From Frigoribacterium sp. PhB160 (GTDB lineage Bacteria; Actinomycetota; Actinomycetes; Actinomycetales; Microbacteriaceae): a stretch of 64,000 bases of DNA. Location of the stretch: positions 1,279,564 to 1,343,563 of the forward strand of contig NZ_RKIE01000001.1 of assembly GCF_003751785.1 (NCBI RefSeq), written 5' to 3'. Shown one piece after another: positions 1 to 64,000 of this stretch. The notes beneath the pieces are model-generated. The model searched no databases, was not told where the DNA came from, and was given only the letters and a program-made list of their open reading frames with translations. The translations under genes were made by a program, and so were the position numbers. Numbering within the stretch: the stretch's first letter is position 1; every line of letters begins with the position of its first letter.

Positions 1-1302
1 GAGGGTGTCGTTGGCGATCTTGATGGCGTCGTCGTAGTCGGAGAAGCTCGTGAGGCTGAGCACCGGGCCGAAGATCTCCTCCTGGAAGATGCGCATCGAG
101 TTCTTGCCCTCGAACACGGTGGGCTGGACGTAGTAGCCGCCGCTGAGGTCGCCCCCGAGGTCGGCCCGCTCGCCGCCGAGGAGGAGCGTCGCGCCCTCCT
201 GCTTGCCGATGTCCATGTAGCTGAGGATCTTCTCGAGCTGGTCGTTCGACGCCTGGGCGCCGATCATCGTGTCCATCGAGAGCGGGTCGCCCTGCTTCAC
301 GGCCCGCACGCGGTCGAGGCCGTCGGCGGTGAACTGGTCGTAGATCGACTGCTGCACGAGCGCGCGGGACGGGCACGTGCAGACCTCGCCCGAGTTGAGG
401 TTGAAGAAGGAGAAGCCCTCGAGCGCCTTGTCGTAGAACGCGTCGCGCTCGTCGGCGACGTCGGCGAAGAACACGTTCGGGCTCTTGCCGCCGAGCTCGA
501 GCGTGACGGGGATCAGGTTCTCGCTCGCCATCTGCATGATGAGGCGGCCCGTGGTCGTCTCGCCGGTGAACGCGATCTTGCGGATGTTCGGGTGGCTCGC
601 CAGGGGAGCGCCGGCCTCGACGCCGAAGCCGTTGACGATGTTGAGCACGCCCGCCGGCAGCAGGTGCTTGATCAGGCCCATGAAGACGTGGATCGACGCC
701 GGGGTCTGCTCCGCCGGCTTCAGCACGACGCAGTTGCCGGCGGCGAGGGCGGGTGCGAGCTTCCAGACCGCCATGAGCAGCGGGAAGTTCCAGGGGATGA
801 TCTGGCCGACCACGCCCAGCGGCTCGTGGAAGTGGTACGCGACGGTGTCGCCGTCGATCTCGCCGGTCGAGCCCTCCTGGGCGCGGATGGCGCCCGCGAA
901 GTACCGGAAGTGGTCGATGGCCAGCGGCACGTCGGCCGCCATCGACTCGCGGATCGGCTTGCCGTTGTCCCAGGTCTCGGCGACGGCGAGCATCTCGAGA
1001 TTCGCCTCCATCACGTCGGCGATCTTGTTGAGGATGATCGCGCGCTCGGTGATGGTCGTCCGCTTCCAGGAGTCGAAGGCGCGCCACGCGGCCTCGACGG
1101 CCCGGTCGACGTCCTTCGCATCGCCCCGGGCGACCTCGGTGAACGGCTTGCCGTTCACGGGGCTCGGGTTCTCGAAGTACCGCCCGCTCGCGGGGGCGAC
1201 GTACTCGCCGCCGATGAAGTGGTCGTAGCGGGCCTCGAACTGCACGGCGGCCCCGGGCTGGCCGGGCTGCGCGTAGGTGCTCGGGGGAGTGGTGACGGTC
1301 AT
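1..1302 (-). CDS. Aldehyde dehydrogenase (NAD-dependent), 3' end cut off by the window
   Basis: This enzyme oxidises an aldehyde to the acid with NAD(P) in the cytosol. The visible 434 residues cover most of a family that is usually about 500 long; the C-terminus lies outside the window. The Rossmann segment carries [20 protein letters not shown], the general base Glu is about residue 269 in LELGGKSP, and the catalytic Cys is about residue 308 in GEVCTCPSR, the double-Cys form seen in ExaC/AcoD-like dehydrogenases. The ATG at 1302 is preceded by an AAGGGA ribosome site. The next gene upstream on the same strand is a GAF regulator of the type that often controls alcohol/aldehyde dehydrogenases, so acetaldehyde or a related substrate is likely but not shown by the sequence. 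Confidence 0.95.
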
Positions 1303-1436
1303 CGTTCGTCCCTTTCGACGTCGTTGTCGGCGGGGCCCTGCGGGTGGCGGGGACCCGGGCGGCCCGGGGGACCGGGTCGTGCCCGTCACGGTACGGGGCG
1401 GGAGGTTGCGGCGTGTTGCGCGGGCGCCGGCGACGG

Positions 1437-2741
1437 TCAGGCCGGTCGTGCGCCGGCGACGAGTCCGGCCCGCCGGGGCGAGTGCGGCGGCAGCAGGCGC
1501 AGCAGGTCGTGGCGGGCGAGGTCGTCGTCGGCGCCCTGCTCCGACGCCACCCACTCGAGCAGCGCGTCGACCGATCCGGAGGCGCGGACGGACTCCCCGA
1601 GCCGCTCGCGGAGGTCGTCGCGCAGGTCCACCACGCCCGGGGCCCGGGACGAGGGCAGCACCGGCCCGCGCGCCCGCCTCAGGGCCGACCGGTGCGCACC
1701 CCGGTCGAGCTGCTCCACCACGGCGCCGACGTCCGTCGTCGGCGCCTCGGCGAAGCGGTACGGCCGCGACAGCGGCGCGAGGGCGGGGTCGACGGCCTCG
1801 AGCACGTGTCGCAGCCGCACCATCTCGGCGCGGAGGGTCGTCGACGACGCCTCCGGCCAGACGGCGGCGCCGAGCTCCGCGGCGGTCCAGCCGGCGGCAC
1901 GCGACGCCAGGAGCAGCGCGATCTCGGAGTGCCGGGCGCTCAGCACCGTCGTGCCCCGGCTCGTGTGCAGCAGGGCCTCGTCCCGGCCGAGCACGTCGAG
2001 GCGGGGGCGGGTCACGACGACCGGCCGCCGGACGGACGCGGCGTCGGCCGGCGCCGCGGGGCCCCGGGCCGACGACGACGGACGGCGGGAGGCGCGGGCC
2101 GGACCGGAGCGGGAGGCGAGGCTCCTCGAGAGGGCGAGCTGCGCCTCCATGGCGGCCACCGTCGCGCGCAGCAGCGGCAGGGTCTGGTCGCCCGCGGCCC
2201 GGTCGTCGCCCGTGATGTCGACGACTCCGATGACCCGGCCGTCGGCGGGGTCGTGCACGGGGACGGCGGTGCAGCTCCACTCCTGCACGAGGTGGTTGAA
2301 GTGCTCCGCCCCGCGGATCTGCACGCCGCGGTCGAGCGCCAGGGCGGTGCCGGGCGCCGAGGTGCCGACCCGGGCCTCGGACCAGCCGGCGCCCGCGACG
2401 AAGAGCATCGACTCGGCGCGGCGCCGGGCCTCGTGGTCGCCCTCGACCCAGAGGAGGCGGCCGAGCTCGTCGCCGACCGCGACGAGGAGGCCGCTGCCCT
2501 CGGCGTCGTCGACGAGGAGCTTCCGCACGACGGGCAGCAGGAGGGCGAGGGGATGCTCGCGGCGCCACGACTCGAGGTCGTCCTCGGGCAGCTCGAGCCG
2601 CGGGAGGCCGTCGGGGTCGAGTCGGCGGCTCAGCGAGCGCTGCCAGGACTCGGCGACGAGGCGGCGGCGGGCGGCCTGCACGTCGGCGGCGCCGCGGGGG
2701 GCGCGAGCGGTGCGGGAGGGGACGACGGGTCGTGGGTCCAT
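1437..2741 (-). CDS. GAF-domain transcriptional regulator (AcoR-like in the sensor part)
   Basis: A 434-residue regulator. Residues about 30-210 form a GAF-like sensor of the type found in acetoin/aldehyde regulators, including SWQRSL near the start and [23 protein letters not shown] in the middle (the family motif G-T-N/S-A-x-G-T-A). The C-terminal part looks like a winged-helix/transcriptional-activation region ([20 protein letters not shown], then [21 protein letters not shown]), not a sigma-54 AAA+ module, as expected in Actinobacteria. The ATG at 2741 is chosen because the sequence upstream is Arg/Pro-rich and overlaps a repeat element region. It lies 134 bp upstream of the aldehyde dehydrogenase and probably controls it; that link is inferred from position. 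Confidence 0.8.
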
Positions 2742-2874
2742 CGAGCGCCTTCCGTCGTCGGGTGGTCGACGACGAGCGGCGCGCCGGCGTCGTCGCCGTG
2801 GTGCGTGCTCAGCGTACGACGTGAGGCAGCCTCGGGGAAGCGCCGTGGCCTGCCCCGTCGTCATCGTCGTCGGT

Positions 2875-2949
2875 GTCGGCAACTCCGGCGGAGGTGCGAC
2901 GGGAGGCCGCGTCGGCGCCCCCTGTCGCACGAGAGCAGGAGTTGCCGAC
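2875..2949. repeat. 75-bp double inverted repeat, copy 1
   Basis: Outer arms GTCGGCAACTCCGGC (2875-2889) and GCAGGAGTTGCCGAC (2935-2949) enclose inner arms GTGCGAC (2894-2900) and GTCGCAC (2924-2930), with 4-nt spacers on both sides and a 23-nt core. The same geometry recurs at 54447-54521 and 61587-61661. It sits between a regulator start and the stop of the DksA-like gene. Function unknown; a REP-like element, protein-binding site or RNA hairpin are all possible. Confidence 0.85.
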
Positions 2950-2990
2950 CGGGCCGGGCCGGGAGGCGAGGCTCGGGCGTCGTGCGCCGG

Positions 2991-3326
2991 TCAGGTCGCG
3001 CAGTCGATGCAGAGCCGGGCGGTGGGTCGGGCCTCGAGCCGGGCGTCGCCGATGCGGGCGGCGCAGCGCTCGCAGCGGCCGAACGTGCCGTCGGCGAGGC
3101 GGCCGAGCGCGGAGGTGGCGTCGGCGGCCCGCTCGAGGGCCGACCGGCGGACGGCGTCGAGCTGCGACCGCTCGTAGGCGATCGTCGACCCCTCGGGGTC
3201 GTGCTCGTCGTCGACGTTGGCGCCCTCGCGCGCGGCGGCGACGGCCTCCATGTCGCCGAGGAGGCGCTCGGCGAGGACCAGGGCCTCGTCGCGGGTGCGG
3301 CGGAGGCGGTCGCCGGGGTCGATCAC
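2991..3326 (-). CDS. DksA/TraR-type zinc-finger protein
   Basis: A 111-residue protein with an N-terminal helical region (residues 5-80, charged) and a C-terminal four-cysteine finger, CERCAARIGDARLEARPTAR followed by LCIDC, matching the C4 finger of the DksA/TraR family. Such proteins bind in the RNA polymerase secondary channel; in Actinobacteria many small relatives have unknown targets. The GTG start (3326-3324) overlaps the TGA stop of the upstream transferase gene as GTGA, so the two are probably translated together. The N-terminal acidic coiled-coil tip residues of true DksA are not obvious, so the exact role is open. Confidence 0.85.
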   Translation of the reverse strand: MIDPGDRLRRTRDEALVLAERLLGDMEAVAAAREGANVDDEHDPEGSTIAYERSQLDAVRRSALERAADATSALGRLADGTFGRCERCAARIGDARLEARPTARLCIDCAT

Positions 3327-4345
3327 GCGACGAGCGGCGGCACCCGCTCGCCCTCGGGCGGCGCCGCCGGGGGAGTGCCGTCGCCGAACGGGCGGCCGCC
3401 GAGGCGCTCGCGGCCGTGCTCGGTCAGCCAGCCCGACGGGTCGGGCCCGGCCGGCACGATGCCCGTCGGGTTGATGTCGCTGTGCACGACGTAGTAGTGC
3501 GCCTTGATCTGGTCGAAGTCGATCGTGTCGCCGAACCCGGGCGTCTGGAACAGGTCGCGGGCGTAGGCCCAGAGCACCGGCATCTCGCTGAGTTTCGAGC
3601 GGTTGCACTTGAAGTGCCCGTGGTAGACGGCGTCGAAGCGGGCGAGCGTCGTGAAGAGGCGGATGTCGGCCTCGGTGATCGTGTCGCCGACGAGGAAGCG
3701 CTGGTCGGCGAGGCGCTCCGACAGCTGGTCGAGCCGGTCGAAGAGCGTGCGGTAGGCCCGCTCGTAGCTCTTCTGCGACCCCGCGAACCCGGCACGGTAG
3801 ACGCCGTTGTTGACGTCGCGGAAGACGACGGCGTTCACCTCGTCGATCTCGGCGCGCAGGTGCTCGGGGTAGAGGTCGGGCGCGCCGTCGCGGTGGTGCT
3901 CGGTCCACTCGGTGGCGAAGTCGAGGGTGATCTGCGGGAAGTCGTTCGTGACGACCTTGCCGGTCGGCACGTCGACGATCGCCGGCACGGTGATGCCGCG
4001 GGCGTAGTCGGGCGTGCGGGCGAAGAACGCCTCCTGCAGCCGCTCGATGCCGAGCACCGGGTCGCGGCCGTCGGGGTCGAGGTCGAAGGTCCAGCTGCGA
4101 GCGTCGTGGGTGGGGCCGGGGAGGCCGAGCGAGATGGCGTCCTCGAGGCCGAGCAGGCGGCGCGAGATGACGGTGCGGTTCGCCCACGGGCAGGCCCGGG
4201 CGGCGACGAGGCGGTACCGTCCGGCCTCGACCGGCCAGCCGTCGACGGCGTCGCGCGTGATGCGGTCCTCGATGTAGTTCGTGTCGCGGGTGTACTCCTG
4301 GCCGGGCTCGACGTACGTGCCCTTCGCCTGCTGCTCGTCGCTCAT
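3323..4345 (-). CDS. Xi-class glutathione transferase / glutathionyl-hydroquinone reductase family protein
   Basis: A 340-residue cytosolic protein of the ECM4/YqjG family, which reduces glutathionyl-hydroquinones. The active-site Cys lies in AARACPWANRTVISRRLLGLE near residue 50 (the CPWA motif of the class), followed by TVPAIVD and VVTNDFPQI, which build the thiol site, and a C-terminal all-helical domain with GDTITEADIRLFTTLARFD. Actinobacteria generally use mycothiol, so the natural thiol may not be glutathione. The ATG at 4345 follows a TAGGGT -10 by seven bases, which suggests a leaderless mRNA. The downstream zinc-finger gene overlaps by four bases. Confidence 0.9.
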   Translation of the reverse strand: MSDEQQAKGTYVEPGQEYTRDTNYIEDRITRDAVDGWPVEAGRYRLVAARACPWANRTVISRRLLGLEDAISLGLPGPTHDARSWTFDLDPDGRDPVLGIERLQEAFFARTPDYARGITVPAIVDVPTGKVVTNDFPQITLDFATEWTEHHRDGAPDLYPEHLRAEIDEVNAVVFRDVNNGVYRAGFAGSQKSYERAYRTLFDRLDQLSERLADQRFLVGDTITEADIRLFTTLARFDAVYHGHFKCNRSKLSEMPVLWAYARDLFQTPGFGDTIDFDQIKAHYYVVHSDINPTGIVPAGPDPSGWLTEHGRERLGGRPFGDGTPPAAPPEGERVPPLVA

Positions 4346-4352
4346 GCCCGCC

Positions 4353-4358
4353 ACCCTA
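4353..4358 (-). promoter_or_regulatory. Putative -10 (TAGGGT) for a leaderless mRNA
   Basis: On the minus strand TAGGGT is followed by seven bases and then the ATG of the Xi-class transferase at 4345. This spacing places the transcript start at or next to the start codon. Confidence 0.5.
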
Positions 4359-4371
4359 CGCAGACGCGTCC

Positions 4372-4399
4372 GTGAGCCGGTCGCCGCGGGCCGGCTCAC
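4372..4399 (-). terminator. Hairpin at the end of dnaE2
   Basis: GTGAGCCGG (4372-4380) pairs with CCGGCTCAC (4391-4399) around a 10-nt loop; the stem contains the dnaE2 stop codon. A direct repeat ACGCGTCCG flanks it. No U-run follows. Confidence 0.5.
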
Positions 4400-7300
4400 G
4401 CCGACGCGTCCGAGAGGTCGGGCAGCTCGCGCCCCGCCTCGCCGGACCCCGCCGCGGCGCGGTTCGCCTGCCAGTCGCGCCACATCGCCTTGAGGTCCCA
4501 CGCGGCCTCCGCCTCGAGCGAGATGCCGCGCTCGCCGGTGCGCCGCGTGCGCCCCTGGATCAGCAGCAGCTTCGTGCCGAACAGCAACGGCCCCGACCGC
4601 GCCTGCGCCTCCTCGAAGAAGGTCGCGTCGGCGCAGCCGGTGCCGTCGTCGACGCTGATGAAGACGACCCGCTTCCCGCTGCGCATCGGCGGGGTCTGCG
4701 TGGCGATGCGGATGCCGGCGACGAGCACGGTCGTGCCGTTCCAGTGGTCGCGGAGGTCGGCCGCCCGCGTCACGCCGAGGTCGTCGAGCATCGGCCGGTA
4801 GCTCTCGACGACGTGCTCGCTGACCTCCATCGACAGGATGTCGAGCTCGTCGCTGACCCGGTCGCGCAGGCTCACGTCGGGCGTGCCGACGGGCACCTCG
4901 GACGAGTCGTCGACCGTGAAGTCGAGCTGGTTCTGGACGTCGGAGGCGCGGGGCCGGGAGGTGCGCTGCGTCAGCGACCGCACCCGGGCCAGCACGTCGC
5001 CGCGGGTGCGGCCCGGCCCCGCGAGCGAGTCGAGCGCCCCCACCTGCGCGAGCCGCTCGACGAGTCGCCGCGACGGCGTCGCCCGCTGCCAGAAGTCGGT
5101 GATCGAGTCGTAGGGACGGTTGACGACGATGCGCGCGAGCTCGGAGTCGGTGATCCCGTGGACGTCGGTGAGCGAGAGGCGGATGCCGAGGTCGCCCGGC
5201 CGGGTCGGCGCGACGGGGGTCGCCGGCGCGCGCACCCGCTCGACGCGGTAGACGTCGGTGGACGCGTTGACGTCGAGCGGCAGCACGGGCACCCCCATGC
5301 GCCGCGCCTCCGTCAGCAGCAGCCGCTTCGGGTACATGCCCGGGTCGTGGGTGAGCACCCCGGCGAGGAACTCCGCCGGGTAGTGCGTCTTCAGCCAGGC
5401 AGTCTGGTAGGTGGGCAGGGCGAACGCCGCACCGTGCGCCTTGCAGAAGCCGAACGAGCCGAACCCCTTGAGGACCGCCCAGATCTTGTCGACCTGCGCG
5501 TCGGTGAAGCGCCTCCGGCCCTGGGGGTCGACGTTGCCGCGGGTGCGCCGCCGGAACTCGAGCTCGAGCGCGTCGTCGTCGCCCTTGCCCATGTGGCGGC
5601 GGATCTCGTCGGCCTCGGCGAGCGTCACCTCCATCGTGGCGGCGAGGATGCGCAGCACGTGCTCGTGGTAGATGACGACGCCGTAGCTGTCGTCGAGGAA
5701 CGACGCGAAGCTCGGGTGCAGGTAGTCGGGCCGCTGGAAGCCGTGCTTCGTGTCGAGGAAGGGGGCGACCATGTTGCCCTTCATGGGCCCGGGGCGGAAG
5801 AGCGAGATGTCGGCGATGAGGTCGCTGTAGCGGTCGGGCTGCATCTTGCCGATCAGCTCGCGCTGCCCCGGGCTCTCGATCTGGAACATGCCGAGGGTGT
5901 GCGTGGTGCGGATCGCGGCGAACGTCGGCTCGTCGTCGTGGGGGATCTCGTCGAGCTCGAGACGACCCTCGCGGTTCACGTAGGGCACGTCGACCGGCAG
6001 GCCCCCCGCGACCGCGGCGCGCGAGCCGTTGACCCGCTCGATCTCGTCGAGGGCGTAGGCCATCGAGCTCTGCATGCGGACCCCCAGCACGTCGAGCTTC
6101 AGCAGGCCGGCGTCGTTCATGTCGTGCTTGTCGAACTGGCTCATCGGCAGGCCCATGCCGCTCGGCTGCACGGGGGTGGTGCTGAGCAGGTCGGAGTCGC
6201 CGAGGATCACCCCGCACGGGTGCATCGAGATGTGCCGCGGCAGCCGGTCGAGCCGCTCGGTGAGGTCGACGAGGAGGTCGATCTGCCCGTTCTGGCGCGC
6301 GAGGTCGGCGATGGCGCGGAGCTCGGGCTTCTCGGCCATGGCGGTGCGGAGGTCGCGGGCGTTGGAGCGCCACACGTTGTTCGCCACGAGGTCGATCTGC
6401 TCGTCGTCGAGGCCGAGCGCCTGCCCGGCGTCGCGGACGGCGCCCCGGCCCCGGTAGGTCGACTGCATCGACATGAGGGTGACGCGGTTGCTGCCGTAGC
6501 GGTCGAAGATCGCCCGGTAGATCTCGTGCCGCCGGGCGGACTCGACGTCGATGTCGATGTCGGGCAGCGTCTCGCGCTTGTTGCCGAGGAACCGCTCGAA
6601 GAGCAGGTCGTGCTCGACGGGGTCGACGTTCGAGATGCGCAGCAGGTAGGTGACGAGGCTGCCCGCGCCCGAGCCGCGCGCGGCGTTCCGCACCCGCATG
6701 TCGCGCATGAGCGCCGACACGTCGGCCACGGTGAGGAAGTAGCTCGCGAAGCCGAAGCCCGTGATGATGCCGAGCTCGTAGCGCATGCGGTCCTCCACGG
6801 TGCGGCGGAGGGCCTGGTCGGCGTGGCCGAACCGCTCGGTGACCCCGGCCTCCGCCCGGCGGAAGAGCACCTGGTCGGGGTCGCCGTCGACCCCGATCGC
6901 GCTGAGCTCGGGCACCTTGGCCCGTCGCCAGCGCAGGTCGGCGTCGGGGTCGAGGCGGCACCGGTCGGCGAGCCGCTCGGTCGCCGCGAGCATCTCCTCC
7001 GCGGCGCGGCGCGACAGCGACGAGGCGTCGGCGACCAGGTGCGCGAGGGCGCGCATCTCGTCTCCGTCTTTCAGGTAGGCCTGCGCGTTCGGCTGCGGGG
7101 TGAAGGCCCCGAGCGGCGCGAGGTGCCCGGCCGAGTCGAGCACGTCGGCCGTGACGGCGCCGTCGGGGTCGAGGTAGCGCACCGCGTTCGTCAGCACCGC
7201 CGGCACCCCGGCGTGCTCGGCCAGCTCGAGCATGCGTGCCGCGTGCCGCACGCTGCGGCTCTCGCCCGGCTCGGTCAGCTGGCAGACGACCTCGACGACG

Positions 7301-7926
7301 ACCCCGCCCGGCAGCTCGCGGGCCCAGTCGGCCAACGACGCGGCGGCGGCCGCGTGGCGGCCCTCGCGCACCAGGCGGCCCACGTCGGAGTCGGGGCCGA
7401 GCAGCACGGTGGCCGACGCCCCCTCGTCGCCCCGGAGGAACGCCCGGAGGCGCGACCGACCGATCGTGGCGGTGCTGTTCGCGCTCCCGCTCACCCGTCT
7501 CGTCGCCCGGCCGTGCGCGGCGCTGATGAGCCGGCAGAGCGCCGCCCACCCCGCCCCGGCCTGCCCGTCGCCGGCGCCGTGGGCGAGCACGACGACGCGG
7601 TCGACGGGGGGAACGGAGGCGCGGGCTCCGGCGCCTGCCGCACCCGCGCCTCCCGCACGGCCCTCGTCAGCGCCCCCGGCACGGACCCCGCCCTCGCCGC
7701 CGTCGGCCCGGTCGTCGGCGCAGCCCAGCTCGACCCCGACGATCGGGTCGATGCCGGCCGCCCGGCAGGCGCCGACGTGGCGGATCGCGCCGTACAGCCC
7801 GTCGCGGTCGGTGATCGCGAGGGCGTCGGCCCCCTCGCCCGCGGCTCGATTCACCAGGTCGACGGGCTGCGTCGTGCCGTAGTGGGCGCTGAACGCCGAG
7901 GCCACGTGCAGGTGGGTGAAACGCAT
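4396..7926 (-). CDS. dnaE2: Error-prone DNA polymerase DnaE2 (ImuC)
   Basis: A 1176-residue C-family DNA polymerase for damage-induced translesion synthesis, slightly longer than the usual 1050-1100 because of Ala/Gly-rich inserts near residues 70-105. The N-terminal PHP domain begins MRFTHLHVASAFSAHYG; the polymerase palm has the catalytic aspartates in LPDIDIDVES at about residues 455-463 and the GSGAGSLVTYLLRI motif just before it; a C-terminal OB-fold lies near residues 1030-1110 (VLVAGIRIATQTPPMRSGK, VFISVDDGTG). The ATG at 7926 has a GGAG site. A perfect LexA box lies 38 bp upstream, so expression is expected to be SOS-controlled. Its usual partners imuA' and imuB are not in this window. 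Confidence 0.96.
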   Translation of the reverse strand: MRFTHLHVASAFSAHYGTTQPVDLVNRAAGEGADALAITDRDGLYGAIRHVGACRAAGIDPIVGVELGCADDRADGGEGGVRAGGADEGRAGGAGAAGAGARASVPPVDRVVVLAHGAGDGQAGAGWAALCRLISAAHGRATRRVSGSANSTATIGRSRLRAFLRGDEGASATVLLGPDSDVGRLVREGRHAAAAASLADWARELPGGVVVEVVCQLTEPGESRSVRHAARMLELAEHAGVPAVLTNAVRYLDPDGAVTADVLDSAGHLAPLGAFTPQPNAQAYLKDGDEMRALAHLVADASSLSRRAAEEMLAATERLADRCRLDPDADLRWRRAKVPELSAIGVDGDPDQVLFRRAEAGVTERFGHADQALRRTVEDRMRYELGIITGFGFASYFLTVADVSALMRDMRVRNAARGSGAGSLVTYLLRISNVDPVEHDLLFERFLGNKRETLPDIDIDVESARRHEIYRAIFDRYGSNRVTLMSMQSTYRGRGAVRDAGQALGLDDEQIDLVANNVWRSNARDLRTAMAEKPELRAIADLARQNGQIDLLVDLTERLDRLPRHISMHPCGVILGDSDLLSTTPVQPSGMGLPMSQFDKHDMNDAGLLKLDVLGVRMQSSMAYALDEIERVNGSRAAVAGGLPVDVPYVNREGRLELDEIPHDDEPTFAAIRTTHTLGMFQIESPGQRELIGKMQPDRYSDLIADISLFRPGPMKGNMVAPFLDTKHGFQRPDYLHPSFASFLDDSYGVVIYHEHVLRILAATMEVTLAEADEIRRHMGKGDDDALELEFRRRTRGNVDPQGRRRFTDAQVDKIWAVLKGFGSFGFCKAHGAAFALPTYQTAWLKTHYPAEFLAGVLTHDPGMYPKRLLLTEARRMGVPVLPLDVNASTDVYRVERVRAPATPVAPTRPGDLGIRLSLTDVHGITDSELARIVVNRPYDSITDFWQRATPSRRLVERLAQVGALDSLAGPGRTRGDVLARVRSLTQRTSRPRASDVQNQLDFTVDDSSEVPVGTPDVSLRDRVSDELDILSMEVSEHVVESYRPMLDDLGVTRAADLRDHWNGTTVLVAGIRIATQTPPMRSGKRVVFISVDDGTGCADATFFEEAQARSGPLLFGTKLLLIQGRTRRTGERGISLEAEAAWDLKAMWRDWQANRAAAGSGEAGRELPDLSDASA

Positions 7927-7963
7927 GGTCGTGCTCCGTGTCGGACCCCCCGGCCGGGTCGGT

Positions 7964-7979
7964 TCGAACGTGTGTTCGA
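7964..7979 (-). promoter_or_regulatory. LexA (SOS) box of dnaE2
   Basis: TCGAACGTGTGTTCGA is a perfect TCGAAC-N4-GTTCGA palindrome, the actinobacterial/Gram-positive SOS box. It lies directly downstream of the dnaE2 -10 at 7982-7987, so bound LexA would cover the transcript start. Confidence 0.9.
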
Positions 7980-7981
7980 CC

Positions 7982-7987
7982 AGTGTA
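7982..7987 (-). promoter_or_regulatory. Putative -10 (TACACT) of dnaE2
   Basis: TACACT on the minus strand ends two bases before the LexA box. The same TACACT stands in the same relation to the other LexA box at 12645-12660. Confidence 0.6.
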
Positions 7988-8054
7988 CGTGCTCGTCGGC
8001 GCGCTGCGTCGTCCGCGGGCGGCGAACCTGACGCCGCGGACGGCCCCGGCGCAG

Positions 8055-8060
8055 TACCGT
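8055..8060 (+). promoter_or_regulatory. Possible -10 (TACCGT) for the zwf paralogue
   Basis: GCAGTACCGTGG lies about 140 bases before the GTG at 8202, giving a long leader. No clear -35 was found. The 275-bp divergent gap (7927-8201) holds this and the dnaE2 control region and nothing else that I recognise. Confidence 0.35.
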
Positions 8061-8201
8061 GGACGAGGCACCGTGGCCGAGACGCTCGCCCGTGCCCCCG
8101 TGACGTCGGCCCCCACCGGCCGGAGCGCGCCCGACGTCGACTCCGCAGCCTCCCCCCACCGACCCGGTGACGGTCCCCGCCGCCCTCACGAAAGCCGCAC
8201 A

Positions 8202-9566
8202 GTGACAGAAACGACCACCCTCATCATCCTCGGAGCCTCGGGCGACCTCACCGAGCGCCTCCTGCTGCCCGGCCTCGCCAGCCTGCTGAAGAGCGACCGC
8301 GGCGTCGACGTCCAGCTCATCGGCACCGGCCGCAGCGAGCGCACCCCCGACGAGTGGGCCGACGTCGTGGCCACGGCGTTCAACGGCGACGCCGGCAGCG
8401 ACCTCGCCAAGAAGACCATCGCCTCCAGCCGGTACCTGCAGGGCGACCCCACCACGGTCGAGCACCTGAAGGCCCTCTTCGAGGCCTCCGAGGGCACCCC
8501 GGTCATGTACTTCGCCCTGCCCCCGGCGATCAGCACCAAGGTGATCCAGGCGCTCGCCGAGATCGACCTGCCCGACGGCCTCCGCCTCGCCCTCGAGAAG
8601 CCCTTCGGCTCCGACGAGGAGAGCGCCCGCGAGCTCAACGCCGAGCTGCTGAAGATCGTCCCGGAGGAGCGCATCCACCGCACCGACCACTTCCTCGGCC
8701 GCGCCACCGTGCTCAACATGATCGGCCTGCGCTTCGCCAACCGCCTCTTCGAGCCGGTGTGGAACAGCGAGAACATCGAGAAGGTCGAGATCTTCTACGA
8801 CGAGGTGCTCGGCCTCGAGGGCCGCGCGCAGTACTACGACAAGGCCGGCGCCCTCATCGACATGATCCAGAGCCACCTGCTGCAGGTGCTCGCCGTCATC
8901 GCGATGGACGCCCCCTCGAGCATCGACTCGGTCGAGCTCCGCAGCGAGATCGCCCGCGTCCTCCGCGCCACCTGGGTCAAGGGCGGCGACCCCGTCGCCT
9001 CCAGCCGCCGCGCGCAGTACACGGCCGGCACCATCGAGGGCAAGGAGATCCCCTCGTACTCCGACGAGGAGGGCGTCGACGCCGAGCGCCAGACAGAGAC
9101 CCTCGCCGAGGTCGAGTTCGAGGTCAAGACCCGTCGCTGGGCCGGCGTGCCGTTCATCCTGCGCTCCGGCAAGGGCATGACGAAGATCCGCAAGGAGGTG
9201 CTCATCACCTTCAAGCCCGTCCCCGCGCTGCCCGAGGGCCTCAACGGCTCGTCGAGCCCCGACACGCTCCGCATCGAGATCAGCCCCGAGACGATGGAGC
9301 TCGGCGTGACGACGAACGGCCAGGGCAACCCCTTCGACCTCGAGAAGTCGACCTTCCAGGTCACCCTGGGCAAGCCCGAGCTGACCCCCTACGGCGAGGT
9401 GCTCAGCGGCATCTTCCACGACGACCCCACGCTGTCGATCCGCGGCGACGTGGCCGAGCGCTGCTGGGCGATCGTCGCGCCGGTGCTCGAGGCCTGGCAC
9501 GACGACCGCGTGCCGCTCGACACCTACGCCGCCGGCTCGACCGGCCCGTCGGACTGGCCCGCCTGA
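8202..9566 (+). CDS. zwf: Glucose-6-phosphate dehydrogenase family protein
   Basis: A 454-residue protein, shorter than the usual 480-515 of Zwf. The N-terminal nucleotide motif is LIILGASGDLTERLLLPGL (G-A-S-G-D-L). The substrate region reads RTDHFLGRATVLNMIGLRFAN, where canonical Zwf has DHYLGKE; the lysine is Arg and the acidic residue Ala. The catalytic His in DMIQSHLLQVLAVIAMDAP and the EKPFG motif are present. It probably oxidises glucose 6-phosphate with NAD(P), but the altered motif makes this a divergent paralogue whose substrate or cofactor may differ. The GTG at 8202 is used because it starts just before the Rossmann strand; longer in-frame starts run into the dnaE2 control region. 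It stands alone as a transcription unit and ends at a strong hairpin. Confidence 0.88.
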   Translation: MTETTTLIILGASGDLTERLLLPGLASLLKSDRGVDVQLIGTGRSERTPDEWADVVATAFNGDAGSDLAKKTIASSRYLQGDPTTVEHLKALFEASEGTPVMYFALPPAISTKVIQALAEIDLPDGLRLALEKPFGSDEESARELNAELLKIVPEERIHRTDHFLGRATVLNMIGLRFANRLFEPVWNSENIEKVEIFYDEVLGLEGRAQYYDKAGALIDMIQSHLLQVLAVIAMDAPSSIDSVELRSEIARVLRATWVKGGDPVASSRRAQYTAGTIEGKEIPSYSDEEGVDAERQTETLAEVEFEVKTRRWAGVPFILRSGKGMTKIRKEVLITFKPVPALPEGLNGSSSPDTLRIEISPETMELGVTTNGQGNPFDLEKSTFQVTLGKPELTPYGEVLSGIFHDDPTLSIRGDVAERCWAIVAPVLEAWHDDRVPLDTYAAGSTGPSDWPA

Positions 9567-9584
9567 TCCCGCGTCGCCCGTGAC

Positions 9585-9624
9585 CGACGGAGGCCGTCCC
9601 GCTCGTGCGGGGCGGCCTCCGTCG
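9585..9624. terminator. Bidirectional terminator hairpin
   Basis: CGACGGAGGCCG (9585-9596) pairs perfectly with CGGCCTCCGTCG (9613-9624) between the convergent zwf paralogue and GH15 genes. No T-run follows on either side, common in very GC-rich genomes. Confidence 0.75.
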
Positions 9625-9636
9625 CGTCCGCGACGG

Positions 9637-11451
9637 TCAGGACGCGGAGGCGCGGGCCGGCTCCGCCTCGCGGCTCGCCTCCCGGGCCCCCGAGATCGCG
9701 TCCGCGGCGCGCACCAGCGCGAGGTGCGACAGCGCCTGGGGGGTGTTGCCGACGTGACGGCCGGTGGCGACCTCGACCTCCTCGGAGAGCATGCCGACGT
9801 CGTTCGCGTACCCGACGAGGCGGTCCATGAGGGCTGTCGCGTCGTCGAGGCGGCCGGACCGCGCGTACTGCTCCACGAGCCAGAACGAGCAGGTGAGGAA
9901 GGGGTTCTCGCCGCCGGCGAGCCCGTCGACGCCCGACTCGGTGCGGTAGCGCAGCAGCAGGCCGTCGTGCAGCAGGTCGTGCTCGATGGCCGCGACGGTG
10001 CCGGTCATCCGCGGGTCGTCCGGGGCGACGAAGCCGACCTGCGCCATCTGGAGCAGCGACGCGTCGACCTCGGTCGAGCCGTAGTGCTGGGTGTACGTGC
10101 CCCGCGTCGGGTCCCAGCCCTCGCGCTCGATCTCGGCCCGCACCTCGTCGCGCAGCCGGCGCCAGCGCTCGACGGGACCCTCGAGGCCGAACTGCTCGAC
10201 GCCGGCGACGGCGCGGTCGAGCGCGGCCCACACCATGACGCGGGAGTGCGTGAAGTGCTGCAGCTCGCCGCGGATCTCCCAGATGCCGTTGTCGGGGCGG
10301 TCCCAGTTGTCTTCGACGTACTGCATCAGCGCCCGCTGGAGGGGCCACGAGTACTCGCTCTCGGCGACTCCGAGCAGCCGGGCCTCGTGCAGCGCGACCA
10401 TCACCTCGCCGAAGACGTCGCCCTGGTACTGCGTGAAGGCCGCGTTGCCCACCCGCACGGGCGAGGCGCCCTCGTAGCCGGGCAGCTCGGCGACCTCTCT
10501 CTCGAGCAGGAGGCGCTCGCCGGCCAGGCCGTACATGATCTGCACGTCGGCGGGGTCGCCCGCGATGGCGCGCAGCAGCCAGCCGCGCCACTGCTCGGCC
10601 TCCTCGGCGAAGCCGTGCAGGATCAGCGCCTGCAGCGTCATCGACGCGTCGCGGAGCCACACGTAGCGGTAGTCCCAGTTGCGCGACCCGCCGAGCTGCT
10701 CGGGCAGGCTCGTCGTGGCCGCGGCCACGATGCCGCCCGTGTCCTCGTTGGTCAGGGCCCGCAGGATCAGCAGCGAGCGTCGCACCTCGGCCGACCAGGC
10801 GCCCGTGACCTCGCACCGGCTGGCCCAGTCCTGCCACCACGCCGTCGTCTGGGCGAGGCGCTCGTCGACGTCGATCGGGGTCGGGGGCTCGCGGTGCGAC
10901 GGGTACCACGTGAGGGTCATGTCGACGGTCTCGCCGGCGGCGACGTCGAACCGGGCGGCGTGGGTGTGGTCGGCCGCGGTGAGGTGCGGTCCGCGGACGA
11001 CGACGGCGTCGGGCCCGGCCGTCGCGACCAGGGCGACGTCGTCGCCGTCGGGCAGTTGGCGCACCCAGGGCAGGGCGGTGGAGTAGCCGAAGCGGATGCG
11101 GAGGTCCTCGTGCAGGGTCACGGTGCCCTCGACGCCCGTGACGCGGCGGACCAGGTCGGCCCGGCGGTCGCCGATCGGCATGAGGTCGGTGACCTCGACG
11201 ACTCCCGTCGACGTCGTCCATCGGGTGACGAGCACGAACGTGTCGTCGAGGTAGCGGCGCGTCGAGGTCGCCTCGGCGTCGACGGGGGCGACCAGCCAGC
11301 GGCCGTGGTCGCGGTCGCCGAGCAGGGCGCCGAACATCGAGGCGGAGTCGAAGCGCGGGAAGCAGAGCCAGTCGACGCTGCCGTCCGTGCCGACGAGGCA
11401 CCCCGTGTGCAGGTCGCCGACCAGGGCGTAGTTCTCGAGGGGGAGGGGCAT
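9637..11451 (-). CDS. Glycoside hydrolase family 15 protein (glucoamylase/trehalase-like)
   Basis: A 604-residue cytosolic enzyme with no signal peptide. The N-terminal domain starts LENYALVGDLHTGCLVGTDG and WLCFPRFDSASMFGALL, a signature of the trehalase/glucoamylase-like GH15 group of Actinobacteria. The (alpha/alpha)6 barrel follows, with NWDYRYVWLRDASM, a catalytic-acid region NGIWEIRGELQHFTHSRVM near residue 392 and a second acidic region GGENPFLTCSFWLVEQY. It likely releases glucose from trehalose or short alpha-glucans; substrate cannot be read from sequence. The ATG at 11451 begins at the conserved N-terminus. It is followed by a terminator shared with the opposing zwf paralogue. Confidence 0.92.
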   Translation of the reverse strand: MPLPLENYALVGDLHTGCLVGTDGSVDWLCFPRFDSASMFGALLGDRDHGRWLVAPVDAEATSTRRYLDDTFVLVTRWTTSTGVVEVTDLMPIGDRRADLVRRVTGVEGTVTLHEDLRIRFGYSTALPWVRQLPDGDDVALVATAGPDAVVVRGPHLTAADHTHAARFDVAAGETVDMTLTWYPSHREPPTPIDVDERLAQTTAWWQDWASRCEVTGAWSAEVRRSLLILRALTNEDTGGIVAAATTSLPEQLGGSRNWDYRYVWLRDASMTLQALILHGFAEEAEQWRGWLLRAIAGDPADVQIMYGLAGERLLLEREVAELPGYEGASPVRVGNAAFTQYQGDVFGEVMVALHEARLLGVAESEYSWPLQRALMQYVEDNWDRPDNGIWEIRGELQHFTHSRVMVWAALDRAVAGVEQFGLEGPVERWRRLRDEVRAEIEREGWDPTRGTYTQHYGSTEVDASLLQMAQVGFVAPDDPRMTGTVAAIEHDLLHDGLLLRYRTESGVDGLAGGENPFLTCSFWLVEQYARSGRLDDATALMDRLVGYANDVGMLSEEVEVATGRHVGNTPQALSHLALVRAADAISGAREASREAEPARASAS

Positions 11452-11495
11452 GCGGTCATCCTGCCAGCGCCGCCCGTGCGCGTGCCCCGCGAGGC

Positions 11496-12185
11496 TCAGG
11501 GGCGCTGGAGCGTCGGGTCCGGCCACCGGGTCTCGACGAGCGGCTTCCGACGACGGGCGCGGGCCCAGACGAAGAAGCCGACCAGGGTGAAGGCGCCGTA
11601 GAAGACGTACATGAGGCCGGAGGCGTAGTAGCCGGCGCTGAACAGCAACGGCGTGCCCACGAGGTCGACGGCGACCCAGATCAGCCAGAACTCGACCCAG
11701 CCCTTGGCCATGCCGTAGGTGGCGAGCAGCGAGCCCGTGAAGATCCAGGCGTCGGCCCACACGGGCTCGTACGAACCGAGTGCGCGGAAGACCGGCGTGA
11801 GGACCGCGGTGCCCCCGACGAGGGCGACGACGAGGAAGACGCGGGCCCTCGCGCCGGCCCAGCGCGGCTCGACGGCCGATCCGGCGTCGCCCCCGCGGGC
11901 CTGCCGCCAGCGGTGCCAGCCGTAGACCGAGACGACGATGAACATGACCTGGCGGCCCGCCTGGCCGAGCAGGTTGACCGGGTTCGGGGTCTGGAAGACC
12001 GCCCCGAGGAAGACCGTGAAGAGGAGCGCGTTGCCGACGATGCCCACCGGCCACGCCCAGACCTTGCGGCGCATCCCGCCGAGGGCGCTGAGCAGGCCGA
12101 AGACGTTGCCGACGATCTCGCGCCAGAGGACGGTCTGGTCGCCGATGACCAGCTGGGCGTCGAAGAGCCATCGGATGGCGGTCAT
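11496..12185 (-). CDS. pnuC: Nicotinamide riboside transporter PnuC family
   Basis: A 229-residue membrane protein with about seven hydrophobic segments (for example VGNALLFTVFLGAVFQ, VFLVVALVGGTAVLTPVF, GLMYVFYGAFTLVGFFVWA). It has the family layout of short helices with conserved Trp/Gln positions (VYGWHRWRQ, EFWLIWVAVDLVG) and an Arg-rich cytoplasmic tail. It should import nicotinamide riboside for NAD salvage. The ATG at 12185 follows a strong AGGAGGAA site. The GH15 gene lies 44 bp downstream on the same strand and may be cotranscribed. No NAD-related riboswitch was seen in the 114 bp upstream. Confidence 0.9.
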   Translation of the reverse strand: MTAIRWLFDAQLVIGDQTVLWREIVGNVFGLLSALGGMRRKVWAWPVGIVGNALLFTVFLGAVFQTPNPVNLLGQAGRQVMFIVVSVYGWHRWRQARGGDAGSAVEPRWAGARARVFLVVALVGGTAVLTPVFRALGSYEPVWADAWIFTGSLLATYGMAKGWVEFWLIWVAVDLVGTPLLFSAGYYASGLMYVFYGAFTLVGFFVWARARRRKPLVETRWPDPTLQRP

Positions 12186-12299
12186 GCGGGCGTTCCTCCT
12201 GGGTCGGGCGGACGCCACGCGGCGTCGCGGATCGGCGGGAGGCATCCACCGGTCGTCCGAACGAGTGTGGCACCTCGGGCATTCCCGATCGGTCGCGGC

Positions 12300-12626
12300 T
12301 CAGGCGAAGAGCTGCTGCTCGACCCGGTCGTCGAACACCCCGAGCAGCAGCCAGGTGTCGCCCGCGGGGTCGAGCGCGAGGTCGAAGGTGCCGTCGACCC
12401 GGTGCGCGCCGTCGGTGAGCGGCAAGGCGTCGACCCGCCAGACGGGCATCTCGACGAGCCCCTCGCCGGCGCCCCGCGGCGCGCGCTGCGCCGACCGCCA
12501 CCACTCGCGCCGGGTCATCCACCGCTCGGGCGAGCTCACCACGCCGTAGACGACGCCGCGCCAGACGAAGCGCAGGGGCGCCCCGCCTTCGGTCGTCTCG
12601 ACCGGCACTTGTTCGTCGACCCTCAT
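12300..12626 (-). CDS. DUF6504-type small protein under an SOS box
   Basis: A 108-residue protein with no membrane segment, beginning MRVDEQVPVETTEGGAPLRF, then VWRGVVYGVVSSPERWMTRREWW and WRVDALPLTDGAHRVDGTFD, and ending WLLLGVFDDRVEQQLFA. This matches what I know as the DUF6504 family, which in actinobacteria is commonly found beside the ImuB/DnaE2 mutagenesis genes. Here it is 4.4 kb from dnaE2 but has a LexA box of the same build, so joint SOS induction is likely. The ATG at 12626 has a strong GGAGGAGG site. A role as an accessory factor in translesion synthesis is inference from genome context only. Confidence 0.8.
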   Translation of the reverse strand: MRVDEQVPVETTEGGAPLRFVWRGVVYGVVSSPERWMTRREWWRSAQRAPRGAGEGLVEMPVWRVDALPLTDGAHRVDGTFDLALDPAGDTWLLLGVFDDRVEQQLFA

Positions 12627-12644
12627 CGTGCCTCCTCCACTCGT

Positions 12645-12660
12645 TCGAAAGTGTGTTCGA
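12645..12660 (-). promoter_or_regulatory. LexA (SOS) box of the DUF6504 gene, with -10
   Basis: TCGAAAGTGTGTTCGA differs from the perfect TCGAAC-N4-GTTCGA palindrome at one position. A minus-strand TACACT -10 at 12665-12670 lies four bases upstream, as in dnaE2, so LexA would block the transcript start. Confidence 0.87.
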
Positions 12661-12721
12661 ACAGAGTGTAGGCAGAGCCCCCGACATCGCGCCGTCCGGG
12701 CGCCGGCCGACCCGCGCCGGG

Positions 12722-14008
12722 TCACCAGCGGGGCAGGTCGTCCTCGACGTGGCGGGCGACGTCGTCCGGCACCCCGGCCTCGTCGGCGTGCCCGCGCCAG
12801 CCCTCGACGGCCTCGCGCACCTCGTCGACGACGGCGGCCGCCCCCGGCACGAGGAAGCGGTCGGCGAGGCGCATGACGTCGTCGCGCCGCACGTCGTGGA
12901 AGACCCCGTCGACCCCCATCAGGTGCTGGTAGGTCCACCGTCCCTCGGGGTTGTGGGCGTAGGTCAGGTCGTACGCCGGGGCGAGCTCCCACGACGCCCC
13001 CGGGGAGCGCAGCAGGAACGAGGCGTTCTTCGTGTGGTCGTCGTTGTTGGCGGCCAGCACGTTGAACACCATGCGGCGGAAGGCCTCCGCGCGGGCCTCC
13101 GGCCCGAGCCCGAGACGGTCGACCGTCTCGAGCAGCTGGCCGTAGTCGTGCGCCTGGCGCTGCCGGTAGTCGAGGTGGGCCGTGCCGCAGAGCGTCGTCG
13201 TGTGCACCTTGCCGCCCCCGGCGGGCCGGTCGAAGCGGCGCGTCATGAAGTGGGCCCGGCCGCCCTCCTCGAGGAGGCGGCACTCGCTGATCTCGACGCC
13301 CGCCGCCCGGGCCATCAGCGAGTAGGCGTACTCCACGCGGCCCGTCGCCGACCCCGAGCCGAGCTCGCGGTCGCCGCCCAGCCCGTCGAGCTTCAGCAGC
13401 CAGTGCTCGAACCCCTCGGGCGCGTCGAGCTGGCCCGAGCGCACCTCGCCCGTGCCGGGGTGCCACGCGACGACCGCCTTGGCGCGGGCGCCGCCGGCCG
13501 ACGTGCCCACCTGGATGAGCGAGCGGATGGCCGACTCGGTCTCGCGGTCGTCCGAGAAGCTCGCGTCGAGCACGCTGCGGGCGCCCTCGACGAGCGCGCT
13601 CAGCTCGACGGCGCTCGTGGTCCGCTGCCGGGGGCCGCGCGAGGGGCGGAACTCGAGCGCCCCCATCGCGCGGTCGGCCATGTACGCGAGCCGGTCGAGC
13701 GGGGTCGCCGACGCGCGCCGGACGCCCTGGCGCGCCAGCCACGCGTCGATGACGGCGTTGCCGAAGTCGTCGGGCAGCGAGTCGGCGAGGACGGCGGGCA
13801 GGCCGTGGAAGGTCTCGCGCGGCAGCTGCGGGAAGACGTGCCGCCGGGTGCGGATCGGCATCGTCAGGGGGGCCAGCTCGACGCCGCGCTCGACCCAGTC
13901 GGGGTGGTACTCGAAGACGTGGGCGCCGACGCCCGGGTCGTACGCGACGGCTCCGACGCGCAGGCCCCACGCGCTGACCTCGACCGCCCGGACCGGCACC
14001 CAGCTCAT
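12722..14008 (-). CDS. HipA-family serine/threonine kinase (toxin-like)
   Basis: A 428-residue protein of the HipA kinase family, some members of which phosphorylate GltX and cause growth arrest. The N-terminal subdomain includes LPRETFHGLPAVLADSLPDDFGN; the glycine loop TSAGGARAKAVVAWHP is near residues 180-195; the catalytic loop NNDDHTKNASFLL lies near residue 320; and the metal-binding segment LAPAYDLTY follows. All key kinase positions look intact. Its ATG overlaps the TGA of the upstream XRE gene as ATGA, the normal antitoxin-toxin order hipB-hipA. The substrate is unknown. Confidence 0.9.
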   Translation of the reverse strand: MSWVPVRAVEVSAWGLRVGAVAYDPGVGAHVFEYHPDWVERGVELAPLTMPIRTRRHVFPQLPRETFHGLPAVLADSLPDDFGNAVIDAWLARQGVRRASATPLDRLAYMADRAMGALEFRPSRGPRQRTTSAVELSALVEGARSVLDASFSDDRETESAIRSLIQVGTSAGGARAKAVVAWHPGTGEVRSGQLDAPEGFEHWLLKLDGLGGDRELGSGSATGRVEYAYSLMARAAGVEISECRLLEEGGRAHFMTRRFDRPAGGGKVHTTTLCGTAHLDYRQRQAHDYGQLLETVDRLGLGPEARAEAFRRMVFNVLAANNDDHTKNASFLLRSPGASWELAPAYDLTYAHNPEGRWTYQHLMGVDGVFHDVRRDDVMRLADRFLVPGAAAVVDEVREAVEGWRGHADEAGVPDDVARHVEDDLPRW

Positions 14009-14457
14009 CGCGGCCCGGCGCCCTGGCCGTCGTCGGTGACCGGCCCGGGGCCTGGACCGTCGCCGTCGCCCGCGCCCGGACGTCGGGGCCCGCCGCGCTG
14101 CGAGGCGTCCCGCACGCCCCGGGCCGTGCGCGAGCCGCGGGCGCGGTAGACGCGCCGCCGCGGCGACGTCGCCGTCGCCCGGAAGAGGTCGAGGGGGCTG
14201 ACGGTGCTGGTCGGCGTGATCGTGTCGAGCGCGGCCTCGGCGCCCAGCGCCCTGAGGACGCGCACGAGGGTGCGGAGGGTGCTGCCGCGCCCGTTCTCGA
14301 GCGACTGCAGCGTGCTGGTCGAGACGTCGGCCAGCCGGGCCAGCGAGATCTGGTCGAGCCCCTCGTCGAGGCGGCGCGCGCGGACCTGCTCGCCGATGCG
14401 AGCCTCCCACTCGACGGTGGAGCGTCGGGCCGCGTCGCCGTTCTGCGGATCAGTCAT
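14005..14457 (-). CDS. XRE-family regulator, HipB-like antitoxin
   Basis: A 150-residue DNA-binding protein. A helix-turn-helix of the XRE class occupies residues about 20-75 (VRARRLDEGLDQISLARLAD, then VSTSTLQSLENGRGSTLRTL). The rest is an unusual Arg/Gly/Pro-rich tail of about 55 residues that E. coli HipB (about 88 residues) lacks. It is translationally coupled to the kinase gene by an ATGA overlap and probably represses its own promoter and neutralises the kinase. The ATG at 14457 has a GGAGG site eight bases upstream. Confidence 0.88.
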   Translation of the reverse strand: MTDPQNGDAARRSTVEWEARIGEQVRARRLDEGLDQISLARLADVSTSTLQSLENGRGSTLRTLVRVLRALGAEAALDTITPTSTVSPLDLFRATATSPRRRVYRARGSRTARGVRDASQRGGPRRPGAGDGDGPGPGPVTDDGQGAGPR

Positions 14458-14484
14458 GATCCTCCGATACCTGATCTTCCCGTC

Positions 14485-14514
14485 ATCATAGCGTCGTCAG
14501 GCCCCTGTACGGGG
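14485..14514 (-). promoter_or_regulatory. Promoter region of the hipBA-like operon
   Basis: A TATGAT -10 on the minus strand (14490-14485) lies 28 bases before the XRE start codon. Upstream of it, CCCC-TGTAC-GGGG (14502-14514) is a short palindrome that could be a HipB operator. No convincing -35 was seen. Confidence 0.4.
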
Positions 14515-14525
14515 AAATCCCTGCA

Positions 14526-15587
14526 TCAGAGGTCGCGCTCCGCGTCGACCGGCACCGCTCCCGACCAGCGCAGCTGGTCCCACAGGCCCGCTCCGTCGGG
14601 GGCGGAGACCCACGCCACGTCGCTGCCCTCGGCGTGCTCGGCCCGCGAGCGCCCGCCCGCCAGCACGGCCTCGCTGGGGGACAGCTGCCGGATCGCGACC
14701 GCCGCCACGTTCTCGCGGTGGTCACGGAGGAACCGACCGTACAGCTCCTCGTCGTGCTGGCCGTCGTCGCCCACCAGCAGCCAGCGCATCCGCGGGAACT
14801 CCTCCGCCAGGCGGTCGAGCGAGGTCTGCTTGTGCAGCCGCCCGCTGCGGAACCAGCGGTCGTGCGTCGGGCCCCAGTCGGTGAGCAGCAGCGGGCCGCT
14901 CGGGTACAGGTTGCGCGAGAGGAAGCGCGACAGCGTCGGCGCCACGTTCCAGGCGCCGGTCGACAGGTACACGACCGGGCACGCGCTCGCCGCGGAGTGC
15001 AGGCGCTCGTACATGACGGCCATGCCGGGCACGGGCCGGCGGGCGTGCTCGTTCAGGACGAACGTGTTCCACGCGGCGAGGAACGGGCGGGGCAGGGAGG
15101 TGACCATGACGGTGTCGTCGATGTCCGACACGATGCCGAACCGCGCCTCCGGGTCGATGACGAGGAGGGGGGCGTCGACGGGCGGCGAGCCCTCGGTGCT
15201 CAGCGTGGCGACGTGCCACCCCGGCGACAGGTCGACGTCGATGCGCACGTCGAGCACGCCGCCCCGATCGGTGCTGACGCGGTGGGTGCGCCCGCCGATG
15301 GCGACCTCGACGACGGCGCCCTCGACCGGCACGCTGGTGAAGCTGCGCCAGCCGCGGACGTTGAGCCGGTCGGTGCCCTCCAGGCTGCCGGTGCGGGTGA
15401 GCAGCACGCGCGAGAGCACGCGCACCCAGCGCGTCGACCCGTAGCCGGTGTAGGGCACGATCGTCGGCAGGAGGCCCCGCTTGCGGGCGCGCTTCTCGCG
15501 GAAGCGGTGGATCTGGTTCTCGACGCGGGCGGCCCGGTGCAGCAGCGGCTCGACGGCGGCCGGGGGTGCCTTGCGGGTCTCGGGCAT
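14526..15587 (-). CDS. App1/DUF2183-family phosphatase
   Basis: A 353-residue protein of the App1 family, whose yeast member is a phosphatidate phosphatase. The C-terminal catalytic domain (about residues 150-310) has the haloacid-dehalogenase-type motif FGIVSDIDDTVM (DxDxT), then LSTGAWNVAPTLSRFL, LLLTDWGPT and LLVGDDGQHDEELY. The N-terminal half (residues 45-145) is a beta-rich domain (FTSVPVEGAVVEVAIGG, SPGWHVATLSTEG). No signal peptide or membrane helix is evident. A GGGAGG site precedes the ATG at 15587. It lies four bases downstream of the SRAP gene on the same strand, so the two may be one operon. The actual substrate is not known. Confidence 0.88.
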   Translation of the reverse strand: MPETRKAPPAAVEPLLHRAARVENQIHRFREKRARKRGLLPTIVPYTGYGSTRWVRVLSRVLLTRTGSLEGTDRLNVRGWRSFTSVPVEGAVVEVAIGGRTHRVSTDRGGVLDVRIDVDLSPGWHVATLSTEGSPPVDAPLLVIDPEARFGIVSDIDDTVMVTSLPRPFLAAWNTFVLNEHARRPVPGMAVMYERLHSAASACPVVYLSTGAWNVAPTLSRFLSRNLYPSGPLLLTDWGPTHDRWFRSGRLHKQTSLDRLAEEFPRMRWLLVGDDGQHDEELYGRFLRDHRENVAAVAIRQLSPSEAVLAGGRSRAEHAEGSDVAWVSAPDGAGLWDQLRWSGAVPVDAERDL

Positions 15588-15591
15588 TCCG

Positions 15592-16320
15592 TCATCCTCC
15601 CACGGGGTCGACCAGGCCGGGGTGGTCCACCGACGCGTCGGCGACCTCGGGCGACACCTCGTGCACGAGCAGGCGCCCGGCGGGCTCGTCGACGAGCGAC
15701 GCGACGCCCTCGAGGAGGTCGGCGTCGCCCTCGGTCTCGGGGTCGAGCCAGTCGTCCATCACGTCGGTGCCGACGAGCATCGGCATGCGCCCGGCGACCT
15801 CCGCCGCCGGACCCGAGGAGGCGCGGGTCAGCAGCGTCGTCGACAGCAGCCACCGCGACGGCGAGCCCACGGCCGCCCGAGGGTCGCGCCACCACTCGTA
15901 GAGCGCGCCGAGCAGCATGACCTCGTCGTCGGGCAGCCGCACGAGGACGGGGCGACGGCGGCCGTCGGGCAGCAGCTGCTGCTCGTACCAGCCCGTCGCC
16001 GGCACGAGTCCCCGCCGCGTCGCGACGGCCTCGGCGAAGGCCGGCTCGTCGGCCGCCGACTCGACCCGGGCCGTGGTCAGGGGCGGGCCGGCCGGGCCCT
16101 CCGAGGCGGCGGGCACGAGGCCCCACCGCGCCGACGCCAGACGGCGCACCGGGGGGCCGCCCGCGTCGTCGCCGCGGGGCGCCGCGTCGACGAGGAGCGA
16201 CACGGCGTTCGTCGGGGCGATATTCCAGGAAGGGTCTGGGAGAGTGTCTCCTGATACATCAACGTCGAACAGGGCCACCAGGTCGCTGGAGGCGCGCGCC
16301 ATCACGAATCGTCCGCACAT
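15592..16320 (-). CDS. SRAP (YedK/HMCES)-family protein with altered active site
   Basis: A 242-residue member of the SOS-response-associated peptidase family, which forms a Cys2 thiazolidine link with abasic sites in single-stranded DNA. The conserved start MCGRF gives Cys2, WNIAPT and TGWYEQ (the catalytic Glu) are present. Two other active-site residues appear changed: the Asn of family motif NAR is Thr (LTTARVESA), and the His of the IHDR motif is Ala (EVAGRMPML). Crosslinking through Cys2 may remain but crosslink release or DNA binding may be impaired. The ATG at 16320 is fixed by Cys2. A GAGAAT -10 lies six bases upstream of the start. No LexA box was found here. Confidence 0.88.
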   Translation of the reverse strand: MCGRFVMARASSDLVALFDVDVSGDTLPDPSWNIAPTNAVSLLVDAAPRGDDAGGPPVRRLASARWGLVPAASEGPAGPPLTTARVESAADEPAFAEAVATRRGLVPATGWYEQQLLPDGRRRPVLVRLPDDEVMLLGALYEWWRDPRAAVGSPSRWLLSTTLLTRASSGPAAEVAGRMPMLVGTDVMDDWLDPETEGDADLLEGVASLVDEPAGRLLVHEVSPEVADASVDHPGLVDPVGG

Positions 16321-16326
16321 GCGTCC

Positions 16327-16332
16327 ATTCTC
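16327..16332 (-). promoter_or_regulatory. Putative -10 (GAGAAT) for a leaderless SRAP mRNA
   Basis: Minus-strand GAGAAT followed by six bases and the ATG at 16320. The hexamer deviates from TANNNT at the first base. Confidence 0.4.
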
Positions 16333-16482
16333 CCGGCAGCGACCGACAGCGGCCCACATCGGTCGACGGCGCCCCCAGCGGAGCGCCCGGCGCGGACGCG
16401 CCTCGACCGCGTCCGCGCCCGTCGCGCCGCGGCGGCCCCGACGTCCAGCACCGCGCCCGGCACCCGCCGCGGCACCGCACTT

Positions 16483-16495
16483 AGGAGGAACGTTG
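16483..16495 (+). promoter_or_regulatory. Strong ribosome site deciding a TTG start
   Basis: AGGAGGAA (16483-16490) stands immediately before TTG at 16493. No ATG or GTG in the same frame lies near, so TTG is taken as the start of the TetR gene although spacing is short. Confidence 0.65.
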
Positions 16496-17140
16496 CTCGT
16501 CACCGACGTCAATGAAGCACTGCCCGGGGGATCGTCACTGCTCAGGAACGAGCCGGTCCAGGCTCGGAGCTCTGCGCGCCTCACGGGGCTGCTCGACGCC
16601 GCGGCGTCGATCATCGACGAGATCGGCTACGAGCGGCTCACCACCGCCATGGTCGCCGAGCGGGCCGGCGCCTCGATCGGCACCGTCTACCGCTACTTCC
16701 CCGACCGCATCGCCGTGGTCGACGCCCTGGCCCTCCGCTGCATGCAGCGGCTGACGGCCCGGGTCGTCGAAGCGGTCTCGCACGACGACGTCACCGACTG
16801 GCGCCAGGCGGTCGATCTCGTGGTGGACGCCAAGGTCGAGATGTACCGCACCGAGCCCGGCTTCCGGGCGATCCGCTTCGGCGACGTCCCCGACCTGGGC
16901 GCGCCTCAGCAGGCCCCGGTGTCGAGCCCGCTCGCCGACAGCGTCCTCCGGCTGCTCGTCGAGCGCTTCGACGTCGTGGCCGACGAGCGCACCGAGCTCG
17001 CCGTGCAGGTCGTCGTCGAGATCGGCAACGGGCTGCTCGCGCGCGCCTTCGTCGCCGGCGGCCGGGGCGACGAGCGCTTCGTGGAAGAGTGCCGCCGCGT
17101 CGTCACGAGCTACCTCGAACCGGTGCTCACGGTCGGCTAG
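16493..17140 (+). CDS. TetR-family transcriptional regulator
   Basis: A 215-residue protein. The N-terminal TetR helix-turn-helix is clear at about residues 25-70: ARLTGLLDAAASIIDEIGYE, then TTAMVAERAGASIGTVYRYF and PDRIAVVDALA. The C-terminal ligand domain is helical with no recognisable signature. It lies 110 bp upstream of an OpuC-type transporter operon on the same strand, and a long palindrome sits in that gap, so it may control the transporter or itself. The TTG start is set by an AGGAGGAA site. Confidence 0.9.
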   Translation: MLVTDVNEALPGGSSLLRNEPVQARSSARLTGLLDAAASIIDEIGYERLTTAMVAERAGASIGTVYRYFPDRIAVVDALALRCMQRLTARVVEAVSHDDVTDWRQAVDLVVDAKVEMYRTEPGFRAIRFGDVPDLGAPQQAPVSSPLADSVLRLLVERFDVVADERTELAVQVVVEIGNGLLARAFVAGGRGDERFVEECRRVVTSYLEPVLTVG

Positions 17141-17151
17141 CCGCCAGGCGA

Positions 17152-17182
17152 CTCGACGCGTCACGCGACGTGACCCGTCGAG
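17152..17182 (+). promoter_or_regulatory. 31-bp palindrome: TetR operator or terminator
   Basis: CTCGACGCGTCAC (17152-17164) and GTGACCCGTCGAG (17170-17182) pair with one C/C mismatch around a 5-nt centre. It begins 12 bases after the tetR stop and 69 bases before the ATPase start. The size fits a TetR-family operator; a terminator is the alternative. Confidence 0.5.
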
Positions 17183-17250
17183 GGGAACTGTGGTTGGGTG
17201 AACCTCCTGGCAAGTGTCGATTCGTGCTGCCCACGAGGAATGAGCCACCC

Positions 17251-18138
17251 ATGATCGAGTTCCGCTCGGTGTCCAAGCAGTACCCGGACGGCACTCGCGC
17301 CGTCGACGACTTCAGCCTGATCATCCCCTCCCGCAAGACCACGGTGTTCGTCGGGTCCAGCGGCTGCGGCAAGACCACCATCCTCCGCATGATCAACCGC
17401 ATGGTCGACCCGAGCTCGGGGGTCATCGAGATCGACGGCAAGCCCATCGGCGACCTCGAGCCCGTCGCGCTCCGTCGCAGCATCGGCTACGTCATGCAGA
17501 ACTCCGGCCTGCTGCCGCACCGCAAGGTCGTCGACAACATCGCGACCGTGCCGGTGCTGAAGGGCGTCGGCAAGAAGGAGGCGCGCGACCGGGCCCTCGA
17601 GCTCATGGACACCGTCGGACTCGACCGCTCCCTCGGCCAGCGCTACCCGAGCCAGCTCTCGGGCGGCCAGCAGCAGCGGGTCGGCGTAGCCCGCGGACTC
17701 GCCGTCGACCCGAACATCCTCCTCATGGACGAGCCCTTCGGCGCCGTCGACCCGCTCGTCCGCTCCGACCTGCAGCAGGAGCTGATCCGCCTCCAGCGCG
17801 AGCTCGACAAGACCGTCGTCTTCGTGACCCACGACATCGACGAGGCCTTCTACCTCGGCGACCAGGTCGTGATCCTCGAGAAGGGCGGCCGGATCGCCCA
17901 GCAGGGCAGCCCGGCCGAGATCCTCTCCGACCCCGCGAGCGACTTCGTCGCCGACTTCGTCGGCTCGAAGCGCGGCAAGCGTGCCCTCCACATCCAGCAG
18001 ACCGCCACCGGCCAGGTCGTCGTCGACGACGACGGCCGGACCACGGGCGTGCTCACCGGGCCGGTCAGGGTCCCCGACGCAGAGGCCGGTGCCGTCGCGG
18101 CGCCGGGTGCCCCGGCGCAGGGTGGGCGAGCGTCGTGA
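17251..18138 (+). CDS. ABC transporter ATP-binding protein, quaternary amine (OpuC/ProV) type
   Basis: A 295-residue ATPase that powers import of a compatible solute such as glycine betaine, choline or carnitine. Walker A GSSGCGKTT is at residues 35-43, the signature LSGGQQQR near 138, Walker B ILLMDEPFGAVD near 156, and the switch His in VFVTHDIDEAF. The tail of about 50 residues (ALHIQQTATGQVVVDDDG and on) replaces the CBS pair of OpuCA/ProV, so ionic-strength gating through CBS domains is absent. The GTG of the next gene overlaps its stop (GTGA). The ATG at 17251 is preceded by GAGGAA at some distance. Confidence 0.93.
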   Translation: MIEFRSVSKQYPDGTRAVDDFSLIIPSRKTTVFVGSSGCGKTTILRMINRMVDPSSGVIEIDGKPIGDLEPVALRRSIGYVMQNSGLLPHRKVVDNIATVPVLKGVGKKEARDRALELMDTVGLDRSLGQRYPSQLSGGQQQRVGVARGLAVDPNILLMDEPFGAVDPLVRSDLQQELIRLQRELDKTVVFVTHDIDEAFYLGDQVVILEKGGRIAQQGSPAEILSDPASDFVADFVGSKRGKRALHIQQTATGQVVVDDDGRTTGVLTGPVRVPDAEAGAVAAPGAPAQGGRAS

Positions 18139-18821
18139 ACTGGGTCTGGTCGAACGCCGACTACATCTGGGACAAGACGCTGGTGCACCTCGGCCTCAGC
18201 GTGCCTCCGATCGTCCTCGCCTTCGTCATCTCGCTGCCCATCGGCTGGCTGGCCTACCGGTACGCCCCGATCCGCGGCGTCGTGCTCACCGTGGCCGGCC
18301 TGTTCTACGCCGTTCCGTCGTTCGCCCTGCTGGTCATCCTGCCGGGCATCATCGGCTACCCGATCCGCAGCGACACCAACATCATCGTCGGCCTGACGCT
18401 CTACGGCGTCGCGCTCATGGTGCGGTCGGTCGCCGACGGCCTCCAGTCGGTCGAGGCCGACGTGCGGCAGTCCGCGACGGCGATCGGCTACTCGCCGTGG
18501 CAGCGGTTCTGGCGGGTCGAGATCCCGCTCGCCGGCCCGGTGCTGCTGGCCGGCCTGCGCGTGGTCGTCGTCAGCACGGTCAGCCTCGTCACGGTAGGCG
18601 GCATCCTCGGCATCAACGGCCTCGGCCTGCTGTTCAACGACGGCTTCCAACGCGACATCCTCGCCGAGATCGTCGCCGGCATCGTCATCACCATCGCGAT
18701 GGCCCTCGTGCTCGACGGCCTGCTCGTGCTGCTCGGGAGGGCCCTCATGCCGTGGACGACCACCCGTTCCGGACGACGCGCCGCCAAGGCGAGCACCCGA
18801 GAGGTGGTGGCCGCGCCGTGA
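18135..18821 (+). CDS. ABC transporter permease, quaternary amine type (first)
   Basis: A 228-residue inner-membrane permease with about five or six helices (VPPIVLAFVISLPIGWLAY, VLTVAGLFYAVPSFALLVIL, VLLAGLRVVVVSTVSLVTVG, DILAEIVAGIVITIAMALVL). The EAA-type loop is SATAIGYSPWQRFWRVEIPLAGP, the contact with the ATPase. It starts with GTG inside the stop of the ATPase gene (GTGA) and ends in the same kind of overlap with the second permease, so the four proteins are made from one coupled message. Confidence 0.92.
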   Translation: MNWVWSNADYIWDKTLVHLGLSVPPIVLAFVISLPIGWLAYRYAPIRGVVLTVAGLFYAVPSFALLVILPGIIGYPIRSDTNIIVGLTLYGVALMVRSVADGLQSVEADVRQSATAIGYSPWQRFWRVEIPLAGPVLLAGLRVVVVSTVSLVTVGGILGINGLGLLFNDGFQRDILAEIVAGIVITIAMALVLDGLLVLLGRALMPWTTTRSGRRAAKASTREVVAAP

Positions 18822-19558
18822 ACCTCTTCCTCGACGCCTTCGCCTGGATCGGCGACCCGGTCCACCTGACCGGCCCGGACGGCATCCCGACCCGCATCGG
18901 AGAGCACCTCGCCTACACGCTGGTCGCCGTCGTCATCGCCTCGGTCATCGCGATCCCGATCGGCTGGCTGATCGGCCACACGGGCAGAGGGCGCAGCTTC
19001 GCCGTCGCCGTCACCGGCGGCGCCCGCGCCCTGCCGACCGTGGGCCTCGTGTTCCTCCTCGCGCTGCTCCTCGGCATCGGCATCACCGCGCCGATGATCA
19101 CCTTCGTCATCCTCGCCGTCCCCTCGGTGCTCGCCGGGGCCTACTCGGGCTTCGAGGCCGTCGACCGGGCGACGGTCGACGCCGCCCGCGCCGTCGGCAT
19201 GACCGAGTGGCAGATCGTCACGCGCGTCGAGGCGCCCCTCGGCCTGCCGCTGCTCATCGGCGGCATCCGCTCGGCGACGCTCCAGGTCGTGGCCACCGCG
19301 ACCATCGCCTCCGTCGTGGGGTCGGGCGGCCTCGGCATCTACCTCTTCCGCGGCCTGCGATCGAACGACTACACGCAGATGCTCGCCGGCTCGATCCTCG
19401 TGATCCTGCTCGCGGTGCTGCTCGAGATCGTCTTCTCGATCGCCCAGCGACTCGTCGTCCCCGCCGGCGTCACGGCCGGACGACCCACCGACACCCGCGT
19501 CACGACCAGACGGTCGTCCGCGGCGAAGGCAACATCCCTCCAGGAAGGAACACAGTGA
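18818..19558 (+). CDS. ABC transporter permease, quaternary amine type (second)
   Basis: A 246-residue inner-membrane permease, paralogous to the first. Helices include LVAVVIASVIAIPIGWLIGH, LPTVGLVFLLALLLGIGI and MLAGSILVILLAVLLEIVFS; the EAA-like loop is AARAVGMTEWQIVTRVEAPLG and is followed by SVVGSGGLGIYLFRGL, typical of OpuCB/OpuCD. It lies between two GTGA overlaps. The cytoplasmic tail is about 30 residues and rich in Thr/Arg. Confidence 0.92.
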   Translation: MNLFLDAFAWIGDPVHLTGPDGIPTRIGEHLAYTLVAVVIASVIAIPIGWLIGHTGRGRSFAVAVTGGARALPTVGLVFLLALLLGIGITAPMITFVILAVPSVLAGAYSGFEAVDRATVDAARAVGMTEWQIVTRVEAPLGLPLLIGGIRSATLQVVATATIASVVGSGGLGIYLFRGLRSNDYTQMLAGSILVILLAVLLEIVFSIAQRLVVPAGVTAGRPTDTRVTTRRSSAAKATSLQEGTQ

Positions 19559-20490
19559 TCAACACAGCGAAGAAAGGCCGGCTCACCGTTCTCGGTGCAG
19601 TCGCGATCGGGGCCATGGTGGCCCTGGCAGGGTGCGCGTCGAGCGACCCGCTGAGCGACGGGGGAGACGACTCCTCGGCCGCCTCGTCCGACACGCTCGT
19701 CATCGGCTCGCAGCAGTACTACTCGAACGAGATCATCGCCGAGCTGTACGCCCAGGCCCTCGAGGACGGCGGCTACGACGTCCAGCGCGAGTACCAGATC
19801 GGCCAGCGGGAGGTCTACCTGCCCGAGCTCGAGTCGGGCGCGATCGACGTCTTCCCCGAGTACACCGGCAACCTCCTGCAGTTCTACGACAAGGAGTCCA
19901 CGGCCAAGTCGCCGGAGGAGGTGCAGACCGCCCTCGAGGCAGCCCTGCCCGACGGCCTGACCGCCCTCGCCGCCTCCGAGGCGTCCGACCAGGACAGCTA
20001 CAACGTGACCAAGGAGTTCTCGGAGTCGAACGGCATCACGAGCCTCGCCGACCTCAAGGACTACTCCGGCACGCTCGCCCTCGGCGCCCCGCCCGAGAAC
20101 GCCGAGCGTCCCTACGGCCCTCCCGGGCTGAAGAGCGTCTACGGCGTCGACGTCACGTCGACCCCGATCGACGACGGCGGCGGACCGCTCACGGTCAAGG
20201 CCCTCGTCTCGGGCGACGTCCAGCTCGCCGACATCTACACGGCCAGCCCGCTCATCACCGAGAACGACCTCGTCACCCTCGACGACCCGGAGAACCTGAT
20301 CCTGCCGCAGAACGTGGTGCCGATCGTCTCCGACAAGGTCGACGACGACGCCCAGGCGATCATCGACGCGGTCGACCAGGCCCTCACGCCGAGCGACCTG
20401 CAGGAGCTCAACTCGCGGAGCCAGACGGACAAGGAGTCGTCGGCGACCATCGCCAAGGACTACCTCACGTCGAAGGGGCTCATCGGCTGA
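19555..20490 (+). CDS. Substrate-binding lipoprotein of the quaternary amine importer
   Basis: A 311-residue lipoprotein (OpuAC/OsmX-like). The signal peptide ends in a lipobox ALAGC with Cys at about residue 27, so it is anchored outside the membrane. The mature part begins TLVIGSQQYYSNEIIAELYA, includes EYTGNLLQFY and KALVSGDVQLADIYTASPLI, all typical of glycine betaine/choline binding proteins that use an aromatic cage. The GTG start overlaps the permease stop and has a strong AGGAAGGAA site, consistent with higher expression of the binding protein than of the channel. Confidence 0.93.
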   Translation: MINTAKKGRLTVLGAVAIGAMVALAGCASSDPLSDGGDDSSAASSDTLVIGSQQYYSNEIIAELYAQALEDGGYDVQREYQIGQREVYLPELESGAIDVFPEYTGNLLQFYDKESTAKSPEEVQTALEAALPDGLTALAASEASDQDSYNVTKEFSESNGITSLADLKDYSGTLALGAPPENAERPYGPPGLKSVYGVDVTSTPIDDGGGPLTVKALVSGDVQLADIYTASPLITENDLVTLDDPENLILPQNVVPIVSDKVDDDAQAIIDAVDQALTPSDLQELNSRSQTDKESSATIAKDYLTSKGLIG

Positions 20491-20521
20491 CCACCGGCCC
20501 GCCGCGTCCTCGCGGCAGCTC

Positions 20522-20557
20522 ACGAGGGGTCCGACGCCACGGCATCGGGCCCCTCGT
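20522..20557 (+). terminator. Terminator hairpin after the ABC importer operon
   Basis: ACGAGGGGTCCGA (20522-20534) pairs with TCGGGCCCCTCGT (20545-20557), 13 pairs with one T-G wobble and a 10-nt loop. Confidence 0.7.
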
Positions 20558-20680
20558 CCGTGTCCGGGGCCGGGCTCCCCGGTGGCGGCGGAGCAGGCGG
20601 TCGCGCAACGGGCCGCCGTCTTCCCAGGCAGTCGGCAGCCAGAGGGCAACAAAGCAACACGTGTCGTGAAAATGCCGACC

Positions 20681-20686
20681 TAGGCT
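20681..20686 (+). promoter_or_regulatory. Possible -10 (TAGGCT) of cydABDC
   Basis: GACCTAGGCTGAGG lies in an AT-richer patch (20650-20690) of the otherwise GC-rich gap before cydA, about 95 bases upstream of the GTG. No clear -35 or Rex site was identified. Confidence 0.35.
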
Positions 20687-20779
20687 GAGGGGCGTCACGA
20701 CGGGGTGACGACGATCCGTCCCCCTCCTGGAAGAAGCCATCGTGCCGTCGACCACACCCCGCACACCGCGGAGCGCCGC

Positions 20780-22192
20780 GTGACCGAGCTGCTCGACCCG
20801 CTGCTGCTCTCACGCTGGCAGTTCGGTCTCACGACCATCTACCACTTCCTCTTCGTGCCGCTGACGATCGGCATGGCGTTCACGGTCGCGGTCTTCCAGA
20901 CCGCCTGGGTGCGCACCGGTCGGGTCCACTACCTGCAGCTCACCCAGTTCTTCGGCAAGATCTTCCTCATCAACTTCGCGATGGGCGTCGTCACCGGCAT
21001 CGTCCAGGAGTTCCAGTTCGGCATGAACTGGTCCGACTACTCCCGCTTCGTCGGCGACGTGTTCGGGGCGCCCCTCGCGCTCGAGGGCCTGCTGGCGTTC
21101 TTCCTCGAGGCGACCTTCATCGGCGTCTGGATCTTCGGCTGGGACAAGGTGCCCGCCAAGCTCCACCTCGCGAGCATCTGGGGCGCGACGGTCGGCAGCG
21201 TGCTCTCGGCCTACTTCATCATCGCGGCCAACGCCTTCATGCAGAACCCCGTCGGCTTCGAGATCGACGAGGAGAAGGGCCGTGCGCAGCTGACGGACAT
21301 CATGGCCGTGCTGACGAACAAGGTCGCCCTCGCGGCCTTCCCGCACACCATCTTCGCCTGCCTCATGGTCTCGGCCGCCGTGATCGTCGCGGTCGCCTGC
21401 TGGCACCTCAGCCGCACCCAGCACCTCGAGACCATGCGGCCGGCCCTGCGCTTCGGGCTCGTGCTCATGGTCGTCTCCGGCGGCCTCACCTTCCTCACCG
21501 GCGACCAGCTCGGCCTCGCGATGGTCGAGACGCAGCCGACGAAGATGGCCGCGGCCGAGGCGCTCTACACGACGAGCACCGGCGCCGACGCCTCCTTCTC
21601 GGTCTTCACGCTGGGCACGCCCGACGGCGTCCACGAGCTCTTCAGCATCCGCGTGCCGTACCTCCTCTCGTTCCTGTCGACGCACACCCTCGACGGCACC
21701 GTCGAGGGGATCAACGACCTGCAGGCGCAGTACGTGCAGCTCTACGGCCCGGGCGACTACACCCCGATCATCTGGGTCACGTACTGGTCGTTCCGCTGGA
21801 TGATGGGCCTCGGCATGGTGGCCGTGCTCGTCTCGACCGTCGGCCTCTGGCTGACCCGCGGCGGCCGCCTGCCCACGAGCCGCTGGGTCTGGCGGGCCGC
21901 GATCTGGACCTACCCGCTGCCCCTGCTCGCGATGATCGTCGGCTGGGTCTTCACCGAGATGGGCCGCCAGCCCTGGCTCGTCTTCGGCCTGCTGAAGACC
22001 GAGGACGGCGTCTCGCCGAGCGTCACCGGCCTCGAGGTGCTCATCTCGCTCGTGGCCTTCACCGTGATCTACGGATCCCTCGCCGTGGTCGAGTTCCGGC
22101 TCATCGTCGCGGCGGCCAAGAAGGGCCCCGCGGGCCCGCCCGAGACCGACGCCGAGACGGGCCTCGTCCGGCACGAGGCCACGGTCTACTGA
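20780..22192 (+). CDS. cydA: Cytochrome bd ubiquinol/menaquinol oxidase subunit I
   Basis: A 470-residue membrane subunit that oxidises quinol and reduces oxygen at the b595/d haem site. The N-terminal haem b595 ligand His lies in FGLTTIYHFLFVPLTIG; the haem b558 ligands lie in FPHTIFAC and RWMMGLGM; the conserved WVFTEMGRQPW motif is present near residue 400. The Q-loop is of the short type. The GTG at 20780 places the conserved start (LLDPLLLSRWQFGLTTIY) at the N-terminus. First gene of a cydABDC run; expected to be used at low oxygen. Confidence 0.97.
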   Translation: MTELLDPLLLSRWQFGLTTIYHFLFVPLTIGMAFTVAVFQTAWVRTGRVHYLQLTQFFGKIFLINFAMGVVTGIVQEFQFGMNWSDYSRFVGDVFGAPLALEGLLAFFLEATFIGVWIFGWDKVPAKLHLASIWGATVGSVLSAYFIIAANAFMQNPVGFEIDEEKGRAQLTDIMAVLTNKVALAAFPHTIFACLMVSAAVIVAVACWHLSRTQHLETMRPALRFGLVLMVVSGGLTFLTGDQLGLAMVETQPTKMAAAEALYTTSTGADASFSVFTLGTPDGVHELFSIRVPYLLSFLSTHTLDGTVEGINDLQAQYVQLYGPGDYTPIIWVTYWSFRWMMGLGMVAVLVSTVGLWLTRGGRLPTSRWVWRAAIWTYPLPLLAMIVGWVFTEMGRQPWLVFGLLKTEDGVSPSVTGLEVLISLVAFTVIYGSLAVVEFRLIVAAAKKGPAGPPETDAETGLVRHEATVY

Positions 22193-22210
22193 CGGAAGGC
22201 GTGCCCTGAC

Positions 22211-23212
22211 ATGGATCTGCCCACCCTCTGGTTCGCGGTCGTCGCGTTCTTCTTCGTCGGCTACTTCGTCCTCGACGGCTTCGACTTCGGCGTCGGCATG
22301 TCGCTGCCGTTCCTCGGCCGCGACGACACCGACCGCCGCGTGCTCATCAACACGATCGGGCCCGTCTGGGACCTCAACGAGACCTGGGTCATCGTCGCGG
22401 GCGCCGTGCTCTTCGCCGCCTTCCCCGAGTGGTACGCGACGATGTTCAGCGGCTTCTACCTCGTCCTGCTCGCGATCCTCCTCGCGCTCATCGCGCGCGG
22501 CGTCTCGTTCGAGTACCGCCACCAGCGTCCGGAGGCGCGGTGGAAGCGCCGCTTCGACCTCATGATCACCGTGGGCTCGGCCGTCCCCGCATTCCTCTGG
22601 GGCGTCGCCTTCGCCAACGTCGTGCACGGCGTGCCGCTCGACGCGAACCACGACTACGTGGGGACGACGGCCGACCTCTTCGGCCCCTACGCGCTGCTCG
22701 GCGGGCTGACGACGCTTCTGCTCTTCTTCACCCACGGCGTCGTGTTCGTCTCGCTCAAGACCGAGGGCGACATCCGCGAGCGGGCCCGGCGCCTCGCGGT
22801 CCGCTCGGGCGCGCTCACGATCGTCGTGGCGGCGAGCTTCCTGGCGGCGACCACGCTGGCGTCCGGCACGCCGGCCTCGGCGGCGCTGTCCGTCGGCGCC
22901 GCCGCGGCCCTCGTGGCCTCGTTCGTCGCGAACCTCCGAGGTCGCGAGGGCTTCGCCTTCGCCGCGATGGCGGCCACGATCGCCCTGGCCGTGGCGAGCC
23001 TCTTCGCCGCGCTGTTCCCGGGCGTCATGCCGGCCAGCAACGACCCCGCGAACAGCCTGACGATCGTGAACGCGTCGAGCTCGACCTACACGCTGACCGT
23101 GATGAGCTGGGTCGCCCTGGTCTTCGTGCCCCTGATCGTCGGCTACCAGGCGTTCACGTACTGGGTCTTCCGCAAGCGCGTGAGCCGGGCGTCCATCCCG
23201 GCCGCGCACTAA
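22211..23212 (+). CDS. cydB: Cytochrome bd oxidase subunit II
   Basis: A 333-residue membrane protein with about eight or nine helices. The conserved N-terminus LPTLWFAVVAFFFVGYFVLD followed by GFDFGVGM, and PVWDLNETWVIVAGAVLFAAFPEWYA are classical CydB motifs. It forms the oxidase heterodimer with CydA. It starts 18 bases after cydA and is followed after 13 bases by cydD. Confidence 0.97.
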   Translation: MDLPTLWFAVVAFFFVGYFVLDGFDFGVGMSLPFLGRDDTDRRVLINTIGPVWDLNETWVIVAGAVLFAAFPEWYATMFSGFYLVLLAILLALIARGVSFEYRHQRPEARWKRRFDLMITVGSAVPAFLWGVAFANVVHGVPLDANHDYVGTTADLFGPYALLGGLTTLLLFFTHGVVFVSLKTEGDIRERARRLAVRSGALTIVVAASFLAATTLASGTPASAALSVGAAAALVASFVANLRGREGFAFAAMAATIALAVASLFAALFPGVMPASNDPANSLTIVNASSSTYTLTVMSWVALVFVPLIVGYQAFTYWVFRKRVSRASIPAAH

Positions 23213-23225
23213 GGGAGGCGACCTC

Positions 23226-24989
23226 GTGGGACCGGTCGACCCGCGCCTCCTGCGGTACGCCTCCGCCGCGCGCGGGTTCCTCGTGCTGGGGGCGCTGCTC
23301 GGGCTCGTGCAGACGGCGGCCGTCGTCGGCGTCGCGTGGTCGGCGACGCAGGCCGTCGTCGCCGTCGTCGACGGGCGCGCGGCGGACGACCTCGGAGCCG
23401 CGCTCGTCGGGCTCGCCGTCGCGGTCGTCGTCCGCTCGGCGGCGTCGTGGGCGCTCGAGGCCGTCGCCGTCCGCACCTCGGCGGTCGTCAAGAGCCAGCT
23501 CCGCCGCCGGGTGCTGCGCGCCGTCGCCGGTCGGGGCGCCGACCGGGTGGCCCGCCACGGCTCGGCCCGGCTCGCCACGCTCGTCGGCCCCGGGCTCGAC
23601 GCCCTCGACGCGTGGTTCGCGCGCTACCTGCCGCAGCTGCTGCTGACCGCCCTCGCCACGCCGCTCGTGGTCGTCGTGATGTGGCGGTCGGACTGGCTCT
23701 CGGCCGTGATCGTCGTCGTCACGCTGCCGCTGATCCCCGTGTTCATGGTGCTGATCGGCCTGTCGACGCGCGCCGCTCAGGACCGTCAGTGGGACCGCCT
23801 CCAGTCGCTCGCGTCGTCGTTCCTCGACGCCGTGGGCGGCCTGTCGACCCTCAAGGCGTTCGGGCGGGAGGGCCGGCAGGTCGCCCGCATCGGCCGCCTC
23901 ACCGACGAGCACCGCGTCGAGACGATGCGGGTGCTGCGCGTCTCGTTCCTCAGCGGGTTCGCGCTCGAGCTGGCCGCCTCCCTGTCGGTCGCGCTCGTGG
24001 CGGTGTCGATCGGCGTCCGGCTGATCGACGGGTCGCTGCTGCTGCCGGTCGGGCTCTTCGTGCTGCTGCTCGCCCCCGAGGCGTACCTGCCGCTGCGCCA
24101 GGTCGGGGCCGCCTTCCACGCCGCCTCCGACGGGGTGGCCGCGGCCGACGGCGTGTTCGCGGTGCTCGACGACGACGCGGCGTCCGACGACGGGCGTCCC
24201 GGCGCGGGGGGCCCCCGACGAGGCGCGGTGCCGTCCGCCCCGACCGCCTCCGTCGCCGGGGCGCCCGCGTCCGTCGCCGCGGGGCCTGCGTCCGTCGCGG
24301 CCGACGACGTTCTCGTCGTCGACCGGGTCGCGGTCTCGCGGGACGGCGTGCCGGTCCTCGCGCCGATCTCGTTCCGGGCCCCGGTCGGGGAGGTGACGGC
24401 CCTCGTCGGGCCGAGCGGCGCCGGCAAGACGACCGTGCTCGCCGCGGTCCGCGGCGCGGTGGCCTCCTCGGGCCGTGTCGCCTGGCGCGACGCGGGCCGG
24501 GCCCCGGTGCTCGGCGACGTCGCGTGGTCGGGGCAGGCACCCGGCCTCGTCGCGGGCACGGTGGCCGAGAACGTCGCGCTCGGCGACGTCGTCGACGCGG
24601 GCGCGGTCGGCGCGGCCCTCGGGCTCGCGGGAGCGCCCGAGCTCGACCCGGGCACGTCGCTCGGGGCGTCGGGCAGCGGGCTCTCGGGCGGCCAGGCGCA
24701 GCGGGTCGCGCTGGCCCGGGCGCTGTACCGGGCCGAGCGGCGCGGGGCTCGCCTCCTGCTCGTCGACGAGCCGTCGTCGGCCCTCGACCCGGTGACCGAG
24801 GCGGCGCTCGTCGCCGGGCTGCGCGAGGTCGCCGCGCGCGGCGTCGCGGTCGTCGTCGTGACGCACCGGGCGGCCGTGCGCGACGCCGCCGACCGGGTCG
24901 TCGTCGTCGAGCCCGCGTCGTCGGGCGTCACCGACGTCACCGGTGCCGCCTCCGTCGCAGCGGCCTCCGCCCCGGGAGGCGTCCGATGA
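23226..24989 (+). CDS. cydD: CydD, ATP-binding/permease subunit of the CydDC exporter
   Basis: A 587-residue half-transporter. Six membrane helices fill residues 1-300 (GFLVLGALLGLVQTAAVVGV, LLLTALATPLVVVVMW, AVIVVVTLPLIPVFMVLIGL), including DAVGGLSTLKAFGR of the CydD type. The ATPase has Walker A GPSGAGKTT near 395, signature LSGGQAQR near 484 and Walker B RLLLVDEPSSALDP. CydDC moves reduced thiols and influences haem loading needed to assemble the oxidase. An Ala/Pro-rich linker of about 40 residues precedes the ATPase. Its TGA overlaps the cydC ATG (ATGA). Confidence 0.94.
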   Translation: MGPVDPRLLRYASAARGFLVLGALLGLVQTAAVVGVAWSATQAVVAVVDGRAADDLGAALVGLAVAVVVRSAASWALEAVAVRTSAVVKSQLRRRVLRAVAGRGADRVARHGSARLATLVGPGLDALDAWFARYLPQLLLTALATPLVVVVMWRSDWLSAVIVVVTLPLIPVFMVLIGLSTRAAQDRQWDRLQSLASSFLDAVGGLSTLKAFGREGRQVARIGRLTDEHRVETMRVLRVSFLSGFALELAASLSVALVAVSIGVRLIDGSLLLPVGLFVLLLAPEAYLPLRQVGAAFHAASDGVAAADGVFAVLDDDAASDDGRPGAGGPRRGAVPSAPTASVAGAPASVAAGPASVAADDVLVVDRVAVSRDGVPVLAPISFRAPVGEVTALVGPSGAGKTTVLAAVRGAVASSGRVAWRDAGRAPVLGDVAWSGQAPGLVAGTVAENVALGDVVDAGAVGAALGLAGAPELDPGTSLGASGSGLSGGQAQRVALARALYRAERRGARLLLVDEPSSALDPVTEAALVAGLREVAARGVAVVVVTHRAAVRDAADRVVVVEPASSGVTDVTGAASVAAASAPGGVR

Positions 24990-26734
24990 GCCGCACCCTG
25001 CTCCGGACGGCGCAGCCCTCGGCCCGTCGGTCGGCGCCCGGCCTCGCCGCGGGGACCCTCGGCGCCCTGAGCGCCGTCCTGCTGCTCGGCGCGTCGGCGT
25101 ACCTCGTCGCCCGTGCGGCCGAGCAGCCGCCCATCCTGTACCTCACCATGGTCATGGTCGGCGTGCGCGCCGCGGCCCTCGCCCGCGCGGCCTCCCGCTA
25201 CCTCGAGCGGACGTGGAGCCACGACGCGTCGTTCCGACAGCTCGCGGTCGTCCGCACGGAGCTCTACCGCCGCCTCACGCGCGTCGCGCCGGCCGGGCTC
25301 GGCCGCACCGACCGCGGAGACCTCCTCTCCCGCCTCGTCAGCGACGTCGACGCCCTGCAGGACCTCCCGCTGCGGGTCACCCAGCCGCTCGTGGCCGCGG
25401 GCGTGGCGGCCGTCGCGTCGGTCGCGGGCGTGGCGCTCGTGTCGCCGGCGGCCGCGGGGGTGCTCGCGGCGGGCCTGCTGGTCGCGATGGTCGGCGGGGG
25501 AGCGCTGGCCGACCTCCTCGCCCGGCGCGGCGAACGCGCCCTCGCCGACCGGCGCGGCCGGCTCTCGGGCGCGGTGCTCGACACCGTGGCCTCGCTCGAC
25601 GTGCTCGTCGCGTTCGAGGCGCTCGACGGGCAGCTCGAACGGGTCTCGCGGCTCGACGACGACGTCCGCCGCACCGAGCGCCGGACCGCGACGACGGCCG
25701 GCCTCGTCGCCGCCGCGGTGTCGCTCGTCTCCGGCGCGACCGTGCTCGTGACGGTGCTCGTCGCGGCGCCGGGGGTCGAGCTCGGCTCGCTGAGCGGCCC
25801 GCAGTTCGCCCTCGTCGCCCTCCTGCCGATCGCCGTGCTCGAGGTCGTCGGCGCCGTGCCGACGGCGGTCGTCGCGGGGAGGCGCGTGCGGGCCAGCGGG
25901 GACCGCGTCGAGCAGGTCGTCCCGGCCGTCGCGCCGGAGGGCGTCGTCGTCGACGAGCTCGAGGAGGAGGGGGAGGGCGGGGGCCGCGACGACCGTGCCG
26001 AGGGCTGCGAGACCGAGGCCGCGCCTCCGGCCGTCGTCGCCCCGGGCGAGGTCGTCCTCCGCCTGGAGGGAGTCTCCGCCCGCTGGCCGGGCGCCGTCGT
26101 GGACGCCCTCCGCGACGTCGACCTCGAGGTGCGGTCGGGCGACCGGGTCGTCGTGGAGGGGCCGAGCGGGGCCGGCAAGAGCACGCTCGCGTCGGTGCTG
26201 GTGCGGTTCCTGGACCACCGTGCTGGTCGCTACGAGGTCGGGGGAGTCGACGACTCGCGCCTCACGTCGGCCGCCGTACGACGCGCCGTGGGGCTCATCG
26301 AGCAGGCGCCGTACCTGTTCGACGAGTCGATCCGGCAGAACCTGCTCTTCGCCCGCGACACCGCGTCCGACGCCGATCTCGAGGCCGTGCTCGAGCGCGT
26401 CGGGCTCGGCGCGTGGGTCGCCGGGCGTGGCGGCCTCGACGCGCGCGTCGGCGAGCGCGGCGCCCTCGTCTCGGGCGGTCAGGCACAGCGCCTCTCGCTC
26501 GCGCGGGCGCTGCTGCGGGGCTTCCCCGTGCTCGTGCTCGACGAGCCCACGGCGGGGCTCGACGCCGACCTGGCCGAGCGGCTCGTCGCCGACGTCCTGA
26601 CCGCGGCCCGCGAGGACGGCACGACCGTCGTGCTCGTCTCGCACGTGGCCGTGCCGGCCGACCTCGTCACCCGGCGGCTGCGCGTCGAGGACGGCCGCGT
26701 GGTCGAGGCGACCGGGGGGCTCGGAACGGCCTAG
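24986..26734 (+). CDS. cydC: CydC, ATP-binding/permease subunit of the CydDC exporter
   Basis: A 582-residue half-transporter, partner of CydD. Membrane helices lie in residues 20-310 (LAAGTLGALSAVLLLGASAY, AVLDTVASLDVLVAFEALDG motif of CydC type). The ATPase has Walker A GPSGAGKST near 391, signature VSGGQAQRLSLARALL near 494 and Walker B VLVLDEPTAGLD. An acidic stretch DELEEEGEGGGRDD lies in the linker. It ends in a CTAG tetranucleotide that is also the stop of the opposing pabC gene. Confidence 0.94.
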   Translation: MSRTLLRTAQPSARRSAPGLAAGTLGALSAVLLLGASAYLVARAAEQPPILYLTMVMVGVRAAALARAASRYLERTWSHDASFRQLAVVRTELYRRLTRVAPAGLGRTDRGDLLSRLVSDVDALQDLPLRVTQPLVAAGVAAVASVAGVALVSPAAAGVLAAGLLVAMVGGGALADLLARRGERALADRRGRLSGAVLDTVASLDVLVAFEALDGQLERVSRLDDDVRRTERRTATTAGLVAAAVSLVSGATVLVTVLVAAPGVELGSLSGPQFALVALLPIAVLEVVGAVPTAVVAGRRVRASGDRVEQVVPAVAPEGVVVDELEEEGEGGGRDDRAEGCETEAAPPAVVAPGEVVLRLEGVSARWPGAVVDALRDVDLEVRSGDRVVVEGPSGAGKSTLASVLVRFLDHRAGRYEVGGVDDSRLTSAAVRRAVGLIEQAPYLFDESIRQNLLFARDTASDADLEAVLERVGLGAWVAGRGGLDARVGERGALVSGGQAQRLSLARALLRGFPVLVLDEPTAGLDADLAERLVADVLTAAREDGTTVVLVSHVAVPADLVTRRLRVEDGRVVEATGGLGTA

Positions 26735-27546
26735 GCGGGCGGGGCGGGCAGGGGCCGGCGGAGGGCGTCGAGCCGTCGCTGCCAGGTCGCCCGCCGCCCG
26801 GGCTGCTCGGCCGTGGTGGGCCCGTCGACCCACGACGTCGCGATGCGGACGCCGTGCAGGGCGCTGAGCGACCAGATCTCGAAGCCGTCGAGCGAGGCCG
26901 GCGTGGCCCGCTCGTGCAGGACGTCGACGCCGAGCACGGCGGCGAGCGTGAGCACGGTCCGGGCGGTGACGCCGGGGAGGCGGGGGAGGTCCTCCGCGGG
27001 CATGCAGAGGGCGTCGCCTCGCCACCAGAGCACCGAGCTCCAGGCCCCCTCGACCACGAGGCCGTCGGCGTCGACGATGACGGCCTCGTCCGCGCCGAGG
27101 GGGGCGACCGAGCGGCGCAGCCCGCCCAGCGCCTCCAGGTCGGGGCCCTTGACGAGCGGGCGCGTGCGCGGGTCGTGGTCGGCGGTCGCGAGCACGACCG
27201 AGCGGTGCTGCTCGGGGGCGGGCCGGAGCGCCAGGCGGAGCTCGGGCCCGCCCGCGGTCCCGGCCCGGAGCTCGACGCGCGGGAACCACTCGCCCTCCCG
27301 AGGCAGGGCCTCCACCGCGGCGTCCCAGAACGCGGCGACGTCGAGCCCGGGGTCGTCGTCGTCGGCGTCGCCGACCGAGCCGACGAACCGGTCGCGGTGC
27401 ACGTCGAGCGCGCGCACCGTGCCGTCGACGACGAGCCACGAGTCGGCCACGAGCAGGGCACCGGCCCCGGCCTCCCCGGCCGGCTCGAGCACGCCGCCGC
27501 GCCAGGCGAGCTCGACGGGGCGCGGGGGGCTGCTCTCGGGGCTCAT
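26731..27546 (-). CDS. pabC: Aminodeoxychorismate lyase (class IV PLP enzyme)
   Basis: A 271-residue fold-type IV PLP protein, probably releasing pyruvate from 4-amino-4-deoxychorismate to give p-aminobenzoate for folate. The likely PLP lysine is K133 in PLVKGPDLEALGG; the cofactor-site Glu lies in DGLVVEGAWSSVLWW, where many lyases have ExxxxN. Identification rests on fold plus the divergent pabB 11 bp away; a branched-chain or D-amino-acid aminotransferase is the alternative. Its TAG stop is the complement of the cydC stop (palindromic CTAG). The mRNA is probably leaderless. Confidence 0.85.
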   Translation of the reverse strand: MSPESSPPRPVELAWRGGVLEPAGEAGAGALLVADSWLVVDGTVRALDVHRDRFVGSVGDADDDDPGLDVAAFWDAAVEALPREGEWFPRVELRAGTAGGPELRLALRPAPEQHRSVVLATADHDPRTRPLVKGPDLEALGGLRRSVAPLGADEAVIVDADGLVVEGAWSSVLWWRGDALCMPAEDLPRLPGVTARTVLTLAAVLGVDVLHERATPASLDGFEIWSLSALHGVRIATSWVDGPTTAEQPGRRATWQRRLDALRRPLPAPPA

Positions 27547-27558
27547 ACACTCAGGCTA
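27546..27558. promoter_or_regulatory. Symmetrical divergent leaderless promoter of pabC and pabB
   Basis: On the plus strand TACACT (27546-27551) is followed by six bases and the pabB ATG (27558). On the minus strand TAGCCT (27558-27553) is followed by six bases and the pabC ATG (27546). Each -10 thus starts at the first base of the other gene's start codon, so one RNA polymerase footprint should exclude the other. Confidence 0.6.
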
Positions 27559-28958
27559 TGCGCCCCGAGGTCGTCCGCCGTGCCCTCCCGTGGCGCGACC
27601 CCGAGGCCGTCGTGGCCGCCCTCGCCGCGTCGGGCGACGTCGTCTGGACCGACGCGGGCGTCGACGCCGCGGCGGGCCGCTCGCTCGTGCTCTGGGGCCC
27701 CGCCGCCACGGCGTCGGCCCACGACGGCGACCTGGGCGGGCTCTGGGCGCTCGTCCGCGACGACCTCGACGAGCCGCGCCCCGGCACCGACCCGCTCGGC
27801 TGGGCCGGCTGGCTCGGCTACGAGTTCGGCACGTGGCTGCTCGACCGCGACGGGACCGTGGGGCCGGGGCGGGGGAGCCCGCCGCCCCTGGGCGCGACCG
27901 GCGCGCCCGACGCGTCCGCGCCTCCCGACCTCGCCCTCCTCCGCGCCGACCGCGCCCTCGCGTTCGACCACGGCCGCGGCACCGTCGAGGCGGTCGCGCT
28001 CGGGCACGACGACTGGCCGGCCGAGGTCGCCGCGACCTGGGACTCGATCGAGCCCCTCGACCCGCCCGGACCGCCGGAGGCGCCCCCCGGCCCCGACGCC
28101 GTGCACCGACGGCACTCCGACGCCGAGTACCTCGCGCTCGTCGAGCGGTGTCGCGCGGCCATCGCGGCGGGCGACGCCTACGTGCTGTGCCTGACGACGT
28201 CGGTGCGGGTCGACGCCCCCGTGGACGCGTTCGCCGCGTACCGACGCCTGCGTCGGGCGTCGCCCGCGCCGCACGCGTCGTTCGTCCGGATCGGCGGGAC
28301 GGCGGTCGTCGGGGCGTCGCCCGAGTCCTTCCTCGAGGTCGGGGCCGACGGGCGCGTCTCCTCCTCGCCGATCAAGGGCACGCGGCCCCGCGCGGCCGAA
28401 CCCGCCGTCGACGCCCGCCTCGCCCGCGAGCTCGGCGAGAGCGAGAAGGAGCGCGCCGAGAACGTCATGATCGTCGACCTCGTCCGCAACGACCTGGCGC
28501 GCGTCGCCGAGGTGGGCAGCGTCGTCGTCACCGAGCTGCTCGAGGTGCACGGCTACCGGCAGGTGCACCAGCTCGTCAGCACGGTCGAGGCCCGCCTGGC
28601 GCCGGGGCTGCGGGCCGTCGACGCCGTCGAGGCGGCCTTCCCGGCCGGGTCGATGACGGGGGCGCCGAAGCGCGCGGCGGTCGGCCTGCTCGCGAGGTGG
28701 GAGGGGGCGCGGCGGGGCGTCTACTCGGGGGCCGTCGGCCGGCTCGGGCTCGACGGCGGCGCGTCGCTCGCCATGGCGATCCGGTCGGTCGTCGTGCACA
28801 ACGTGGGCCTCGACGGGGTCGGGTCGTCCGCCACCGTCGGGGTGGGCGGGGGCGTCACCTCGTCGTCGGTGCCCCGCGACGAGCTCGCGGAGGCCGGGTG
28901 GAAGGCGGCCGCCCTGCTGCGGGTGCTCGGAGCGTCGCCGGGCCGCGCCTCCTGGTGA
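27558..28958 (+). CDS. pabB: Aminodeoxychorismate synthase component I
   Basis: A 466-residue chorismate-utilising enzyme that converts chorismate to 4-amino-4-deoxychorismate with ammonia from a PabA partner not seen here. The diagnostic PIKGTRPR lies near residue 270; the Lys marks PabB rather than anthranilate synthase TrpE (PIAGT). Other motifs are NVMIVDLVRNDLARV, HQLVSTVEARL, FPAGSMTGAPKRAA and SGAVG. The C-terminal active-site strand includes VGVGGGVTSSS. It is divergent from pabC. The ATG at 27558 follows a -10 directly, so the mRNA is probably leaderless. Confidence 0.93.
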   Translation: MRPEVVRRALPWRDPEAVVAALAASGDVVWTDAGVDAAAGRSLVLWGPAATASAHDGDLGGLWALVRDDLDEPRPGTDPLGWAGWLGYEFGTWLLDRDGTVGPGRGSPPPLGATGAPDASAPPDLALLRADRALAFDHGRGTVEAVALGHDDWPAEVAATWDSIEPLDPPGPPEAPPGPDAVHRRHSDAEYLALVERCRAAIAAGDAYVLCLTTSVRVDAPVDAFAAYRRLRRASPAPHASFVRIGGTAVVGASPESFLEVGADGRVSSSPIKGTRPRAAEPAVDARLARELGESEKERAENVMIVDLVRNDLARVAEVGSVVVTELLEVHGYRQVHQLVSTVEARLAPGLRAVDAVEAAFPAGSMTGAPKRAAVGLLARWEGARRGVYSGAVGRLGLDGGASLAMAIRSVVVHNVGLDGVGSSATVGVGGGVTSSSVPRDELAEAGWKAAALLRVLGASPGRASW

Positions 28959-28993
28959 CCTCGGGGCGGTGCCGGGCAGGGCCGGTCGTTCGC

Positions 28994-28999
28994 TACCCT
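28994..28999 (+). promoter_or_regulatory. Putative -10 (TACCCT) of leuS
   Basis: CGCTACCCTGG, about 75-80 bases before the leuS start. The same GCTACCCTGG occurs before holA at 34901-34910. Confidence 0.45.
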
Positions 29000-29075
29000 G
29001 GACGACGGGTCGCCCTGCGCCGCACCTCGTCGTGCCCTCGGCCGGTCCCGTCCCCCTGTGATGAATGAGAGTCCC

Positions 29076-31691
<2,616 letters not shown>

Positions 31692-31707
31692 CCGGTCCTC
31701 CCCGGCA

Positions 31708-31746
31708 GACGACGGCCGCCCTGGTCTCCCCAGGGCGGCCGTCGTC
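31708..31746 (+). terminator. Strong terminator hairpin after leuS
   Basis: A 17-base perfect stem: GACGACGGCCGCCCTGG (31708-31724) with CCAGGGCGGCCGTCGTC (31730-31746) and a 5-nt loop. Confidence 0.85.
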
Positions 31747-31772
31747 GTCCGTGGCCGTCCGCCCGACGCGCC

Positions 31773-31778
31773 TACCGT
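31773..31778 (+). promoter_or_regulatory. Putative -10 (TACCGT) for leaderless comEA
   Basis: TACCGT, six bases, then the ATG at 31785. The same hexamer and spacing precede the aminotransferase at 36611. Confidence 0.5.
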
Positions 31779-31784
31779 CTCGGC

Positions 31785-32513
31785 ATGGTCGTCTCCTTCC
31801 GTGCCGCGCCCGACCCCGCGGCGCCTCGCGGGCCCCGCTGGCGCGTCGGCCTCGGCGCGGTCGTGGTGCTCGTGCTGGCCCTGCTCGCCGTCACGGTGGC
31901 CGTCTCGGCGGTCGCCGGCGGTGGAGGCGCGGGCGAGACCGCGATCACCTCGCCGCCCGGCCCGGTCGCGTCCGGCACCGCGGGGCCCGGGGCTTCGGCC
32001 GCCCCCGGCGCGGCCGGCGGCGCGGCAGGCGCCGCGTCCGCCGGGCCGGTGTTCGTGCACGTCTACGGACAGGTCGCACGGCCGGGTCTCTACGAGCTGC
32101 CCGCCGGCTCGCGGGTCGTCGACGTGGTCGCGGCCGCCGGAGGGTTCACGCCCGAAGCGGAGCAGGCGGCGGTCAACCTCGCCCGTCCGGTCGTCGACGG
32201 CGAACAGCTCGGGGTGCCGGCGGTGGGAGAGATCGGGCCGGGTGCGTCGGGGGCCGGGGGCGCTCTCGGCGCCGCGGGCAGCGGGGGCGTACCCGGCACG
32301 TCGGGCGGTGCCGGGGCCGGCGGTCTCGTCGACCTGAACCGCGCCGACGACGCGACCCTGCAGACCTTGCCGGGCGTCGGGCCCGCGACCGCCGCGGCGA
32401 TCCTCGAGTGGCGCGCGGCGAACGGGTCGTTCCGCTCGGTCGACGACCTCCTCGGGGTGCCCGGCATCGGCGAGAAGACGCTCGAGAAGCTCCGGGCCCT
32501 GGTGACGGTGTGA
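31785..32513 (+). CDS. comEA: ComEA-type DNA-binding competence protein
   Basis: A 242-residue protein with one N-terminal membrane anchor (VGLGAVVVLVLALLAVTVAV, residues about 22-42), a Gly/Ala/Pro-rich linker, an SLBB domain (residues about 88-140, VFVHVYGQVARPGLYELPAG, VVDVVAAAGGFTPEA), a second Gly-rich linker and a C-terminal double helix-hairpin-helix DNA-binding domain (VDLNRADDATLQTLPGVGPA, FRSVDDLLGVPGIGEKTLEK). It would bind external double-stranded DNA for uptake. The comEC GTG overlaps its stop codon as GTGA. Whether the organism is competent is not known from this window. Confidence 0.93.
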   Translation: MVVSFRAAPDPAAPRGPRWRVGLGAVVVLVLALLAVTVAVSAVAGGGGAGETAITSPPGPVASGTAGPGASAAPGAAGGAAGAASAGPVFVHVYGQVARPGLYELPAGSRVVDVVAAAGGFTPEAEQAAVNLARPVVDGEQLGVPAVGEIGPGASGAGGALGAAGSGGVPGTSGGAGAGGLVDLNRADDATLQTLPGVGPATAAAILEWRAANGSFRSVDDLLGVPGIGEKTLEKLRALVTV

Positions 32514-35050
32514 GGCCGCCCGCCGCGATCGACGTCCGTCTCGCCGTGCCCGTCGCGGTGGGCTGGCTGGCCCTCGTGCTCGCCCTGCCCGAGCCGGCCG
32601 CCCTCGGCCGGACGGCCCTCGTCGCCGGTGTCGTCGCCGTCGCCGCGCTGGGCGGCGGTGCCGTCCTCGCCCGCCGACGAGGCACGACGCGGCCGTCGAG
32701 CGCGTCGGCGCCCGTGGCCGCCGCCGCCGTGGTCGGGCTCACCGCGGCCGTCGTGGCCCTGCTCACGGCCGGTGCCGCGGCCCGGCACGACGCCCGGTGG
32801 CCGCCCGAGCTCGCTGCGCTCGAGGGCCGCGTCGCCGTCGTCACGGGCACGGCGTCCGAGCGCATGACGGGCGGCACGACCGCGGCAGAGCTGGTCCTCG
32901 AGGAGGCGCGGGTCGGCGACGACCTGGTCTGGCAGGGCTCCTCCACGATGCTGCTGCTCGGGCCCCGGCCGGCCGACGGCCGCGTGGTCGAGATCGACCA
33001 GCACCTCACGGCCCGGGTCTCGGTGCTGCCGGTCGACCACGGGGCGGACGTCGCCTTCGTCGGGGCGGTGAGGGGCGAGGTCGAGCCGGGCGCGCCTCCG
33101 GAGGGCCTCGCGGAGGCGGCGAACGCCGTGCGCGGCTCGTTCCGCGAGGTGACCGCGACGCTGCCGGGCGACGGGGGAGCCCTGCTGCCCGGGCTCACGC
33201 TGGGCGACACGACCGCGGTGCCCGACGACCTGCGCGAGGCCATGGCCACGGCCAGCCTGACGCACCTGACGGCCGTGTCGGGCTCGAACTGCGCCGTGCT
33301 CGTGGCGCTCACCATGATCGTCGGCGGCCTGCTGCGGGTGCCGCGGCTCGCACGGCTCGGCGCGGCCGTCGGCGTGCTGCTCGCCTTCCTCGTGCTGGTG
33401 ACGCCCGACGCGAGCATCCTCCGGGCGACCGTGATGGCCCTCGTCGTCCTGGCGCACCTCGGCGCCGCCCGACCGGTGTCCGGGCTGCCGGTGGTGGCGG
33501 TCGCCGTGCTCGGGCTGCTCGTGGCCGACCCGTGGCTCGCGCGCGACGTCGGCTTCGCGTTGTCGGTGCTCGCGACGACCGGGCTCGTCGTGCTCGCCGG
33601 GCCCCTGGCGACGCTCCTCGGGCGCGTGCTGCCCGCGCCCCTCGCGCTGGTGCTCGCCGTGCCCGTCGCGGCGCAGCTCGCCTGCCAGCCCGTCCTGCTC
33701 CTGCTCGAGCCCAGCATCCCCGTGCACGGCGTCACGGCCAACGTCCTCGCCGAGCCGGCCGCGCCGCTCGCCACCGTCGGCGGGCTCGTCGTCTGCGCGA
33801 CGGCCGGGTGGGCGCCGGGGGTCGCCCTGGCGGTCGCCCGGGTCGCCTGGGTCCCGGCGACCTGGGTCGGGGCAGTCGCCCGGTCCGTCGAGACCTGGCC
33901 GCTCGCACGTCTGCCCTGGCCCGACGCCCCGGCCGCCGCGGCGGCTCTCGTGCTCGTCACGGCCGTGGCGGCGGGCGCGGTCCTCGGCACGCGCGGCGGG
34001 CGTGCCCGGGCGGTGCTCGGCGCGACCTCGGGCCTTCTGGTGCTGACGCTCCTCGCGGTCGTCGCCGGGGCGCGGACGGGCGAGCGCGCCGCGGTGCCCG
34101 ACGGGTGGACCGTCGCTCAGTGCGACGTCGGCCAGGGCGACGCCGTGCTCGTGCGGAGCGCCGGGGCGACGGCGCTCGTCGACGTCGGGGACGACGCCGA
34201 GGCCCTCGCCGGGTGCCTCCGGCGCTTCGCCGTCCCGCACGTCGACCTCCTGGTGCTGACGCACTTCGACGCCGATCACGTCGGGGCCGTCGACGTGGTG
34301 GCCGCCGACGTCGACCGCGTGGTCGTCGGGCCGGTGGGGCGCCCCGCCGACGCCGACGTCGTGGAGCGCCTCCGCCGGGCGGGAGCGAAGGTGCTGGAGG
34401 CCTCCGCGGGCGTCGGCGGCGTGCTGGGCGACCTCTCGTGGACGGCGCTCTGGCCGCCCCCCGCCTCGGACCGCGGCGCGGCGGTCGAGCCCGGCAACGA
34501 CGCGAGCGTGGTGACGGCCTGGCAGCCGCGGGTCGGGTGCGCGACGGGCTGCGTGTCGCTCCTCGACCTCGGCGACCTCGGCGAGGCCGCCCAACGGCGA
34601 CTGCTGGCCGCGGGCGGCGTCCCGACCGGCGTGGACGTCGTCAAGGTGTCCCACCACGGCTCGGCCGACCAGCTCGACGCTCTCTACGAGGCCGCCCGCC
34701 CCCGCGTCGGCCTCGTCGGCGTCGGCGCCGACAACACGTACGGCCACCCGACCGAGGACGCCCTGGGGCTGCTCGACGGGCTCGGCACGGAGGTGGTGCG
34801 CACCGACCACGACGGCGACGCGGCCGTGCGGCTCGACGACGAGGGGATGCACGTCTGGCGCGAGCGCCTGCCCGCGGCCGCCGGAGCGTCGGCGGCCTCG
34901 GCTACCCTGGTCCCGGCCGCTCTCCGGGCGGCCGCACCCGGAGGAGGACCATGGCGGCGCGCGCGACCGGCAAGACGGCCAAGAAGGCGACCGTCAGCAT
35001 CGACCAGGTCGCCTGGCACCAGATCCGCCCCGCCCCCGTCGTGCTCGTGA
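32510..35050 (+). CDS. comEC: ComEC/Rec2-type DNA uptake channel with beta-lactamase-fold domain
   Basis: An 846-residue membrane protein that forms the channel for single-stranded DNA entry. An N-terminal region of three helices and a soluble DUF4131-like part precede the competence domain (LTLGDTTAVPDDLREAMATA, LTHLTAVSGSNCAVLVALTM). The C-terminal metallo-beta-lactamase-like domain starts CDVGQGDAVLVRSAGATALV and has LLVLTHFDADHVGAVDVV near residue 583 and VSHHGSADQ. It begins in the comEA stop (GTGA). The frame has no stop until 35050, so about 100 bases run out of phase into holA; the last ~45 residues are low-complexity and of doubtful value. Confidence 0.9.
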   Translation: MRPPAAIDVRLAVPVAVGWLALVLALPEPAALGRTALVAGVVAVAALGGGAVLARRRGTTRPSSASAPVAAAAVVGLTAAVVALLTAGAAARHDARWPPELAALEGRVAVVTGTASERMTGGTTAAELVLEEARVGDDLVWQGSSTMLLLGPRPADGRVVEIDQHLTARVSVLPVDHGADVAFVGAVRGEVEPGAPPEGLAEAANAVRGSFREVTATLPGDGGALLPGLTLGDTTAVPDDLREAMATASLTHLTAVSGSNCAVLVALTMIVGGLLRVPRLARLGAAVGVLLAFLVLVTPDASILRATVMALVVLAHLGAARPVSGLPVVAVAVLGLLVADPWLARDVGFALSVLATTGLVVLAGPLATLLGRVLPAPLALVLAVPVAAQLACQPVLLLLEPSIPVHGVTANVLAEPAAPLATVGGLVVCATAGWAPGVALAVARVAWVPATWVGAVARSVETWPLARLPWPDAPAAAAALVLVTAVAAGAVLGTRGGRARAVLGATSGLLVLTLLAVVAGARTGERAAVPDGWTVAQCDVGQGDAVLVRSAGATALVDVGDDAEALAGCLRRFAVPHVDLLVLTHFDADHVGAVDVVAADVDRVVVGPVGRPADADVVERLRRAGAKVLEASAGVGGVLGDLSWTALWPPPASDRGAAVEPGNDASVVTAWQPRVGCATGCVSLLDLGDLGEAAQRRLLAAGGVPTGVDVVKVSHHGSADQLDALYEAARPRVGLVGVGADNTYGHPTEDALGLLDGLGTEVVRTDHDGDAAVRLDDEGMHVWRERLPAAAGASAASATLVPAALRAAAPGGGPWRRARPARRPRRRPSASTRSPGTRSAPPPSCS
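34903..34908 (+). promoter_or_regulatory. Putative -10 (TACCCT) of holA inside comEC
   Basis: GGCTACCCTGG about 43 bases before the holA ATG; identical in core to the leuS hexamer. It suggests holA has its own promoter inside the end of comEC. Confidence 0.45.
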
Positions 35051-35985
35051 GCGGCCCCGAGCAGTTCCTCGCCGACCGGGCCGTCCGTCAGCTCCGCGAC
35101 CAGCTCGCGGCGGAAGACCCGAGCATCGAGGTGAACGACCTCGACGCGGGCCAGTACCAGCCCGGCGAACTCGTCAGCCTCGCGAGCCCCTCGCTCTTCG
35201 CCGAGCCGCGGCTCATCCGCGTCGCGTCGGTGGAGAAGTGCACCGACGCGTTCCTCTCCGAGACCCTGCGCTACCTCGAGTCGCCGGCCGACGACACCTA
35301 CGTCGTCCTCCGGCACGGCGGGGGAGTGCGCGGCAAGAAGCTCCTCGACGCCCTGCGTTCCGGCACGGGCGGCGGCATCGAGGTCGTCTGTGCCGAGCTC
35401 AAGAAAGACACCGAGAAGTACGACTTCGCCGCCGCCGAGTTCTCGGCCGAGCGGCGCCGCGTCACGAGCGGTGCCCTGCGCGCCCTCGTCACGGCCTTCA
35501 ACGACGACCTCGCCGAGCTGGCCAGCGCCTGCCAGCAGCTCATCTCCGACGCCGCGGAGGAGGTGACCGAGGTCACCGTCGAGAAGTACTACTCGGGCCG
35601 CGTCGAGACGAACGCCTTCAAGGTCGCCGACATGGCCATCGCCGGCCGCCAGGGCGAGGCCCTCGTGCTGCTGCGGCACGCCCTCTCGACCGGGGCCGAC
35701 CCGGTGCCCGTGGTCGCCGCCTTCGCCGTGAAGGTGCGCACGATGGCGAAGGTGCAGGGGGCGTACGGCCCCGCGGCGCAGCTCGCCTCGCGCTTCGGCA
35801 TGGCGCCGTGGCAGGTCGAGCGTGCGCAGCGCGACGTGCGCGGCTGGAGCGAGGAGGGACTCGGGCGGTGCATCGAGCTGCTCGCCGAGACCGACGCGGC
35901 CGTCAAGGGCGCCGAGCGCGACGCGGTCTACGCCCTCGAGCGCATGGTCACCGCCGTCGCGACCCGCGGCCAGCTCGCCCGCTGA
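34951..35985 (+). CDS. holA: DNA polymerase III delta subunit
   Basis: A 344-residue clamp-loader subunit that opens the beta sliding clamp. Family features are PAPVVLVSGPEQFLADRAVR near residue 28, LFAEPRLIRVASVEKCTDAF, the helical domain FKVADMAIAGRQGEALVLLR and LGRCIELLAETDAAVKGAER at the end. The ATG at 34951 has an excellent GGAGGAGG site. Its first 100 bases overlap the end of the comEC frame in another phase. The comEA-comEC-holA-rpsT order is common in bacteria. A strong terminator follows. Confidence 0.95.
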   Translation: MAARATGKTAKKATVSIDQVAWHQIRPAPVVLVSGPEQFLADRAVRQLRDQLAAEDPSIEVNDLDAGQYQPGELVSLASPSLFAEPRLIRVASVEKCTDAFLSETLRYLESPADDTYVVLRHGGGVRGKKLLDALRSGTGGGIEVVCAELKKDTEKYDFAAAEFSAERRRVTSGALRALVTAFNDDLAELASACQQLISDAAEEVTEVTVEKYYSGRVETNAFKVADMAIAGRQGEALVLLRHALSTGADPVPVVAAFAVKVRTMAKVQGAYGPAAQLASRFGMAPWQVERAQRDVRGWSEEGLGRCIELLAETDAAVKGAERDAVYALERMVTAVATRGQLAR

Positions 35986-35990
35986 CCGCA

Positions 35991-36030
35991 CGACGAAGGC
36001 CCCGTCTCCGAGGAGACGGGGCCTTCGTCG
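35991..36030. terminator. Bidirectional terminator between holA and rpsT
   Basis: CGACGAAGGCCCCGTCTC (35991-36008) pairs perfectly over 18 bases with GAGACGGGGCCTTCGTCG (36013-36030), loop CGAG. Confidence 0.88.
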
Positions 36031-36067
36031 ACGGCCGGGCCGAGGCCCGAGCCGAGGGGGTCGGTGC

Positions 36068-36328
36068 CTAGAGGGCGCCGACCTGCTTCGCGATGGCCGA
36101 CTTGCGGTTCGCGGCCTGGTTCTTGTGGATGACGCCCTTGCTGGCGGCCTTGTCGAGCTTCTTCGAGGCGAGGGCCAGCGACGTGGTCGCCTTGTCCTTG
36201 TCGCCGGAGACGACGGCCTCGCGGGCGGCGCGGATCGCGGTCTTGAGCTCGCTCTTGACGGCCTTGTTGCGGTCCTGGGCCTTCTTGTTGGTGCCGATGC
36301 GCTTGATCTGCGACTTGATGTTTGCCAC
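36068..36328 (-). CDS. rpsT: Small ribosomal subunit protein bS20
   Basis: An 86-residue basic protein of the 30S subunit that binds 16S rRNA. It begins with [20 protein letters not shown] after Val-Ala and continues [20 protein letters not shown] and [20 protein letters not shown], typical of the three-helix S20. The GTG at 36328 is the only plausible start next to this conserved N-terminus. A short palindrome (36381-36394) lies in the likely leader, about 55-65 bases upstream. Convergent with holA across a strong terminator. Confidence 0.97.
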
Positions 36329-36598
36329 GTTCGCTACTTTCTGGGTTCTCTGTCTGGACGATTGTGTGCCCGACCGCTCGGCACCCGGGGGTGCGTCAGG
36401 TCGTCTCGGCACTGCGCCAGCCGACAGGACGACTCTCGTCGACCCGGACTGCCGCCGGTGCTGCCACCGGAGCGGCTCTTCGGCTGGGTTCGCGATCCGC
36501 CACTGCAGACGTCCCGCGCAAGCCAACAGGCAACGTTACCAGGCGAGGCTCCCATCCTCAACGATCCGAGCCTCCCCGGGGCGGCGTGTCGTGCGTAG

Positions 36599-36604
36599 TA
36601 CCGT
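36599..36604 (+). promoter_or_regulatory. Putative -10 (TACCGT) for a leaderless aminotransferase mRNA
   Basis: TACCGT, six bases, then ATG at 36611. The remaining divergent gap to rpsT (36329-36598) shows no gene. Confidence 0.5.
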
Positions 36605-36610
36605 GCCGTC

Positions 36611-37798
36611 ATGCCCTCGCTCGCCCCGCACATCGCCTCCGTGCCCGCCTCCGGCATCCGCCGCGTCTTCGAGATCGCGGCCCGGCTCGAGGACGTCGCC
36701 ATGCTCGTGATCGGCGAGCCCGACGTGCCGGTGCCCCACCACGTCGCCGAGGCCGCGCGCCAGGCCTGGTCGGACGACCTCACGAACTACACGCCCAACG
36801 GGGGCATCCCGGCCCTCCGCCAGGCGATCGTCGAGAAGCTGGCACGGGAGAACGACGTCCACGTCGACGTCGAGCGCGTCTGGGTGACGGTGGGCGCGAC
36901 GCAGGCCCTGCACCAGACGATGGGGCTCCTCCTCGGCGCCGGCGACGAGGTGCTCGTGCCCGACCCCGGCTACACGACCTTCTCCATGAACGCGCGCATG
37001 CTCGACGCGGTGCCCGTCACCTACACGCTGTCGCCGCGGCGGGCGTTCCGTCCCGACCTCGCCGAGCTCGAGCGCCTCGTCGGGCCGCGCACCCGGGCGA
37101 TCATCGTCAACTCGCCGTCGAACCCCCTCGGCACGGTCTGGCCGCGGGAGGTGCTGCAGGAGGTGCTCGACTTCGCCGCCCGCCACGACCTCTGGGTCAT
37201 CAGCGACGAGGTCTACGAGTACTTCACCTACGGCACCCCGCACGTGAGCATCGCCTCCCTCGACGTCGACGACCGCGTCTTCAGCGTCTTCTCGCTGAGC
37301 AAGACCTACGCCATGACGGGCGTCCGCGTCGGCTACCTCGTCACGCCCCCGGGCCTGTCCGACACGATGCGCACGGTGCAGGAGGCCGCGATCAGCTGCG
37401 TCGCCGAGCCCGACCAGCACGCCGCCCTCGCCGCGATCACGGGCGACCACGGGCCGGTGTCGGAGGCCCGCGAGCACTACCGCACGAACCTGCGGCTGGC
37501 CACGCGCCTCCTCGACGAGCGGGGCATCGGGTACCTCGACCCCGAGGGCGCCTTCTACCTCTGGATCGACGTCTCTCACGCCTCCCAGGGCGACGTCGCG
37601 GGCTGGGCCGAGGCGCTCCTCCTCGAGCACCGCGTCGCGGTCGCGCCGGGCAGCGCCTTCGGCCGCGCCGGCGAGGGCTGGATCCGCATCTGCCTCGCGG
37701 CGGCGCCCGAGGTGCTGACGCGGGGGCTGGGCGCGCTGCCCGCGCCGGGCGACGTGACCGCGCCGCCGCCCCGCGCCTCCGTCGTGTCGTCCGACTGA
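36611..37798 (+). CDS. PLP-dependent class I/II aminotransferase
   Basis: A 395-residue fold-type I enzyme of the aspartate/alanine aminotransferase group. Landmarks are LTNYTPNGGIPALRQAIVEK, VTVGATQALHQTMGLLLGAG, PSNPLGTVWP (Asn contacting PLP), DLWVISDEVYE (Asp), the PLP lysine K231 in SLSKTYAMTGVRVGYL and the C-terminal substrate Arg in GEGWIRICLA. It probably moves an amino group between glutamate/aspartate and a 2-oxo acid; substrate is not defined by sequence. It stands alone with its own leaderless-type promoter. Confidence 0.9.
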   Translation: MPSLAPHIASVPASGIRRVFEIAARLEDVAMLVIGEPDVPVPHHVAEAARQAWSDDLTNYTPNGGIPALRQAIVEKLARENDVHVDVERVWVTVGATQALHQTMGLLLGAGDEVLVPDPGYTTFSMNARMLDAVPVTYTLSPRRAFRPDLAELERLVGPRTRAIIVNSPSNPLGTVWPREVLQEVLDFAARHDLWVISDEVYEYFTYGTPHVSIASLDVDDRVFSVFSLSKTYAMTGVRVGYLVTPPGLSDTMRTVQEAAISCVAEPDQHAALAAITGDHGPVSEAREHYRTNLRLATRLLDERGIGYLDPEGAFYLWIDVSHASQGDVAGWAEALLLEHRVAVAPGSAFGRAGEGWIRICLAAAPEVLTRGLGALPAPGDVTAPPPRASVVSSD

Positions 37799-37851
37799 CC
37801 CCCCGGCAGATGCGGGGGGCAGCCCCCTTCAGGAGGCGCGGTGCCGGTTCC

Positions 37852-37857
37852 TAGGCT
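37852..37857 (+). promoter_or_regulatory. Putative -10 (TAGGCT) for a leaderless mRNA
   Basis: TAGGCT, six bases, then ATG at 37864. Upstream, GGGGGGCAGCCCCC (37815-37828) could be part of a weak terminator for the preceding aminotransferase. Confidence 0.5.
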
Positions 37858-37863
37858 CGGTCC

Positions 37864-38217
37864 ATGACCACTCACCAGACCTCCGCCACCGCTCCCGCCG
37901 ACCCGTACGCCGCCTCCGCGCCGTACGGAAGCCCGACCCCGTCGGCCGTCCCGGCCCGCGAGTCGAGCCCCCTCAGCCTGGCCAGCCTCGTCGTCGGGCT
38001 CGTCTCCGTCGCCGCCGGGTTCACCCTCGTCGTCCCGATCGTCGGGCTCGTCCTCGGCGTCATGGGGCGTCGACGCGAACCGGCCGGGCGCACCCTGTCG
38101 ACGGTCGGCATCGTCGCGAACGCCGTCATGCTCGTCGGCTCGGCCCTCGTGCTGCTCGCCGGGCTGGCGTTCGCGGTGCCGTTCGGCGTCGCGGGGCTGC
38201 TCGGGCACTGGAGCTGA
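37864..38217 (+). CDS. Small two-helix membrane protein (DUF4190-like)
   Basis: A 117-residue protein: a soluble Pro/Ser/Ala-rich N-terminus (residues 1-38), then two membrane helices ([20 protein letters not shown] and [18 protein letters not shown]) joined by the cytoplasmic loop [20 protein letters not shown]. This layout, with GL-V-G and GR-L-G-I-N/A motifs, resembles DUF4190 proteins, whose function is unknown. It stands alone between an aminotransferase and lepA. Confidence 0.75.
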
Positions 38218-38240
38218 GGTCGGGGCGGGGGGCCGACGTC

Positions 38241-38268
38241 GGGCCGGGCGGCAGCGCCGACCCGGCCC
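38241..38268 (+). terminator. Hairpin between the DUF4190-like gene and lepA
   Basis: GGGCCGGG (38241-38248) pairs with CCCGGCCC (38261-38268), 12-nt loop. A GAGAAT hexamer at 38289-38294 downstream may be the lepA -10. Confidence 0.5.
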
Positions 38269-38329
38269 TGCCTCGGCCCCGGGCGTGGGAGAATGGCCGC
38301 ACCCCCGCCCGTCACCCCCAGAGGACCGT

Positions 38330-40180
38330 GTGAGCCCCCTAGCCTCCCGAGCACTCGAGCCCGCCGCCACCGCGCCCGAGCAGCTCCGCAATTTCTGCAT
38401 CATCGCGCACATCGACCACGGCAAGTCGACGCTCGCCGACCGCATGCTCGGCATCACGGGCGTCGTCGAGAGCCGGGCCATGCGGGCGCAGTACCTCGAC
38501 CGCATGGACATCGAGCGCGAGCGCGGCATCACGATCAAGAGCCAGGCGGTCCGCATGCCGTGGGAGCGCGACGGCAAGACCTTCGCGCTCAACATGATCG
38601 ACACCCCCGGGCACGTCGACTTCAGCTACGAGGTCTCCCGCTCGCTCGCCGCCTGCGAGGGCGCGATCCTGCTCGTCGACGCCGCGCAGGGCATCGAGGC
38701 GCAGACCCTCGCGAACCTCTACCTCGCCCTCGAGAACGACCTCGAGATCATCCCGGTGCTCAACAAGATCGACCTGCCGGCCGCCGACCCCGACAAGTAC
38801 GCGGCCGAGCTCGCGGGCCTGATCGGCGGCGACCCGGCCGACGTCCTCCGCGTCAGCGGCAAGACCGGCATGGGCGTCGAAGAGCTGCTCGACCGCGTCG
38901 TCGACCGCATCCCGTCGCCGGTGGGCGACGTCGGGGCGGCCCCGCGCGCGATGATCTTCGACTCGGTCTACGACAGCTACCGCGGCGTCGTCACGTACAT
39001 CCGCATGATCGACGGCACGCTGCACCCCCGCGAGAAGGTCCAGATGATGTCGACGAAGTCGACGCACGAGATCCTCGAGATCGGCGTCTCCTCGCCCGAG
39101 CCGGTGCCGAGCAAGGGCCTGTCGGTCGGCGAGGTGGGCTACCTCATCACCGGCGTGAAGGACGTCCGCCAGTCGAAGGTCGGCGACACCGTCACCACCG
39201 CGGCGAAGCCCGCGACCGAGGCCCTGCCGGGCTACACCGAGCCGCTGCCGATGGTCTACTCGGGCCTCTACCCGATCGACGGCAGCGACTACCCCGACCT
39301 CCGCGAGGCGCTCGACAAGCTCAAGCTCTCCGACGCGGCGCTCGTCTACGAGCCCGAGACGTCGGTCGCCCTGGGCTTCGGCTTCCGCTGCGGCTTCCTG
39401 GGGCTGCTGCACCTCGAGATCATCACCGAGCGCCTCGAGCGCGAGTTCGGCCTCGACCTCATCACGACGGCGCCGAGCGTCGTCTACGAGGTCACGACCG
39501 ACGACAAGAAGACCGTCACGGTCACCAACCCGAGCGAGTTCCCCGGCGGCAAGATCGCCAGCGTGAGCGAGCCCATGGTCAAGGCGGCGATCCTCGCCCC
39601 GAAGGACTACGTCGGCGTCATCATGGAGCTCTGCCAGCAGCGCCGCGGCAACCTCCTCGGCATGGACTACCTCGGCGAGGACCGCGTCGAGATCCGCTAC
39701 GCGATGCCGCTCGGAGAGATCGTCTTCGACTTCTTCGACAGCCTCAAGTCGAAGACCGCCGGCTACGCGAGCCTCGACTACGAGCCCGTCGGCGACCAGG
39801 AGGCCGACCTGGTCAAGGTCGACATCCTGCTCCAGGGCGAGCAGGTCGACGCGTTCAGCGCCATCGTGCACCGCGACAAGGCGTACGCGTACGGCGTGCT
39901 CATGACCGGGCGCCTCCGCGAGCTCATCCCGCGTCAGCAGTTCGAGGTGCCCATCCAGGCCGCCATCGGCGCCCGCATCATCGCCCGCGAGAGCATCCGC
40001 GCCATGCGCAAGGACGTCCTCGCCAAGTGCTACGGCGGCGACATCAGCCGCAAGCGCAAGCTGCTCGAGAAGCAGAAGGAGGGCAAGAAGCGCATGAAGA
40101 CCATCGGTCGCGTCGAGGTCCCCCAGGAGGCGTTCATCGCCGCGCTGTCGGGCGACGTCGAGAAGAAGGACAAGAAGTAG
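38330..40180 (+). CDS. lepA: Elongation factor 4 (LepA)
   Basis: A 616-residue translational GTPase that acts on stalled or back-translocation-prone ribosomes and in subunit maturation. The G1 motif is [16 protein letters not shown] near residue 24, G2/switch [14 protein letters not shown]3 [13 protein letters not shown]4 NKIDLP. Domains II, III and V follow ([20 protein letters not shown]), and the LepA-specific C-terminus contains [20 protein letters not shown] with KKRMKTIG. The GTG at 38330 has an AGAGGA site. DUF1990 and hemW follow at four and two bases, so they are probably cotranscribed. Confidence 0.97.
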
Positions 40181-40184
40181 CCCC

Positions 40185-40973
40185 ATGCGCCGCTCCACGC
40201 ACCGAGAGACCCGCACCAGCTACGGCGAGGTCGGCGCCACCCAGGCCCCCGACCTGATGCAGTACCCGCCGGCCGGCTTCACGCCGGCCGAGTACCGCAC
40301 CCGGGTGGGGCACGGCGACGCGCGGTTCGAGGCGGCCTGGATCGCCACCATGACCTGGCAGATCCAGGAGCGCAGCGGCATCTCCGTCCGTGTCGACGAC
40401 GTGCCGCCCGCCGGCGAGAGCGACTACCGGCCGGTGACGTTCGACGAGTCGGGCGAGCCCGTCGACGCGGCGCACTGGGACGCCCGGCCCGACGAGTCGC
40501 GCTACGCGCCCGACGGGACGGCCTTCCTCACGGCCGGCACCACGGCGACCCTCACGATGGAGGCGTACGGCCGTCGCGTCGAGGCGCCGGTCCGCGTCGT
40601 CTACGTCATCGACGAGCCGAAGCGGAAGGGCTTCGCCTACGGCACGCTCGACGGCCACCCCGTCAGCGGCGAGGAGAGCTGGGTCGTCGACCAGACCGAG
40701 GACGGCTCGGTGTGGCTCACGATCCGCGTCTTCTCGAAGCCCAGCAGCGCCAAGTGGCGCCTGGTCGCGCCGATGATGAAGCGGATGCAGACCCAGTACA
40801 CGAAGCGCTACCTCCGGGCGCTGAGCCTCAACGAGACGCCCGGCGCCGACACGGCCGAGGAGGCCGGGGCGGACGAGGTCGACCTCGACGCCGCCGCGTC
40901 GGCGGCGGCCGACGACGAGGAGTCGCGGCGGCACGGACCGGACGAGGTCCGCGACGTGCGACCGGAGCACTGA
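40185..40973 (+). CDS. DUF1990-family protein
   Basis: A 262-residue soluble protein of the DUF1990 (UPF0548) family, function unknown. The conserved core is VRVVYVIDEPKRKGFAYGTL, then GHPVSGEESWVVDQ and VWLTIRVFSKPSSAKWRLVA, where the family has GYGTLPGHPxxGE and F-x-V-x-x-F-S-R-P. It starts four bases after lepA and ends two bases before hemW. The last 45 residues are acidic and poorly conserved in character. Confidence 0.85.
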   Translation: MRRSTHRETRTSYGEVGATQAPDLMQYPPAGFTPAEYRTRVGHGDARFEAAWIATMTWQIQERSGISVRVDDVPPAGESDYRPVTFDESGEPVDAAHWDARPDESRYAPDGTAFLTAGTTATLTMEAYGRRVEAPVRVVYVIDEPKRKGFAYGTLDGHPVSGEESWVVDQTEDGSVWLTIRVFSKPSSAKWRLVAPMMKRMQTQYTKRYLRALSLNETPGADTAEEAGADEVDLDAAASAAADDEESRRHGPDEVRDVRPEH

Positions 40974-40975
40974 CG

Positions 40976-42202
40976 GTGCCGGGAGCCCTCCCGATCGCCG
41001 ACCCGGCGCCCGCCGACGGCGCCCTGCCGACGTCCGTCGTCGAGGGCGTCGCCGGTCGCGACCTCGGCGTCTACCTGCACGTGCCGTTCTGCCGGGTGCG
41101 CTGCGGCTACTGCGACTTCAACACCTACACGGGCGACGAGCTCCGGGGTGCCCGCCGTGACGACTACGCGTCGCAGGCCGTGGCCGAGGTGGCCCTGGCC
41201 CAGGGCGTCCTCCGCGACGCGGGCCTGCCCGAGCGAGCCGTGTCGACCGTCTTCTTCGGCGGCGGCACCCCGACGATGCTGCCCGTCGGCGACCTGACGT
41301 CGATGCTGCACGCCGTCGTCGACGCCTGGGGCCTCGAGCCGGGCGCCGAGGTCACGACCGAGGCCAACCCCGACAGCGTCGACGCCGAGTACCTCCGGTC
41401 GCTCGCCGCCGCGGGCTTCACCCGCGTGAGCTTCGGCATGCAGTCGGCCGTGCCGAGCGTGCTCGCGACCCTCGAGCGGACGCACGACCCCGAGAGGATC
41501 CCGCTCGTCGTCGCCTGGGCGCGCGACGCGGGCCTCGACGTCAGCCTCGACCTCATCTACGGCACCCCGGGCGAGACCCTGGACGACTGGCGGCGCTCCC
41601 TCGACGTCGCGCTCGAGCAGGAGCCCGACCACCTCTCCGCCTACTCGCTGATCGTCGAGGACGGCACGAAGCTGGCCCGCCAGATCCGCCGCGGCGAGGT
41701 GGCACAGCCCGACGACGACACCGCGGCCGACATGTACGAGCTGGCCGACGAGCGCCTGGCCGACGCCGGCTACGACTGGTACGAGGTCAGCAACTGGTCG
41801 CGCGGCGTCGAGCACCGCTCCCGCCACAACCTCTCGTACTGGCGCGGCCACGACTGGTGGGGCGTCGGGCCGGGCGCCCACAGCCACGTCGGAGGCGTGC
41901 GGTGGTGGAACGTCAAGCACCCGGCCGCCTACGGCCAGCGGATCGTCGCGGGGGAGTCGCCCGGTGCCGGCCGCGAGACCCTCGACGCCGAGACCCGCCG
42001 CGTCGAGCGCGTGCTGCTCGCCGTCCGCACGCGGGAGGGCCTGCCGGTCGCCGACCTCGACCCCGAGGGCGCCCGCGAGGTGGCCGGGCTGATCGCGGAC
42101 GGCTGGATCGAGGGCCGCGACGCGATCGCCGGGTCGATCGTCCTGACGCGGACGGGCCGGCTGATGGCCGACGCCGTCGTCCGCCGACTGCTGCCTGCAT
42201 GA
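40976..42202 (+). CDS. hemW: HemW, haem chaperone / radical SAM protein
   Basis: A 408-residue radical SAM protein of the HemW family (formerly annotated as HemN-like coproporphyrinogen oxidase). The iron-sulfur motif is CRVRCGYC near residue 39 in YLHVPFCRVRCGYCDFNTYT; FFGGGTPTML and TTEANPDSV follow; the C-terminal domain includes NLSYWRGHDWWGVGPGAHSH. HemW binds haem and delivers it to membrane targets, which fits a cell with cytochrome bd. GTG at 40976 lies two bases after the DUF1990 stop. Confidence 0.93.
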   Translation: MPGALPIADPAPADGALPTSVVEGVAGRDLGVYLHVPFCRVRCGYCDFNTYTGDELRGARRDDYASQAVAEVALAQGVLRDAGLPERAVSTVFFGGGTPTMLPVGDLTSMLHAVVDAWGLEPGAEVTTEANPDSVDAEYLRSLAAAGFTRVSFGMQSAVPSVLATLERTHDPERIPLVVAWARDAGLDVSLDLIYGTPGETLDDWRRSLDVALEQEPDHLSAYSLIVEDGTKLARQIRRGEVAQPDDDTAADMYELADERLADAGYDWYEVSNWSRGVEHRSRHNLSYWRGHDWWGVGPGAHSHVGGVRWWNVKHPAAYGQRIVAGESPGAGRETLDAETRRVERVLLAVRTREGLPVADLDPEGAREVAGLIADGWIEGRDAIAGSIVLTRTGRLMADAVVRRLLPA

Positions 42203-42203
42203 C

Positions 42204-42238
42204 GCGAGGCGCGCCTCCTGGTCGGAGACGCGCCTCGC
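42204..42238. terminator. Bidirectional terminator after hemW
   Basis: GCGAGGCGCG (42204-42213) pairs with CGCGCCTCGC (42229-42238); three more pairs extend the stem after one mismatch. It separates hemW from the opposing DUF4870 gene. Confidence 0.75.
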
Positions 42239-42256
42239 GCGGTGGTGGACCGTCGG

Positions 42257-42799
42257 CTACTGCTTGATGAACTCGATCGTCAGCGGGTACTTGTAGTACT
42301 CGCCCTTGTTGGCTGCGACCGCGGCGAGGATCGAGAAGACGACGACCACGATGCCGACGGCGGCGCTGACGAGGTAGCCGACCAGGACGACCCAGAGGAT
42401 CGCCCCGATGACGCCGGCGATGCCCATCGTGATCTGGAAGTTCAGGGCCACGCGGGTGTGCTCGCGGATGAACGGGCCGCGGTCCTTGAGCACGAGGTAG
42501 CCGATCAGCGGCGCGAGGAAGCCGAACAGGATGCCGCCGAGGTGGATGAGGGTCGACCAGAGCTTCTCGTCCTCGGGGCGCATCGGCTGCACGGGCTGCT
42601 GGTAGCCGTAGCCCGGCTGGGGCTGCTGCGGCTGGCCGTGCTGGCCCTGCTGGGGCTGGCCGTACGCGGGCTGGCCCTGCTGGGGCTGGCCGTACGCGGG
42701 CTGGCCCTGCTGGGGCTGGCCGTAGGGGGGCTGCCCGGGCTGGCCCTGGCCGTCCTTGGCGTACGGGTCGTGCGGCTGCGAGGGAGGGGTGTCGGTCAT
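42257..42799 (-). CDS. DUF4870-family membrane protein with a Gln/Pro/Gly repeat domain
   Basis: A 180-residue protein. Residues 1-70 are a Pro/Gln/Gly/Tyr repeat region with three copies of a 10-residue unit (GQPAYGQPQQ type). The C-terminal 105 residues are the DUF4870 domain with three hydrophobic helices (LWSTLIHLGGILFGFLAPLI, FQITMGIAGVIGAILWVVLV, AVGIVVVVFSILAAVAANKG) and the family phrase LKDRGPFIREHTRVALNFQI. Function unknown. It has a possible TAGGCT -10 at 42912-42917 on the minus strand. Confidence 0.87.
   Translation of the reverse strand: MTDTPPSQPHDPYAKDGQGQPGQPPYGQPQQGQPAYGQPQQGQPAYGQPQQGQHGQPQQPQPGYGYQQPVQPMRPEDEKLWSTLIHLGGILFGFLAPLIGYLVLKDRGPFIREHTRVALNFQITMGIAGVIGAILWVVLVGYLVSAAVGIVVVVFSILAAVAANKGEYYKYPLTIEFIKQ
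42641..42730 (-). repeat. Three 30-bp tandem repeats inside the DUF4870 gene
   Basis: Units at 42641-42670, 42671-42700 and 42701-42730; the first two are identical and the third differs at two bases. They encode the 10-residue YGQPQQGQPA-type repeat in the N-terminal tail. Confidence 0.9.
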
Positions 42800-42967
42800 G
42801 TCGTGCTCACCATTCGTCGTCGGTCGGTCTCGGGGACGCCTGCCGCGCCTCCTCGTCGCCGGTCGCGTCCGGGGAGCGACCGGACCGCCTGGTCCGGCGA
42901 GCGTCGTGCCGAGCCTAGGGCAGCGGGGTGCGTCGCGAGTAGGCCGCGCGGCGGAGGTGACGTAGCA

Positions 42968-42994
42968 TTGGCAGTCTGGCACGGCGAGTGCCAG
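42968..42994 (+). promoter_or_regulatory. CIRCE element (HrcA operator)
   Basis: TTGGCAGTC-N9-GAGTGCCAG matches the CIRCE form TTAGCACTC-N9-GAGTGCTAA with two changes per arm. A TAGCAT -10 (42963-42968) overlaps its first base, so HrcA would repress its own operon. An alternative 7-bp pairing CTGGCAC/GTGCCAG lies inside it. Confidence 0.85.
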
Positions 42995-43057
42995 CAGGCC
43001 CGGGGAGACGCAGGCGGCGTCCGCCCCGCGGTGGTCCGTGCGAGGAGGAGGTGCGCC

Positions 43058-44080
43058 GTGGTCTCGGAACGAGGTCTCGAGGTGCTCCGCGTCATCGTGC
43101 ACGACTACGTGGCGTCGCGGGAGCCCGTGGGCTCCCGGTCGATCGTCGAGCGGCACCAGTTCGGCGTCTCGGCGGCGACGATCCGCAACGACATGGCCCT
43201 CCTCGAGGAGGAGGAGCTGATCACGGCGCCGCACACGTCGAGCGGCCGCGTGCCGACCGACAAGGGCTACCGGCTCTTCGTCAACCAGCTCGCCGACCTG
43301 CGACCGCTCACCGCCGCGCAGCGGCAGGCCATCGAGACCTTCCTCGGCGACTCGGCCGACCTCGACGAGGTGCTCACGCGCACCGTGCGACTGCTCAGCC
43401 AGCTGACGAACCAGGTGGCGCTCGTCCAGTACCCCTCCTTCTCGCGGGCCCGGGTGCGGCACGTCGAGCTCGTCAGCCTCGGCGACCGTCGCGTGATGAC
43501 GGTCCTCATCACCGATACCGGGCAGGTCGAGCAGCGCGTCGTCGACCTGCCGACGCCGGTCGACGAGGCGTTCCTCGGCGAGCTCCGCAGCTCGGTCAAC
43601 GGGCTCGTCGGCGGGGCCGCCCTGAGCGACGCCGCGGCGGCCCTCGCCGAGCTGCCCGCGCGCTTCCGGCCCGACCTCGCGCCGGTGGTCGGCCCCGTGG
43701 CGGCCAGCCTCGTCGAGCAGGTGGCGAGCGGGCGGCAGGAGCGTCTCGTCATGGCCGGCGCCGCGAACCTCGTCCGCACCGAGGACGACTTCAGCGGCAG
43801 CCTGTTCCCCGTCCTCGAGGCCATCGAGGAACAGGTCACGCTGCTCCGCCTCTTCGGCGAGATGCAGCTCGACGCCGTCGACGTCGCGGCGAGCATCGGA
43901 CGCGAGAACGCCTCCTTCGGCCTCTCGCAGACCTCCGTGCTCGCGAGCGGCTACACCTCGTCGGGCAGCGAGGTCGCCCGGCTCGGCGTGCTCGGCCCGA
44001 TGCGCATGGACTACTCGACGAACATGGCGGCCGTGCGGGCCGTGGCGAGGTACCTCTCGACCCTGCTCGCCGAGCGGTGA
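43058..44080 (+). CDS. hrcA: Heat-inducible transcription repressor HrcA
   Basis: A 340-residue repressor of heat-shock genes, exactly the common family length. The winged-helix at the N-terminus reads VSERGLEVLRVIVHDYVASR, EPVGSRSIVERHQFGVSAAT and IRNDMALLEEEELI; HTSSGRVPTDKGYRLFVNQL is the family signature. The C-terminal GAF-like part ends in LGPMRMDYSTNMAAVRAVAR. The GTG at 43058 has a strong GAGGAGGAGG site. A CIRCE operator lies upstream, so it is self-regulated, and dnaJ follows after 138 bases. Confidence 0.97.
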   Translation: MVSERGLEVLRVIVHDYVASREPVGSRSIVERHQFGVSAATIRNDMALLEEEELITAPHTSSGRVPTDKGYRLFVNQLADLRPLTAAQRQAIETFLGDSADLDEVLTRTVRLLSQLTNQVALVQYPSFSRARVRHVELVSLGDRRVMTVLITDTGQVEQRVVDLPTPVDEAFLGELRSSVNGLVGGAALSDAAAALAELPARFRPDLAPVVGPVAASLVEQVASGRQERLVMAGAANLVRTEDDFSGSLFPVLEAIEEQVTLLRLFGEMQLDAVDVAASIGRENASFGLSQTSVLASGYTSSGSEVARLGVLGPMRMDYSTNMAAVRAVARYLSTLLAER

Positions 44081-44218
44081 GCCCCGACCGGCTGCGCCCG
44101 CCCCCGGGCGCGCCCCGGCCCGGCGACGTCGCCGCGCCGCCCCCCTGACCAGACCGACACACGACAGCCCTGCGACCGACGCGGGGCACGGACACCACCA
44201 AGAGGCAGACGAGAACCA

Positions 44219-45334
44219 GTGGCTGATCATTACGACGTGCTCGGGGTCGACCGTCAGGCGACCCCCGACGAGATCAAGAAGGCGTACCGCAGGCTCGCGC
44301 GCGAGCTGCACCCCGACGTGAACCCCAGCCCGGAGGCGTCCGAGCGGTTCAAGGACGTCACGCACGCCTACGACGTGCTGAGCGACCCGCAGCAACGCGA
44401 GCGCTACGACCTCGGCCCGCAGGCCGGGTTCGGCGGCGGCGGGGGAGGCGCCGCGGGCTTCGGCGACATCTTCGACGCGTTCTTCGGCGGCGGGGGAGGC
44501 GGAGGGCAGCGCCAGGGCCCCCGGTCGCGTCGCGAGCGCGGCCAGGACGCGCTGCTGCGCCTCGAGATCGACCTCGACGACGTCGTGTTCGGCACGCAGC
44601 GCGACATCGAGGTCGACACGGCCGTCCTCTGCGAGACCTGCAACGGCTCGTGCTGCGCGCCCGGCACGTCGCCCCAGACCTGCGACATCTGCCACGGGTC
44701 GGGCCAGATCCAGCGCACCGTCCGCTCGCTGCTCGGCAACGTCATGACGTCGAGCCCGTGCGGCACCTGCCGCGGCTACGGCACGGTCATCCCGAACCCG
44801 TGCCCCACCTGCCAGGGCCAGGGCCGGGTCCGCGCCCGCCGCACCATCCCGATCGACATCCCCGCGGGCGTCGACACGGGCCTCCGCCTCCAGCTGCCCG
44901 GCCAGGGCGAGGTCGGCCAGGCCGGCGGCCCCAACGGCGACCTCTACCTCGAGGTGAAGGTGCGCCACCACGACGTCTACAGCCGCAACGGCGACGACCT
45001 CCTCGCGACGCTCGAGGTGCAGATGGCCGACGCCGTGCTCGGCACCGAGACGACCCTCGAGGGGCTCGACGGGTCGGTCGAGCTCGAGATCAAGCCCGGC
45101 ACCCAGAGCGCCGACGTCATCACGATCCGCGACCGCGGCGTCACGAAGCTCCGCGGCACGGGCCGGGGCGACCTCAAGATCGGCGTCCAGGTCGTCACGC
45201 CGACGAAGCTGAGCCACAAGGAGCGCGAGCTGATGGAGAAGTTCGCGGCCGGCCGCAAGGGCCAGGCGCCCGAGCTGTCGCAGTTCCAGCAGGGCCTCTT
45301 CGGCAAGCTGCGCGACCGGTTCCTCAACTTCTGA
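44219..45334 (+). CDS. dnaJ: Chaperone DnaJ (DnaJ2 type, hrcA-linked)
   Basis: A 371-residue co-chaperone of DnaK. The J-domain (residues 1-65) has YRRLARELHPDVNPSPEASE with the HPD motif; a Gly/Phe-rich linker follows (GFGGGGGGAAGFGDIFDAFF). The zinc region (about 140-205) has four Cys pairs, but the first repeat reads CETCNGSC rather than CxxCxGxG. The C-terminal substrate domains include IDIPAGVDTGLRLQLPGQGE. GTG at 44219 gives the expected start ADHYDVLGV. It belongs to the hrcA-dnaJ-rsmE run. Confidence 0.96.
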   Translation: MADHYDVLGVDRQATPDEIKKAYRRLARELHPDVNPSPEASERFKDVTHAYDVLSDPQQRERYDLGPQAGFGGGGGGAAGFGDIFDAFFGGGGGGGQRQGPRSRRERGQDALLRLEIDLDDVVFGTQRDIEVDTAVLCETCNGSCCAPGTSPQTCDICHGSGQIQRTVRSLLGNVMTSSPCGTCRGYGTVIPNPCPTCQGQGRVRARRTIPIDIPAGVDTGLRLQLPGQGEVGQAGGPNGDLYLEVKVRHHDVYSRNGDDLLATLEVQMADAVLGTETTLEGLDGSVELEIKPGTQSADVITIRDRGVTKLRGTGRGDLKIGVQVVTPTKLSHKERELMEKFAAGRKGQAPELSQFQQGLFGKLRDRFLNF

Positions 45335-45336
45335 TC

Positions 45337-46098
45337 GTGGCGCACTTCTACCTGGTCGAGCAGCTCGCCGACACCGCCGTCGGGGCGTCGGTGGTCGTCA
45401 GCGGGCCCGAGGCACGGCACGCCGTGACCGTCAGCCGGGTGCGGGTCGGAGACGACCTCACCGTGGGAGACGGGCGCGGGCTCGTCGTGCGCGGCGAGGT
45501 CGCCGAGGCCTCCGGCGACCGCCTGGTGCTGGTCGTCGGACAGGTGACCACGCACGAGCGCCCCGCGACCCGGCTCGTGCTCGCGCAGGCGCTCGCCAAG
45601 GGCGACCGCGACGAGCTCGCGGTCCAGGCCGCGACGGAGCTCGGCGTCGACGAGGTCGTGCCCTGGGCGGCGGCCCGCAGCATCTCGCGCTGGGAGGGGC
45701 CGAAGGTCGCCAAGGGCCTCGCCCGCTGGCGCGCCGTCACGCGGGAGGCCACGAAGCAGTCGGTGCGGCCGTTCGCCCCCGAGGTGGTCGAGCTGTCGAC
45801 GACGAAGCAGCTCGCGGCGCGGGCCGCCGCGGGCGACCGCGTGCTGGTGCTCGAGCCGACCGCCGCGGCGGCGCTGTCGGACGTCGACCTGTCGCCGGCC
45901 GGGGCGACGACCGCGGGAGGCGCCCCCTCCGTCGTCACGGTCGTGGTCGGCCCCGAGGGCGGCGTCTCGCCCGCCGAGCTCGCGCTCCTCTCGGAGGCGG
46001 GCGCGACGCCGGTGCGCCTCGGCGACTCGGTGCTGCGGACGTCGACGGCCGGTCCTGCGGCCCTGGCGGTCCTCAGCGTCCGGCTCGGACGCTGGTAG
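45337..46098 (+). CDS. rsmE: 16S rRNA m3U1498 methyltransferase RsmE
   Basis: A 253-residue SPOUT-class methyltransferase that methylates U1498 of 16S rRNA. The N-terminal PUA-like domain is HFYLVEQLADTAVGASVVVS, GPEARHAVTVSRVRVGD; the SAM knot has VVGPEGGVSPAELALLSEAG and RLGDSVLRTSTAGPAALAVL, both diagnostic. GTG at 45337 lies two bases after the dnaJ stop. Confidence 0.95.
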   Translation: MAHFYLVEQLADTAVGASVVVSGPEARHAVTVSRVRVGDDLTVGDGRGLVVRGEVAEASGDRLVLVVGQVTTHERPATRLVLAQALAKGDRDELAVQAATELGVDEVVPWAAARSISRWEGPKVAKGLARWRAVTREATKQSVRPFAPEVVELSTTKQLAARAAAGDRVLVLEPTAAAALSDVDLSPAGATTAGGAPSVVTVVVGPEGGVSPAELALLSEAGATPVRLGDSVLRTSTAGPAALAVLSVRLGRW

Positions 46099-46132
46099 CG
46101 GACGGGGCGGGGCCGATGTCGGTGCCCGCCGG

Positions 46133-46138
46133 TAGCAT
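46133..46138 (+). promoter_or_regulatory. Putative -10 (TAGCAT) before the HIT gene
   Basis: TAGCAT, seven bases, then ATG at 46146. It would give a leaderless mRNA starting inside the hrcA-era run, and a possible internal promoter. Confidence 0.5.
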
Positions 46139-46145
46139 GGTCGGC

Positions 46146-46553
46146 ATGTCCGCCCCCGACACCACGGCCGCCGAGCCGTCCGTCTTCAGCCGCATCGTGG
46201 CGCGCGAGATCCCCGCCGACATCGTCTTCGAGAGCGACGCGGTCATCGCGTTCCGCGACGTCGAGCCCCAGGCGCCCGTGCACCTCCTCGTCGTCCCCAA
46301 GACCGAGCGGTGGCGCGACGTCGCCGAGCTCGCGGCAGGCGATCCCGCCCTCCTGGCGGAGGTCGTCGCGACGGCCCGCCGCCTCGCCGGCGACCCCTCC
46401 GTCTTCCGCACCGCCGACGGCACGCCCGTCGTCACGGGCGACGGCGAGTTCCGCCTCGTCTTCAACACCGGCCCCTCCGTGGGCCAGACCGTGTTCCACG
46501 TCCACGCGCACGTCATGGGCGGACTCCTCCAGGAAGGCTCCCTTGCCCACTAG
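46146..46553 (+). CDS. HIT-family hydrolase
   Basis: A 135-residue histidine-triad protein (HinT type), which hydrolyses nucleoside phosphoramidates such as aminoacyl-AMP. The triad HVHAHVMGG is at the C-terminus, and FSRIVAREIPADIVFESDAV, DVEPQAPVHLLVVPKTE are the usual family blocks. Residues 75-95 (DPSVFRTADGTPVVTGDGE) form a short insert. Its last 11 bases overlap the phoH start. Confidence 0.93.
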   Translation: MSAPDTTAAEPSVFSRIVAREIPADIVFESDAVIAFRDVEPQAPVHLLVVPKTERWRDVAELAAGDPALLAEVVATARRLAGDPSVFRTADGTPVVTGDGEFRLVFNTGPSVGQTVFHVHAHVMGGLLQEGSLAH

Positions 46554-47577
46554 CGACACCCGGCCCACCGGCCCCCGGCCCGCCGACGGCGAGACCGTCC
46601 GCGTCGACCTCACCGTCGACGGCGTGGCCATGGTCCAGCTGCTCGGCCCGCAAGACCGCCTGCTCCGAGCCGTCGAGAAGCAGTACCCCGACGTCCGCGT
46701 GCTCGTGCGCGGCAACGAGGTCGCCCTCGAGGGCCCTGTCGCCTCGGTGCAGCGTGCCCGCGGTCTCGTCGACGAGCTCGTCACCATGGTGCGCGGCGGC
46801 CACGACCTCGCACCGTCCGAGGTCGAGACGTCGGCGCGGCTGATCGACTCCGGCCAGGCCGCTCCCTCCGACGTCTTCGGGCAGCCGATCGTCGGCAGCC
46901 GCGGCAAGTCCGTCCGCGCGAAGACCCTCGGCCAGCGCGAGTACGTCGAGGCGATCGACGCCCACACGATCACGTTCGGCATCGGCCCCGCCGGCACGGG
47001 CAAGACCTACCTGGCCATGGCCAAGGCCGTCCAGGCGCTCCAGCGTCGCGAGGTGCAGCGCATCATCCTCACGAGGCCCGCCGTCGAGGCCGGCGAGCGG
47101 CTCGGCTTCCTGCCCGGCACGCTCACCGACAAGATCGACCCTTACCTGCGGCCCCTCTACGACGCCCTCAACGAGATGATGGACCCAGAACTCGTCCCGA
47201 AGCTCCTGGCCGCCGGCACCGTCGAGGTGGCCCCCCTCGCGTACATGCGCGGTCGCACCCTCAACGACGCCTTCGTGGTCCTCGACGAGGCGCAGAACAC
47301 GACGCCGGAGCAGATGAAGATGTTCCTCACCCGCCTCGGCTTCGGCTCGAAGATGGTCGTCACGGGAGACGTGACGCAGATCGACCTTCCGACGGGCGCC
47401 AGCGGCCTGCAGCTCGTGACGCGCGTGCTCGACGGCATCGACGACATCCACTTCGCCCGGCTCACGAGCGACGACGTCGTCCGCCACACCCTCGTCGGCC
47501 GCATCGTCGACGCCTACACGACCTACGACGCCGAACGGCAGGCCCAGCGCTTCGCCCGTCAGGAGGAGGCGCGATGA
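46543..47577 (+). CDS. phoH: PhoH-like ATPase
   Basis: A 344-residue cytosolic ATPase of the PhoH/YbeZ family, usually next to YbeY and linked to rRNA processing. Walker A is GPAGTGKTY near residue 148, Walker [21 protein letters not shown], then [18 protein letters not shown]. The N-terminal 110 residues resemble a KH-like domain ([20 protein letters not shown]). The TTG at 46543 is taken as start since an AGGAAGG site lies just upstream inside the HIT gene; no ATG or GTG is suitably placed. Its TGA overlaps the ybeY ATG. Confidence 0.95.
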
Positions 47578-48035
47578 GCATCGAGGTCGCCAACGAGTCC
47601 GGCGTCGAGGTCGACGAGATCGCCCTCCAGCGGCTCGCGACGTTCGCCCTCGACCAGATGCACGTGCACCCCGAGGCCGAGCTCGCCATCGTGCTCGTCG
47701 ACGAGGCCGCGATGGAGCAGCTGCACGTGCAGTGGATGGACGAGCCCGGCCCGACCGACGTGCTGAGCTTCCCCATGGACGAGCTCCGACCCGGCACCGA
47801 GGACGACCCGACGCCCGCCGGGCTGCTCGGCGACATCGTCGTCTGCCCCCAGGTCGCCGTGAGCCAGGCCGCCACGGCGGGGCACACGCCGCTCGACGAG
47901 ATGCTCCTGCTCACGTGCCACGGCATCCTGCACCTCCTGGGCTTCGACCACGCCGAGCCCGACGACGAGCGCGAGATGTTCGGCCTGCAGCGCGAGATCC
48001 TGGCCGCGTTCGCGGCCGCCGACGAGACCCGGTGA
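47574..48035 (+). CDS. ybeY: Endoribonuclease YbeY
   Basis: A 153-residue metal-dependent RNase required for 16S rRNA 3' maturation and ribosome quality control. The zinc motif HGILHLLGFDH (HxxxHxxxxxH) is near residue 115, and TDVLSFPMDE is the family signature. The ATG overlaps the phoH stop (ATGA), and the CNNM/CBS gene follows after four bases. Confidence 0.96.
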   Translation: MSIEVANESGVEVDEIALQRLATFALDQMHVHPEAELAIVLVDEAAMEQLHVQWMDEPGPTDVLSFPMDELRPGTEDDPTPAGLLGDIVVCPQVAVSQAATAGHTPLDEMLLLTCHGILHLLGFDHAEPDDEREMFGLQREILAAFAAADETR

Positions 48036-48039
48036 CCTC

Positions 48040-49341
48040 GTGATGGTCACCGTGTTCGTCATCGTGGCCGTCGTGCTCGTGGTCCTCGGCGGCCTGCTCG
48101 CCGCGGTCGACGCCGCGCTCGGCGTCCTCAGCCGCGGCGACCTCCACGAAGAGGCCGACGCGTCGCCCCGTGCCCGCCGGGCGTTGCTCGCGATCGCCGA
48201 CGACGTCGGCGCGCACGTCAACGCCGTCAACTTCATGCGCATCGTCGCCGAGACCTCGGCCGCCGTGCTCGTCTCGCTGGCGTTCGCGACCGCCGTCGAG
48301 CGCTGGTGGGTGGCCCTCCTCCTCTCGGCCCTGATCATGACGGTCGTGTCCTTCGTGCTCGTGGGCTCGAGCCCTCGCAGCGTCGGCCGCGAGCACGCCC
48401 GACAGCTCGTGGTCGTGACCGCGGGGCTCGTGCGCGCCGTCCGGGTCGTCCTCGGCCCCCTGGCCGACGCCCTCGTCGCGCTCGGCAACCGCGTCACGCC
48501 GGGCCGGCCGCGCAGCGCGTCGTTCTCGTCGGAGGAGCAGCTGCTCAGCATGGTCGACGAGGCCACCGAGCTCGACGTGCTCGAAGAGGACGACCGCGAG
48601 CTGATCCACTCGATCTTCGAGTTCAGCGACACCGTCATCCGCGAGGTGATGATCCCGCGCACCGACATGGTCACCATCGAGTCCACCGCGACGGTCGGGG
48701 CGGCGATGAGCCTCTTCCTCGGTCGTGGCGTCTCGCGCGTGCCGGTCGTCGGCCGCGACAACGACGACGTCCTCGGCGTCATCTACCTGCGCGACCTCGC
48801 CCGGCGGCTCCACGAGCACGCCGGCGACGACAGCGCGCCCGTCACCCAGCTCGCCCGGCCCGCGGTCTTCGTGCCCGAGTCGAAGAAGGCCGACGACGCG
48901 CTGCGCCAGATGCAGCTCGACAAGAACCACCTCGCCATGGTCGTCGACGAGTACGGCGGCATCGCCGGCCTGGTCACCCTCGAAGACCTCATCGAGGAGC
49001 TCGTCGGCGACATCAGCGACGAGTACGACCGCACGGTCGCCGCCCACCGCGAGATCTCGGACGGCGTGTTCCGCGTGAGCGCGCGCCTGCCCGTCGACGA
49101 GCTCGGCGACCTCTTCGGGCTCGAGCTCGACGACGACGACGTCGACTCGGTCGGCGGCCTCCTGACCAAGCACCTGGGCCGGCTGCCGGAGAAGGGCTCG
49201 ACCGTCACCGTGTCGGGCCTCGTGCTGACGGCCGACCGCACCGAGGGGCGCCGCCACGACCTGCAGACGGTCCTCGTGCAGCGCGACCCCGAGCTCGCGT
49301 CGGCCCAGGCGGCCTTCGCCGAGACCGACCGCGACCACTGA
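48040..49341 (+). CDS. Hemolysin-family CNNM/CBS membrane protein
   Basis: A 433-residue membrane protein of the CorC/CNNM type, associated with Mg2+ or Co2+ efflux. The N-terminal CNNM/DUF21 domain has four hydrophobic segments (VIVAVVLVVLGGLLAAVDAA, WWVALLLSALIMTVVSFVLV). A CBS pair follows (about 200-320: VIREVMIPRTDMVTIESTAT, ADDALRQMQLDKNHLAMVVD, YGGIAGLVTLEDLIEELVGD), then a CorC_HlyC domain (about 345-430). GTG 48040 and ATG 48043 are both possible starts. It is a standard neighbour between ybeY and era. Confidence 0.93.
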   Translation: MMVTVFVIVAVVLVVLGGLLAAVDAALGVLSRGDLHEEADASPRARRALLAIADDVGAHVNAVNFMRIVAETSAAVLVSLAFATAVERWWVALLLSALIMTVVSFVLVGSSPRSVGREHARQLVVVTAGLVRAVRVVLGPLADALVALGNRVTPGRPRSASFSSEEQLLSMVDEATELDVLEEDDRELIHSIFEFSDTVIREVMIPRTDMVTIESTATVGAAMSLFLGRGVSRVPVVGRDNDDVLGVIYLRDLARRLHEHAGDDSAPVTQLARPAVFVPESKKADDALRQMQLDKNHLAMVVDEYGGIAGLVTLEDLIEELVGDISDEYDRTVAAHREISDGVFRVSARLPVDELGDLFGLELDDDDVDSVGGLLTKHLGRLPEKGSTVTVSGLVLTADRTEGRRHDLQTVLVQRDPELASAQAAFAETDRDH

Positions 49342-49384
49342 CCACCGCCGCCCCCGGGGCGACGACCACGACGAGAGAAGCACC

Positions 49385-50323
49385 ATGACGACCACCGGCG
49401 ACGACGACCGCACCTCCTCCGCGCCTCCCGCGGGCTCCAGCTACCGGGCGGGCTTCGTCTCGTTCGTGGGGCGGCCGAACGTCGGCAAGTCGACGCTGAC
49501 GAACGCGCTCGTCGGCGAGAAGGTGGCCATCACGTCGTCGAAGCCGCAGACGACGCGTCGCGCGATCCGCGGCATCGTGCACTCGGCGGCCGGCCAGCTC
49601 GTGCTCGTCGACACGCCCGGCATGCATCGTCCGCGCACGCTGCTCGGCGAACGGCTGAACGACGTCGTGCAGACGACCCTCGGCGACGTCGACGTCATCG
49701 GGTTCTGCGTGCCGGCCGACGAGAAGATCGGACCGGGCGACAAGTTCATCAACGAGCAGCTCGACGCGTTCCCCCGCGCGAAGAAGGTCGCGATCGTCAC
49801 GAAGACCGACACGACCTCGCGGCCCGCGGTCGCCGAGCAGCTGCTCGCGGTGAGCCGGCTGCGCGACTGGGAGGCGATCATCCCGCTCTCGGCCGTCGGC
49901 GACGTGCAGCTCGACGTGCTCGCCACCGAGCTGCTCAAGCTCATGCCGCTGTCGCAGCCCCTCTACCCGGCCGACGCCGTGACGGAGGAGCTGCTGCAGG
50001 ACCGGGTCTCGGAGTTCGTCCGCGAGGCCGCCCTCGAGGGCGTGCAGGACGAGCTGCCCCACTCGTTGGCCGTCACCATCGACGACATGATCGAGCGCGA
50101 CGACAAAGACCTGCTCGAGATCTACGCGAACCTCTTCGTCGAGCGCGACAGCCAGAAGGCCATCGTCATCGGCAAGGGCGGCTCGCGGCTGCGCGAGGTC
50201 GGCGAGCGGGCCCGGGCCCAGATCGAGCCGCTCGTCGGCAAGCAGGTCTTCCTGTCGATCCGGGTCAAGGTGGCGAAGGACTGGCAGCGCGACCCGAAGC
50301 TGCTGGGCCGACTCGGCTTCTGA
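49385..50323 (+). CDS. era: GTPase Era
   Basis: A 312-residue GTPase that assists 30S maturation and binds the 3' end of 16S rRNA. G1 is FVGRPNVGKSTLTNAL near residue 28, G3 VDTPGMHRPRTLLGERL, G4 is VTKTDTT where canonical Era has NKxD, a notable change at the first residue. The C-terminal KH domain has VIGKGGSRLREVGERARAQI. The ATG at 49385 follows 43 bases after the previous gene. Confidence 0.95.
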   Translation: MTTTGDDDRTSSAPPAGSSYRAGFVSFVGRPNVGKSTLTNALVGEKVAITSSKPQTTRRAIRGIVHSAAGQLVLVDTPGMHRPRTLLGERLNDVVQTTLGDVDVIGFCVPADEKIGPGDKFINEQLDAFPRAKKVAIVTKTDTTSRPAVAEQLLAVSRLRDWEAIIPLSAVGDVQLDVLATELLKLMPLSQPLYPADAVTEELLQDRVSEFVREAALEGVQDELPHSLAVTIDDMIERDDKDLLEIYANLFVERDSQKAIVIGKGGSRLREVGERARAQIEPLVGKQVFLSIRVKVAKDWQRDPKLLGRLGF

Positions 50324-50403
50324 CGGTCCCTCCCCAGGATGATCCCCGTCCGCCGGAGGTCGTCGGGTCGGCGTCCGGGAGGCGCCCGCGTCGCGCAGGG
50401 CCC

Positions 50404-50409
50404 TACGGT
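50404..50409 (+). promoter_or_regulatory. Putative -10 (TACGGT) for a leaderless kinase mRNA
   Basis: TACGGT, six bases, then the ATG at 50416. Confidence 0.5.
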
Positions 50410-50415
50410 GGTGCG

Positions 50416-51699
50416 ATGAGCTTCCGCCGACTCGCGCCGTACCAGGTCGTCGTCGACCTCGCGGCCGCGGGGCTCCTGGGCCTCGTGGCGGTCGCTTTCG
50501 GCGACGGCGGCGGGGCTGCGTCCCTCGTCGTGCTCGGCATGATGGCGGCCCTCGCCCTCCGGCGTGCGGCGCCGGGCCTCGCGCTCACGGTCGCGTGGGT
50601 CGTCGCCGTCGGCGAGATGCTGGCCCTCGTGTCGCCGGGCGTCAGCAACCTCGCGGTCTGCGTGGTCCTCTACACGGTCGCCGCCTACGGCTCCGACGTC
50701 GCGAAGTGGTGCGGCCTGGCGTCCGTCGTGGTGGGCGCCGCCGTCGGCACGTTCTACGTCTCGACGGTGCAGACGACCCTCTTCGGCATCGACTACAACA
50801 TCTACAGCCTCCAAGACCTCGTGCGGATCGCCCTCCAGCTGGGAATCACGTTCCTCGGGTTCCTCGCGCTCCTCGGCCTGCCGTGGGCCGCGGGGCTCCT
50901 GGCCCGGACGCGGTCGTCGGCGCGGCTGAGCCGCGAGGCCCAGCTCGTCGCCGAGCGAGAGACGGCCCGTGCCGAGAACGAGGTCGCGCGGGTCGAGCGC
51001 GAGGCCGCGCGCGCCGAGCGCGACATCGCCGTCGAGCAAGAGCGCAACCGCATCGCGCGCGACATGCACGACGTCGTCGCCCACTCGCTCGCGGTCGTCA
51101 TCGCCCAGGCCGACGGCGCCCGCTACGCCGCCCGTGCCGACCCGGCCACGGTCGACAGCGCGCTCGTGACGATCGCGTCCACGGCGCGGGAGGCCCTCGG
51201 CGACGTGCGGGTGCTCCTCGGCCAGCTCCGCCACAGCCAGGGGGAGGCGCCCCAGCCGGCCCTGGGCGATCTCGACCGCCTGCTCGACCAGATGCGCGCC
51301 TCCGGCCTGGACGTCGTCCGCCGAGAGCAGGGCGTCGTCCAGCAGCTCGGCACCAACCGGCAGCTCGCCGTCTTCCGCATCGTGCAGGAGTCGCTGACGA
51401 ACGTGCTCCGCCACGGGGCGGCGGGCCAGCCCGTCGACCTCCTCTTCGACTGGCAGTACGACGCCCTCCACGTCGTGGTGACGAACATCGTCCGACCGCC
51501 GACCGAGCCGCTCGACGTGCGGGTCGCCGCGGAGCTCGGCGGCTCCGACCGGCGCGGCGGCCACGGGCTCGACGGCATGCGCGAACGCGCCACGCTCGCC
51601 GGCGGCTCGCTCACCACCCAGAACGCCGACGGCCGCTTCGTGGTCCACGCGATCGTCCCCACCCTCGCCCTCACCCAAGAAGTAGGCATACGCCGATGA
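50416..51699 (+). CDS. Sensor histidine kinase (HisKA_3/NarL type)
   Basis: A 427-residue membrane sensor. Residues 1-170 hold about five hydrophobic helices with little outside (AAAGLLGLVAVAFGDGG, NLAVCVVLYTVAAYG, LGITFLGFLALLGLPWAAGL), so it may sense the membrane itself. A coiled coil (about 175-210, AERETARAENEVARVEREAA) leads to the phospho-acceptor His218 in RIARDMHDVVAHSLAVVIAQ and the ATPase N-box RIVQESLTNVLRHG; the G-box is GGHGLDGMRERATLAGG. The response regulator ATG overlaps its stop. The signal is unknown. Confidence 0.93.
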   Translation: MSFRRLAPYQVVVDLAAAGLLGLVAVAFGDGGGAASLVVLGMMAALALRRAAPGLALTVAWVVAVGEMLALVSPGVSNLAVCVVLYTVAAYGSDVAKWCGLASVVVGAAVGTFYVSTVQTTLFGIDYNIYSLQDLVRIALQLGITFLGFLALLGLPWAAGLLARTRSSARLSREAQLVAERETARAENEVARVEREAARAERDIAVEQERNRIARDMHDVVAHSLAVVIAQADGARYAARADPATVDSALVTIASTAREALGDVRVLLGQLRHSQGEAPQPALGDLDRLLDQMRASGLDVVRREQGVVQQLGTNRQLAVFRIVQESLTNVLRHGAAGQPVDLLFDWQYDALHVVVTNIVRPPTEPLDVRVAAELGGSDRRGGHGLDGMRERATLAGGSLTTQNADGRFVVHAIVPTLALTQEVGIRR

Positions 51700-52406
51700 C
51701 CGACGCACCCTCGTACACCCCGCCGACCCGGCCGGCCCCCGCAGCCGTCCGCGTCGCCCTCGTCGACGACCAGGCCCTCTTCCGGGCCGGCATCAAGATG
51801 CTCGTCGGGTCCCAGCCCGACCTCGAGTTCGTCGGCGAGGCCAGCAACGGCGAGGAGGGCGTCGCCATGGTCGCCGAGACGCGCCCCGACGTGGTCCTGA
51901 TGGACATCCGCATGCCGGTCATGGACGGCATCGCCGCGACGACCGCCGTGCTGCAGCAAGCCGAGGCCGCGGCCCGGAAGCCGCCGCGCATCATCGTCCT
52001 CACGACCTTCGACCTCGACGAGGCCGCGACGCGCGCGATCCGCGGCGGGGCCAGCGGCTTCGTGCTCAAGGACGCCGACCCCGAGTTCCTCCTCGCGGCC
52101 ATCCGCACGGTGCACGCGGGCAACGCCGTCATCGCGGCCTCGGCGACGCGCGAGCTGTTCGAGCACTTCGACGCCCGCCGGTCGAGGGCCGCCGCCGTCC
52201 CCGAGGCGTTCGGCACCCTCACCTCGCGCGAGCGCGACATCTTCGACCTCGCGGCCCGCGGTCTCAGCAACGCCGAGATCGCCGGCCGGGAGTACCTCAG
52301 CGAAGCGACCGTCAAGACGCACATCAGCCGCGTGCTGTCGAAGCTGTCCCTCCGCGACCGTGTCCAGCTCGTGGTCTACGCCTACGAGCACGGGCTCGCC
52401 GACTGA
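51696..52406 (+). CDS. LuxR/NarL-type response regulator
   Basis: A 236-residue DNA-binding response regulator, partner of the preceding kinase (ATGA overlap). The receiver domain has ALVDDQALFRAGIKMLVGSQ, the phospho-acceptor Asp70 in VVLMDIRMPVMDG, and the Lys in GFVLKDADP. The C-terminal helix-turn-helix (about 165-230) is LTSREREDIFD-like: TSRERDIFDLAARGLSNAEI, LSEATVKTHISRVLSKLSLR. Targets are unknown. It sits just before the leuA leader region. Confidence 0.94.
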   Translation: MTDAPSYTPPTRPAPAAVRVALVDDQALFRAGIKMLVGSQPDLEFVGEASNGEEGVAMVAETRPDVVLMDIRMPVMDGIAATTAVLQQAEAAARKPPRIIVLTTFDLDEAATRAIRGGASGFVLKDADPEFLLAAIRTVHAGNAVIAASATRELFEHFDARRSRAAAVPEAFGTLTSRERDIFDLAARGLSNAEIAGREYLSEATVKTHISRVLSKLSLRDRVQLVVYAYEHGLAD

Positions 52407-54332
<1,926 letters not shown>

Positions 54333-54446
54333 CGCCCCGGCCGGGGCCGCTCGGTCTCCGGTCGGCGGGCCCCGGTCACTGACCACCCCCGGCCGGGCCG
54401 CCCGGCCATCGGCCGATCGGCGCCGCCCGTCGACCACACCCGGCCG

Positions 54447-54521
54447 GTCGGCAACTCCTGCTCGAGTGCGACCTCCGCGCCGGGACGCGTCTGCGGTCGC
54501 ACGAACGCAGGAGTTGCCGAC
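54447..54521. repeat. 75-bp double inverted repeat, copy 2
   Basis: Perfect outer arms GTCGGCAACTCCTGC (54447-54461) and GCAGGAGTTGCCGAC (54507-54521), perfect inner arms GTGCGAC (54466-54472) and GTCGCAC (54496-54502), 4-nt spacers and a 23-nt core. This is the best-preserved of the three copies. Confidence 0.9.
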
Positions 54522-54538
54522 GTCGCAGTGCCGTGGTC

Positions 54539-54614
54539 GGGGCAGGGGCCGGGCGGCAGCGGGGCAGGGGCCGGGCGCCAGCGGGGCCGGGCGGCAGCGG
54601 GGCCGGGCGGCAGC
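54539..54614. repeat. GC-rich tandem repeats downstream of copy 2
   Basis: Two 22-bp units (54539-54560, 54561-54582) and two 16-bp units (54583-54598, 54599-54614) share the core GGGGCCGGGCGGCAGC. The short units lack GCAGGG of the long ones. Confidence 0.75.
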
Positions 54615-54648
54615 GGGCCGCGACCGAGGCTGGGCCGCGGGCGCAGCG

Positions 54649-55311
54649 TCAGCGGGGCCGCCGCCAGCGCGGCAGCCGACTGAGGGCGCGCTGCTCCGGC
54701 AGCGTCCACCCGAAGCGCACCGCCAGCAGCCGCACGACGAGGGTGACCGACGTGCCGACGACCGCCGCGACGGCGACCGGCGTGCCGAACGAGGCGAGCA
54801 CGACGAGCACGACGGTGCCCGAGGCCGCCGCGATGGCATAGAGCGACCCGACGTGCATCATCGCGATCGTGAGGTTCATGAGCAGGTCGCGGAGCACCGA
54901 CCCGCCGACGGCCGAGATCACCCCGACGAACACGGCCGGGATCTCGGGGATGCCGAGCGACAGCGCCTTCGTCGACCCGATGGCCCCGAAGAGCCCGATG
55001 GTGAGGGCGTCGAGCACGGTGATGAGCCCGGCCAGACGATGGAAGACCCGCTGCAGCGCCATGCCCGCCAGGGCCGCGCCGACGGCGACGACGAGGTACC
55101 AGTTGTCGCTCATCATCCGCGGCACCTGTCCGAGCAGCACGTCGCGGAGGATGCCCCCGCCGAGCCCGGTCGCGATGCCGATGATGGCGACGCCGAGCAG
55201 GTCGAGCCGGCGGTCCTTGAACTCCGACGCGAACATCGCCCCCTGCAGGCTGCCGACGCCGACGGCCAGGAGATCGGCCCAGAGGGGGATGGCGAGGGCC
55301 GTGGCGTGCAT
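54649..55311 (-). CDS. TRIC-type cation channel / UPF0126 membrane protein
   Basis: A 220-residue membrane protein with two repeats of the family module, each three helices plus a GGG/GG-S/I-L-R-D motif: [20 protein letters not shown] and [20 protein letters not shown]. This is the bacterial TRIC (trimeric intracellular cation channel, YicG/UPF0126) pattern; relatives are also proposed to carry small solutes. It is divergent from recO with a gap of only 34 bases, and TACAAA lies six bases before its ATG. Confidence 0.9.
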
Positions 55312-55317
55312 CCGACG

Positions 55318-55323
55318 TTTGTA
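55318..55323 (-). promoter_or_regulatory. Possible -10 (TACAAA) for a leaderless TRIC mRNA
   Basis: TACAAA on the minus strand, six bases, then ATG at 55311. The last base does not fit TANNNT. Confidence 0.35.
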
Positions 55324-55345
55324 CCACGCGTGGGATGCTGGGGGA

Positions 55346-56188
55346 GTGCCTGTCTACCGCGACGAATGCGTCGTCCTCCGCACCCACAAGCTGGGCGAGG
55401 CCGACCGCATCCTCACGATGCTCAGCCGCGAGCACGGCAAGATCCGGGCCGTCGCGAAGGGCGTCCGCCGCACCGGCTCGAAGTTCGGCGCGCGGCTCGA
55501 GCCGATGATGGTCGCCGACCTCCAGCTCTACGAGGGCCGGTCCCTCGACATCGTGCAGCAGGCCGAGTCCCTCGGCTCCTACGGGGCCATGATCGCCTCC
55601 GACTACGCCAGCTACACGGCGGGCAGCGTCATGGTCGAGACCGCCGACAAGCTCACCGACGCGGAGGCCGGCCTGCAGCAGTACCTCCTCCTCGTCGGGG
55701 CGCTCCGGTCCCTGTCCCGCCGCGAGCACGACCCGCAGCTGACGCTCGACTCGTACCTGCTCCGTGCCCTGAGCGTCGCCGGCTGGTCGCCCAGCTTCGG
55801 GGACTGCGCGGTGACGGGTGCACCCGGGCCGCACTCGGCCTTCGTCGTCCAGCTGGGCGGGGTGGTGGCCGACTCGCACGCGCCTCCGGGAGCCCCGCGC
55901 CTGGCCCCGCAGACGCTCGGCCTGCTCGCGGCCCTGCTGACCGGAGACTGGCCGACCGCCGAGGCCGCCGACGAGAGCACCCGCAACCAGGCCAGCGGCG
56001 TGGTCGCCGCCTACACGCAGTGGCACCTCGAGCGCGGGCTGCGCTCCATGCAGCACCTCGACCGCGAGCCGGGCCGCCCGTTCCGCGTGCCGGGGACCCC
56101 GTCGCCCGAGGCGCTCGCCCAGGCCGGGGAGGCGCGCCCCGCCACCCGAGGCGCGCACCCCGCCGCCCCCACCGGAGGAACCCCGTGA
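55346..56188 (+). CDS. recO: DNA repair protein RecO
   Basis: A 280-residue recombination mediator that works with RecR to load RecA. The N-terminal OB-fold is [52 protein letters not shown], all typical. The C-terminal helical domain includes [20 protein letters not shown] and [14 protein letters not shown]; the four-Cys zinc site of some RecO proteins is not complete. The final 35 residues are Pro/Ala-rich. GTG at 55346; the stop overlaps the uppS GTG (GTGA). Confidence 0.95.
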
Positions 56189-56982
56189 AGAAGACCCACC
56201 GCGACGCGGTCGACTACCGCCCCCTCGACTGGACGGGCCTCTACCCGCCCGAGCTGCCCGCCGCCGCCGTGCCCGAGCACGTCGCCATCGTCATGGACGG
56301 CAACGGCCGCTGGGCCAACGGCCGCGGCCTCACCCGCGTCGAGGGCCACAAGGCGGGCGAGGCGAGCCTCCTCGACGTGGTCGCGGGGGCCGTGCAGCTC
56401 GGCGTGAAGCACCTCAGCGTCTACGCGTTCTCGACCGAGAACTGGAAGCGCTCGCCCGACGAGGTGCGCTTCCTCATGGGCTTCAACCGCGACGTGCTGC
56501 ACCGCCGTCGAGACCAGCTGAACGCCTGGGGCGTGCGCGTCCGCTGGGCCGGCCGCAAGCCGCGCCTCTGGGGCTCCGTCATCAAGGAGCTGCAGTTCGC
56601 CGAGGAGCTGACCCGCGACAACGACGTCCTCACCCTCACCATGTGCGTCAACTACGGCGGCCGCACCGAGATCGCCGACGCGGTGCGCGCCATCGCCGAC
56701 GACGTCGCCGCGGGCCGCCTCAAGCCCTCGGGCGTCAGCGAGAAGCTCATCCAGAAGCACCTCTACGCGCCCGACCTGCCCGACGTCGACCTCTTCGTCC
56801 GAAGCTCGGGAGAGCAGCGCACGAGCAACTTCATGCTCTGGCAGTCGGCCTACGCCGAGATGGTCTTCCTCGACCGGCTCTGGCCCGACTTCACCCGTGA
56901 GGACCTCTGGCAGGCCGTCACGACCTACGCCCGCCGCACCCGGCGCTTCGGCGGCGCCGTCGACGCGCCCACCCCGGGCTGA
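56185..56982 (+). CDS. uppS: Isoprenyl transferase (undecaprenyl diphosphate synthase family)
   Basis: A 265-residue cis-prenyltransferase that makes the C50/C55 polyprenyl diphosphate lipid carrier for the cell wall. The catalytic Asp lies in [17 protein letters not shown] near residue 38; [19 protein letters not shown] and [20 protein letters not shown] are diagnostic. It starts with GTG inside the recO stop and has a GGAGGAA site. recO-uppS is a fixed actinobacterial pair. Confidence 0.96.
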
Positions 56983-57087
56983 CCCGGCGACGACCGACCC
57001 CACGCCCCGAGGAGGCGCGGGCCGCCACGACCCCGGCGGTCCCGTCGCCGAGGCTCCGCCCCCTCCCGCGCCGCGGGGCCCGCCGCG

Positions 57088-57768
57088 TCAGAACTGGACG
57101 TTCGCCCCGAGGAAGATCCTCTCGGCCGGCCAGAGGAACTGCAGCGTCAACGGTCCGTCGGAGGCCCGGTGGAACCACGCGTTGCCGAACACGGCCTGCT
57201 CGCCGGGCAGCAGGTACCAGGTGGCCTCGTCGGCCGGGAAGCTCGACTCGAGCGACGTCGAGTACCCGAGCCCGGTCAGCAGGTCGCGGCCGGCGAAGAC
57301 GTCCTGCGTCGCGAGGGCGTTGCCGTACGACGAGTAGTCGGCGCTGAGGTCGGTGAGGTCCAGTCGTCGCTGCGACGCGTTCGAGAGCACGTAGGCGGTG
57401 GCCTCCACGCTCGTGCCGGCGGGGTACGGGTCGGTGCCGTCGGGACGGGCGTAGATCGAGGGCGCCGTCGTCGTGATCTGCCCCACGCTGTAGACGTAGA
57501 TGGTCAGGTCTTTGTAGTTGACCTGGTTGAGCAACGTGCCGCCCGGCACGAGCGCATCCGGAGACGTGCCGAGGCCGCCGGCGTCGGGACCGCCCGTCAC
57601 CTGCGGCTGCGGGACGGCCGTCGAGCCTCCGCTCGCCGACGACCCGGGGTCGGACCCGTCGGCCGGCTGCAGGGTGCTCAGGTCGGGGAAGCACGCGGTC
57701 AACGCGAACAGGCCGGCCGCCGCGAGGGCGACGGACGCGAGGAGTCTTCTGCGCACGGGGCGGGGCAC
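57088..57768 (-). CDS. Lipoprotein of unknown function
   Basis: A 226-residue protein. A signal peptide (RRRLLASVALAAAGLFALTA) ends in a lipobox LTAC with the modified Cys at about residue 26. A Ser/Gly/Pro-rich linker (about 30-75) leads to a beta-rich domain with LNQVNYKDLTIYVYSVGQIT and PLTLQFLWPAERIFLGANVQ. I do not recognise the domain. It starts with GTG and has a minus-strand TAGGCT -10 about 20 bases upstream. It is convergent with uppS. Confidence 0.8.
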   Translation of the reverse strand: MPRPVRRRLLASVALAAAGLFALTACFPDLSTLQPADGSDPGSSASGGSTAVPQPQVTGGPDAGGLGTSPDALVPGGTLLNQVNYKDLTIYVYSVGQITTTAPSIYARPDGTDPYPAGTSVEATAYVLSNASQRRLDLTDLSADYSSYGNALATQDVFAGRDLLTGLGYSTSLESSFPADEATWYLLPGEQAVFGNAWFHRASDGPLTLQFLWPAERIFLGANVQF

Positions 57769-57791
57769 CTTCCGGGAGTGGTCCGGTCAGC

Positions 57792-58745
57792 CTAGCCCGC
57801 GCCTCCGACGCTCACGGGGGAGAGGCCGTGCCGGTCGGCGTCGACGGCGGCGACCGCGTCGGTCAGCACGCGCACGCTCGGCACCCGCGCCGCGCCGCGC
57901 CGGTGCACCACGCCGATGACCCGCGACAGCGCGGCCGGCAGCGGCACGAGCCGCACCCCCGGCGGCACCGCCGCGGCCTGCAGCGACAGCTGCGGCAGCA
58001 GGGCCACGCCGAGCCCGGCCGCGACGAGGCCGACGACGGCCAGGGCGTTGTCGGTCTCGAGCACGACGTCGGGCCGGAAGCCCGCACCGGTGCACGTCGC
58101 GAGCAGGTGGCCTCGGCACCGGGGACAGCCGCCGATCCAACGCTCGTCGGCCAGCGTCGCGAAGTCGTCGCCCGGCCCGAACGCGTGGTCGTCGGGCACG
58201 ACGAGCAGCGTCGGGTCGACGAAGAGCGCCCGCTCGCGGAGCGCCGGGCCGGGCGCCTCGGCGTCGGCCGAGAGCTCCTGTCCCGCGTGGCGGAAGGTGA
58301 GCGCCGCGTCGGCCGAGCCGTCGCGCACGAGCCGCAGCGCCTCCGGGGGCTCGACCTCGACGTAGTCGACGCGCAGCCCGGGATGGCCGGCCCGGACGGC
58401 CGACAGCACCGCCGGCACGATCGTCGAGGAGGCGCTCGGGAAGCCGGCCAGGCGCACCCGCCCCGACGTCGCCCCGCCCAGGTGGTCGAGCTCCTGCCGC
58501 GCGGCGTCGAGGGCGGCCTGCACGTGCACGGCGTGCTCGGCGAGGCGTCGACCGGCCTCCGTGAGGGCGACCCCGCGGCCCGACCGCAGCACGAGCGGAT
58601 GGCCGACCCGCGCCTCCGCCCGGCGGAGGTGCTGGCTGACCGCGGGCTGGCTGTAGCCGAGCAGGGCGGCCGCGGCCGTGATCGTGCCCGTGTCGGCGAC
58701 GGCGCGCACGACGCGGAGGGTCAGCAGGTCGACGTCGTCGGTCAT
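57792..58745 (-). CDS. LysR-family transcriptional regulator
   Basis: A 317-residue regulator. The N-terminal helix-turn-helix reads LLTLRVVRAVADTGTITAAA, ALLGYSQPAVSQHLRRAEAR, VGHPLVLRSGRGVALTEAGR. The effector domain (about 90-300) is of the usual LysR type (SGRVRLAGFPSASSTIVPAV) and contains a CPRCRG pair near residue 205. It is divergent from a class V aminotransferase, its probable target. The start is fixed by the -10 six bases upstream and by the palindromic operator beyond it. Confidence 0.93.
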   Translation of the reverse strand: MTDDVDLLTLRVVRAVADTGTITAAAALLGYSQPAVSQHLRRAEARVGHPLVLRSGRGVALTEAGRRLAEHAVHVQAALDAARQELDHLGGATSGRVRLAGFPSASSTIVPAVLSAVRAGHPGLRVDYVEVEPPEALRLVRDGSADAALTFRHAGQELSADAEAPGPALRERALFVDPTLLVVPDDHAFGPGDDFATLADERWIGGCPRCRGHLLATCTGAGFRPDVVLETDNALAVVGLVAAGLGVALLPQLSLQAAAVPPGVRLVPLPAALSRVIGVVHRRGAARVPSVRVLTDAVAAVDADRHGLSPVSVGGAG

Positions 58746-58751
58746 GCCGCG

Positions 58752-58770
58752 ACCATAACGCAGCGTTATG
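58752..58770. promoter_or_regulatory. LysR operator overlapping the lysR -10
   Basis: CATAACGC-A-GCGTTATG (58754-58770) is a perfect 17-bp palindrome that holds the T-N11-A LysR motif. The minus-strand -10 TATGGT (58757-58752) begins inside it and lies six bases before the lysR ATG. Binding there would shut lysR and could open or close the divergent gene. Confidence 0.7.
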
Positions 58771-58826
58771 GGTCCGAGGCGACATCGGTGGTTGTCCGTC
58801 GGTCGCGGCGGCAGCACGCTGGGGTG

Positions 58827-59915
58827 ATGACGTCGACCACGAGCCCCCTCGTCGCCCCTCCCGCCGGACGGCTGAGGGTCGCCGACCTCGCCGACGAGTT
58901 CCCGCGCGGCACGGGCTACCTCGCCGCCTGCACCATGGGCCTGCCGATGCGCCGCACGCTCGAGGCGCAGGTCGACGACCTCGAGCGGTGGCGCACCGGA
59001 TCGCGCTCTCCCGTCGACTACGGAGCCCTCGTCGAGGAGGCGCGGGCCGCCTACGCGCGCCTGGTCGCCGTCCCGACGTCCCACGTCGCGATCGCGGCGC
59101 AGACGTCGGCGATGGTCGCGGTGGTCGCGGCCGCCGTGCCGGACGGGGCCGAGGTGCTCTGCGTCGACGGCGACTTCAGCTCGATGGTGTTCCCGTTCGT
59201 CGTCCAGGCCCACCGCGGCGTGACCGTGCGGAGCGTGCCCCTGGCCCGGCTCGCCGAGAGCGTCGGGCCGAGCACGTGGGTCGTGGCCTGGTCGGCGGTG
59301 CAGTCGGCGACGGGCGCGGTCGCCGACGAGGCCGCCGTGCTGGCCGCCGCGGCCCGGCACGGCGCCCTCACCCTCTGCGACACGACCCAGGCGGCGGGCG
59401 TGCTGCCGGTCGACGCGTCTCGCTCGGACGTCACGGTCTGCCACGCCTACAAGTGGCTCTGCTCGCCGCGCGGCGCTGCCTTCATGACCCTGTCCGACCG
59501 TGCCCGCGCCCTGCTCCGCCCCGTGCAGGCCGGCTGGTACGCGGGCGACTCGGTCTGGGCCTCCTGCTACGGGCCCGCCATGGAGCTCGCCCCCGACGCG
59601 CGGGCCTTCGACGTCAGCCCCGCCTGGCAGGCCTGGGCCGGCGCCCTGCCCGCGCTCGAGGCGTTCGCCGCGCTCGACATGGGGGAGGCGTGGAGCCACG
59701 CCACGACGCTCGGCGACGACCTCTGTCGCCGACTCGGCCTCCCCGAGCAGCACCAGGCCGTGGTCACCTGGCCCGACGCCTCGGGCGCCGACGCGGCGGC
59801 GCTGACCGCCGCGGGGCTCACGGTCTCGGGCCGCGCGGGCCGGGTGCGGGTGGCCTTCCACCTCTGGAACGACGAGGCCGACGTGGCCGCGGCGGGGGAC
59901 GCGCTGGGACGCTGA
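58827..59915 (+). CDS. Class V aminotransferase-like PLP protein
   Basis: A 362-residue fold-type I PLP enzyme of the class V (SufS/kynureninase/isopenicillin-epimerase) group. The PLP lysine is K209 in [16 protein letters not shown], the cofactor Asp is in [20 protein letters not shown], and [20 protein letters not shown] lies before them. No conserved active-site Cys of cysteine desulfurases is seen near residue 320, so desulfuration is unlikely. It is divergent from a LysR regulator and separated by 81 bases. Substrate unknown. Confidence 0.85.
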
Positions 59916-59965
59916 CCGACGGCGGCGCCGGGGACGGGCCGCGCCTCCCGCGGTGGCTCGGCGGC

Positions 59966-59971
59966 TAGAGT
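59966..59971 (+). promoter_or_regulatory. Putative -10 (TAGAGT) of glyS
   Basis: GGCTAGAGTCG about 60 bases before the GTG of glyS. No T-box like sequence was seen in the short leader. Confidence 0.4.
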
Positions 59972-60030
59972 CGTCGGGTACCTCGACCGACCGGGCACCC
60001 AGCTCGGCCCGACCCTCTGGAGCATCACAC

Positions 60031-61416
60031 GTGGCAGCACCCAACCGTCTCGATTCCGTCATCGCCCTGGCCAAGCGCCGAGGCTTCGTCTTCCAGTCGG
60101 GAGAGATCTACGGCGGATCGCGGTCGGCGTGGGACTACGGGCCCCTCGGCGTCGCGCTGAAGGAGAACATCAAGCGCCAGTGGTGGCAGACCATGGTGCA
60201 GGGCCGCGACGACGTCGTCGGGCTCGACTCGGCCGTCATCCTCCCGCGCCAGGTGTGGGAGGCCTCCGGGCACGTCGAGGTCTTCAGCGACCCGCTCGTC
60301 GAGTCGCTGCACACGCACAAGCGCTACCGCGCCGACCACCTGCTCGAGGCGTACGAGGCCAAGCACGGCCACCCGCCCGAGAACGGCCTGGCCGACGTGC
60401 GCGACCCCGACACCGGCCAGCCCGGCTCGTGGACCGAGCCGCAGAACTTCTCGGGCCTGCTGAAGACCTTCCTCGGGCCGGTCGACAACGAGCAGGGCAT
60501 GGCGTATCTCCGCCCCGAGACGGCGCAGGGCATCTTCACGAACTTCGACAACGTCCTGCAGTCGTCGCGCATCAAGCCGCCGTTCGGCATCGGCCAGATC
60601 GGCAAGAGCTTCCGCAACGAGATCACGCCCGGCAACTTCATCTTCCGCACGCGGGAGTTCGAGCAGATGGAGATGGAGTTCTTCGTCGAGCCCGGCAGCG
60701 ACGAAGAGTGGCACCAGTACTGGATCGACGCGCGCTACCAGTGGTACGTCGACCTCGGCATCGACCCCGAGAACCTGCGCCTCTACGAGCACGCGGCCGA
60801 GAAGCTCTCGCACTACTCGAAGCGCACCGTCGACATCGAGTACCGGTTCCGCTTCGCGGGCGGCGAGTTCGGCGAGCTCGAGGGCATCGCCAACCGCACC
60901 GACTACGACCTCAAGACCCACGCCGCCGCCTCCGGCAAGGACCTGTCGTACTTCGACCAGGCCAAGAACGAGCGGTGGACCCCGTACGTCATCGAGCCCG
61001 CGGCCGGCCTCACCCGCTCGCTGATGGCCTTCCTCGTCGACGCGTACACCGAGGACGAGGCGCCGAACGCGAAGGGCGGCGTCGACAAGCGCACGGTGCT
61101 GAAGCTCGACCGTCGCCTCGCGCCCATCAAGGTCGCGGTGCTGCCGCTGAGCCGCAACGAGCAGCTGTCGCCGATGGCGCGCGGGCTCGCGGCGGACCTC
61201 CGCAAGTACTGGAACATCGACTTCGACGACGCCGGCGCCATCGGTCGCCGGTACCGACGCCAGGACGAGATCGGCACGCCGTTCTGCGTCACCGTCGACT
61301 TCGACTCGCTCGAGGACGACGCCGTGACCGTTCGCGAGCGCGACACGATGGCGCAGGAGCGCATGCCGCTCGCGGCGCTGCGCGGGTACCTGGCCGAGCA
61401 GCTGCTCGGCGCGTAG
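60031..61416 (+). CDS. glyS: Glycyl-tRNA synthetase (homodimeric alpha2 type)
   Basis: A 461-residue class II synthetase. Motifs: [72 protein letters not shown] with motif 2 [14 protein letters not shown], and motif 3 [16 protein letters not shown]. The anticodon domain is [23 protein letters not shown] at 60031 is the start next to the conserved N-terminus. A weak hairpin follows. Confidence 0.97.
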
Positions 61417-61449
61417 CGGCACCGGAGGCGCGGAGGCGCGGAGGGCGCG

Positions 61450-61472
61450 GGCGGAGGCTCGCGCCTTCCGCC
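61450..61472 (+). terminator. Possible glyS terminator
   Basis: GGCGGAGG (61450-61457) pairs with CCTTCCGCC (61464-61472) with one bulged base, loop CTCGCG. Confidence 0.45.
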
Positions 61473-61586
61473 GTGCCCGGCGCCGCCCCTCGCCGGCTCG
61501 AGGCCGCCGGCCCGCCGCCGCCGGCCCGGCCGCCGGCCCCGCCGCGGGGACCCCGGCCGGTGTCGGCAGGGGGGCTGGCCGCCGGC

Positions 61587-61661
61587 GTCGGCAACTCCTG
61601 CGGACGTGCGACGCGGCGGCCCTGCGGGCCCTGGCGTCGCCGCCCCGCAGGAGTTGCCGAC
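61587..61661. repeat. 75-bp double inverted repeat, copy 3
   Basis: Outer arms GTCGGCAACTCCTGC and GCAGGAGTTGCCGAC at 61587-61601 and 61647-61661; inner left arm GTGCGAC (61606-61612) but the right arm is GTCGCCG (61636-61642), two changes. Six further bases on each side (GCCGGC) also match, extending the outer arms to 21. Confidence 0.87.
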
Positions 61662-61772
61662 GCCGGCAGTCCCGGGCGCGCGCGTCCTCCCCAGGGCGAC
61701 GGCCGCGGCGACTCTCCCCGTCCGCCCGCCGAGGGCCCGCGGCGCGGGTCCCGGCTCCGGCACGGTGTGGGG

Positions 61773-62762
61773 ATGACGAGCATCGACGACCTGGTGGCCG
61801 CGGCCGGCGGCCTGCTCCACAAACGTGCCCTGGTGGCCCACGGCGCCACCGACCGGCACCTGACGGCCGCCGTCCGCGGCGGCGGGGTGTCCCGCCCGCG
61901 ACGGGGGTGGTACTCCACCTGGCCGCCGACCGATCCGCGACACGTCGCCGTGGCGGTCGGCGGTCGCCTCACGGGCGCGTCGGCGCTGGCGCAGCGCGGG
62001 GCGTGGTCGTGGCGCGAGCCGGGCCTCGTCGTGTCCGTCCCTAGGACGGCGTCCCGTCTGCGGCGACGCCGTGGGGTGCGCGTCGTGTGGGACGGTCCCG
62101 AGGTGAGCGAGCGCGGCGGCGTCTGGTCCGTCGACGTGCGCGACGCGCTGGCGCGCGCCGTGGTCGAGGCGGCCTCGTTCGAGGACGCGGTGGTCCTCGC
62201 CGACTGGGCCCGCGCCTCCGGCGTGGTCCACGACGACGACGACGCCCGGGCGGTGCTCGGGCGTCACCGCCGCGACGCCGCGACGCTCGCCGAGTGGGCC
62301 GACGGCGGGTGCGACAGCATCATCGAGAGCGCGGCGGGCACCCGCCTGCGCCTCGCCGGCCGCAGGATCCGGCGACAGGTCGTCGTCGGTCCGCGCGGCG
62401 AGCGCGTCGACATGGTGGTGGACGGCGTCGTCGGCCTCGAGACGGACGGCCGGCAGTTCCACGCCGACCGGTTCGAGCGCGACCGGCGGAAGGACGCCCT
62501 CGTCGCGATCCACGGGCTCGCTCCCTTCCGGGCCAGCTACCTCGCCGTCCGCGACCGATGGGAGGAGACGGAGTCGGCCGTGGACGCGCTCGTGCGGACC
62601 CGTCGACGAGGCGTCCGGACCGCTCGCGGCACCGACCCCACGCCCCGGCGACCCCGGGGGAGGAGGGGCGCCCGCTCGTGGCACTTCGGGCCGCGACGCC
62701 GGCCCCGATCCCGGCTCGGGGTCGGCGGGAATGCGGGGGCGTCCCGCCGACTTCTCCCCACC
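61773..62762 (+). CDS. DUF559-like nuclease-fold protein, open frame running into the next gene
   Basis: The recognisable protein covers about residues 1-275. An N-terminal AbiEi-like winged-helix region (LVAAAGGLLHKRALVAHGAT, RHLTAAVRGGGVSRPRRGWY) is followed by a restriction-nuclease-like fold with E in DSIIESAAGTRLRLAG, VDMVVDGVVGLETDGRQFHA, FERDRRKDALVAIHGLAPFR. This is common in Actinobacteria, function unknown. No stop codon occurs in the frame before the downstream DsbA-like gene, so the end given is only the base before that start. A 563-residue fusion ending at 63464 is formally possible. ATG at 61773 lacks a strong ribosome site. Confidence 0.6.
62721..62751 (+). terminator. Hairpin inside the run-on frame
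   Basis: GTCGGCGGGA (62721-62730) pairs perfectly with TCCCGCCGAC (62742-62751), followed by TTCTCCCC. It lies 11 bases before the DsbA start, so it may end the DUF559-like transcript; it argues for two genes. Confidence 0.5.
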
Positions 62763-63464
62763 GTGACCGCCTCGACTCCCGTCCCCGTCCCCTCCGCGAC
62801 CCCCGATGCCGTGAAGATCGACGTCTGGAGCGACATCGCCTGTCCGTGGTGCTTCATCGGCAAGCGCAAGTTCGAGGCGGCTGCCGCGCAGTTCGACGGT
62901 GCCGTCGAGGTCGAGTACCACTCGTTCGAGCTCGCGCCCGAGACCCCCGTCGACTTCGACGGCGACGAGGTCGACTTCCTCTCCGGGCACAAGGGCCTGC
63001 AGGCCGACCAGGTCGCGGGCATGCTCGCCTCCGTGGCCGAGATCGCCGCCCGGGTCGGCCTCGACTACGACTTCGGCGCCCTGCGCCACACGAACACCGT
63101 CAAGGCCCACGAGCTCCTGCACCACGCGAAGTCGCTCGGCCGCCAGCTCGAGATGACGGAGCGGCTCTTCGCCGCCTACTTCGAGGAGGGGCGCCACGTC
63201 GGGCGCGTCGACGACCTCGCCGACCTGGCCGCGGAGATCGGACTCGACCGCGACGACGCCCTCGGCGCCCTGGAGAGCGGACGGCACCTCGCCGCCGTGC
63301 GGGACGATCAGGCGCGGGCGCAGTCGCTCGGCATCACGGGCGTGCCGTTCTTCGTCCTCGACGGCAAGTACGGCATATCGGGTGCGCAGGCGCCGGAGGC
63401 GTTCCTCCAGGCCCTGGAGCAGGTGGCCGCCGAGCGCGCGACCGCCACCGAGAGCGCCCGATGA
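62763..63464 (+). CDS. DsbA/FrnE-family oxidoreductase
   Basis: A 233-residue thioredoxin-fold protein without signal peptide. The active site CPWC is near residue 28 in VWSDIACPWCFIGKRKFEAA; the helical insert has LDYDFGALRHTNTVKAHELL and the cis-Pro loop is GITGVPFFVLDGKYGISGAQ. This matches the cytosolic FrnE/YwbO group, linked to polyketide isomerisation and oxidative stress; the real substrate is unknown. GTG at 62763 is preferred over the fused frame. The small gene after it overlaps by ATGA. Confidence 0.9.
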   Translation: MTASTPVPVPSATPDAVKIDVWSDIACPWCFIGKRKFEAAAAQFDGAVEVEYHSFELAPETPVDFDGDEVDFLSGHKGLQADQVAGMLASVAEIAARVGLDYDFGALRHTNTVKAHELLHHAKSLGRQLEMTERLFAAYFEEGRHVGRVDDLADLAAEIGLDRDDALGALESGRHLAAVRDDQARAQSLGITGVPFFVLDGKYGISGAQAPEAFLQALEQVAAERATATESAR

Positions 63465-63634
63465 CGACCCCGTTCGTCATGCTGGGCGCCGCCGACGCGG
63501 TGGCCTGCGAGGGTGACGCCTGCCTCCTGCCGTCGAGGTCGGAGGACGTCGGCCAACAGGGCGCGCCGCCGCTGCCGACGCGTCCCGCCGCCTCGGCCCT
63601 CGTCGTCGCCGCCCTCGACGGCGGCGACCTCTGA
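63461..63634 (+). CDS. Small hypothetical protein, 57 residues
   Basis: The frame begins with ATG overlapping the DsbA stop (ATGA). The protein starts MTTPFVMLGAADAVACEGDA, has two Cys four residues apart (CEGDAC), then a Ser/Pro/Ala stretch and an acidic end. I do not recognise a family. The translational overlap with a thiol-oxidoreductase gene and the CEGDAC pair suggest a thiol or metal role; this is inference. Confidence 0.5.
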   Translation: MTTPFVMLGAADAVACEGDACLLPSRSEDVGQQGAPPLPTRPAASALVVAALDGGDL

Positions 63635-63701
63635 TCGTCGGCCCCTCGGTCAGCGGCACGACGGTCGACGACGAGTCGGGGCGACCCGGGGGATGCGCGA
63701 C

Positions 63702-64000
63702 TCAGTCCGTGATGTCCGCCACCGTCGCCGAGTACGCGGCCACCAGGGCGTCCGCGTCGACGAACAGGCTGCGGCCGTGGGCCCCCGCGCCGAGCGCGAC
63801 CCGACGACCGACGATGCGCTCGTCGGCCACGACCGGCCACGCGGTGCTGCTGCCGACCGGGGTGATCGTGCCCCGCTCGAAGCCCGTCGCGGCCAGGGCG
63901 ACGTCGGGGGAGGGCATCGACAGCTTGTTGACCCCGACGACCGAGCGGAGCTTCGACCACGAGATCGACCTGCCGCCCGGAACGAGGGCGAACAGGAACG
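63702..64000 (-). CDS. YbaK/EbsC-type aminoacyl-tRNA deacylase-like protein, 5' end cut off
   Basis: The visible 99 C-terminal residues belong to the YbaK/prolyl-tRNA editing fold, which removes wrongly charged amino acids from tRNA. The segment reads LFALVPGGRSISWSKLRSVV, GVNKLSMPSPDVALAATGFE, GTITPVGSSTAWPVVAD, with the GxxTPxG motif (RGTITPVGS) of the family. The start is outside the window. It stands opposite the DsbA/small ORF pair, with 67 bases between stops. Confidence 0.85.
   Translation of the reverse strand, partial: FLFALVPGGRSISWSKLRSVVGVNKLSMPSPDVALAATGFERGTITPVGSSTAWPVVADERIVGRRVALGAGAHGRSLFVDADALVAAYSATVADITD

Follow-up and report, generated by a model that had tools for sequence, protein, structure and literature searches.

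The window analysed here, a 64,000-nucleotide stretch of a 3.34-Mb Frigoribacterium genome (G000; all other G handles denote compared genomes and L handles denote loci), carries three copies of a 75-bp element, each surrounded by an intergenic gap of more than 300 bp between genes called with a simple gene finder. Copy 1 (2875-2949), delimited from the sequence, gene calls, Pfam and a pattern search, lies between a GAF-domain gene (1437-2681) and a DksA/TraR zinc-finger gene (2991-3326), both on the minus strand. Copies 2 and 3, placed by sequence, gene calls and Pfam, sit between plus-strand genes, copy 2 (54447-54521) between a leuA-like (52572-54332) and a recO-like gene (54869-56188), and copy 3 (61587-61661) between a class II tRNA synthetase gene (60031-61416) and a DsbA-like gene (61773-63464). 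The element as a whole was given no strand. Its left arms, on the plus strand, cover 2875-2900 (15-bp part plus inner block, from sequence and consensus), 54447-54472 and 61587-61612, and the right arms, on the minus strand, cover 2924-2949 (likewise from sequence and consensus), 54496-54521 and 61636-61661. These coordinates and the common length agree exactly with a preliminary description made from the letters of the window, as do the near-identical 15-bp outer arms, which are perfect in copies 2 and 3 and carry one mismatch in copy 1 (left CCGGC, right CCTGC). The inner pair GTGCGAC/GTCGCAC that it had placed at fixed offsets in all three is found in copies 1 and 2, but the right inner arm of copy 3 reads GTCGCCG, and the gaps said to differ in orientation do so in strand only, flanking genes being co-directional in every case. 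Across the window, the 12-mer of the arm matched at 26 places with up to two mismatches, whereas 100 shuffles averaged 12.4 matches and never exceeded 21.

In the complete window genome, the exact double-arm pattern occurs at four places (reversed control: none), and C1:1274688 carries a fifth copy, which has two mismatches. All five fall inside 124 kb of contig 1, a clustering that none of 200,000 simulated random placements equalled. The preliminary description had regarded a scarcity of copies beyond the three as evidence against a family; taken by itself, the window genome, with its five, shows just that scarcity, and the rest of the genus overturns it. An exact 12-mer arm scan of named genomes returned 31 stretches, with Frigoribacterium in all, at total lengths of 75-76 and 84-87 bp where the pattern permitted 60-90 bp. 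At 75 bp, 11 of 16 genus genomes matched with up to three mismatches, and the 11-mer arm GTCGGCAACTC occurred 12-48 times per genome in all 16 (reversed control 0-4), compared with at most 11 times per genome in 133 other genomes of the family or order. Copy numbers in the stretches examined ranged from 2 to 43 per genome; those of G004 contained 43 and those of G015 contained 35. Searching 199 genomes of the family, which included four of the genus, for the 86-bp form with mismatches allowed brought up four genomes, namely three of the genus and G222 of another genus; as this second genus was found by mismatch search only, more diverged relatives may have been missed. Sixteen viral-contig stretches held one pair each, with arms that differed outside the typed core and lengths of 76-105 bp; we read these as chance and discarded a viral origin. 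Among the papers that searches of the open-access literature brought up, none could be recognised as dealing with this element, and no family name was found for it, in line with the earlier statement that no named element was known.

Genus-wide, the element consists of two inward-facing arms with the consensus GTCGGCAACTCCTGC-N4-TGC around an unconserved core. Position weights from 186 arms (93 elements) showed that the 11-mer hardly varies, that positions 12-15 depend on the subtype and that position 21, part of the TGC at 20-22, is a conserved G; the inner block of G000 lies 1 bp further in than in most genomes. Since arms were found by the 11-mer with at most one mismatch, or by a matrix built from such arms, the conservation of positions 1-11 is partly built in, and positions 12-22 are free of this search bias. 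Outside the arms no conservation was seen, the outer boundary being abrupt and the flank unconserved. Scanning 711,651 bp from 83 sources, most of them loci picked for holding arms, with the weight matrix gave 422 arms of at least 12 bits and none in the reversed control. Two subtypes occur in some genomes, CTCCTGC...TGC at 84-88 or 96-98 bp and CTCAGGA-GAA-CGG at 74-76 bp; G000 and G006 depart from this, their CTCCTGC subtype measuring 75-76 bp. Arm position 15 also follows lineage, being A in 23 of 32 arms of G007, G012, ACAM 257 and PhB116 and C in 35 of 36 arms of G000 and G006, with other genomes mixed. As a side observation, the subtypes keep to separate parts of the chromosome in G004 (L111-L124) and G015 (L096-L109), 74-76-bp copies lying mostly on one side of dif and 84-98-bp copies mostly on the opposite side; L106, L114 and L124 are among the exceptions.

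The lengths of the element are quantised. Among 178 copies from 14 genomes, a list restricted to 70-99 bp in which copies count as distinct unless the element and 30 bp of flank are identical, 49 measured 74-76 bp, 101 measured 84-88 bp, 27 measured 96-98 bp and one measured 82 bp. The class means are 75.1, 86.1 and 96.9 bp and rise by about 10.9 bp at a time, close to a turn of the helix and slightly above 10.5 bp. The matrix scan gave the same picture for inward pairs up to 150 bp, with 47 at 74-76, one at 82, 100 at 84-88 and 27 at 96-98 bp, besides eight between 100 and 142 bp and one of 29 bp; a '100-bp' pair in L077 turned out to be cross-pairing between neighbouring elements. Because many loci had been found via the pair pattern, single arms were checked in G004, G007 and G015, where 87 of 102 exact 11-mer arms had an inward partner at 73-99 bp, and these partners lay at 74-76, 85-88, 96 or 98 bp only (104 exact 11-mers were listed for the three genomes; two of G015 were left aside, as were 25 of G010). 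Strong arms of at least 20 bits were paired in 289 of 309 cases overall and in 129 of 141 cases within loci chosen by single arms. With arms set at 22 bp, the inner DNA measures 31.1, 42.1 and 52.9 bp, or 2.96, 4.01 and 5.04 turns of 10.5 bp; the figure of 3.0 turns depends on the chosen arm end, as the shifted inner block of G000 illustrates, and the step of about 10.9 bp does not. Very small Rayleigh p-values overstate the case, since copies share ancestry and the test assumes independence, and on a conservative view the data show three classes of length, spaced by about 10.9 bp. Elements adjacent to one another at up to 36 bp were separated by 4, 14, 24-25 or 35 bp in 18 of 19 gaps, several of which are orthologous or come from one array; for outward gaps up to 200 bp, phasing was weak (p about 0.01-0.05). 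Constant spacing around a variable core, as the preliminary description had put it for the three copies, is supported, but the length varies beyond the window: genomes of its clade have 75-76 bp, and other genomes mostly have 84-88 or 96-98 bp. Its conclusion that selection rather than simple duplication is at work is supported as well.

Inverted arms of this kind could in principle act as RNA, as a bidirectional terminator or a transcript-stabilising stem at gene 3' ends. The window copies do yield strong predicted folds (z -6.7 to -9.3), most copies lie between convergent or co-directional genes, and a ribosomal-protein operon contains a hairpin built from the same arms with 4 nt in its loop. 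Any inverted pair of identical sites would fold as well, however. We compared the two arms within an element with arms of other elements of the same genome and class (98 elements, 500 shuffles). Left-right agreement equalled expectation at positions 1-11 (0.922 observed versus 0.923 expected), 12-15 (0.796 versus 0.788) and 23-32 (0.382 versus 0.386), was lower at positions 16-19 (0.406 versus 0.457) and showed a slight excess at positions 20-22 (0.680 versus 0.652, reached by 25 of 500 shuffles). Belonging to one copy thus does not raise the agreement of two arms above that of arms from separate copies of a genome, which argues that arm pairing is not under selection, and compensatory change between arms is absent from the 98 elements. 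Nor was the T-run that follows the GC hairpin of an intrinsic terminator present, TTTT occurring in none of 356 outer flanks of 15 nt. Loop-length steps of 10-11 nt have no evident meaning for a hairpin, some gaps hold up to five copies, and Rfam gave no match at the five G000 copies (E <= 0.1). A role as RNA hairpin is accordingly very improbable, and the RNA or cruciform structure offered earlier as one of two options finds no support, since covariation is lacking.

Orthologous gaps proved to differ in length class by lineage. The leuA-recO gap holds a 75-bp element in G000 and G006, elements of 86-87 bp in four other genomes and of 87, 97 and 98 bp in G012. The tRNA synthetase-dsbA gap has 75 bp versus 86, 87 and 98 bp in other species, the glycosyltransferase-luciferase gap 75-76 bp in G006 versus 84-85 and 96 bp, and the mpaB-phosphoesterase gap 75 bp versus 84-86 bp. 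At these four sites one or both of G000 and G006 have the short form of 75-76 bp and the other genomes have forms of 84-98 bp, and the site of copy 1 adds a further case, with 75 bp in G000 versus 87 bp in G007, where one small ORF went uncalled. All fetched copies of G000 (5 of 5) and G006 (13 of 13) are 75-76 bp long, and as the two genomes group with a support of 0.994 in an unrooted tree of ten proteins from the flanking regions, the short class in them is most simply one lineage event. Two observations argue against length classes due to descent alone, namely that they differ at the same orthologous gaps and that lengths are quantised again in a second genus. Among 92 equal-length orthologous pairs, selected at a core identity of 55% or more, arm positions 1-11 were 93% identical and cores 74%; both percentages carry a selection bias. 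By inspection, one 87-bp copy in the leuA-recO gap of G007, PhB116 and ACAM 257 keeps perfect 15-bp arms, while its core differs and its flanks have gained and lost bases. Trans-acting proteins that read the copies would account for both the class uniform across a clade and the bias at arm position 15. Copying within a genome could also have homogenised the elements, an alternative disfavoured by cores that look unrelated. Separately, the mpaB-phosphoesterase gap of G006 (L142, upstream of 2402) also contains an irregular 7-base repeat, GAACCCC/GAACGCC, which runs for several hundred bases beside the elements.

The second genus of the same family, represented by G222 and G019, carries a variant arm, NNCGGCAACTCAGG, mostly clustered, with 17 matches versus 1 in the control for G222 and 9 versus 0 for G019; a third genome of that genus, G160, showed no excess of arms (1 versus 3 in the control). 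Although the arm search was loose here (54 matches versus 16 in the reversed control), 17 of 18 inward pairs of 60-115 bp at the loci concerned (L147, L150-L154 and L156) measured 85-88 or 95-97 bp, the remaining one being 70 bp long. G222 contributed 12 pairs at 85-88 bp and one at 97 bp, and G019 four at 95-96 bp and the one at 70 bp. Pairs outside this range measured 31, 121 and 123 bp.

We weighed mobile elements against these data. One candidate is a REP- or REPIN-like mobile palindrome moved by a RAYT-type Y1 transposase. The likeness is real: both are small and intergenic, lie mostly in convergent or co-directional and seldom in divergent gaps, often form inverted pairs with a spacer and build local arrays, and excerpts of two papers give spacers of 20-100 bp for REP, BIME and REPIN elements (PMC3733652, PMC3116915) and describe REP dimers whose spacers can share a similar length but differ in sequence (PMC3733652). 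REP and REPIN ends, however, are palindromic stem-loops of 20-40 bp with a GTAG or CGTC tag. On inspection the arms of our element are not stem-loops, the 15-bp arm GTCGGCAACTCCTGC having only a 3-bp internal complement and neither a GTAG nor a CGTC tag at its end. REP copy number often exceeds 100 per genome (PMC2817692, in part), whereas the range here is 2 to 43 in the stretches examined and the host genome has just five, and orthologous sites are occupied in several species. Lengths quantised by about one helical turn, with a length class shifted across the copies of a clade, set the element further apart from REP. Y1_Tnp (PF01797) was detected in 0 of 16 genus genomes, compared with 5 of 14 control genomes, so that the RAYT partner suggested earlier is missing from all 16. 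RAYT-type mobilisation is already largely refuted, and we give it hardly any credence. The label 'REP-like' holds for location and small arrays and breaks down for the defining stem-loop, tag, copy number and Y1 transposase; within the part of a REP survey that we consulted (PMC12306157), neither Frigoribacterium, Curtobacterium nor the word 'helical' appears.

Alternatively, the arms could be the ends of a miniature transposon bound by a DDE-type or other double-strand transposase, with phasing arising from the pairing of both ends of a very short element. Asymmetric two-part inverted ends, the abrupt outer boundary without conserved flank and a copy number per site that varies between species would suit such an origin, and neighbours of the second-genus copies mostly lack a match among the genes in Frigoribacterium loci. 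The element shares shortness and inverted ends with MITEs but differs from them in three respects. Target-site duplication in 84 elements did not exceed shuffles for k = 2-8 (direct flank matches at k = 4: 2 versus 0.7 expected, maximum 3; one each at k = 5 and 6, within the shuffle range), cores from separate sites within a genome appear unrelated by eye, unlike those of recent copies, and alignable orthologues at shared gaps show vertical descent. Incidental inspection brought up no larger autonomous element bearing these ends. We consider a miniature transposon unlikely.

The genomic setting was evaluated for all 178 copies. Nine fall inside ORF calls and 23 lack a called neighbour on one side with the simple gene finder; among the remaining 146 copies, 52 lie in convergent, 88 in co-directional and 6 in divergent gaps. 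Counting gaps of at least 150 bp, those with elements comprised 44 co-directional, 21 convergent and 3 divergent cases, and those without comprised 69, 27 and 19, respectively. Divergent gaps are therefore under-represented (3 of 68 versus 19 of 115, p = 0.018), and convergent gaps are not enriched (p = 0.30). Up to five copies share one gap, and small arrays form at some sites. According to Pfam scans, flanking genes are unrelated and mostly core or housekeeping genes, including leuA, recO, a tRNA synthetase, dsbA, a phosphoesterase, a glycosyltransferase, an acetyltransferase and GreA.

This setting bears on a reading of the element as an operator pair of a DNA-looping gene regulator. Integral turns between paired sites are a classical trait of looping repressors, and AraC, LacI and similar looping proteins use two sites in helical register, with activity expected to depend on integral turns. 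The element shares this geometry, and a called start codon follows copy 3 at a distance of about 110 bp. In contrast to AraC and LacI operators, it is present in many copies beside unrelated genes without a common function and is scarce in divergent gaps, where promoters lie; a looping operator is thus distinctly unlikely. The parS centromere of plasmid P1, in which two arms flank a bent spacer over about 75 bp, offers a purely geometric analogy.

Taken together, the element probably represents paired, facing sites of a putative double-strand DNA-binding protein, spanning about three, four or five helical turns. Each arm would be an asymmetric binding site of about 22-26 bp, with both arms read by the same protein, presumably as a dimer or tetramer of protomers. 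Such a protein may hold both arms on the same face of the helix, with the DNA between them forming a small loop or wrap whose sequence would be irrelevant and whose length would have to be about three, four or five turns. The number of turns would then be set by genome and subtype, as expected with trans-acting proteins reading all copies. Some genomes contain both subtypes with their different lengths, so a single protein for each genome may oversimplify the matter. The dimeric protein that the preliminary description had named as its other option is supported by these results. A partner did not emerge from Pfam scans of all 47 called window genes, which assigned ordinary families to 45 and none to 2; a TetR, a LuxR-type response regulator and HrcA are encoded in the window, and nothing ties any of them to the element.

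As to the role of these putative paired protein-binding sites, the likeliest, offered as a guess, is a structural one in the manner of BIME arrays, such as nucleoid folding or supercoil handling at gene 3' ends. Flanking genes that are unrelated and mostly housekeeping, together with the under-representation of divergent gaps, favour a structural role. A more far-reaching version, which we regard as possible though somewhat more speculative, is an actinobacterial chromosome-organising system in which a protein clamps facing sites over whole turns, the setting of three, four or five turns is reset across the loci of a lineage, protein geometry and genome-wide spacing have co-evolved, and adjacent pairs stand in register in small intergenic arrays. 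Paired sites in phase with the helix have been described for single operators. Dispersed as a family, with quantised spacing, whole-turn lineage shifts at the same loci and uniformity within a clade, they would offer a natural experiment on the co-evolution of a DNA-bridging protein and its sites. The element also provides a bait of defined sequence for a protein search, and helical phasing makes the model sharply testable.

We also considered a terminus or origin element. A dif-like site, ATAATGCACATTATGTCAG or close to it, occurs exactly once per genome in 16 of 16 genus genomes, at C1:1660030 in the window genome. Copies of G000, G006 and G007 all lie to the same side of this site, at 261-395 kb. 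Additional clusters flank dif on either side in G015 and G004, and two G004 copies lie about 300 kb from dnaA; copy positions relative to the dif-like site and dnaA thus rule out both a ter and an ori element.

Finally, two minor observations were made. The 4-nt-loop hairpin, with the same 12-bp arms in perfect form, spans L047 1054-1081, corresponding to C2:55253-55280 of the window genome, and sits between rplE- and rpsH-like genes (identified by eye) of the ribosomal-protein operon; among the matches listed, 29-bp arm pairs also occur in G006, G012 and G007. Within the window, the 1-kb gap at 35051-36067, between comEC-like and rpsT-like genes, holds no called gene, and a gene such as holA may lie there.
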